The position numbers and the translations under genes were made by a program. Under the pieces are notes generated by a model, which did not search any database, was not told where the DNA came from, and saw only the letters and a program-made list of their open reading frames with translations. 40,659 nucleotides of DNA from positions 1 through 40,659 of the forward strand of contig JADZEA010000076.1 in NCBI GenBank assembly GCA_020850775.1, in the 5' to 3' direction. Positions 1 through 40,659 of this stretch are shown one piece after another (within the stretch, counting starts at the first letter, position 1; the number at the start of each line of letters is the position of its first letter). The stretch comes from a bacterium. GTDB taxonomy: Bacteria; CLD3.

Positions 1-72
1 AAATTGAGTGTTTGGGTAAAGGTACAAACGCTGTCTGGGAAAAAATTGATTGAGAGTATCAGTTAGTACGTA

Positions 73-120
73 GTTAATTGGGTATTAAATCAAGCTGTTA
101 ATACCTAATTAACAGATGTT
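73..120. terminator. Hairpin (GTTAATTGGGTATTAA / TTAATACCTAATTAAC) followed by a short T run on the + strand; likely terminator near the 3' end of trpS
   Basis: 16-nt arms at 73-88 and 98-113 are complementary with one G.U pair; TTTTTT follows at about 118-123. Confidence 0.55.
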
Positions 121-122
121 TT

Positions 123-1094
123 TTACTCAATTCCGACGGATTGTAAAGCTCTTTGCAAAGTCATTTTAGCCATTCCACGTGCTTTTTTTCCACCTTCTCT
201 GAGAACGTCAAGGAGGAAGGAAGGTTTTTTTTCAAGTTCCTTTCGTCTTTCTCTGAAAGGCTCAAAGTAGGTATTGATTTCTTCAAGCAAAGCCATTTTT
301 GCGTGTCCGAAACCGTAGTTTCCCTTTCTGTAGTTTTCAGCCATTTCGCTAACCTTTTCCTTTGGAGCAAGTAGTTTGTAAAGTGCAAAAATATTGCAGG
401 TGTCAGGATTTTTTTGTGCTTCAAGTGGTTCTGAACTCGTAACAATGCTCATCACTTTTTTCTTTAACTCTTTTCCTTCGTCAAAAATTAAAATTGTGTT
501 CCCGTAAGATTTGCTCATTTTTGAGCCGTCAACTCCGGGAACGTAAGGCGAAGAACTTAGTTTGTAATCAGGAATTACAAAAACATCACCAAAAATTCCG
601 TTGAACTTAATCGCTAAATCCCTCGCAATTTCAACGTGTTGAACCTGGTCTTTTCCAACCGGAACAATGTTTGAGTCGTAAGCTAAAATATCTGCTGCCA
701 TCAAAACGGGATAGTTAAAAAGTCCGGCGTTTGCTGCGATACCTTTTGCAATTTTATCTTTGTAGGAGACAGCTTTTTGCAGAAGTCCCATTGGAGTTAC
801 TGTCATCAGAAACCACATAAGTTGAGTAATTTCAGGAACATCACTTTGTTTGAAAAGTATTGCTTTGTTTGGGTCAAGCCCACAAGCAAGGTAAGAAAGA
901 GCGACTTCAAAAGTAAGTTTTTTCAGTTTTTTGGCATCCTGAATAGTTGTCAGTGAGTGGTAGTTTGCAATAAAATAAAGCGAGTCATTTCCGTGTTGGT
1001 TTTCGATGTGCTGTTTCATTGCACCGAAGTAATTTCCAAGGTGCAGTTCTCCTGAAGGTTGAATTCCTGAAAGGTAACGTTTAGGTTTTTCCAC
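123..1094 (-). CDS. trpS: Tryptophanyl-tRNA synthetase
   Basis: 323-aa ORF with class I aaRS motifs SGIQPSGELHLGNYFGA and SKMSKS; full-length TrpS character. Confidence 0.96.
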   Translation of the reverse strand: MEKPKRYLSGIQPSGELHLGNYFGAMKQHIENQHGNDSLYFIANYHSLTTIQDAKKLKKLTFEVALSYLACGLDPNKAILFKQSDVPEITQLMWFLMTVTPMGLLQKAVSYKDKIAKGIAANAGLFNYPVLMAADILAYDSNIVPVGKDQVQHVEIARDLAIKFNGIFGDVFVIPDYKLSSSPYVPGVDGSKMSKSYGNTILIFDEGKELKKKVMSIVTSSEPLEAQKNPDTCNIFALYKLLAPKEKVSEMAENYRKGNYGFGHAKMALLEEINTYFEPFRERRKELEKKPSFLLDVLREGGKKARGMAKMTLQRALQSVGIE

Positions 1095-1235
1095 TTTTTC
1101 CTCTAATTTTTTTACGGTTTGAAATTAGTCTTTAATTTTTTTTAAGGCAAGAAAAATCAGGTGCAAAAGCAGTATATTTTTTAGAAAACACCAAAGATTA
1201 AATCAGGCTTTTACTAAAAATCTTTTAAAAAACCC

Positions 1236-1266
1236 TTGACAAAGTTTTTTTTCGGTTTTACCTTTG
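1236..1266 (+). promoter_or_regulatory. Putative promoter for tRNA-Phe: TTGACA, 17 nt, TACCTTTG
   Basis: TTGACA at 1236-1241 and TACCTTTG at 1259-1266; fits a Bacteroidetes-type TAnnTTTG element with a canonical -35; tRNA begins at 1293. Confidence 0.6.
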
Positions 1267-1292
1267 CACTCTCAATTTTTGAGAAAAGGTTT

Positions 1293-1365
<73 letters not shown>

Positions 1366-1375
1366 CTTTTTAATG

Positions 1376-1416
1376 AAATTCCCGAAAAAAATATAAAATT
1401 TCGGGAATTTTTGTTT
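1376..1416 (+). terminator. Intrinsic terminator between the two tRNA genes
   Basis: Perfect 12-bp stem AAATTCCCGAAA/TTTCGGGAATTT followed by TTGTTTT. Confidence 0.8.
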
Positions 1417-1439
1417 TAACTTTTATTGAACTTGAAAAG

Positions 1440-1513
1440 GGGCCTTTAGCTCAGCCGGTTAGAGCAACGGACTCATAATCCGTGGGTCCAGGGTTCAAGT
1501 CCCTGAGGGCCCA
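1440..1513 (+). tRNA. tRNA with CAU anticodon (tRNA-Ile2 needing lysidine, or elongator tRNA-Met)
   Basis: Acceptor GGGCCTT/AGGGCCC, anticodon loop CTCATAA, T arm CAGGG-TTCAAGT-CCCTG; CCA not encoded. Ile2 versus Met cannot be settled by eye. Confidence 0.93.
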
Positions 1514-1628
1514 TAATTTAAATTAAGAATGATTAATTTATGTTCTTAAAAAGTAATTTTACAGTTTTTGGTCTTTGCAGGAATAAAAAAAAGTCCTTGC
1601 TAAGTCAAAGAAATCAAGATTTTGAAAT

Positions 1629-1670
1629 AAAAAGTGCATTCCTTAAAGTTTAAGGATTGCACTTTTTTTT
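1629..1670 (+). terminator. Intrinsic terminator downstream of the tRNA genes
   Basis: AAAGTGCA-t-TCCTTAAA g TTTAAGGA-t-TGCACTTT followed by a T run. Confidence 0.8.
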
Positions 1671-1701
1671 TGCCTGATTTTATTAAACGAAAGGGAAAAA
1701 A

Positions 1702-2424
1702 ATGGATTTAAGAGAACAATTAGCTTTGCTAAAACAACTTCAGGATGTTGACTCAGAGTTTGCTTACATTGAACTTTCAAGAGGTGAGCTACCTGAATTA
1801 ATAAAAAGAGAAGGTGAAGAACTAATTCTAAAAGATGCAAATTTGAAGGCACTTGGAAACCAGCTTGAAATCAATAAAAAATCTCAGTCACAGCTTGAAA
1901 TTGACATTCAAGTTTCAAAAGACAAAATTGTTAAGTACCAAAACCAACGCTATCAAGTTACAACAAACAGAGAGTACGAAGCAATTAACACGGAAATTGA
2001 AAGCCAGGAACAAAACATTGAAGACTACGAAAAGCAGTTAATTGAATTGCTCCGTGAAGAAGAAGAAGTGCGGGAACAACTAAAAGAATTAGTTGAAGAA
2101 GTGGATGATTTAAAGATGAATATTAAAAATAAAACTTCTGAACTTGAAGAAGCTGACCGGCTTTCAAAAGATAAAGAATTAGAACTTAAAAAGAAAAAAG
2201 AAGAAATTTCTCCGAAAATTGAACATTCATTAATGAGAAAGTATCAGAGAGTTTCTCAAAGTAACAGCAATAAAATTGGCGTTGTAAACATTAAAAGAGG
2301 TGCTTGTGGTGCTTGTTTCAGGAAATTAATGCCACAAATTGTTGTTGACGTCAGGGCAATGGATAAAATCAATTGCTGTACTTCTTGTGGAGTAATTTTG
2401 TTGGCTGAAGAAGAAAATAATTAA
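1702..2424 (+). CDS. C4-type zinc-ribbon (zf-RING_7 / DUF164-like) coiled-coil protein
   Basis: Long coiled-coil N-terminal region and C-terminal CGACF...CCTSCG zinc ribbon. Confidence 0.85.
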   Translation: MDLREQLALLKQLQDVDSEFAYIELSRGELPELIKREGEELILKDANLKALGNQLEINKKSQSQLEIDIQVSKDKIVKYQNQRYQVTTNREYEAINTEIESQEQNIEDYEKQLIELLREEEEVREQLKELVEEVDDLKMNIKNKTSELEEADRLSKDKELELKKKKEEISPKIEHSLMRKYQRVSQSNSNKIGVVNIKRGACGACFRKLMPQIVVDVRAMDKINCCTSCGVILLAEEENN

Positions 2425-2436
2425 GGAGATTTTAAA

Positions 2437-3339
2437 ATTAGCACTGCTCAAAGTTATTGCTTTGGTGGAATTAATTTTTCAGTTGCAGATGAAAGTAAAA
2501 AGTATTCTTCAATTTTAGAACAGTTCTTTACTGCAACCAAGGAGGTGGAGAATGAGTTTACTTTTACTTTTGAGACACTTCAGCACAAAATCCCAAACTG
2601 TAAAGTTGTTCACTCAACAAAGGAATTGGACTATTTTAAAAGCCCTTCAAGGATTTTTGTAAGATTTAACAAAGACGAAAGCTACTCAGAAATTTCGCAA
2701 AATTCCTGTAAATTTTACGTTGGAGACTATTTAAAAAGTTATCCTAAAATTTTAATTGATTGGCTTTTTGAACCTTCTTTCCTTGAAATTATTCGGCAAC
2801 GCGGAATTTATTTTTTGCACGCCGGAGCTTGTGTAAAAAATGGAAAAACAGTAATTTTCCCAGCTTCTTCGGGAAGTGGAAAAACAACTTTGACAATGAC
2901 TTTGTTAAAAGGCGGTTTTTCACTTTTGAGCGATGACAAAGTTTTTTTTAAAAAAGACAGCAATTCTTGTTTTTCTTTTGCAACTCCGCTGAAAGTTACG
3001 GAGGAAGCCTTTAAATTTCTTGAACTTAAAGGTGATTACAATACTTCCTACCAAGGCAAAATCCTAATTCCAAGAGAAAATTTGCAAACTGTTGATTCGG
3101 GAATTCCAAAAGTATTTTTATTCTTAAAACTCACACAGGGAAAATCCAAACTTGAAAAAATTGATAAAACCTCAGCTTTTATGAAATTGCTTTCGCCTTC
3201 GCTGACGCTTTGCAATCCTGAAGCTGTAAAAATTCAACTCGCCGTGATGAAAAAAATTTTACTCGTTTCGGAGTGTTACAACTTACATTTTGGACAAGAT
3301 TTTGAGGACGTTCCAAAAAATATTTCTGCTTTGCTTTAG
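2437..3339 (+). CDS. HPr kinase/phosphorylase-like P-loop kinase (HprK-related); start uncertain (ATT at 2437 or GTG at 2545)
   Basis: Walker A PASSGSGKTTLT and downstream LLSDDKV; frame open from 2425; Shine-Dalgarno-like AAGGAG at 2423-2428. Confidence 0.65.
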   Translation: MSTAQSYCFGGINFSVADESKKYSSILEQFFTATKEVENEFTFTFETLQHKIPNCKVVHSTKELDYFKSPSRIFVRFNKDESYSEISQNSCKFYVGDYLKSYPKILIDWLFEPSFLEIIRQRGIYFLHAGACVKNGKTVIFPASSGSGKTTLTMTLLKGGFSLLSDDKVFFKKDSNSCFSFATPLKVTEEAFKFLELKGDYNTSYQGKILIPRENLQTVDSGIPKVFLFLKLTQGKSKLEKIDKTSAFMKLLSPSLTLCNPEAVKIQLAVMKKILLVSECYNLHFGQDFEDVPKNISALL

Positions 3340-3471
3340 ATTTTTAAAATCTTTTGTTTTTCTTAGCTGAAAACTGCTTTACATTTTAATTTTAGGTTTC
3401 AAGTCTTTTTTTTGCTAAATTGAAATTGTAAACGAAGTCGTTTAAAACAAAAAAATTTTGAAAGAAATTTA

Positions 3472-5412
3472 ATGAACAAAAAAAAATCATACCTTTGGAT
3501 AAATGTGTTAATTTTTGCAGGGATTTTTATCCTTTTACCACTTTTCTTTTTTCCACAAGAAAGAATACCCGAGATTCCTTACAATCAATTTAAAAAAGAA
3601 CTGAAAGAAGGGAAAATTGAGTCTGTAAAAATTAATCAGGACATTCTTACTGCAACACGAAAAGAAAGTGCTGTGATTAAGATTCCGCAACAGCAAGTTG
3701 AAAACGAAAAAAATACGGATTCTTTCCAAAGATTTCTGGAACAAAAAACCGAAGTAAAAATGGTTAGAAACAAGTTCAAAGTGATTTTGATAAGCGATCC
3801 AAATCTTGTTGAAGAATTTGAAAAACAAGGTGTTGAGTATCAAAGAATTATCAACGACAGTTGGTTTGAAAACAACTTCTCGTGGATTTTTTCCCTGATT
3901 TTGATTGTGCTTTTGTGGAGTTTTTTTTTCAAGAAAATGGGTGGAGGAACTTCGGGAATTTTAAATATCGGGAAATCAAAAGCTAAAGTTTACAACGAAG
4001 ACGACAACACAAAAACTACTTTTAAAGATGTTGCGGGAATTGAAGAAGTGATTGAAGAAGTTAGCGAAGTTGTTGATTTTTTAAAAGACCCAAAACGGTT
4101 TCAAAAACTTGGTGGAAAAATTCCAAAAGGGTTTTTGCTTGTCGGACCTCCCGGAACAGGGAAAACTTTACTTGCGAAGGCTTTAGCAGGAGAAGCAAAC
4201 GTTCCTTTTTTTAGCCTTAGTGGTTCTGATTTTGTGGAAATGTTTGTTGGAGTTGGTGCTTCAAGAGTGAGAGACCTTTTTGAAAAAGCTAAAGAAAAAG
4301 CCCCTTGCATTATTTTTATTGATGAAATTGATGCTGTTGGAAGGAGCAGGAGCAGACTTTCAATCAACGGTGGAAATGACGAACGGGAAAACACGTTGAA
4401 TCAATTGCTTGTTGAAATGGATGGTTTTGACACCGATAAAACTGTGATTTTAATTGGTGCGACAAATCGTCCTGATGTTCTTGACCCGGCTTTGCTGCGT
4501 CCCGGAAGATTTGACAGACAAGTTGTACTGGACAGACCTGATTTGAACGGAAGAATAAAAATTTTTCAGGTTCACACAAAAAATATGCCTTTGGATGAAA
4601 AACTTGATTTAAAAGCACTTGCATCTCAAACTCCAGGTTTTGCGGGAGCAGAAATTGCTAATGTTTGTAACGAAGCATCACTTTTAGCTTCGAGGCAAGG
4701 TAAAGAAAAAATTGAGATGATTAATTTTCAAAATGCAATTGAAAGAGTGATTGCAGGGCTTGAAAAGAAAAATAAACTTATAAATCCACGTGAAAGAAAA
4801 ATTGTTGCTTACCACGAATCGGGACACGCACTTGTTGGTTATTTTTTACCGTTTTCTGACCCGGTTCACAAGGTTTCAATTGTTCCAAGAGGAATTGGTG
4901 CTTTAGGTTACACGATTCAGGCTCCGCTTGAAGACCGTTACTTGCTTTCAAAAGAAGAACTTTTAGACAGAATTTGTGCTTTGCTTGCCGGCAGAGCAGC
5001 GGAAGAGATTGTTTTTGAATCGGTTTCAACAGGTGCTTCAAACGATCTTGAGAAAGTAAGTGAAATCGCAAAAAGAATGGTTACAACTTACGGAATGAGC
5101 AAAAGACTTCAAAATGTTTCGTTTACAGACGCACAAGAGGGTTTTTTAGGTGGTTACACAAACAAACCTTACAGTGAAAAAACAGCTCAAATCATTGATG
5201 AGGAAGTTCAGGCAATAATTTCAGGCTCTTACGAAAAAGCGAAACAATTAATTTTTGAGCACAAAGATGTTTTTGAGACGTTAGCTAAAAAATTACTTAA
5301 AGACGAAGTTGTTGACAGCAATGATTTATTGGATATTTTCGGACCAAATCCGCATAAAATTGATTTTGAACAAGAAGAAATTAAAGAAATTAAAAACGCA
5401 GAGGCAAGCTAA
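3472..5412 (+). CDS. ftsH: ATP-dependent zinc metalloprotease FtsH
   Basis: Two N-terminal TM segments, Walker [17 protein letters not shown] region, HESGH zinc motif. Confidence 0.97.
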
Positions 5413-5413
5413 A

Positions 5414-5926
5414 ATGGGAATTTTCAAAAAACTTAAAGATGTTTTGTGGGTTTCAGAACCAGAAGAAAAAAGTGTAAAAAGGACTTTTTTTAACATTCGT
5501 TGCGGAGATATTTTAACGTATCTTGGAGATGATTTTGTTGTAAACGCAGTTTATGTTTACGACGAAGAAGGTTTTAAGTGGAACACTTATGGTTACGACG
5601 ATAGCGAAGGAAACCATTGTTATTTTTCAGTTGTTTCAGACGACAGGTTGGAGCTTTCGTTGTGGAAAGAAGTTTTAACAAGTGTTGACAACGTTGGCGA
5701 CAAAATAGTTTTTGAAGGTAAAAATTATTTTCAAACCGAAAGAGGAATCGCAAGCGTTTCAAGGCAAATAATTTCAGGTCAGGAAACAAGGTTCAGAGTA
5801 AAGTATTGGGAATACGAGGCTGAAAGTGGTGAAATGCTTTCAATCGAAGAATCAGGCGGAACAAAAACCGTTACAACAGGAAAAATGATTGAAGATTACA
5901 CGATTGAAATTTTACCGGGTTCTTAG
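5414..5926 (+). CDS. DUF4178-domain protein
   Basis: ATG at 5414, 1 nt after the ftsH stop; IRCGDILTYLGDDFVVNAVYVYDEEGFKW-type DUF4178 pattern; the track start at 5309 lies inside ftsH. Confidence 0.7.
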   Translation: MGIFKKLKDVLWVSEPEEKSVKRTFFNIRCGDILTYLGDDFVVNAVYVYDEEGFKWNTYGYDDSEGNHCYFSVVSDDRLELSLWKEVLTSVDNVGDKIVFEGKNYFQTERGIASVSRQIISGQETRFRVKYWEYEAESGEMLSIEESGGTKTVTTGKMIEDYTIEILPGS

Positions 5927-5951
5927 TTTTATTAACTTTTAGGAAAAAATT

Positions 5952-6425
5952 ATGGAAGAGCAATTTATTAACTACCAAGAGATTTTAATAAATTTTTTGC
6001 ATTCAGGGATTTATTTTTTAGTTGGAATTTTAGTCCTTTTTCTTGGCAGGAAAGTTTACCAAATGATTACACCTTACAACATTGACGAAGAAATTTCAGT
6101 TAAAGACAACGTCGCAGCAGGAATTACAGAAGCAGGATTTTACCTTGCTTTAGGAATAATTATTCATGCTTCCGTTGGTGGAGAAAGCTATTTTGGAAAG
6201 TATGATTATGGTTTTTTAAGAACTTTTGCAAAAGATGCAATTTTATCAGTTCTTTACTTTGTGTTGGGTTTGATTTCGCTTTCGGTTGGCAGAAAAATTT
6301 TGCAACTTATTTTGCCTTTTTCACTTGACAAGGAAATTGTAGAAGATAAAAACAAAGCTGTAGCGCTTGTGGAAGCATCTTTTTACTTAACTTTAGCAAT
6401 AATTATTCACGCAAGTTTTTCGTAA
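5952..6425 (+). CDS. DUF350 (YjfL-like) membrane protein with two internal repeats
   Basis: Two copies of the pattern LGRKvyQmItPyniDeEI...aaaiteAgFYLaLgIIIHAS within 157 aa. Confidence 0.8.
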   Translation: MEEQFINYQEILINFLHSGIYFLVGILVLFLGRKVYQMITPYNIDEEISVKDNVAAGITEAGFYLALGIIIHASVGGESYFGKYDYGFLRTFAKDAILSVLYFVLGLISLSVGRKILQLILPFSLDKEIVEDKNKAVALVEASFYLTLAIIIHASFS

Positions 6426-6478
6426 CTTTCAGGAGAAAACTTCGTTAAGGGTTAAAAATTAAACAAGGAGGTTTATTA

Positions 6479-7150
6479 ATGGCAATGAGCATTTTTAGTA
6501 GAGTTTCTGACATTTTCAAAGCAAACATCAATGATTTGTTAGACAAAGCAGAAGACCCCGAAAAAATGATAAAACAAATGGTTATTGAAATGGAAGAAGC
6601 AGTTGGAAAAGCTACAAACTCTGTCGGAATCGCAGTAGCTAACGAAAAAAGACTTGAAAAAATATACCAACAAAATCTTGCCTTGACAGAAGAATGGCAA
6701 AACAAAGCTGTTTTGGCCGTTCAAAGCAACAGAGACGATCTTGCAAAATTGGCTCTTGAAAAGAAAAACAGTTACCAAAAAGCTGCAAGTGATTTGTTAC
6801 CGACTTACGAGCAAGCAAAAGCTGCTTCAACACAACTTAGGGGACAACTAAGTGAGCTTAAGAAAAAACTTGACGAAGCAAGAATCAGAAGAGACACTTT
6901 GATTGCAAGGTACAAAGCTGCAAAAGCTAAAGAAGAAATTGCTTCTTCAATTTCGGGAATTGGAGGCGATGCTTTTTCTAATTTTGACAGATTTGAAAAG
7001 AAAGTTGAAGATAAAGAAGCTCAGGCTGATGCAATGGTTGAAATTACAGGCGATACAAATTTGAGCCTTGAAAAAGAGTTTGAAGCACTAAAAACTACAA
7101 GCAATGTTGATTCTGAGCTTGAAGTTTTGAAGGCAAACCTGAAAAAGTAA
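6479..7150 (+). CDS. pspA: PspA/IM30 family protein
   Basis: MSIFSRVSDIFKANINDLLDKAEDPEKMIKQMVIEMEEAV is the canonical PspA/Vipp1 N-terminus; AAGGAGGT upstream. Confidence 0.93.
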   Translation: MAMSIFSRVSDIFKANINDLLDKAEDPEKMIKQMVIEMEEAVGKATNSVGIAVANEKRLEKIYQQNLALTEEWQNKAVLAVQSNRDDLAKLALEKKNSYQKAASDLLPTYEQAKAASTQLRGQLSELKKKLDEARIRRDTLIARYKAAKAKEEIASSISGIGGDAFSNFDRFEKKVEDKEAQADAMVEITGDTNLSLEKEFEALKTTSNVDSELEVLKANLKK

Positions 7151-7170
7151 AATTTTCTTAGGATTAAACA

Positions 7171-7206
7171 AAAAGGTAAAATCTAAAAAGATTTTACCTT
7201 TTTTTG
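7171..7206 (+). terminator. Intrinsic terminator after pspA
   Basis: AAAAGGTAAAATCT aaaa AGATTTTACCTTTT then T run. Confidence 0.85.
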
Positions 7207-7212
7207 TTTAAA

Positions 7213-7241
7213 AAAAGCCTGCTAAAACTAACAGGCTTTTG
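7213..7241 (-). terminator. Intrinsic terminator for rpsU
   Basis: AAAAGCCTG...CAGGCTTTT stem with T run on the - strand. Confidence 0.8.
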
Positions 7242-7247
7242 GGAAAA

Positions 7248-7424
7248 CTATTCAGAACCATATTTTCTTTTTTTGACTTTGATTGTGTGCATTCTTTCGC
7301 TTGGGCTTACGTAATAAGCTCTTTCACGGCAACGTTTTACGATTCTGCTTTTATTACATTCTGTGGTAAATCTTCTGATTGCTTTTTCAAAAGGTTCACC
7401 TTCACGAACTTTTACTGCTAACAT
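7248..7424 (-). CDS. rpsU: 30S ribosomal protein S21
   Basis: Reverse-complement translation MLAVKVREGEPFEKAIRRFTTECNKSRIVKRCRERAYYVSPSERMHTIKVKKRKYGSE, 58 aa; AAAGGAG upstream; below the ORF-track length cutoff. Confidence 0.96.
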   Translation of the reverse strand: MLAVKVREGEPFEKAIRRFTTECNKSRIVKRCRERAYYVSPSERMHTIKVKKRKYGSE

Positions 7425-7596
7425 TTTAAGATTCTCCTTTTAGTTTAATTTTTTTACTTAAAAACCAGCTAATAAAAGTTTAACGAAAACTATGCCATAA
7501 AGTTTTTGGTTTGTTGGAAAGTTTTTCCACAAAAAAGTGGTTGTTTTTTTGGCACTGTGGTAAAATTAAAGCATGTAATTTTATTTTAAAAAAGCC

Positions 7597-7627
7597 TTGA
7601 ATTTATAAATGACTTTTTTTATCTTCG
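7597..7627 (+). promoter_or_regulatory. Putative promoter of the Gld-like ABC operon (TTGAAT, 17 nt, TATCTTCG)
   Basis: Spacing and TAnnTT(t)G-like element match the tRNA-Phe promoter. Confidence 0.4.
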
Positions 7628-7694
7628 TTCCGCTTTATTTGTAAAATGCTTTAATTACAATTTTTAAATTAACTAAATTTCAGGAACAAAAAGA

Positions 7695-8624
7695 ATGATT
7701 AGTATTCAAAACGTTTCTAAACTTTACGGAACGGCTAAAGCAGTTGACAATGTTTCTCTTGAAATTGCAAAAGGTGAAATTTTAGGATTTCTTGGTCCTA
7801 ACGGAGCAGGTAAAACTACAATGATGAAAATGGTTACGTGCTTTTTCCCACCTTCAGATGGAAGTATCCAGGTTGACGGTTACAATGTTTACGATGACAG
7901 CCTGAAAATTCGTGAACTCATTGGCTATTTACCTGAACACAACCCCCTTTACCTGGAAATGAATGTTGTTGACTACTTAAAATTCGTTGCAGAAGTTAGA
8001 AAAATTTCGGATAAACTAAAACGCATCAGAGAAATTATTGACCTTTGTGGAATTGGTGAAATGAAATCTAAACTCATCGGGCAACTTTCCAAAGGTTACA
8101 GACAAAGAGTTGGTTTAGCTCAGGCTCTGATTCACAATCCACAAATTTTAATCCTTGACGAGCCTACGACAGGTTTGGACCCAAACCAAATCGTTGAAAT
8201 CAGAAACCTGATCCGTGATTTGGGAAAAGACAAAACGGTCATTTTTTCAACTCACATCCTTTCGGAAGTTCAGGCAATCGCAAGCCGTGTAACAATCATT
8301 AACAACGGAAAAATTGTTGCTGACGGTTCTGCTGAAGACCTTAAAAATACTGTTAAAGGCGGGGCAAAAATCAATCTTGAAATTAAAGCTAATGATTCTG
8401 AAGAAATTATTTCAAAATTTCAGGGAATTATGGGGATTGAACAAGTCAAAACTGATAGTTTCAGCAACGGACACTACAAACTTCATCTTGAAACAGTAAA
8501 AGGTTTTGATGTTCGTGAAGCAATTTTTGACCTTGTTGTAAGCCAAAACTGGAAACTTCTTGAGCTAAAACGTGAGCAAACAAGCCTTGAAGATGTTTTC
8601 CGTAACCTTACACAACAAAATTAA
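7695..8624 (+). CDS. gldA: ABC transporter ATP-binding protein, GldA-like
   Basis: Walker A GPNGAGKTTMMK, signature LSKGYRQRVGLAQAL, LILDEPTTGLDPNQ; gene order with permease and GldG-like protein. Confidence 0.85.
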   Translation: MISIQNVSKLYGTAKAVDNVSLEIAKGEILGFLGPNGAGKTTMMKMVTCFFPPSDGSIQVDGYNVYDDSLKIRELIGYLPEHNPLYLEMNVVDYLKFVAEVRKISDKLKRIREIIDLCGIGEMKSKLIGQLSKGYRQRVGLAQALIHNPQILILDEPTTGLDPNQIVEIRNLIRDLGKDKTVIFSTHILSEVQAIASRVTIINNGKIVADGSAEDLKNTVKGGAKINLEIKANDSEEIISKFQGIMGIEQVKTDSFSNGHYKLHLETVKGFDVREAIFDLVVSQNWKLLELKREQTSLEDVFRNLTQQN

Positions 8625-8633
8625 GGAGCTAAA

Positions 8634-9344
8634 ATGTCAAATATTCTTTCTATTTTTCGTAAGGAGCTAAACTCGTACTTCGATTCTTCCCTTGCTTACA
8701 TTTCTATTTTTTTGTTTTTAATAATTACGGGAATCGGATTTTTTAATTTTAGCTTTTTCATTCAAAAGCAAGCCGATGTCAGGGATTTATTTTTCTTCTG
8801 CAGCGCTGTTTTTGTCGTAACAATTCCTGCAATTACAATGAAAACAATCTCTGAAGAATTAAAAAATGGAACTCTTGAACTACTAACAACTTATCCAATC
8901 CGTGATTTTGAAATAATTGTCGGAAAGTTTTTAGCTTCTTTCATCTTACTTTTAGTAACTATTGCACTAACTTTTGTTTACACTTTTTCAGTTTCAACAC
9001 TTGGAAACCTTGATGAAGGAATTGTGATTGGTGGTTACATCGGTTTAATTTTGATGGGAGCAACGCTAATTTCTTTGGGAATTTACATCTCAAGCGCAAC
9101 TGAAAGTCAGGTTGTTGCTTTAATTATCAGTGTTGCAATTACTTTCTTTTGGGTTTTTCTTGACAACATTTTAGTTTTTATCAGTGGAAATGTTAGAATC
9201 ATTGATTTCCTTGCAATTGATTCGCATTTTGCAAACATTCAACGTGGCGTTGTAGATTCAAGAGATTTAATTTACTACTTTTCATTCACTGGATTATTCT
9301 TGTTTTTAGCAACACGCAAACTTGCAAGCAGAAAATGGAGTTAA
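8634..9344 (+). CDS. gldF: ABC-2 type permease, GldF-like
   Basis: Six-TM ABC-2 character with SEELKNGTLELLTTYPI. Confidence 0.8.
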   Translation: MSNILSIFRKELNSYFDSSLAYISIFLFLIITGIGFFNFSFFIQKQADVRDLFFFCSAVFVVTIPAITMKTISEELKNGTLELLTTYPIRDFEIIVGKFLASFILLLVTIALTFVYTFSVSTLGNLDEGIVIGGYIGLILMGATLISLGIYISSATESQVVALIISVAITFFWVFLDNILVFISGNVRIIDFLAIDSHFANIQRGVVDSRDLIYYFSFTGLFLFLATRKLASRKWS

Positions 9345-9348
9345 AAAA

Positions 9349-10929
9349 ATGACAGACAAAAAAACATCTTTCAAACTAAATTCAAACCTACTTTTATTGG
9401 TGATTGTTGGAATTTTAATCGCAATTAACGTGATTTCCAACTACTTTTTCACAAGAATTGACTTGACGGAAGAGAAAATTTTCACACTTGCTCCAACAAG
9501 TATTGAAACAGTCAAAAACCTTGATGACAAACTTTTCATTAAAGCATACTTTAGTGCCGATATTCCTTCTCCTTTTTCAAACACAAGGCAATACTTACAA
9601 GACCAACTTGATGAGTACAGAGCTTATTCAAACGGAAACCTTGTGTACGAATTTATTTCTGACAGCCTTGACAGAGAAGCACCAAAAGCAGGAATTCAAC
9701 CCGTTGACCTGCGGGTTGTGGAAAACGACCAAATTTCTGTTCGCAGAGTGTACCTTGGTCTTGTCATGAACTACGAGGATAAAAAAGAAGTTATGCCTTT
9801 TATCCAAAGTTCTGAAGGACTTGAGTACGACTTGACAAAAAGAATTTTGAAACTTACAACTGAATCTACAAAAAAAATTGGTTTTCTTACCGGACACGAT
9901 GAAGCCGACGAAAAATCCCTGCAAACCGTTCGTTCTCATTTGCTTGAACAGTACCAAGTTGTCCCTGTTTCAACAGAATTTGGCAAAAAAATTCCACAAG
10001 ACATTGCTGCTTTACTTGTCATTTCGCCTAAAAAAGCACTTTCAGAATGGGACAAGTACGCAATTGACCAATATTTAATTGGTGGTGGAAAAGTCGGTTT
10101 TTATCTAAACCAGGTTGCCGTTGAGCTTTCACAACAACAATCAGAAAATCTAAACCTGAACCTTGACAACTTACTTGCAAGTTATGGAATTAAAGTTAAT
10201 CAAAACCTTGTTCAAGACTTGCAAAACCAACCAATTAACGTCCAGGAAAGACGTGGAATTTTTAACATTAACCGCCAAATTCCTTACCCGTTTTTGCCTT
10301 TAGTCAGAACTTTTGCAAAAGGTGAGGGAATGGTTAAAGACCTTGAAAATGTTTCTTTCTATTTTGCAAGCACGATTGACACAACAGCTGCAAAAGAAAC
10401 TTCGGTTTACAAAGTGCTTGCCTACAGTTCTCCTTATTCAAAAACTGCAAGCGGAGAATACCAGCTTTACCCGCAAGATCCTTCACAAATCAATAAAAAT
10501 GATTACAACCTTGGAAAACAGGCGTTGGCAGTCAGCGTTTCAGGAAAAATTACTTCTGCCTTTGCAAGCGGAAACAGACCTCAGTTTATGCGACCCGATT
10601 CAACTTTTGGTGATGACATTCAACCAACTTTGTTAGAAACCGAAAACGCAAGAGTTTTTGTTGTTGGAGATGGTGATTTTATGCAGGAGAATTTCAAAAA
10701 CCAACCTGACAACATTAATCTTTTCCTGAATTCTGTAGATTGGTTAGCTTCAAGTGAAGGTTTGATTTCAATTCGTTCACGCGAAGTTACGGATAGAAAA
10801 ATTGAAGAAATTACCGACGGAAAAAAAGATTTTATTAAATGGGGAAACAGCATTGGACTTCCTTTGCTTGTTTTAGTGTTTGGGCTTGTCAGGTGGCAAG
10901 TTCGTAAAAATCATAAAGTAGAGGTATAA
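9349..10929 (+). CDS. gldG: GldG-like ABC transporter auxiliary protein
   Basis: ATG 9349 with GGAG upstream; N-terminal TM, SRIDLTEEKIFTLAPTS-like pattern (ISNYFFTRIDLTEEKIFTLAPTS), C-terminal TM. Confidence 0.8.
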   Translation: MTDKKTSFKLNSNLLLLVIVGILIAINVISNYFFTRIDLTEEKIFTLAPTSIETVKNLDDKLFIKAYFSADIPSPFSNTRQYLQDQLDEYRAYSNGNLVYEFISDSLDREAPKAGIQPVDLRVVENDQISVRRVYLGLVMNYEDKKEVMPFIQSSEGLEYDLTKRILKLTTESTKKIGFLTGHDEADEKSLQTVRSHLLEQYQVVPVSTEFGKKIPQDIAALLVISPKKALSEWDKYAIDQYLIGGGKVGFYLNQVAVELSQQQSENLNLNLDNLLASYGIKVNQNLVQDLQNQPINVQERRGIFNINRQIPYPFLPLVRTFAKGEGMVKDLENVSFYFASTIDTTAAKETSVYKVLAYSSPYSKTASGEYQLYPQDPSQINKNDYNLGKQALAVSVSGKITSAFASGNRPQFMRPDSTFGDDIQPTLLETENARVFVVGDGDFMQENFKNQPDNINLFLNSVDWLASSEGLISIRSREVTDRKIEEITDGKKDFIKWGNSIGLPLLVLVFGLVRWQVRKNHKVEV

Positions 10930-10930
10930 A

Positions 10931-11041
10931 ATGAAAAAAATAACTTGGTTAGCTTTAGTTTTAGGAACGCTTGGAGCAATCATTTATTTTTTAAGTAAAG
11001 TTGTTGAAACTAAAAAGGAAGTTCCACAAAACAAGGATTAA
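10931..11041 (+). CDS. Small single-TM protein, 36 aa (MKKITWLALVLGTLGAIIYFLSKVVETKKEVPQNKD)
   Basis: ATG 1 nt after the gldG-like stop; AGAGG upstream; stop 2 nt before the next ATG; not in the supplied track. Confidence 0.7.
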   Translation: MKKITWLALVLGTLGAIIYFLSKVVETKKEVPQNKD

Positions 11042-11043
11042 AA

Positions 11044-11976
11044 ATGAAAAAAACAGGACTTTTAGCAGTAGTTTTAGTCGCTCTTGGAATTATTGCTTAT
11101 TTTTCAGTAAAAGGCAGCAACACAAGTTTTAGTTCGGATTTGCCAAAAGATTTTTTTGCAGCCGATACAACAAAAATTACTTCAATTGAGCTAAAATCAA
11201 TCAAAAATGGTGAAATTGCCATTTCAAAAGAAGGCGAATTTTGGAAACTGACAAAACCTGTTGTTTACCAGGCTGACCAAAGTAAGGTTAATGCAATCAT
11301 TAATGAAATTCCAAAAATTTTGATTAACAATCCGGAACAATCAAACAACCCTGAAAAATTTGAAAAATATCAAGTCAGTGATTCAACGGGAACTTTTGTA
11401 AAATTTTTAGCCGGAAACGAAGTTCTCGCAGAATTTATTGTCGGGAAATCAGCTTCTTCAGGAGTTTTTTTGAGGCAGCCAAATAAAAATGCTGTAATAC
11501 TTGCCGAAAGTTTTAATTCCTATCTTTTTACGCAACCTTCTGAACAGTTTAGGGACAGAACAGTTTGTAAACTCAAAGCCGAAGAAATCACAAAATATTT
11601 TGTAAAATCTTTAAAAGGTGAGCTAACAATTGAAAAAGCTGATTCACTTTGGGTAGTTACAGGTAGCGAAGCAAAGGAAAAAACAACTCAGGCAGACGAA
11701 AGTTTAATTGAAACTTGGGGAGCACGTTTTGCAAATCTTTTCGCTTCAAAATTTCACGATGCACAAAGCGATTTTACAAACCCAACACTTTCAGTTAAAC
11801 TAACAACTCCGCAAGGTGAAAAAACTTTCTTAGCAGTTGAAGACAAAGACACAAACTTTTACCAGGTAAAATATTCTGATTCCGAGCAAATCTTTTTGAT
11901 TGCAAAAGGTGTGTTGGATTCTTACAATAAAAGTTACGACGAACTGAAAAAACAAGAACAACCTAAGAAAAAGTAA
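11044..11976 (+). CDS. DUF4340-domain protein
   Basis: Pattern KITSIELKSIKNGEIAISKEGEFWKLTKPVVYQADQSKVNAIINEI; gene position after gldG-like gene. Confidence 0.8.
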   Translation: MKKTGLLAVVLVALGIIAYFSVKGSNTSFSSDLPKDFFAADTTKITSIELKSIKNGEIAISKEGEFWKLTKPVVYQADQSKVNAIINEIPKILINNPEQSNNPEKFEKYQVSDSTGTFVKFLAGNEVLAEFIVGKSASSGVFLRQPNKNAVILAESFNSYLFTQPSEQFRDRTVCKLKAEEITKYFVKSLKGELTIEKADSLWVVTGSEAKEKTTQADESLIETWGARFANLFASKFHDAQSDFTNPTLSVKLTTPQGEKTFLAVEDKDTNFYQVKYSDSEQIFLIAKGVLDSYNKSYDELKKQEQPKKK

Positions 11977-11997
11977 TTTTGCAAGCTCAAACAGTTT

Positions 11998-12049
11998 CAT
12001 TCACTTTGTTACAAAAAAACACTGTCGGGATTTGGAGACCTTAGTTTTG
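11998..12049 (+). pseudogene. Internally deleted remnant of a VOC/glyoxalase gene
   Basis: 11998-12013 matches 35734-35749(-) 15/16 and 12017-12049 matches 35391-35423(-) 32/33; in the intact gene these blocks are 310 bp apart. Confidence 0.75.
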
Positions 12050-12051
12050 TT

Positions 12052-12087
12052 GTGTGAGTGTCTTACTTCTTGGTGAGGCTCTCACAC
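12052..12087. repeat. Long intergenic hairpin (GTGTGAG...CTCACAC) between convergent genes
   Basis: Outer 7-bp stem plus inner CTTAC/GTGAG stem; resembles the hairpin at 20274-20308. Confidence 0.6.
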
Positions 12088-12168
12088 TGAAACTTTCGCG
12101 GAATCCACGCTTCTTAGCGGGGTTTACGCTAAAAAAATCCTGTCCTTGAAACCCAAAAAATAAAAAAC

Positions 12169-15100
12169 TTAGTTTTCCCACGTTACAACGTAGAAAAATT
12201 TCCCACTGCTTACAGCGTTTGTGTCTGTGTAATTTGTGTTTGAAGTTTCATCAATTGGAACTAAACCCGTTACTTCTGTAATTGGAACTAAACTTCTGTA
12301 AATTTTATAGTTAGTTGCTCCAACTACTGCTGACCAGTTTAAAACTGCAGCGTTCCCGTTCTTTTGGATTTTTAAATCGGAAACAGGTGGCAAAACGCTT
12401 AAACTCACTGTAACGTAATCCGTTTTTAGTAAACTATCACTTTCCGTTCCGTTGGAAACAACAAGTTTTACACTGAAAGTTCCCGCTTGCGTGTAGCTGA
12501 AAACAGGATTTTGTGTCGTTGCGTCGGTTGTTCCGTCGTTCTGAAAATCCCAAAACCAACTTGTAACCTGATTTGGAAAACCAACCGAAAAATCCGTAAA
12601 AGTTACGTTCAAAGGTGCTTCTCCGCTCACAACACTTGCTTGAAAATTAGCTTCCAAAGGAACTGAAAGATTGTTAAAAGCAACCAAAGGTAAAACTTGT
12701 AAACTACCATTTTCCACAAGTGTAAGGTTTCTGTTTGAAATGGAATCTTCCCACACAAAAACTCCATTTTTTAAGTGCAAAAACTTAAACTCAACATTTT
12801 TTGGTTCACAAGCAGCAAAAACCAAAGTGTCAGCAAAAATGTTTGCAGAAACCTGAGTTAGCTCAATTCCGCTCCAACCTGAAAAAGTTCCCGCAACAAA
12901 AACGCTTTCAATGGAATCGGCTACAACAAGAACCTGAAAGTAAACCTGTGTCGTTTGTGCTGTAACTGTCGGAACTACGTTATCAAAAAATACAGTAGCC
13001 AAAGTTGTGTCTGAGTTTGCAAAATCCAAGTTCAAAGTTCTGTTTCCAATTTGGTCTTCCCAGTTCACAACCGAACTTCCGTCTGTAAAACAGAAAAATT
13101 TGTACTCTTGATTTAAAGTGCTTCCGGCAAGGATTTGGTAATTCCCTGAAAAAATTTTGTCGTTGTTTGCGTCAAAAATCTTAGTCCCGTTCCAACCCGA
13201 AAAAGTCCCTGCAACAAAAACACTGTCAATCGTCTGTAAACAGTAGTTAGTCAGGTCAACGCTGAAAGTTACGTTTTTACTTTGCGAAAGCACGTCGTTA
13301 AAAGTTACTGTTGGCAAAGTTTGGCTCGTGTTCGTGTCGTCAAGCGTAAAGTTTCTGTTGCCAATCGTTTCCCAAACCGTTTCAGTTCCGTTGCTGTAAG
13401 TAAATTTATAATTTCTTGTTTTCACGCTGCAACCCGGAAAAGCAAAAACACCACTGTAAACGTTTCCGCTTCCTGAAACTAAAGGAATTGCCGTTGGATT
13501 CCAGTTCGTAAAATCACCTGTAAGGTAAACATTTGTAACTACTCCGCTTACAAAAGAAAAATCCACGCTGAAAGTTACGTTCACGTTTTGAACGGTAACG
13601 GTTGTTGGTTCTGTGTTGTTGAAGTAAACAGTTGCCAAAGTTTGGTTCGTTTGCAAAGTGTCAATCGTTAAGTTTCTGTTTGGAACGTCGTTTTCCCAAA
13701 CAAAATTTGTGCTTCCGTTTGCGTAGTAAACAAATTTAAATTCCTGATTTAAAGTGTCTCCAACTGCGAAAGTGTGAGTTCCAGTGTAAATTTTGTCGTT
13801 GTTTGTGTCCGAAAGTTTCAAAGGGTTTAAAGCCCAGTTCGTAAAACTTCCGGCAACAAAAACGCTGTCAATTGTTTCCGAACAAAAAGCATTCAGGTTA
13901 ACGTTAAAAGTTACATTTTCAGGTTGTAAAATCCCGTTTTGAGAAACTACCGTGATGTTTTTTGTTTCAAAATCCGAAAGTGTTCCGTCTGAAACCGTAA
14001 GTTTTACTGCGTAAGTTCCAACGTTTGTGAAAGTGTGTGAAGTGATTGAAGTGATGTCGTCGGTTGTTCCGTTACTGTCAAAATCCCAAAGGTAACTTGT
14101 AATTGGATTTGTTCCCTGTGTGGAAGTGCTTGTAAAATTAACTGTCAGAGGAGAAAATCCACTCAAAACACTTGCCGTAAAATCTGAGTTTGGTGGAGTT
14201 GGTGGTAAAACTAAGTTGTTAAAAGTTACAGTTGCAAGGTTTTGTGTTGGTAAAGAATCGTTTAAAACCAAAGTTCTGTTTGCGATTTGGTCTTCCCAAA
14301 AAACGTTCGTTCCGTCAGTGTACGTGAACTTGTAGAGGTAACTTTCGTTGCTGCAAGCGGGAAAAACGTAGCTTCCGCTGTAAGTTGTTCCGTTGACCAA
14401 AGTTAGCGGAACTGCTGAAGTGTTCCAGTTTACAAAATTTCCCGTTACTGAAACACTTGTAAAAGGAGCTTGAACAACAGCAAGGTCAACTTGAAAATTT
14501 ACAGTAACTTGTTGAGTTGTAAAATTTGAGTAAACGTCGTTAAAAAATACTGTTGACAAAGTTTGAGTTGAGTTTGTGTCATTGATTGTCAGGTTCCTGT
14601 TTGCGATTTGGTCTTCCCAGGTTGTTGTTCCGTTGCTCGTGTAAACGAACTTGTACTGTTGGTTTTCGCTTGTTCCTGCGGGAAAAGTGTAAGAACCTGT
14701 CCAAATTTTGTCGTTGTTCGGGTCTGAAAGCGAAACCGCCTGAGAACCTGTTGACCAGTTTGAAAAAGTTCCCGTAGCTTTGACTTCTGAAACTGTGTTT
14801 GTGAAAGTGCAGGAAGCGTTCAGGTCAAGGCTAAAAGTTACTGTAACACTTTGGTCAATTCCTGCAAGAGTTACGTTTACAAAATCATTTTTAGTTTCTG
14901 TAACGGTTGAAACTCCATCAAAAATTGTTAGTTTGACGCTTTTTAAACCTTGTGTTGTGTACGTGTAAGAAGGATTTTGTCCTGTTGCGTCAGTTGTTCC
15001 GTTGTTGTCAAAATCCCAGTTCCAGCTTTGAATCGGATTGTTTCCGGCAGTTGAGAGGCTTAAAAAATTTACAGTTAAGGGCAAGTTTCCGCTTGTCGGG

Positions 15101-18100
15101 TTTGCGGAAAAATCGGCAGTGAGCGAAGTTGAGTTTCCGTCCGGAAAGCCGTCGTTGTTTGCGTCAACTGTAAAAATTACGGAGTTGTTGATTGTTGGTA
15201 AGTTTGTTCCTGTTGTGTTTGAAGGAGCAGAATCGGAACTAAGTTGTGTTTGAGTTGCAAGCGAAGCAACAAGGCGAATCGTAGCTCCTGATTTTACGAT
15301 TCCTTCGCCGAGTTCGTAAAGTGCGTTCCAGGGAATTGCGATTTCTGAGCCGGTCAAAGTTCCCGTCAGGAAAGTTCGTGAAAAAACAGAACTAACCTGA
15401 GTTGCGTTGGTTAAAGAATTAATTTTCCAAAAATCACCGTTAGAACCGGCGTACGAACCGAACTGAAAATCAACTTTCATTTGGGAAGCAGAGTTAAAAA
15501 CTGCGTTTCTGTCCCAAACATTGATTGTTGAAAGGTTTGTTTGCCCGTTTGCACCATTTGGGTCAGTGTCAAGGTAAAGAAGCCAGGAAAGGTTTGAGGC
15601 GACTTGTCCGTCAATTCCCAAGTAAAGGTAAAGAGAATCCCAATCCATAAAAATCGTTTCAATTTCGTTACTTGCTCCTAAAAATGAATCGTTGTTCGGG
15701 TCGTCAACTAAAATTGTTGAATTGTCCCATTCGTTAGCGTCAAAAAAACCGTCAATTGTTTTGCTAATGTTTTCAAGTTTCCAAACTCCGTAACCGTCAA
15801 AGAAAAAATACCTTTCGTTACCGTTTCCGAGCGTGTTTTGGAAAGAGTTAGCTTCAGCCAAAAGTCTGACGTTGTTGAAATCAGCATTTTTGAAGTTGCC
15901 AGCAGTTGTTTGGTCAAGCTGAATCCTGATAATTTGTGAGTTGCCGGTGTTCAAAATCGTTGAGTTTGCAAGCGAAAAATCAGGAACGTTGTCAAAATTT
16001 GTGTCAAAGCCAATGTTTGCAAGGCTTGTTTGAGAGAAATTCATCGTGTCATCGAAACGCAAAATCAAAATTCCTGTTTGAGCAAAAAAATCAATGTTTG
16101 AGACTAAAGGTTTGTTCACAACAGTTGAAGCCAAAGCGTCAAGTTCAGGAGAAGTCAAACCGTTTGGTTGAGCGTAACCGCCGTAAAGCAGAAAATCAAA
16201 AGTTCCGTTTCCACTGATTTCATCGCCCTTGACGAGTGTTGAAGTAAACTCTGCAGTGTGAGAAGCGCCGCCGCTTCCGACGACACAGGCAACAGTTGCG
16301 TTTGAACCTGTGTTTCTTTGTCCAAAGTAAGCACTTGTTGGAGCAAAAACTCTTTGAATGCCTTGTGGGTTCCAGGTTAGCGAGAGCAAATCAGGAGTAA
16401 ACCCGGATTTAATGTAAGTTGTTCCGGGAGTTGTGTAGCGAACTTTTAAGTAAGGTTGATTTTCTTCAAGCCTGATTCTTTTGGTCATTCCGTCTTTGAA
16501 CATTGAAATTTGAACGACTGAACCTGAACCGTTGTCAACAGTCCAGCCGTAAGATTCGTTAATCCAGTTTGCGTTTCCGTTGACAAAGACGTCTGAAAGC
16601 CCTGCAACGTGGTTAGCGTCGTTGTAATCGCCGGTTGTTCCTTCCCAGTAGGCGTTGTCGTTTCCGATTAGTGAGTAAGTGTAGTCTGTTCCTTTTGCAA
16701 AGAGCCAGCAAAGTCTTCCGCCTGTTCCTTCAAAAACTGCGAAAATTCTGTCGTTGTAAATTATCATTTCAACGGCTCCGTCAAGGTCAATGTCAGAAGT
16801 GTAAGCAGCAGTTGAATTTGTGTACCAGTTTGCAGCCCATTTTGCTGCTTCGGCGTAAACGTTTGTGTTTTTGATGTGTGCGGAGTAGTTGTGGATCCAG
16901 CCTGAAGTTTGTCCGCCAAGTCCTTCGTGCCAGGCAGTTTCGTGAATGTTTGTCATAAAAGTTAGCCAACCAGCTTCAGAAATTGAATTTGAGGCACTGC
17001 TTAAAAGATTGTTGTAAGTGTTCCACCAAACGTTTCCGTAGTTCCAGCCTGGATTGTGAAAATCAGACGGACTTTGCGTTCCTGCCCAATCTGTGTACCA
17101 GGCGTTGTTGTTTCCGCCGTAACCGTTGAAACCGCCGATTAAATCGTAAGTTCCGTTGTTTAAAGTAATTCCGTTTCCGTTAAATTTTCCTGAAGAGATT
17201 GCACTTGAAAGTTTCCAGGCTCCTTGCCAGGAGGAATTTGCTGAAAGCTGTTGGTTTAACCACAAAAAATTTTCAACTCCAGAGCTAACGGCTTGTCCGC
17301 TGACTTCTGCGAGAACTTCCCAATCAGTTCCATAAACTGCAATTCCATTTTCTCCAGTGCTTAAAATTGTATTCCAGGCGGCACCTGCGTTGTAGTTTAC
17401 GTTTCCGGTGAAAGTGTTGTCAATCGGAATCACACGCAAATTTATTCCGTTTCCATTGTTCATCCAATGAATTTTGTGGTTGTCAGCTCCTGCAAGGTGG
17501 ATGTAATCGTCAAGGATAACCGCTTCAATTCCATTTTGCGTCCAGTTGTCGCCGAGCCAGGTATCGGAAATTCCGGCGTCAGGGTAAGTTCCGCCTGAGA
17601 GCCAAACTCTTTCGGGAATCCAGGCGATTGAAGGGTTGTAGTTGTACACAAAATTTATTAAATCGTGCTGAGTTTTTACGGATTTGTTGTTTAGGTTATC
17701 GGGAAGAAAAGGCATAATGTGTTGTCCAAGTGCTGAAGAGACGATTTCTGCCCAACCTTGCTGTCCACCTTGAGCCAACCAGTCATTAAAAGTTGGGTCG
17801 TGCCATTCTGCAGCAGAAATTAAAGTTCCGCTCAGGTGGTAGTTTGCGGGAATGCTGTAGTTTTGTGAAATTGCGAGGAGTTCGTCAAAACCGTTTCCGG
17901 AAGAGTTTGGGAAAGTTGTTCCGCCGTCTGTTCCGCGAAAAACGTCTGTGTAAGTTAGCCCTTGGTTTCCGTGTAAAACAAAAGCACAGTTTCCTGTTTG
18001 TGTTGAGATTTGGTTTGAGCCTTTGAGAGTGTCGATTGTTTTTCCTGCGATTTCGGTAGTTACGAGGTAAGAAATCGGGAAAGTTTCGTTGTTAAAGATT

Positions 18101-18600
18101 TCATTCGGGTAGGTTGCGAGTTCATTTTTCAGGTTTTGTGAGTGTGGGATTACGAGTTCCACGAAGTTAAATTCCCGTGTAAGTTGAGTTTGGATTTTTT
18201 CTTTAAGGGAATTTCGTAAGGTTTTATTTTTGCCTGAAAACTCAATGAGTTCATCGTAATAAAAATTTTCATTTTTTACGAAGTTCTTTTTGTCTTTTGA
18301 GTAAGAAAGGTAAATTTTGATTTTTGTGTTGTTAGAGTTAAAAAGTTCGGTTTTGTGGTCAAGGCTTTGTAAAAGGTAAATTCCAACACGAATTTTCAAG
18401 TAGTTTGGTTCAAGGTCGGCGTAGAGAGTTAGTAAGTCAGCTGAAGGGTTTTTGATAATTTCTTCTGTTTCAACGGCAAAATCAGCTTTTTTAAAATGGA
18501 TATTTTTGTAAGATTTTGGGTTCCCAAACTCAATTTTATTTTGAGCAAGCAGAAGAAACGGGAACAAAAGAAAAATAAGTTTCAATAAATTTTTAGCCAT
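12169..18600 (-). CDS. Secreted multidomain GH57-like glycosidase with six starch-binding-like modules, three PKD domains and a C-terminal FnIII domain
   Basis: Start at 18600 gives signal peptide MAKNLLKLIFLLFPFLLLAQ and AAAGGG upstream; HGNQ and WIPERVW motifs; repeated FxNW...YKFxYxxG...WEDQIxNRxL modules; PKD pattern WDFDxNGTTD. Confidence 0.75.
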   Translation of the reverse strand: MAKNLLKLIFLLFPFLLLAQNKIEFGNPKSYKNIHFKKADFAVETEEIIKNPSADLLTLYADLEPNYLKIRVGIYLLQSLDHKTELFNSNNTKIKIYLSYSKDKKNFVKNENFYYDELIEFSGKNKTLRNSLKEKIQTQLTREFNFVELVIPHSQNLKNELATYPNEIFNNETFPISYLVTTEIAGKTIDTLKGSNQISTQTGNCAFVLHGNQGLTYTDVFRGTDGGTTFPNSSGNGFDELLAISQNYSIPANYHLSGTLISAAEWHDPTFNDWLAQGGQQGWAEIVSSALGQHIMPFLPDNLNNKSVKTQHDLINFVYNYNPSIAWIPERVWLSGGTYPDAGISDTWLGDNWTQNGIEAVILDDYIHLAGADNHKIHWMNNGNGINLRVIPIDNTFTGNVNYNAGAAWNTILSTGENGIAVYGTDWEVLAEVSGQAVSSGVENFLWLNQQLSANSSWQGAWKLSSAISSGKFNGNGITLNNGTYDLIGGFNGYGGNNNAWYTDWAGTQSPSDFHNPGWNYGNVWWNTYNNLLSSASNSISEAGWLTFMTNIHETAWHEGLGGQTSGWIHNYSAHIKNTNVYAEAAKWAANWYTNSTAAYTSDIDLDGAVEMIIYNDRIFAVFEGTGGRLCWLFAKGTDYTYSLIGNDNAYWEGTTGDYNDANHVAGLSDVFVNGNANWINESYGWTVDNGSGSVVQISMFKDGMTKRIRLEENQPYLKVRYTTPGTTYIKSGFTPDLLSLTWNPQGIQRVFAPTSAYFGQRNTGSNATVACVVGSGGASHTAEFTSTLVKGDEISGNGTFDFLLYGGYAQPNGLTSPELDALASTVVNKPLVSNIDFFAQTGILILRFDDTMNFSQTSLANIGFDTNFDNVPDFSLANSTILNTGNSQIIRIQLDQTTAGNFKNADFNNVRLLAEANSFQNTLGNGNERYFFFDGYGVWKLENISKTIDGFFDANEWDNSTILVDDPNNDSFLGASNEIETIFMDWDSLYLYLGIDGQVASNLSWLLYLDTDPNGANGQTNLSTINVWDRNAVFNSASQMKVDFQFGSYAGSNGDFWKINSLTNATQVSSVFSRTFLTGTLTGSEIAIPWNALYELGEGIVKSGATIRLVASLATQTQLSSDSAPSNTTGTNLPTINNSVIFTVDANNDGFPDGNSTSLTADFSANPTSGNLPLTVNFLSLSTAGNNPIQSWNWDFDNNGTTDATGQNPSYTYTTQGLKSVKLTIFDGVSTVTETKNDFVNVTLAGIDQSVTVTFSLDLNASCTFTNTVSEVKATGTFSNWSTGSQAVSLSDPNNDKIWTGSYTFPAGTSENQQYKFVYTSNGTTTWEDQIANRNLTINDTNSTQTLSTVFFNDVYSNFTTQQVTVNFQVDLAVVQAPFTSVSVTGNFVNWNTSAVPLTLVNGTTYSGSYVFPACSNESYLYKFTYTDGTNVFWEDQIANRTLVLNDSLPTQNLATVTFNNLVLPPTPPNSDFTASVLSGFSPLTVNFTSTSTQGTNPITSYLWDFDSNGTTDDITSITSHTFTNVGTYAVKLTVSDGTLSDFETKNITVVSQNGILQPENVTFNVNLNAFCSETIDSVFVAGSFTNWALNPLKLSDTNNDKIYTGTHTFAVGDTLNQEFKFVYYANGSTNFVWENDVPNRNLTIDTLQTNQTLATVYFNNTEPTTVTVQNVNVTFSVDFSFVSGVVTNVYLTGDFTNWNPTAIPLVSGSGNVYSGVFAFPGCSVKTRNYKFTYSNGTETVWETIGNRNFTLDDTNTSQTLPTVTFNDVLSQSKNVTFSVDLTNYCLQTIDSVFVAGTFSGWNGTKIFDANNDKIFSGNYQILAGSTLNQEYKFFCFTDGSSVVNWEDQIGNRTLNLDFANSDTTLATVFFDNVVPTVTAQTTQVYFQVLVVADSIESVFVAGTFSGWSGIELTQVSANIFADTLVFAACEPKNVEFKFLHLKNGVFVWEDSISNRNLTLVENGSLQVLPLVAFNNLSVPLEANFQASVVSGEAPLNVTFTDFSVGFPNQVTSWFWDFQNDGTTDATTQNPVFSYTQAGTFSVKLVVSNGTESDSLLKTDYVTVSLSVLPPVSDLKIQKNGNAAVLNWSAVVGATNYKIYRSLVPITEVTGLVPIDETSNTNYTDTNAVSSGKFFYVVTWEN
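12655..14860 (-). repeat. Six tandem starch/glycogen-binding-like modules (about 100 aa each) split by a PKD domain
   Basis: Modules approximately 14535-14859, 14212-14534, 13615-13940, 13290-13607, 12980-13288, 12660-12975; boundaries estimated by eye. Confidence 0.75.
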
Positions 18601-18625
18601 AAAAATGCCCTTTAAGTTAGGTTTT

Positions 18626-18656
18626 AGAAAGTAAATAAAAAGGGTTGCCAAGTCAA
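18626..18656 (-). promoter_or_regulatory. Putative promoter for the GH57-like gene (TTGACT, 17 nt, TACTTTCT)
   Basis: Read on the - strand upstream of 18600. Confidence 0.4.
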
Positions 18657-18697
18657 TTGGTAAAGCCTTTTAAAATATTTTTTCCTTAAAAAAATTA

Positions 18698-18727
18698 TTG
18701 ACTAACACAAAAATTTCAGTAAATTTA
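18698..18727 (+). promoter_or_regulatory. Putative promoter for the T9SS cargo gene (TTGACT, 16 nt, TAAATTTA)
   Basis: Divergent from the GH57-like promoter. Confidence 0.4.
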
Positions 18728-18796
18728 AAAAGTAGCTTGAATGCAATTAATCTTTATTCTAATCTTTATTTTAAAACTTAAACAAAGGACAAAATT

Positions 18797-20263
18797 ATGA
18801 AAAAGTTTTGTTTACTAACTTTATTTTTGGGTGCTTTTGCAAGTATTTCCTTAGCTTTACCAACTGTTGACGGAGATACTTCTGAGCCTGATTACGAAAT
18901 TATTGCCACTTACACGAGTGGAAACAATGGTTTTGGAAGTTCAAACAACATTCGTTCAATCAAAATTGCGAGAAACTCAGCAACTGATGATTTTTACATC
19001 GGCATTCCCTGCGATTTGGTGAGTAACGATAATGTTTTGCTTTTTATGGATGCTTCCGGTTACGATGGAAGAGACAAAGGTTTAGCTGTTGGACAAACAG
19101 GAGAAACTGGTGTTTTTGGCACAGGAGGTTTGGACGGCACGTTTATGGATTTTGAAGTGGATTACGCCTTTTCTTTTAACAAAGGTGGTTCAGGCACTGA
19201 TTTTTTCATGGACGCAATGCGTTACGGTGAAGGGACGCCTTTTATCAAAAGTTCGTTTTTTAACAACGGTTCAGGAAAGAGTTGCAACCAAAGTGGCACT
19301 CCTTCAACGATTCCAAGTTCAGGCATTACAGATTTTTCCGACGCAAACACAATGACAATCGCATACAACAACGGAGGTGGAATTGACCAGGGAATTGAGT
19401 TAATGCTGCACATTCCTTCTTCAGGTTCAACGGCTCTTCCGGGCGTTGTAAAAACTCACTACGCAAAATTTTTTGCAGTGATTGTCAGCGGTGGCGGATT
19501 TTTTTCTGACGAAATGCTTCCTCACCACAACCGTCAGTCAGGAAACCCCGGATACGATGTAAATTTTGCTTCAACAACTTTCAACAATGGTGCTGAAGGA
19601 GATTTTTTTACCGCTCCTGACGTTCCTTTGCCTGTAAACCTGAATTCTTTTAATGCTAAAAACAGCAACAACAAAATCGTTCTTGAATGGATTGCTGAAT
19701 CCGAAATCAACAACAAAGGTTTTATCGTTCAAAGGAAAACCAAAAACGAAACAAACTTTACTCAAATCGCTTCTTACTTAGATTCTCCGGAACTTCTTGG
19801 ACGAGGGAACTCTCCTTTTTCAAAAACTTATACTTTTGTTGACAGAGAGGATTTGATTTTGGGTGAAACTTATGAATACTTGCTTACTGACGTTGATTTT
19901 GTAGGAAACAGGATTGACCACAAAGATTTGATTGCAACAGTTCGCTACGAGCCAACAATTAATGAAAATGAAGTGAGAATTTCAAAATTTATTTTAAAAG
20001 GAAACTTCCCGAATCCTTTCAACCCAACAACAACAATTCAGTTTGAATCATTAGGCAAAACAGATTACTCACTTTCAATTTTTAACACTTCAGGTCAGCT
20101 TGTCAGAAATCTTGTTTCTGAAAAACCTGCCGAAATTGGAACTAATGAAATTGTTTGGGACGGAAAAGACGACAACGGTTCTTTGGTTTCTTCGGGAATT
20201 TATTTTTACCAGCTTAAAGGTGGAAATTTTTCCGAAACTAAAAAAATGATGCTTTTAAAATAG
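18797..20263 (+). CDS. Secreted protein with T9SS type A C-terminal sorting domain
   Basis: Signal peptide; C-terminus NFPNPFNPTTTIQF...GIYFYQLKGGNFSETKKMMLLK. Confidence 0.88.
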   Translation: MKKFCLLTLFLGAFASISLALPTVDGDTSEPDYEIIATYTSGNNGFGSSNNIRSIKIARNSATDDFYIGIPCDLVSNDNVLLFMDASGYDGRDKGLAVGQTGETGVFGTGGLDGTFMDFEVDYAFSFNKGGSGTDFFMDAMRYGEGTPFIKSSFFNNGSGKSCNQSGTPSTIPSSGITDFSDANTMTIAYNNGGGIDQGIELMLHIPSSGSTALPGVVKTHYAKFFAVIVSGGGFFSDEMLPHHNRQSGNPGYDVNFASTTFNNGAEGDFFTAPDVPLPVNLNSFNAKNSNNKIVLEWIAESEINNKGFIVQRKTKNETNFTQIASYLDSPELLGRGNSPFSKTYTFVDREDLILGETYEYLLTDVDFVGNRIDHKDLIATVRYEPTINENEVRISKFILKGNFPNPFNPTTTIQFESLGKTDYSLSIFNTSGQLVRNLVSEKPAEIGTNEIVWDGKDDNGSLVSSGIYFYQLKGGNFSETKKMMLLK

Positions 20264-20273
20264 AAAAACTTTA

Positions 20274-20312
20274 AGTGAGAGTTTTACTTCTAAAAGTCAA
20301 ACTCTCACCTTG
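20274..20312. terminator. Intergenic hairpin between convergent genes
   Basis: GTGAGAGTTT-T-ACTT ctaa AAGT-C-AAACTCTCAC. Confidence 0.65.
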
Positions 20313-20326
20313 TTTTAAGGGAAAAA

Positions 20327-20398
20327 TTATCCAAAAACAATTTCAATAAAAAGACCAACCAACGTACTTAAAACTAATAAAATCCCTAACGCCTTCAT
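20327..20398 (-). CDS. Putative 23-aa hydrophobic membrane peptide MKALGILLVLSTLVGLFIEIVFG
   Basis: ATG at 20398 (-) with AAAGGTGAT upstream, clean TAA stop, single TM-like composition; not in the supplied track. Confidence 0.5.
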   Translation of the reverse strand: MKALGILLVLSTLVGLFIEIVFG

Positions 20399-20620
20399 TT
20401 TTATCACCTTTCATTTTTTATTTTTTTGTGATTCTTGCAAAACAAAGGCACTTTGAATGCCAAAATAAAAAACGACTTTTTAAGCCTTGCAAACAGTTTT
20501 TTTGTCAAAAGCCTGAAAATTTTCAATGGTTAAATTTAAGCAGCTGGTAAAATAAAACCACTTTTATCCTTTCCGTGAAAAGCCTTTTGTCTTAAATTCA
20601 GGCAAAACGAAAGTGAAAAA

Positions 20621-21865
20621 ATGATTGTTAAGAATTTCAATAAACGTTTCCCGGATTACGAAAAAATTTTAGAAAATTTGGAAAGTGCAAACTTTCTTGT
20701 GAACTTCAAAAAAAATTCAATTTCTATCAGTTTGGATATTTTTACAGTTCTGACTTATGATTTACGAGGTTTTTTGATTTATGGAATTGCAGATGAAATT
20801 ACTTTTAAACGTGGTCTTGGAAACCGTTTCCTGAAAATTTACCGTGAAAATGCTAAAAAACAGAGATTTGATTTGACAGATTTTGAACGAAAAAGCCTGC
20901 TTAATTTTGCGAAACAAGTCAGCGAAACGTGTTTTTCCGGTAAAGCAAAAAATGTTAACCACGAAAATTACACGCAAGCAGAACTTGAAAACTTCATTCA
21001 AAAAATCAATTCTAAAAATTATGAAGACTACGAAGAGCTTGAGGAACTTTACAAAAAAAATTACAGTCCGGTTATGATTTTGCCGCCAGACCAGTACTTA
21101 GCTTTGGTTGTTCAGATGACTGTTGGTTGCTCGTACAACAAGTGCAGTTTTTGTTCGTTTTACAAAGACGTTGAATTCAAAATAAAACCAGTTCAAGAGG
21201 TAAAAAACCATATTTTTGGGTTAAAAAATTTTTTAGGCGAAGCTTTAAAATTAAGGAAATCAATTTTTCTTGGCGACGCAAACTCTTTGCTTGCTCCGAC
21301 AAAATACCTTGTTGAACTTTTAGATTTTTTACAAACGCAATTTGAGTTTGGGAGAGGTAATTTTTCAGGAGTTTATGCTTTTGTTGACAATTTTACGCAA
21401 AATTTCAAGACAAAAAATGACTATCAAAAACTCGCAGAACGAAATTTTAAACGTGCTTACATTGGTTTTGAAACAGGTTCACAAAATGTTTTAAGGCTTT
21501 TGAATAAACCTGCAACTCCGCAAGACGCAAGGGACGTTGTCAATCGTTTAAAGGAGAGTGGAATTTCTGTTGGTGTGATTTTAATGACTGGAGTTGGTGG
21601 CAAAAAATATTTTGATGAACACATTGAAAAAAGCGTTGAAGTGATTAATCAAATGAATTTAGACAGTTCGGACATTGTTTATTTTTCAGAATTTGTGAGT
21701 TACGGAATGCAAAATTATCTTGAGTTTTTACACAGGGAAGGAATAGAAGACAACGCAGAAACAGACTCAAAAATGCAGACAGAAGCAATTAAATCAAGGC
21801 TTTTTGAAAACTCACGCGATAAACCAAAACTTACAAAGTATGAAATTGAAGAGTTTATTTATTAA
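20621..21865 (+). CDS. Radical SAM protein
   Basis: GCSYNKCSFCSFYK motif (C-x4-C-x2-C) and following radical SAM barrel-like sequence. Confidence 0.88.
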   Translation: MIVKNFNKRFPDYEKILENLESANFLVNFKKNSISISLDIFTVLTYDLRGFLIYGIADEITFKRGLGNRFLKIYRENAKKQRFDLTDFERKSLLNFAKQVSETCFSGKAKNVNHENYTQAELENFIQKINSKNYEDYEELEELYKKNYSPVMILPPDQYLALVVQMTVGCSYNKCSFCSFYKDVEFKIKPVQEVKNHIFGLKNFLGEALKLRKSIFLGDANSLLAPTKYLVELLDFLQTQFEFGRGNFSGVYAFVDNFTQNFKTKNDYQKLAERNFKRAYIGFETGSQNVLRLLNKPATPQDARDVVNRLKESGISVGVILMTGVGGKKYFDEHIEKSVEVINQMNLDSSDIVYFSEFVSYGMQNYLEFLHREGIEDNAETDSKMQTEAIKSRLFENSRDKPKLTKYEIEEFIY

Positions 21866-23219
21866 AACATTTTTTGCACTAATTTTTGGTTTTTTTAGCC
21901 AGGTTTTACTTGCACAGGAATTTTTTGTTACATCGTACAAGCCCGTTGATTTTTCTTTTAAAAACGAGTCTGTTACAGTAAGTTTTTCACAAAAAATTGA
22001 CCAGGTAACAATCAAAAATGAGAATTTTTTAGTCCTTGAAAACTCAAAAGAAGTGAAGGGTAGTTTTGTTTTTGATAAAAATCGGGAAACGGTAACTTTT
22101 CAACCGGAAGAAAACTTTAGTGAGGGTTCAAAAATTACTTGTATTTTGACTAACGGGATTAAATCACAAAGCAATCAAAATTTGCAATCAAAAATTTGGG
22201 AATTTGTCGTCAGAACACCACAAACTTTTGCGGAACCTGATTCTGAGCTTGTAATTTATTCAACAGACCTTGATTTTGATGGAAATCTTGACATTATTCT
22301 TGGCGATCCTTCTGTATTTTTTGGGAATATTTTAGTTTTTTGGGGGCTTGGAAAGGATAGTTTTTCAGTTCCCTTAAGGCTTTCTTTTCCTGATGAACCA
22401 TTCAAAATTTTTGCTGCCAACCTTGATAAAACACCTTTTGCAGAAATTATTGTTACAGGAAAAGAGTTTGGTAAAATCGCAATTTTCCAAAATAATTACG
22501 ATTTTTTTTCTGAGCCACAAGTGTTTAAAGGGCTTGAGTTTGGGATTGTTTATGCACAAGACCTTGAAAAAGACGGTGATTTTGACCTTGTTTTAACTTC
22601 TGCAGTTTCAAATTCAAACGTAAAAATCCTGCTAAATGATGGAAAAGGGAAGTTTTTGGCAAACGACCTTGAGGCTGAAAAAATCATTTCAGCTTACGCA
22701 GGAGATTTAAACGGTGATAAAATTCCTGACCTTGTCGGGATTGCGGAAGGGAATGAAAAATTTTTAGAACTAAGGCTTAGTAACCAACAAAATTCTTACA
22801 CGTCAAGCAAGTTGAGAATTGGAAATTTCACAAAAATAACTGTAAATGATTTTAACAAAGATGGTTTTGCGGATATTTTTTTGAGTGGTGAAACCCCAAA
22901 AGACTTTGTAATTCTGGAAAACTCGGGAAACGGAAACTTTAATTTTTCGGATTTGGAATTTTCGCAAATTCAAACCGGAGAATGGCAAACTAACGAAAAA
23001 AGCATTTTTAAAATTTTTGATTTTGGAAAAGATAATTATTTGCCAATTGTTGTCAACTTTACAAGTGAAAATTTGAAAGCTGAAATTTTTGATTTTGGTG
23101 GAAAGAAATTGCAAGAAATTGTAAAGAGTGGAAAAATTGGTGAAAGCATTGTTTTAGAAGAAATTAGAGAAACTCAGAGCAAGGTTTTTATGAAACTTGG
23201 CGGAGCAGTTTTTAAGTAG
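21840..23219 (+). CDS. Secreted FG-GAP/VCBS repeat protein with N-terminal Ig-like domain
   Basis: Signal peptide MKLKSLFIKTFFALIFGFFSQVLLAQ from ATG 21840; repeated DLDFDGNLDIILGD / DLEKDGDFDLVLTS / DLNGDKIPDLVGI / DFNKDGFADIFLSG. Confidence 0.8.
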   Translation: MKLKSLFIKTFFALIFGFFSQVLLAQEFFVTSYKPVDFSFKNESVTVSFSQKIDQVTIKNENFLVLENSKEVKGSFVFDKNRETVTFQPEENFSEGSKITCILTNGIKSQSNQNLQSKIWEFVVRTPQTFAEPDSELVIYSTDLDFDGNLDIILGDPSVFFGNILVFWGLGKDSFSVPLRLSFPDEPFKIFAANLDKTPFAEIIVTGKEFGKIAIFQNNYDFFSEPQVFKGLEFGIVYAQDLEKDGDFDLVLTSAVSNSNVKILLNDGKGKFLANDLEAEKIISAYAGDLNGDKIPDLVGIAEGNEKFLELRLSNQQNSYTSSKLRIGNFTKITVNDFNKDGFADIFLSGETPKDFVILENSGNGNFNFSDLEFSQIQTGEWQTNEKSIFKIFDFGKDNYLPIVVNFTSENLKAEIFDFGGKKLQEIVKSGKIGESIVLEEIRETQSKVFMKLGGAVFK

Positions 23220-23375
23220 TAAAAAAAAATGCGGAAAAAACACAAGTAAATGACAATCTTAGCGTTTTTTTTTCGTAAATTCTAAGGTTTTTGAGTTGTT
23301 TTACTACTAAATTTAGCACTTGAAAAAGCAAGTTGTAAGAATTAGTTTTTGTTTAACTTTTAACTTAACAAGCCT

Positions 23376-24218
23376 TTGGAAACAGAAAATTTTACTTTTT
23401 CTTTCAGAAACGGGACTTACGATTTTTCTGAAAGAACTTTTTTGATGGGAATTCTAAACGTTACGCCGGATTCTTTTTCTGACGGTGGTAAGTTTTTTGA
23501 CAAACAAAAAGCCATTGAACAAGCATTAAAAATGGAGAGTGAAGGTGCTGATTTTATTGATATTGGAGCAGAATCAACTCGTCCAAATTCTCAGGCTGTC
23601 AGTGTGGAAACTGAACTTGAAAGACTTGTTCCGGTTGTTAGCGAACTTCTAAAAAAGGTGAAAATTCCAATTTCAATTGATACGACGAAAGCTAAAGTTG
23701 CAGAAGAAATGTTAAAACTTGGAGTTGAAGCAATTAACGATATTTCGGGATTTGTTTTTGAGCCAAAGATTGCGGAAATTGTTGCAAAATTTAATGCTTT
23801 TGCTTTTTTGATGCACACAAAAGGAAAACCTCAGGAAATGCAAAAAAATGTTAGTTACGACAATTTGATTGGAGAAATTCAGACTTATCTTGAAAGCTCA
23901 ATTTCTTTTGCGAAAAGCAAAGGAATCAGGGGAATTGCAATTGACCCCGGAATAGGGTTTGGGAAGTCTTTTGAAGGAAATTTTGAAATTCTTGCAAGGC
24001 TTGGAGAGTTTAAAAAATTTGGTAAACCAATTCTTGTTGGTCTTTCACGAAAAGGATTTCTTGGGAATGAAGTCGGAGAAAGGTTAGAAGGAAGCCTTTC
24101 CGGAGCAGTTGCTTCTGTTTTGAATGGTGCAAATATTTTGCGTGTTCACGATGTTAAGGAAACTAAAAAAGCAATTTTTGTTGCTGATAAAATTAAAAAA
24201 TACCAAAGATGGAACTAA
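23376..24218 (+). CDS. folP: Dihydropteroate synthase
   Basis: MGILNVTPDSFSDGGKF, DIGAESTRPN, ISIDTTKAKVAEEML; apparent TTG start. Confidence 0.96.
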   Translation: METENFTFSFRNGTYDFSERTFLMGILNVTPDSFSDGGKFFDKQKAIEQALKMESEGADFIDIGAESTRPNSQAVSVETELERLVPVVSELLKKVKIPISIDTTKAKVAEEMLKLGVEAINDISGFVFEPKIAEIVAKFNAFAFLMHTKGKPQEMQKNVSYDNLIGEIQTYLESSISFAKSKGIRGIAIDPGIGFGKSFEGNFEILARLGEFKKFGKPILVGLSRKGFLGNEVGERLEGSLSGAVASVLNGANILRVHDVKETKKAIFVADKIKKYQRWN

Positions 24219-25006
24219 TTAAATTAGATTTTTTGACGATTACTCTGTTTGATGTCTTAGATATTTTTTTAGTGTCATTTATTTTTTACAAGCTCTTTAT
24301 TATTTTACGCGGAACACGAGCCTATCAAATGCTTCTTGGTTTTGTTGTGATTTTGGCGTTTTCTTTTCTTGCTGAAGCGTTTGAAATGAAAGGAATTTTA
24401 TGGCTAATTGAAAATATCAGAGCTGTTTGGGTTGTTGCTTTTGTGATTCTTTTCCAATCAGAATTACGAAGATTTTTAATTTATCTTGGTCAAAGCAATT
24501 TTGTGAATGTATTTTTTAAGCATCAAAACATTGGTTTTATTGACCAGCTCACAGAAGGAGTAAAAGTGCTTTCTCAAACAAAAACAGGTGCTTTGATTGT
24601 TCTTGAACGGGAAACAGGAATGCGTGCAGTTATTGAAACAGGCTTGATTTTAGGGGCAGAAATTTCAAAGGAATTGTTGCTTTCAATTTTTAACAAAAAT
24701 TCTCCGCTTCACGACGGAGCAGTTGTAATTAGAAATTATTTGATTGAAGCAGCAGGTTGTTTTTTGCCAATCACGCAAAATGATACAATTCCTTTGAGTT
24801 GGGGAACGAGGCACAGAGCAGCGATTGGAGTTACGGAAGAATCAGATGCAATTTCACTCGTTGTTTCAGAAGAAACAGGAGAAATCTCAATTGCAAAAAA
24901 CGGGAACTTAGAAAAAAATTTAACCATTGAAGAAATTAGAACTAAATTAAAAGAAGAATTATTAAAACCTGATAAAAGTATCAAAATTTTAGGTGTTGAA
25001 AAATGA
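24209..25006 (+). CDS. cdaA: Diadenylate cyclase (CdaA-type, DAC domain)
   Basis: N-terminal TMs; GALIVLERETGMR, SPLHDGAVVI, GTRHRAAIGVTEESDA. Confidence 0.95.
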   Translation: MELIKLDFLTITLFDVLDIFLVSFIFYKLFIILRGTRAYQMLLGFVVILAFSFLAEAFEMKGILWLIENIRAVWVVAFVILFQSELRRFLIYLGQSNFVNVFFKHQNIGFIDQLTEGVKVLSQTKTGALIVLERETGMRAVIETGLILGAEISKELLLSIFNKNSPLHDGAVVIRNYLIEAAGCFLPITQNDTIPLSWGTRHRAAIGVTEESDAISLVVSEETGEISIAKNGNLEKNLTIEEIRTKLKEELLKPDKSIKILGVEK

Positions 25007-28000
25007 TAAAAAAAGACTTTTTGCTTATTGGAATTTTTGGAATTTCAAGTTTGATTGTTTCAAATGCAGTTTTGGGAAACGATGCCAAAAAACAAGAAAA
25101 AACAAAATCTAATGTTGCAGTTCAAACTGAGAAACAAGAAAAAACTTTCAAAATTATTGAGCATTCAAAAAATAAAATCAAAATTAAAGTTACAAACCCT
25201 GAACCTGAATTTGAAAATTTTGAGTTTGACGGGAAAACTTTTGTCAAGTTTAAAGATGCCAGAAGTGGGTTTTTACAAAAAACAAATTATCCTGAAATTC
25301 CAAATTTTTCTTACACTCTAAACATTCCAAGCAAAAATCTTGCTGTCAGAGTTTTAGATTCAAAGTCACGGAAAATTGCAATAAAAAATCCGATAAAACC
25401 TGTTTTTGAAGATGTTGCAAATTATGGAACAGGGAGCGAAGCAAAACAAAAACCACTCTTGGATTATGCAAAAACAACTGTTTATCCTTCACAAATTGCA
25501 GAAATTAACAGGGAAGGTAATTTTCGTGGAAATGAGTTGGTAACTCTTAAAATTTCACCTTACGTTTATTTTCCTTCGCAAAATTCAATTACTTTTTACT
25601 CTGAAATGACCCTTGAAGTAACTTTTGAAGAAGATTTAAATTCAACAAAAGGTGTTGTTAATCCAGACCCAAGTATTGCAGAACTTGAGCTTCTTTCCAA
25701 AACGGCAGAAAATTACAGGGAAGCACAAAGCCTGAACTTTTTTAAAGGTAAGAAAAATGGTTCCCAGCTTTCAGAAACAATCACAAATTATGACACTGAA
25801 GACAAAAAAATCAGAATGATTGTTGAAGAAGATGGAATTTACAGAATTACTTTGAGCGACATTGACAAACTTGGAGTTAGCCTTTTTGGTTTGGATCCAC
25901 GTTACTTAAAAATTTATAAAAATAACACACAAATACCTGTTTATTTTAGTGGTGAAGCAGATGGAGTTTTTGATGAAACTGATTACTTTGATTTTTGGGG
26001 CGAGAAAAGAGTAAAAACTTATCTTGACAAAGTAAAGACTCCTGATGTTTACCAGGACCCTTACTCAACTGAAAATTGTTATTACATTAGTTGGAAAAAA
26101 GACGATGGTTTTGGTTTGAGAATGGTCGATGAAAATGTAGCTCCAACGATTGTTGACAACCTTTCAATTGCAAATGACCTTTACACGGCAAAGTTTTTTG
26201 ACGACAAAATTCATTTGGAAGAAGACAGACTTTTTAGCCGTTTAGGAGACGTTTCTTACAAAGAAGTGCTTGATATTACACAAAGAGACCATTGGTTTTG
26301 GACTGAAGCAAGAGCTTTTAGTACAAAAGCAATTTCAATAAATTTACCGGGACTTTACGCTGATGGAAGTGCGGAAGCAAAGTTTACAATTGCACTTCAT
26401 GGAAGAACAAGTGGAAGCCATCACGTAATTGCATCAGTGAACAATCAGCAGGTTTACAACACAAGTTGGGTAGAACAAAAATTAAAAATGCTTTATCCGA
26501 TAGGTTCAACTTCCGGAACAAATATTGGTACCGGAGGAATTGCACAATCGCTTTTGCTTGAAGGAATTAACACCGTAAACCTAAGTTTACCCGGCGATAC
26601 ACAATCAGGAGAAAATGATGTTGTGCTTTTAAACTGGATAGAAATTCAGTACAAAAGAAAATTAGAGGCTTACGAAAACTCTTTAACTTTCAGAAAACCA
26701 GAGTCTAATATTTACGGTGAAACAGATGAGAGATTTGGAGTTTGGGAATTTAATGTAAAAGGTTTTACTAACCCAGATATCGTCCTCTACAAAAAAGGAA
26801 TTAGCCGTTTAAATGGTGGAATTATTGGAATTATCACGGATGAGTTTACAAAGGAAAAAACTTTTCGTATAAAAATCCAGGATGAAATTCTTAGCAACGA
26901 GGTGGAATACATCGCAACAACAGAAGAAAAAATTAAAAAGCCAAAAAGGTTTGAAGCTAATTTACCATCTGACATTAAAGGAATTACAGAACAAGTTGAT
27001 TACTTAGTTATTTCGCATCCGGAATTTATTGGAAGCAAGTTAGACGAGTTTGTTGAATTACACGAAAACAATCCAAAATTACCATTAAGCACAAAAGTAA
27101 TTGATGTAATGGATATTTATGATGAATTTTCAGCAGGGCATCGTTCTCCTGAAGCAATTAAATCATTTTTGCGTTTTGTTTATGAAAATTGGACAAAACC
27201 GGCACCAATTTATGTTTTATTGGTTGGTGATAATTCCTGGAACGGGAAATTACCCGAAGAAGGTGGTGGAAACTTTATTCCTTCACAACTTTTACACACA
27301 AAAGAATGGGGACTTGCAGTAAGTGATTCCTGGTATGGATTTCTTGATGATGATTTTTTACCGGAGTTTTTAATCGGCAGATTCACTGTAAATGATAGAT
27401 TTGAACTTCAGGCAGTTGTTGACAAATCAATTGAACACATAACAAACCCTGATTTTGATGAGACTTTTAATAAAATTTTATTCATTTCCGGTGGAGCAGG
27501 AATTTTTTCAGACCAAAATAACGTCTTAATAAGAGACCATTTACCTTCACAATTTGATGTAATAAGATTAAACACAAGTGCAGAGACAACAGAAAATTCT
27601 TCAACTAACCCGGATCTTTTGCTAAACAATCAAAATTTAGCGGCAGAAATTGAAAAAGATATTGACCTTGGCGGTACTTCTGATTTAATAGATATTTTTG
27701 ATGGTGGAATTTCAATCATTAATTTTATGGGACACGGCGGCGGAGCAGTTTGGGCTGACCAAGGGCTTTTTAGACTTCCTGACGTTGAAAGAACAAGTAA
27801 CAAAGGAAAATACCCTTTTGTTACAAGTATGACTTGTTTTGCAGGAGCTTTTGACGAACCTTCACGTTTAAGTTTGTCCGAAAAAATGATGATTGAAAAA
27901 GACAAAGGTGCAATTGGTGTTTGGGCTTCTTCAGGTCTTGGCTGGACTTGGAATGACTTTTTCATTTCTCAGGAAATTTGGCGACCAATTTTACTTGAGA

Positions 28001-30432
28001 ACCAAACTTTTGGTCAGGCAATTTGGCAAGCAAAACAAGATTACCTGAAAAAATACAGTCCTGATGGTGTTGCAAACCCTTCTGACCAAGAATTTTCAAT
28101 GATTACACAGTACAATCTTTTAGGAGACCCGGCACTCTCTCTGCACGTTGCAAACGAAAAATTTGTTGAAAATTCTCTTGAACTTTCTGACGATAATTTA
28201 ACTTACGGGCAAGATGTTGTTGTCAGTGGTGAAGCTGATTTTGAAATCAGAAGGTTGAAAATTGCTGTTACAAATTCTTACGGAAGAACAATCAAGGAAT
28301 TTTTGTTTACTCCAAACTCAAATAATTTTAGTGAAACAATAACAATTCCAGACAAAGGACCAATTGCAGAATCAAACGGAAATGGAACTTACTCATTAAA
28401 ATTAACTCAAAACACTGAACTGCTTTTGAATACTACTTCTGGTTTTATCAAAATTTATGCTGATAATGATGACATTAGCGATATTAAAATTGCCAATGCT
28501 TCAATTCCTTTTTTAGTTGATGGTCCTTCAATTATTTCAACAGCTCACTTCCCTTTAAACCCAACCGAAAGAGATTCCGTCTATTTCCATATTTTTATTG
28601 AGCCAAACGGAAAAGTGATTACAGAAATAAAATGTATCGGGCGTTACGATACTCCAAATAATTTTAACGCAAGCGACAGGTTTTCTTACATTACAGTTAA
28701 AGACACATTAAACACGAAACATTTTTATACTGCAAATCCTTTTGTTGACGGAAGAGGCGGAACTCTGATTCACTACTATTTTCAAATTACAACCGATGAA
28801 GGAAAAATTTACAAAACAAACTCTCAAAATTACTTTCTTGGTGAAAAATTAGATTTTAACACAAACAAGGAAAAATTTTGGCTAAGTGGTGAAGATGAGG
28901 TAAAATTCAACTTTTCAGTTTCAAACAACACGCCAGTTGCACAAAACAACATTCCTTTAAAGTTTACTTTTTTGAGAACTGATAGTTTGGCGTTTGCAAT
29001 GAATTACACAATTAATTCTATTCCATCTTACTCAAGTTTTGATTTTAATTCGCAACTTTTAGTTGAACAATTTGATTTTATCCCGGGAAAATATTCTGTT
29101 AAAGCAGAAATTGACCCATTAAATGTTTTTGGTGAAGCAATCAGGCAAAATAATGCAAGGATTTTTGAACTGAAACTAAATCATTTTAACGTAACTCCGG
29201 CACTCGGAACAACTTTGAATAAAACAACTCATTCAGAAGTTGCTGTTGATGACCAAATTTTTATAGACATTGAACCGCAAAAATTTACTGAAACAGGTGT
29301 TTTAATAATTTCTGAAAAACTGATGCCAAACACACGCACTCAAAATTTATTTGTTCCGTACACCTATGAAGTTAATAACTACCCTTTAAAACGTGAAGCT
29401 GCAAAACTAAGAGATGAATTTTTAGCTTACAAAATTGATTTTTCAAAATCTGAAGCGGTTTTAGAAGAAAAAATAAAAATAAAATTTGCACTTAATCCAT
29501 TGCTTCAAGACACGATTGGGACGACACAAATTGCTTTTTATGATTTACCAAACAAAAGATGGCTTCTGCTTCCAACAACACAAAACGGCGATTTCTTTGA
29601 AACTGAAACTGCTAACGAAGGTCTTTACACGTTAATGAACAGCACTGACGATGCAAACAAAGGCACTAAGTTCTTTCCTTCCGTTGAACTGAATGCTTCG
29701 GGAAAAACAATTACTGATGGAAGTTTTGTTTCATCTAATGCTAAGGTTTCATTGATTTTACAAGATGAAAGCGGAATTAATTTGAATACAATTTGGGTTA
29801 CTTTGAACGGTGATACTCTTGATTCTAATGAACTTGTTTTACCAGACTCAACTTCTAATCCAAACATAATTTCAATACCTTTACGAGTTGCACTAAACAC
29901 GATTGTTTCCGATTACGTGGTTAAGTACCAAGTTTCTGATTACGCCGGAAATCTTTTAACAGACAAACAAGTAACTTTCAGAACTTTGGCAAACACAAAC
30001 CTGACAGTTTATGGAAACTTCCCGAATCCTTTTGGTGATGCAGTTGCTAAAAGCATTCCTGATAAAAAATTAGGTGAAAAAGGAACTATTTTTGCATTTT
30101 CAGTTGAAGGAATTGACGATGCGGCGGATAAACCCTGGGAAATCAAGATTGAAATTTATTCTGTTGCAGGAAGATTGGTAAAGAAAATGTTTAACCGTTC
30201 CGGAAACAGGGAAGGAATTGATTACACAAAAGAATTTGAAACTGACAGGACACCAAACTCAACTTCTGCCCGCGGACACGAAATTTATTGGGATGGGCTT
30301 GATGACAAAGGCAATGAAGTTGCAAACGGAGTTTACTTTTACATAATTACAATAAAAGGAAAAGACACAAATCAAGAAACTATCAGTGAAAAATACAAAG
30401 GTAAGTTGGCAAAAATAAGAACTGAACAGTAA
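25003..30432 (+). CDS. porU: C25-family type IX secretion sortase, PorU-like
   Basis: 1809 aa; NFMGHGGGAVWADQ (His) and FVTSMTCFAGAFDEP (Cys) C25 motifs; C-terminal FlgD/CTD-like domain with NFPNPF; adjacent to a PorV-like gene. Confidence 0.85.
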   Translation: MIKKDFLLIGIFGISSLIVSNAVLGNDAKKQEKTKSNVAVQTEKQEKTFKIIEHSKNKIKIKVTNPEPEFENFEFDGKTFVKFKDARSGFLQKTNYPEIPNFSYTLNIPSKNLAVRVLDSKSRKIAIKNPIKPVFEDVANYGTGSEAKQKPLLDYAKTTVYPSQIAEINREGNFRGNELVTLKISPYVYFPSQNSITFYSEMTLEVTFEEDLNSTKGVVNPDPSIAELELLSKTAENYREAQSLNFFKGKKNGSQLSETITNYDTEDKKIRMIVEEDGIYRITLSDIDKLGVSLFGLDPRYLKIYKNNTQIPVYFSGEADGVFDETDYFDFWGEKRVKTYLDKVKTPDVYQDPYSTENCYYISWKKDDGFGLRMVDENVAPTIVDNLSIANDLYTAKFFDDKIHLEEDRLFSRLGDVSYKEVLDITQRDHWFWTEARAFSTKAISINLPGLYADGSAEAKFTIALHGRTSGSHHVIASVNNQQVYNTSWVEQKLKMLYPIGSTSGTNIGTGGIAQSLLLEGINTVNLSLPGDTQSGENDVVLLNWIEIQYKRKLEAYENSLTFRKPESNIYGETDERFGVWEFNVKGFTNPDIVLYKKGISRLNGGIIGIITDEFTKEKTFRIKIQDEILSNEVEYIATTEEKIKKPKRFEANLPSDIKGITEQVDYLVISHPEFIGSKLDEFVELHENNPKLPLSTKVIDVMDIYDEFSAGHRSPEAIKSFLRFVYENWTKPAPIYVLLVGDNSWNGKLPEEGGGNFIPSQLLHTKEWGLAVSDSWYGFLDDDFLPEFLIGRFTVNDRFELQAVVDKSIEHITNPDFDETFNKILFISGGAGIFSDQNNVLIRDHLPSQFDVIRLNTSAETTENSSTNPDLLLNNQNLAAEIEKDIDLGGTSDLIDIFDGGISIINFMGHGGGAVWADQGLFRLPDVERTSNKGKYPFVTSMTCFAGAFDEPSRLSLSEKMMIEKDKGAIGVWASSGLGWTWNDFFISQEIWRPILLENQTFGQAIWQAKQDYLKKYSPDGVANPSDQEFSMITQYNLLGDPALSLHVANEKFVENSLELSDDNLTYGQDVVVSGEADFEIRRLKIAVTNSYGRTIKEFLFTPNSNNFSETITIPDKGPIAESNGNGTYSLKLTQNTELLLNTTSGFIKIYADNDDISDIKIANASIPFLVDGPSIISTAHFPLNPTERDSVYFHIFIEPNGKVITEIKCIGRYDTPNNFNASDRFSYITVKDTLNTKHFYTANPFVDGRGGTLIHYYFQITTDEGKIYKTNSQNYFLGEKLDFNTNKEKFWLSGEDEVKFNFSVSNNTPVAQNNIPLKFTFLRTDSLAFAMNYTINSIPSYSSFDFNSQLLVEQFDFIPGKYSVKAEIDPLNVFGEAIRQNNARIFELKLNHFNVTPALGTTLNKTTHSEVAVDDQIFIDIEPQKFTETGVLIISEKLMPNTRTQNLFVPYTYEVNNYPLKREAAKLRDEFLAYKIDFSKSEAVLEEKIKIKFALNPLLQDTIGTTQIAFYDLPNKRWLLLPTTQNGDFFETETANEGLYTLMNSTDDANKGTKFFPSVELNASGKTITDGSFVSSNAKVSLILQDESGINLNTIWVTLNGDTLDSNELVLPDSTSNPNIISIPLRVALNTIVSDYVVKYQVSDYAGNLLTDKQVTFRTLANTNLTVYGNFPNPFGDAVAKSIPDKKLGEKGTIFAFSVEGIDDAADKPWEIKIEIYSVAGRLVKKMFNRSGNREGIDYTKEFETDRTPNSTSARGHEIYWDGLDDKGNEVANGVYFYIITIKGKDTNQETISEKYKGKLAKIRTEQ

Positions 30433-30461
30433 TCAAAAATTTTAAAAGGGTTTAAAAAATA

Positions 30462-31526
30462 ATGTTAAGAAAAATTATTTTAGTTGCAGTTGTTTCATTG
30501 TTTGTTGGGAATCTTTTGGCAAAAGAAAACACAACTGCTTTTCTTGAAAATGGAGTTGGTGCAAAAGCACTTGGAATGGGAAATTCTTACACAGGTTCGT
30601 GGTTGGACGGCAACTCATTTTATTGGAATCCTGCCGGAATTTCTTTTGCAAAACGCAGAGAAGTTGCCGGAATGTACGCAACGAGTTTTTTGGAAACTTC
30701 TTACAATCATTTTGGTTACACTCACAAACTTCCAAAAGACGCTGCTTTTGGAATTAACTGGATTCGCTACAGTATTGATAAAATCCCTGTTTACAATACT
30801 TTAACAAATGAAGCAACAAGGGACCCAAACAATCTTTACGGTGATTTTATTGAAGGAAAAAACTTTGATAACATCCAACAAGCGTATTATTTTACTTTTG
30901 GAAAAAAACACAAACTTAATTTTGACCTTGGCTGGCTTTACTACAATTTACCAATTGAATTTGGTTATGGTTTTAACGTGAAGGTTATCCGAATGGCAAC
31001 AAGTGGCTTGAGTGGAATTGGAATTTACGATGCAGGACAAAAAAGAGATGGCTCAAGTTTACCTGCAATTGAGTACGACGACCTTTCTGTAACTGGAATT
31101 GGAATGGATTTAGGTTTTCTTTTTAAAGCAAGTATGAGCGAAATTGCAAGTAAGGAAGGTTTAGGCGATTTAGGAGTTGGTTTTCAAATTCAAGATTTGA
31201 GTGAAGAGGAATTAAAATGGAGTGCAAACACAAAAGACAAAGTTGAAAGAGCTTACCTGACGGGAGTTTATTACGTTCAAGATTTTGATTGGATAATTGA
31301 CGAGTACACTTTTGCTTACAATTATGATTCAAGAAATGAAGGGTCTCATCATTTTGGCGGTGAAATTAGACTCAAAAAAATGTTCGCAATCAGGCTTGGT
31401 TCAAACGGTGGAGACGCAACTTATGGTTTAGGTTTTATTTTTAAAGGGTTTACTTTAGATTGGGCTTACTGGAATCACAGTAAACTTGAAGGACCACACA
31501 GATTTAATCTTTCATTCCAATTTTAA
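30462..31526 (+). CDS. porV: PorV/PorQ family outer-membrane protein
   Basis: Signal peptide; AFLENGVGAKALGMGNSYTGSWLDGNSFYWNPAG, outer-membrane beta-barrel character ending in F. Confidence 0.8.
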   Translation: MLRKIILVAVVSLFVGNLLAKENTTAFLENGVGAKALGMGNSYTGSWLDGNSFYWNPAGISFAKRREVAGMYATSFLETSYNHFGYTHKLPKDAAFGINWIRYSIDKIPVYNTLTNEATRDPNNLYGDFIEGKNFDNIQQAYYFTFGKKHKLNFDLGWLYYNLPIEFGYGFNVKVIRMATSGLSGIGIYDAGQKRDGSSLPAIEYDDLSVTGIGMDLGFLFKASMSEIASKEGLGDLGVGFQIQDLSEEELKWSANTKDKVERAYLTGVYYVQDFDWIIDEYTFAYNYDSRNEGSHHFGGEIRLKKMFAIRLGSNGGDATYGLGFIFKGFTLDWAYWNHSKLEGPHRFNLSFQF

Positions 31527-31537
31527 CGGATAAAGTT

Positions 31538-32347
31538 ATGATTTATTTAATTTTAGTTTTATGCTTTTCATTTTTTACTGCTTGTGGAACTGATGCCGAT
31601 AAAGACACAATTCCACCTCAAAAACCATTAATTGTTGATAAATCTGCCGATACTTCGGGAGTTGAAACAGGAATTGACGCTGTTGCTGACGGAGATTGGA
31701 TTCGTGTTGAGTGGTTTCAAAATCAGGAAGAAGACGTTAAAGGCTACACAGTTTACCGTTCTAAAAAATCAGGCGGGTTTACTCAATTAACAAATATTAG
31801 TGCCGAAGAGATTGAAAACATTGATAGCTTGATTATTAACAAAGGGCTTCCAAATCAGGAAATTAAAAATATTGTTTTCTTTAATGATTCTTTGACAATT
31901 GATACAACTGAAACTTTAGAAACAGGTGTTATTTATAAATATTACGTTAGAGCATTTGATAAAACAGGTAATGTTTCCGCTTCTTCGGATACAATCAGTT
32001 ATCAGTTAGAGGAAAAGCCGGTTGGTGTAAGCCCGTTAGGAAGTTATGACAACACTCAACCTGTTTTTAGATGGTTTTGGAACCCAAATTATTTTTCAAG
32101 TTATGTTTTGAAAATAACGGATGAATTTGGAAATTACATTTGGATTTTTGAAGAAGTTCCCGGTACTTTTGGACAAGAGTATTTAGTTGAATTCAATAAA
32201 GACGGGAAAGCAAAAATTAATGAATTAGAAACAGGAAAACGCTACATTTGGCGAGTTGATGGAGTTGGAGTTGTTAATCTAAAAAACGGAAAAGTGTTTT
32301 CCGGCGCTGAAAGCAATTGGAAACGATTTACCATTGTTGGTGAATAG
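31538..32347 (+). CDS. Putative lipoprotein with FnIII-like domain
   Basis: Lipobox-like FFTAC after a hydrophobic leader; WIRVEWFQNQEEDVKGYTVYRSKKSGGFTQL FnIII-like. Confidence 0.7.
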   Translation: MIYLILVLCFSFFTACGTDADKDTIPPQKPLIVDKSADTSGVETGIDAVADGDWIRVEWFQNQEEDVKGYTVYRSKKSGGFTQLTNISAEEIENIDSLIINKGLPNQEIKNIVFFNDSLTIDTTETLETGVIYKYYVRAFDKTGNVSASSDTISYQLEEKPVGVSPLGSYDNTQPVFRWFWNPNYFSSYVLKITDEFGNYIWIFEEVPGTFGQEYLVEFNKDGKAKINELETGKRYIWRVDGVGVVNLKNGKVFSGAESNWKRFTIVGE

Positions 32348-32360
32348 TTTTTCTCACTTA

Positions 32361-32395
32361 GAAGAGTTTAACTTACAAGTGAAGCTCTTTTTAAA
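32361..32395. terminator. Hairpin between convergent genes
   Basis: AGAGTTTAACT taca AGTGAAGCTCT followed by TTTTT. Confidence 0.55.
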
Positions 32396-32396
32396 A

Positions 32397-33524
32397 TTAT
32401 CTTTTCAAAACTGCAAGCAATTTTTCAATTTCTTCCTCAGTGTTGTAAAAATGCGGAGAAACTCTCAAAAATTTATCCCGCAAAGCAATTGTAATATTTT
32501 CACTTTTGAGCTTTTGATAAATTTTTTCGTTGTCTGAACACGAAAAACTAACAATTCCGGAAAGTTCGTTTTCGTTTTCAAAAGGCGTTTCAAGTTTTAG
32601 TGTGCTTTCTAAAATCCCGTTTCGCACTTTTTTTGTGAGTGTTTGGACTTTTTCCCAAATGTTTTGCTTGCCGATTTCATTCAGAAGTTTTACTGCTTCC
32701 AAAGTTCCCCAAACACCAATGCAATTGTGAGTTCCAAACTGATACCTTTGTGGAGTTTCAAAAAGATTTTCCAACCTGTAATCAAAAAAATCCCAAAAAT
32801 GCTTCACAGAAAGCCAACTCGTAAAAGGCGATGCAATCCTGTTTTGCAGCTCTTCCGTTACAAAAACAAAAGCCGTTCCCTGCAAACCCATCAACCACTT
32901 GTTGCAACCGTTACTCAAAAAATCAATTTTATATTTTTGGACGTCAAGCGGAACAACTCCAACTCCCTGAATCCCGTCAACACAAAAAATTATACCTTTG
33001 GATTTGCAAAGTTCACCAATTTTTTCCAAATCGCTGCGAAAACCATTCGCAAAATTCACAAAACTAATGCTCAAAACCTTTGTTTTTGGAGTGATTGCTT
33101 TTTCTAAATCCTCAACTAAAATCCTTCCGCTACGGTTTTTCACAAAATCAATTTCAACACCTTTGCTTTTCAGGTTCAAAAAAGGGTAAACGTTTGCAGG
33201 AAATTCAATGTCGTTCAGCAAAACTCTGTCGCCAACTTTCCAGTCAAGCCCTGAAGCTAACACAAGCAAGCCTTCGGAAGTGTTGTGCAGGTAGCCGATT
33301 CTTTCTTTCGGGGCATTGATTAATTTGCCAATTTCTGTCTTAAAATCATCAATTTTTTGCAAAGTCTTAGGGAAAAAATCAATTTCACCAAACTGTCTTT
33401 CAAAAATAAAATCCTCAATTCCTTTGCTCACACGGGTTGAAAAAGGAGAAATTGAAGCGTGGTTCAGCCAGATTTGTTTTTCAGTGATTGGAAAAAGTTT
33501 TCGGTAAGAATTAAAATCAATCAT
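32397..33524 (-). CDS. Aminotransferase class V-fold PLP-dependent enzyme
   Basis: LNHASISPFSTRV, VDGIQGVG, NGCNKWLMGLQGTAFVFV. Confidence 0.9.
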   Translation of the reverse strand: MIDFNSYRKLFPITEKQIWLNHASISPFSTRVSKGIEDFIFERQFGEIDFFPKTLQKIDDFKTEIGKLINAPKERIGYLHNTSEGLLVLASGLDWKVGDRVLLNDIEFPANVYPFLNLKSKGVEIDFVKNRSGRILVEDLEKAITPKTKVLSISFVNFANGFRSDLEKIGELCKSKGIIFCVDGIQGVGVVPLDVQKYKIDFLSNGCNKWLMGLQGTAFVFVTEELQNRIASPFTSWLSVKHFWDFFDYRLENLFETPQRYQFGTHNCIGVWGTLEAVKLLNEIGKQNIWEKVQTLTKKVRNGILESTLKLETPFENENELSGIVSFSCSDNEKIYQKLKSENITIALRDKFLRVSPHFYNTEEEIEKLLAVLKR

Positions 33525-34599
33525 TTTTTACTTCCAAAATTAACAAAGTTGTGTCGTCGTCAAAGGCTTCCAAACCAACTGCCTGAAGCCAGTTTTTTAA
33601 AATAAAATCTTTTAGTTCCGTACAGTCAAGGTGCGTGTTTTCTCTGCAAAGTTTTAAAAGAAGCTCCTCTTTTGATGTTTCCGGGTCAAGAAACGCATCG
33701 CTAAACAAAATAATTTTATCGCCTTCGCGAAGTCTTACCTGCTGGATTTTTTCTTTTGCGAGGATTGGGTTAAAAATTTTTTCACTAAACGAGCCAATCA
33801 AAGGAACAGAAGCTCTAAGTTTTTTGAACGTTCCGTCTTTTCGGATAACGAGTTGGTTCGGATGACCTGCGTTCAGGTAGTTCAAAACCAATTTCTGCGG
33901 GTTAAACGAAGCGACAAAAATGCTTGAAAAATCATCTGTTTCGCTGATTTGCAGCAAAAACGAGTTTGCGTCCCTGATGGTTTTGCGGATGTTTCTGAAG
34001 TTAGCCGAGCTTTTGATAAAAGTTATAAATTTTGCCATTAAGTAGGAAGCTGTTAAGTTGTGTCCTGACATGTCTGCAATTGTAAAACCATAAATTTCTT
34101 TTTGTGGAACGATGCAAAACATATCGCCGCTTGCGTAAGAAAGTGCCTTGTAGTAGTAGTCAAACGAAAGTTTTGGTAATTTTAGCTTTCTGTCAGGCAG
34201 AAAATTGTGTTGGATTTCCTCAATTTTCCGGTAAGTTTCCAGCAATTTCTTTTTTGCAAGCACTCTTTCCGTTACGTTTACAATCGTTGCAATTTGTTTA
34301 TCTTCAACGTTTTGAACCCGCACTTCTCCCCAAAATTCAATTCCATTAAACCGAAACTCAATTTCATAGGTGTAGTACGTGTTGTTTTTCCTTGCACCGA
34401 TGATTTTGTAGTAATCTTCAAGGTTGTTGTAATTAATTAATTCAATTGAGTTTGTGCCAACGATTTGTTCGTAAGTTGTGTTAAAAAGCGAACAAAATTT
34501 TTTGTTTGCCCATAAAATCAGGTCTGTTTTTCGTTCAACGATTAGAGTTGAAACCGGTGAAAGGTCAAACAAAGGGAGGAAGTCTTTTAGTGGAATCAT
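33517..34599 (-). CDS. SpoIIE/PP2C-type serine phosphatase with N-terminal PAS-like domain
   Basis: Start MIPLKDFLPLFDLSPVSTLIVE at 34599, just after the upstream gene's stop; ADMSGHNLTASYLMAKF, NYLNAGHPNQLVI, GDKIILFSDAFLDPE. Confidence 0.85.
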   Translation of the reverse strand: MIPLKDFLPLFDLSPVSTLIVERKTDLILWANKKFCSLFNTTYEQIVGTNSIELINYNNLEDYYKIIGARKNNTYYTYEIEFRFNGIEFWGEVRVQNVEDKQIATIVNVTERVLAKKKLLETYRKIEEIQHNFLPDRKLKLPKLSFDYYYKALSYASGDMFCIVPQKEIYGFTIADMSGHNLTASYLMAKFITFIKSSANFRNIRKTIRDANSFLLQISETDDFSSIFVASFNPQKLVLNYLNAGHPNQLVIRKDGTFKKLRASVPLIGSFSEKIFNPILAKEKIQQVRLREGDKIILFSDAFLDPETSKEELLLKLCRENTHLDCTELKDFILKNWLQAVGLEAFDDDTTLLILEVKND

Positions 34600-34606
34600 A
34601 AAAATT

Positions 34607-35197
34607 TCATTTCCCAAAAAAACTGCTGCTGCCTGAAGAACTGCTGCCAAAACTACGTGATGAAAAAGTGTTTCGCTGTCTTCTGAAGTAGTTATCGTAG
34701 TCGTCAAATCTTCGGTAAGAGCCGTAGTAGTTTCTTTGGTTGTTCAGCATACTTGAAATCATCCACCAGGTAACCAAATCGCCTGCATCAAGGTGAAAAA
34801 AACTACGGTTGTTGTACCTGTCAGAAACGTAAACTTTCTCGTTTTCTTTGTCAACTTCAATTTTGAACTGTAGTTTATCCGTTTCTTCAAAAGCTCCGTT
34901 TTGGTTAAAATCATTAAAACCAATCAGTTCTCCACCCTGAGAAAATGCGAGCCTGAAATTTTCTTTTTCTGTGATTAGGTTCTTTTGTAAAATTATCGCT
35001 TCAAGTTCGCCAAGATTTTTGTTCCCATTTTTATTGAATTTTTTGTATTCTTCAAGTATTCCTTCAAGGTTTACATCGGAACTGGCAATTCCTGTAAGGT
35101 TTCCTGAAGTATTTTCATCGGAGCAAAAAGAAAGCAAAGACGAAAAAACAAAGTTTAGAACGATGAAAAGAATGATGATTTTAAGTAGGTTCTGCAT
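34607..35197 (-). CDS. Hypothetical exported/lipoprotein-like protein with Ser-rich C-terminus
   Basis: N-terminal hydrophobic leader ending in SLLSFCSD; C-terminus RNTFSSRSFGSSSSGSSSFFGK. Confidence 0.6.
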   Translation of the reverse strand: MQNLLKIIILFIVLNFVFSSLLSFCSDENTSGNLTGIASSDVNLEGILEEYKKFNKNGNKNLGELEAIILQKNLITEKENFRLAFSQGGELIGFNDFNQNGAFEETDKLQFKIEVDKENEKVYVSDRYNNRSFFHLDAGDLVTWWMISSMLNNQRNYYGSYRRFDDYDNYFRRQRNTFSSRSFGSSSSGSSSFFGK

Positions 35198-35307
35198 AAT
35201 TTTTCTGCCAAATTTTTAGCAGGAACTTAATTAATTTTTTAGCTTAAAAAAAGAACTAAGTTTTACCAGTGAATTAATAGTCAGAAGATAAATTCCCATT
35301 TAAAAAC

Positions 35308-35352
35308 AGAAAAACCTTCAGGGTTTTCTCAAAAATCTCCTGAAGGTTTTAG
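35308..35352 (-). terminator. Intrinsic terminator of the VOC gene
   Basis: AAAACCTTCAGG...CCTGAAGGTTTT stem, T run on the - strand. Confidence 0.75.
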
Positions 35353-35395
35353 TTAGTTTTAAAAATTATTTCTTTTAACAACGGGCTGTTCAAAA

Positions 35396-35755
35396 CTAAG
35401 GTCGCCAAATCCCGACAGTGTTTCCTTCCGTGTCTTCAAAATGCGCAAAGTATCCGTGTTCGTCGGAAATTTTTGTTTCAGGAAATACCATTTTTCCACC
35501 GTTAGCTTCAATTTTTGCAAGCATTTCGCCAATGTTTTCAACAGAAATGTAAGGAATGACACTGTTTCCGTTTTTTACTTCAGTTCCTTCTTCAATTTGT
35601 GCGAAGCCTCCGCCAATTCCATCTTTTTCAGCATTGAACATCGCGTAACAATCGCCCATTGGTTGAAATTTCCAGGCAAAAATTTCCGTGTAAAATTTTG
35701 TTGCCCTTGCTAAGTTTTTTGTGTAAAACTCAATGTAACAAAGTGAGTGGTTCAT
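35396..35755 (-). CDS. VOC family (glyoxalase/bleomycin resistance-like) protein
   Basis: MNHSLCYIEFYTKNLARATKFYTEIFAWKF...FAHFEDTEGNTVGIWRP. Confidence 0.9.
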   Translation of the reverse strand: MNHSLCYIEFYTKNLARATKFYTEIFAWKFQPMGDCYAMFNAEKDGIGGGFAQIEEGTEVKNGNSVIPYISVENIGEMLAKIEANGGKMVFPETKISDEHGYFAHFEDTEGNTVGIWRP

Positions 35756-35850
35756 TTTTTTCCCTTTCTTGAGAGATTTAAAGTTTAATTAATTGAACTT
35801 AAGCTAAAAAAATGAACTGACAGCATTGTGTCAGTCTCCTGAAAAAAATC

Positions 35851-35880
35851 TTGTAATTTTTTCTAATTCACTTAAATTTA
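35851..35880 (+). promoter_or_regulatory. Putative promoter of the subtilisin-like gene (TTGTAA, 16 nt, TAAATTTA)
   Basis: Same -7 octamer and spacing as upstream of 18797. Confidence 0.35.
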
Positions 35881-35922
35881 TAGAGTAATCAAAACTCACA
35901 ATTAACCTTAGGAGAAAGACCT

Positions 35923-38900
35923 ATGAAAATTTTTACTGCTTTTTTATTTTTGCTGTTGCCGTTACTCGCTTCGGCAAAAGAATTTTACTACTACAAAAAC
36001 CAAAAAATTTTTATTCACGAATCCAATAAAATTCTTGTTGAACTCAAAGAATCCAATAAAAATTTTATTGAAAATTTAATCTCAACTTCACCTTTTTTGC
36101 AGGATTTTAATCAGGAAACTGTTTTTTCAAAAACTCAGGACAACCGTTTTAAAACTCTCTGCATTCTTGAATTTAAAGAAGGCAGCTCCGAAACAACAAA
36201 ACAGGATTTTGTAAATTTTCTGAAAAATCAACAGGAAGTTTACTCTGTTTTTTCAGGCTATCAAAATAAAAACGAAGGAATGTTCGTTTTTGGTGAGTTT
36301 TTAATTCAGTTCAAACCTTTTGTTTCAAGAAATCAAGTCAATAATTTCTTACAAAACAATAATTTAACTTTGGTTGACGATTCCGAGCCGTTGCCAAATT
36401 ATTTTGTTGTAAAAATCCCGCAAAACACGGAAGCAAACTTTTTTGACCTTGTAAACTCAGTCAATGCCTCTGAACTTGTGAACTTTTCTGAACCAAACTT
36501 CATTTTACAAGATTTGCTGGACAGCGACCCGCTTTTTCCAACTCAGTGGGGAATGCACAACACAGGACAGTTTAATGGAATTGTTGACGCAGACGTTGAC
36601 GCTCTTGAAGTCTGGGAAAACGTAACAACAGGCGACCCAAACATCGTTATCGCAGTTTTTGACACAGGAATTGACGCAACTCATCCCGATTTGGCTGGAA
36701 ACGTTGTTACAGGTTTTAACACAATTAACAACACAACAAACCCAACTTACGCTCCCGAAAACGAAGCTCACGGAACTTGCACTTCCGGAATTGCCGCTGC
36801 TGTCGGCGATAACAACGAAGGAATTCACGGCACTGCCTCAACTTGTAAAATTATGCAAATCAAAATTTTCCCTTTTGTAGTCTCGCAAACTGTAACAGGA
36901 ATTAATTGGTCCTGGCAAAATGGTGCAGACGTAATGAGTAATTCCTGGGGAGGTTCAAGTCCTGTTACTTCAATTGAAAGTGCTTTTCAACAAGCAAAAA
37001 CACAAGGAAGAGAAGGAAAAGGCTGCGTGATTTTAGCTTCAAGCGGAAACAACGACAATCCGGACCCACACTATCCCTCAGCTTACACAAGCACGATTTC
37101 AATCGGTTCAACCTCAATGTGTGAGGAAAGAAAAAGCCCTGTAAGTTGTGACGGAGAAAATTTTTGGGGAGCAAGTTACGGAGACCAGCTAAACTTCGTG
37201 GTTCCCGGCGTAACAATCCAGACAACTGACATCGTTGGAGTCGAAGGTTACTCAACCGGAAACTACTCGCCTGATTTTGGCGGAACTTCTTCCGCTTGTC
37301 CGCTTGCTGCCGGAATCGCCGCTTTAGTTGTTTCAGTTGACACGATGCTGACTTCCGACGAAGTTCAGACAATCCTTGAAACAACTTGCGAAAAGGTCGG
37401 AAACTACACTTACAACCAACAAAAAACTAACGGAACCTGGGATTTTGAAATGGGTTACGGAAGGGCAAACGCTTACGAAGCTGTTGCAAAAGCCTGCAAA
37501 CCAAAAAACTTTGAACTGATTGACCCAATCAATGCTTCAACTTACGTGATTGGAACAATTATGAATTTTAACTGGGAAAAATCTGCTTTTGCAAACAAAC
37601 TTGATACTTTGCGTTACGAATTTCAAATTTCACCAAACACAAATTTTTCAACAATTTCCTTTACTGAAACACTTACAGACACAGTTTTTCAGTGGCAGGC
37701 TCTTCTTTCCCCGCAAGATTATTTTTGGCGTGTGATTGCAAAAAGCCTGAAAAATGGTTCGCAAGTCGTTTCTACAGGAGCAAATTCAATAACTCCTTAC
37801 TTTACTTTCCAACTAATCCAACCAACAGGACCTTACCTGATTTACAATTCCTTCTCGGTGAACGACCAAAACGAAGACAACGACGGACTCGCCGATTTTT
37901 ACGAAACAGTAAACCTGAACGTGCTTTTTGAAAACGTCGGAATCCAAAACACAATCAACACAACTGCAACTTTAACTGAAAACAGCCCTTACGTTACGGT
38001 GGTAAACGGAACAGCAAACTTACCACCTGTAACTTTTGGAACCATTCTGAACACGCCGGGAATTTTTACAATTTCAATTAACGGGAACGTTCCCGACAAG
38101 GAAAAAGTAAAAATGACTCTTTCAGTAACAGACGGAACAAACACCTGGACAAGTTATTTTTACGTCGTGCTGCACTCACCGGTTTTTGTTTACGATTCTT
38201 TCAGTCTGGTTGAAACAACAGGAAACGGAGACACTTTTTTACAGCCAAACGAAACGGGAAACCTTACCGTTTTGCTAAAAAATATTGGTTCTGCAAACGC
38301 TCAAAACGTAAACCTTGTCGTTACAAGTCTTGGATTTTCTTTAACAATCCAAAACCAAAATGCAACGATTGGAACGATTGGAGCAAACCCTTCAGTTTCA
38401 GCAAGTTCGCTCATTCCCGTTACTGCAACTCAAAATGCAAACTACGGCGAAACAGTTCCAATTGGAATCGTTCTGACGATTGGCAACAACTTTTCGCAAA
38501 CACTTGAAGGAACGGCAGAAATCGGTAACAGGAGCTACTTGCTTGATATTTTTAATGATAACTCAAACGAGTGGCAGTTTACAAACACTTTTACAGGCTT
38601 AAAATGGGCAATTGATTCAACTGCTTCCCAAATCGGAACCCAAACTGCCTACAAAAGTTTTCCTTTTAGTCTGAACTACAACAACGGAACAAATTTTATC
38701 AGTGGCACAGTTGCAAATTCAGGAGAAGCAATTTCGCCAGTTTTAGACATCTCAACTCACGTAAATCCCGTTTTAAGATTTTGGAGCCTGCACGACGTTG
38801 AAGGAAACAACTCAAAAGACCAAAGATGGGTGAAAATCAGCAACGACGGTTTTGCAACAATTCTTGACTCCGTTCAACTCAGCAACTTGGACCCGCAACA

Positions 38901-40452
38901 AACCTGGTCTCAAAAATCAATGAATTTGAACAATGCGTGGGGAAAAATTCAAATCAAACTCGCTTTTAATTCTGTTGACGGCGGTTTCAACTTTGGAAAA
39001 GGTTGGTTCGTTGACAACCTGATTGTCGCAAACTCTCTGCCAACCCCAACAATTAACGTCTCAAAAACAAACTTAAAGCAAGTTTTAGCTCAAAGCACAA
39101 CCAAAACAAAAGTTGTAACTCTTGCAAACACCGGGCAAACTTCACTAACTTACTCAATCGTCGCAAACTCAATAAATTTTCCGCAGGCAAGTTCTGAAAA
39201 CGAATTTGCAGACCTTTTAGCTAAGCAGGAAAAGTATCAAAACCAACTTGAAACAGAAAAAGACCGAACAAAATCTTTTGAAGTGCGAAACAGACTAATT
39301 GCAACTCAAAAACAAATCCAAACTCTTAAAAACGGAGCAAAAATTTCTGAAACTTTGAACGTTCCCTGGTTAAACTTAAACTTAACCAATGGTTCAATTT
39401 TAAGTGGAGACTTTGTGTTTTTGAACGTTCAGTTTGTTCCGGGAACGATGCTGGAAGGTTTTTACTACGCAACAATCACAATTACTTCAAACGATCCGAA
39501 CAAACCAACAACAAACATTGACGTCGTGATGAATGTTGACAACACGCCGATGGAAATTGGTTTTATCCCGTCAGTTTTACTTTACGAAGACACAAGCGAC
39601 CAACTTGCACTCGGCGATTACGTCGTTGAAGGAAATCCAAGCCAAATTTTTTGGACAGCACAAATTTCTGACCCGAACATCGCTGTCGGAATTGTTCCAA
39701 TCTGGAATTTTTTGAACATTAATCCGGCACCAAATTATTTTACGGCTTCACAAAAGGAACTGATTTTAACAGCTACTCACAGTCTTGGAGGAGATTTCTG
39801 GACAGACACAATTTCCGTTGTGATTTTGCCGGTAAACGACCCGCCAACAGCTTTTAACATCGTTTCTCCTGCAAACTTTGCAACGATAAATTCTCCGCCA
39901 CAAAACAAAGTTACTTTTACCTGGCAAAAATCTTTTGATTTGGAAACTCAGGAACCTTACTACTCGATTGAGTTTGCACAAACTTCAAACTTCGCAAACA
40001 GCACTCTGACGGTTGTCGGACCTGATAGTTTTGTAACTGTAACTTTCAATTCAAGCGGTTGGAACTACTGGCGTGTTTTTGTAACTGACGGAACTGTAAC
40101 GCTTCCCTGTGCGAATTTTTATCGTGCCGTGAACGTCATTTTGTCCGGAGTAGAGGACGAAAACAACTTGCCAAAGGCTTACAAACTTTCGCAAAACTAT
40201 CCGAACCCGTTTAATCCAACGACAACGATTGAGTTTGCGATTTTGGAAAGTGGTAAAACAGAACTTGAAATTTTTAACGTTTTAGGACAGAAAATCAGGA
40301 CGCTTGTTTCTGAAAAACTATTAAGCGGAAGCTACAAAGTGAAGTGGAACGGAACAGACGAAAACGGAAAACAAGTTTCGTCAGGAATTTATTTTTACAA
40401 GCTAAAAAGTGGAAACTTTTCCGAAACGAAAAAAATGGTTTTGTTGAAGTAA
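35923..40452 (+). CDS. S8 subtilisin-like serine peptidase with T9SS type A sorting domain
   Basis: IAVFDTGIDATHPDL (Asp), AHGTCTSGIAAAVG (His), GGTSSACPLAAGIAALV (Ser); C-terminus NYPNPFNPTTTIEF...GIYFYKLKSGNFSETKKMVLLK. Confidence 0.93.
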   Translation: MKIFTAFLFLLLPLLASAKEFYYYKNQKIFIHESNKILVELKESNKNFIENLISTSPFLQDFNQETVFSKTQDNRFKTLCILEFKEGSSETTKQDFVNFLKNQQEVYSVFSGYQNKNEGMFVFGEFLIQFKPFVSRNQVNNFLQNNNLTLVDDSEPLPNYFVVKIPQNTEANFFDLVNSVNASELVNFSEPNFILQDLLDSDPLFPTQWGMHNTGQFNGIVDADVDALEVWENVTTGDPNIVIAVFDTGIDATHPDLAGNVVTGFNTINNTTNPTYAPENEAHGTCTSGIAAAVGDNNEGIHGTASTCKIMQIKIFPFVVSQTVTGINWSWQNGADVMSNSWGGSSPVTSIESAFQQAKTQGREGKGCVILASSGNNDNPDPHYPSAYTSTISIGSTSMCEERKSPVSCDGENFWGASYGDQLNFVVPGVTIQTTDIVGVEGYSTGNYSPDFGGTSSACPLAAGIAALVVSVDTMLTSDEVQTILETTCEKVGNYTYNQQKTNGTWDFEMGYGRANAYEAVAKACKPKNFELIDPINASTYVIGTIMNFNWEKSAFANKLDTLRYEFQISPNTNFSTISFTETLTDTVFQWQALLSPQDYFWRVIAKSLKNGSQVVSTGANSITPYFTFQLIQPTGPYLIYNSFSVNDQNEDNDGLADFYETVNLNVLFENVGIQNTINTTATLTENSPYVTVVNGTANLPPVTFGTILNTPGIFTISINGNVPDKEKVKMTLSVTDGTNTWTSYFYVVLHSPVFVYDSFSLVETTGNGDTFLQPNETGNLTVLLKNIGSANAQNVNLVVTSLGFSLTIQNQNATIGTIGANPSVSASSLIPVTATQNANYGETVPIGIVLTIGNNFSQTLEGTAEIGNRSYLLDIFNDNSNEWQFTNTFTGLKWAIDSTASQIGTQTAYKSFPFSLNYNNGTNFISGTVANSGEAISPVLDISTHVNPVLRFWSLHDVEGNNSKDQRWVKISNDGFATILDSVQLSNLDPQQTWSQKSMNLNNAWGKIQIKLAFNSVDGGFNFGKGWFVDNLIVANSLPTPTINVSKTNLKQVLAQSTTKTKVVTLANTGQTSLTYSIVANSINFPQASSENEFADLLAKQEKYQNQLETEKDRTKSFEVRNRLIATQKQIQTLKNGAKISETLNVPWLNLNLTNGSILSGDFVFLNVQFVPGTMLEGFYYATITITSNDPNKPTTNIDVVMNVDNTPMEIGFIPSVLLYEDTSDQLALGDYVVEGNPSQIFWTAQISDPNIAVGIVPIWNFLNINPAPNYFTASQKELILTATHSLGGDFWTDTISVVILPVNDPPTAFNIVSPANFATINSPPQNKVTFTWQKSFDLETQEPYYSIEFAQTSNFANSTLTVVGPDSFVTVTFNSSGWNYWRVFVTDGTVTLPCANFYRAVNVILSGVEDENNLPKAYKLSQNYPNPFNPTTTIEFAILESGKTELEIFNVLGQKIRTLVSEKLLSGSYKVKWNGTDENGKQVSSGIYFYKLKSGNFSETKKMVLLK

Positions 40453-40478
40453 TTTTAGCAAAAACCCGATTTTAAAAT

Positions 40479-40520
40479 TAAACCTTCAAGGCTCAAAAAT
40501 CTTGAAGGTTTTTTTGTTTT
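40479..40520 (+). terminator. Intrinsic terminator of the subtilisin-like gene
   Basis: AAACCTTCAAG gctcaaaaat CTTGAAGGTTT then T run. Confidence 0.85.
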
Positions 40521-40659
40521 TAAAATCTAAAGTTTTCAGTAAAAAGCTAACTTTTCTTTGTGAGAACCCAAATTCTTAGCTCGGACTTTTACCTAAAATC
40601 CTCACTTTTTTTAGCAATTTTAACCAAAACTTCCTTACCTTTAGCAAAAAAATTTGAAG

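Follow-up and report, generated by a model that had tools for sequence, protein, structure and literature searches.

A 52-base intergenic stretch carrying both ends of a VOC gene is probably what is left of a collapsed second copy

Background

How did short pieces of both ends of a single gene come to lie side by side between two unrelated genes? We asked this of positions 11998-12049 in a window of 40,659 nucleotides, the whole stretch of DNA analysed here, which is contig 76 of a 3.09-Mb draft genome in 265 contigs. The window contains one intact VOC/glyoxalase gene (35396-35755, reverse strand), encoding 119 aa with a match to Pfam PF00903 (Glyoxalase domain, E 2e-9) and 55% identical to its relative in G001, a genome of the same family. 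The 52-base stretch sits in a 192-bp interval between a DUF4340 gene directly upstream (11044-11976, forward strand), which itself follows a GldG-like gene (9322-10929), and a convergent gene for a 2160-aa GH57/PKD protein (12169-18651, reverse strand) that closes the intergenic region. The interval contains the scar; its remainder is not unique sequence and is largely a copy of a dispersed repeat. The original prediction, made from the sequence of the window, held that a once-coding second VOC copy had decayed here by internal deletion.

Results

Both ends of the VOC gene are indeed present in the 52-base stretch. The longer block, at 12017-12049 on the forward strand, is identical to the 3' end of the VOC gene at 32 of 33 positions, as originally proposed, with the correction that it spans a single nucleotide, the last 8 sense codons, the stop codon and 5 nt beyond it, rather than 9 codons plus stop. 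When the VOC gene and its flanks were compared with the whole 3.1-Mb genome, the only matches were the gene itself and 12017-12049 (33 nt, 97%, E 1.4e-8), and self-comparison of the window placed the same pair among its strongest matches (E 4e-9). A 19-nt probe taken from the block and scanned across the whole genome with up to 3 mismatches allowed returned two exact sites, the relic and the VOC gene, so that an origin of the block as a dispersed repeat, the possibility that the original prediction had raised against itself, is ruled out. Nor is the block a module of the hairpin repeat described below, since it is absent from the other ~75 sites of that repeat.

The shorter block, at 11998-12013 (forward strand), agrees with VOC codons 3-7 at 15 of 16 positions, with 13 consecutive identities, exactly as first reported, and within the window TCACTTTGTTACA is found in this block and in the VOC gene and in no third place. 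A match this short raises the possibility that VOC sequence is confined to the 33-nt block, introduced as a piece of the 3' end, and that the 5' similarity is coincidental. Alignment against shuffled controls, the check proposed with the original prediction, speaks to this directly: the score of the 5' block against the VOC region was equalled by 0.25% of 2000 dinucleotide shuffles (11977-12016) and, in 0.5% of trials, by 40-nt segments drawn at random from the window (p ~0.0025-0.005). Chance becomes even less likely because the match falls where the gene begins, has the expected strand and precedes the 33-nt block, and we regard coincidence as improbable. By genome search, probe scan and shuffles, the homology of the relic to the intact VOC gene exceeds chance.

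The two ends are collinear and on the same strand, with the first two codons absent, the middle missing and the reading frame lost; the blocks lie 3 bp apart in the relic vs. 310 bp in the intact gene, and direct comparison showed the original description of the spacing and frame to be right. Because both gene ends occur in the right order and on the right strand with the middle gone, a shortened copy is the best fit, and we consider the stretch to be probably the collapsed remnant of a second VOC copy, an ordinary deletion relic, itself most likely functionless.

Whether that copy was ever expressed is a separate matter. The blocks together are 96% identical to the VOC gene, and the two mismatches are both synonymous; since 23% of the possible changes in these codons are synonymous, two out of two would arise by chance in about 5% of cases, which hints weakly at a coding past. 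The relic has no start codon, no ribosome site and no similarity to the VOC upstream or leader sequence, with the match halting abruptly at codon 3. Since nothing upstream of codon 3 resembles the VOC leader, expression of a second gene is weakly supported, and it is equally possible that the VOC copy was already truncated when it arrived. The original reading of a second copy decayed by internal deletion therefore holds as the most economical account, while its claim that this copy was once coding is retained only as a weak suggestion.

As to how the relic formed, we infer that an extra VOC copy, or just the portion from codon 3 to slightly past the stop, would have landed between the DUF4340 gene and its convergent GH57-like neighbour, that its inside would then have been deleted between short direct repeats or microhomologies by replication slippage or end-joining to leave 16 + 33 bp, and that the 3' edge of the relic would have been joined to a REP/BIME-like hairpin mosaic repeat, probably via a common TTTTG. 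Modelled as one internal deletion in the VOC gene as it stands today, the scar leaves at least 4 edits over. A model with two deletions (14 bp and 293 bp, each at a microhomology of a few bases) accounted for the full 52 bases, the two known substitutions being the sole differences; under this path the AAA spacer at the deletion joint (12014-12016, forward strand) would be the retained part of an A-run inside the VOC gene, with zero inserted bases. The two-deletion path is plausible, and it falls short of proof because the model has more freedom and a good fit is easier to reach.

The relic stops where the hairpin repeat begins, a neighbour that the original account of the surroundings had overlooked. 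This copy of a dispersed mosaic repeat, at ~12048-12159 on the forward strand, consists of a module C (GTGAG..CTCAC, 12054-12085), a module A (12098-12130) and a degenerate module B, of which C and A fold at -21 and -16 kcal/mol, respectively; the whole interval between the DUF4340 and GH57 genes folds more stably than its shuffles (z -3.4), and a search of Rfam found no RNA family match at the scar. The junction reads AGTTTTGTTGT, in which AGTTTTG also corresponds to the VOC stop region, and other copies of the repeat carry a variable linker ahead of unit C, such as AAGTTTGTTGT or GTTTTAGGTT. Because TTTTG, the last 5 nt of the relic, also fits the start of the adjoining repeat, these bases are not clean evidence of VOC origin; their double fit is what would be expected of a joint formed at a short shared sequence.

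Such a joint also bears on a different history, in which break repair or template switching near the hairpin repeat copied two short VOC stretches into place and a full second gene never existed. The strong hairpin at the junction, the TTTTG shared by relic and repeat, the sharp edges of the match (codon 3 at one side, TTTTG at the other) and flanks devoid of residual similarity all fit templated copying of this kind. However, both pieces share one strand, keep the order they have in the VOC gene and represent its opposite ends, an arrangement that deletion accounts for directly, and the sampled flanks of other repeat sites contained no comparable gene-end patch, leaving this history rather unlikely. 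We likewise treat as a long shot the broader idea that hairpin mosaic repeats of this lineage may contribute, at their edges, to the capture of short fragments from nearby genes during repair or copying, with the VOC relic as a footprint. Comparing 1.4 kb of flanking sequence from other repeat sites with the genome yielded no clear gene-end fragment, and capture by the repeat therefore lacks a second example in this sample; the flanks matched additional dispersed repeats between genes, terminators, and tails that secreted-protein genes have in common.

Across the genome, the hairpin repeat is related to ~75 matched sites, many of them tandem mosaics at gene 3' ends; set beside one another for comparison, the copies show the hairpin units C (GTGAGTGTCTCACTTCTTGGTGAGGCTCTCAC), a near-inverse of C, A (GCGGAATCCACGCTTCTTAGCGGGGTTTACGCT), a near-inverse of A and an A-rich B. 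Most of the clusters examined are intergenic, typically at a gene 3' end and often between convergent genes; the family, with sites such as L059:4106-5165, L060:2197-3060 and L061:2183-3158, often lies near contig ends. The C-type hairpin also occurs in G001, and the repeat core had no copy in GTDB 220 contigs or in viral contigs. The hairpin beside the relic may have a role at the RNA or DNA level where the two convergent genes end.

Comparison with known systems points to a resemblance of the neighbouring repeat to REP/BIME elements (PMC2817692, PMC3733652): it shares short hairpin units of alternating orientation, arranged in tandem mosaics in intergenic regions at gene 3' ends, with many copies at ~75 matched sites. 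The hairpins in the window differ in that no GTAG or CGTC tag is visible by eye at the hairpin foot. The repeat is also without one associated feature, the Y1 (RAYT-type) transposase: PF01797 had no match in the genome, with the same search positive in control genomes, E. coli among them, and a RAYT-driven REP was rejected. VOC genes commonly occur as integron cassette genes, and the dispersed hairpins here are similar to attC arrays; however, the repeat units lie ~90-170 bp apart with no genes between them. Integron integrase searches gave below-cut-off matches only in this genome, the same as in all control genomes, and with no integrase above the cut-off an integron cassette array is unsupported.

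We compared the locus with one same-family genome, G001, in which the same GldG-DUF4340 order is followed, after a gap of 40 bp, by a convergent gene that is unrelated. The original prediction had suggested looking in relatives for a VOC gene beside the DUF4340 gene; G001, the sole same-family genome compared, has none, and in this one relative neither a VOC intermediate nor an intact gene occupies the relic site. Its VOC gene sits elsewhere, and no neighbour within the 16 kb examined matches genes of the window. The GldG-like protein had no relative in GTDB 220. The two copies in the window are inverted and face each other over 23 kb on one contig, as they would if a 23-kb segment had been inverted via staggered breaks that duplicated the VOC gene in opposite orientation, one copy then decaying. 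GC skew shows no sign of an inverted block, however, and G001 offers no usable synteny at either end; we hold an inversion breakpoint to be very doubtful.

Discussion

Read as the probable remnant of a second VOC copy, the stretch resembles bacterial pseudogene relics shortened by deletion between short direct repeats, with ordered gene ends, an inside lost out of frame and an intact paralogue elsewhere, and differs from them in also lacking the start codon and all sequence before it. It offers a clean small case of a gene reduced by decay to a scar of 52 bp, and brings to light an abundant family of hairpin repeats in a bacterial lineage that has been poorly sampled; the VOC relic alone alters no general view.

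Several other sequences were noticed along the way. A second dispersed repeat, GC-richer and attC-like in look (TAACAAAGCGTGCACCTGACGTGTGGGATTCTGCGGC...), occurs at L072:491-781, L102:965-1186 and L103:1838-1907, and a third short dispersed intergenic sequence (AAGGTGTAAAATTGAATAAATTTTCAAACAGGAGGC...) of 53-62 nt has at least 4 copies (L097:1196-1257, L098:1127-1188, L104:864-916 and L066:1607-1760). Within the window, 20186-20248 and 40375-40437 form a 63-nt match at 89% between the 3' ends of two type IX secretion C-terminal-tail genes, and shared tails of such genes recur at repeat edges. The window also has strong intergenic inverted repeats of 34-47 nt at 1625-1671, 7170-7203 and 20275-20308, which are possible terminators.
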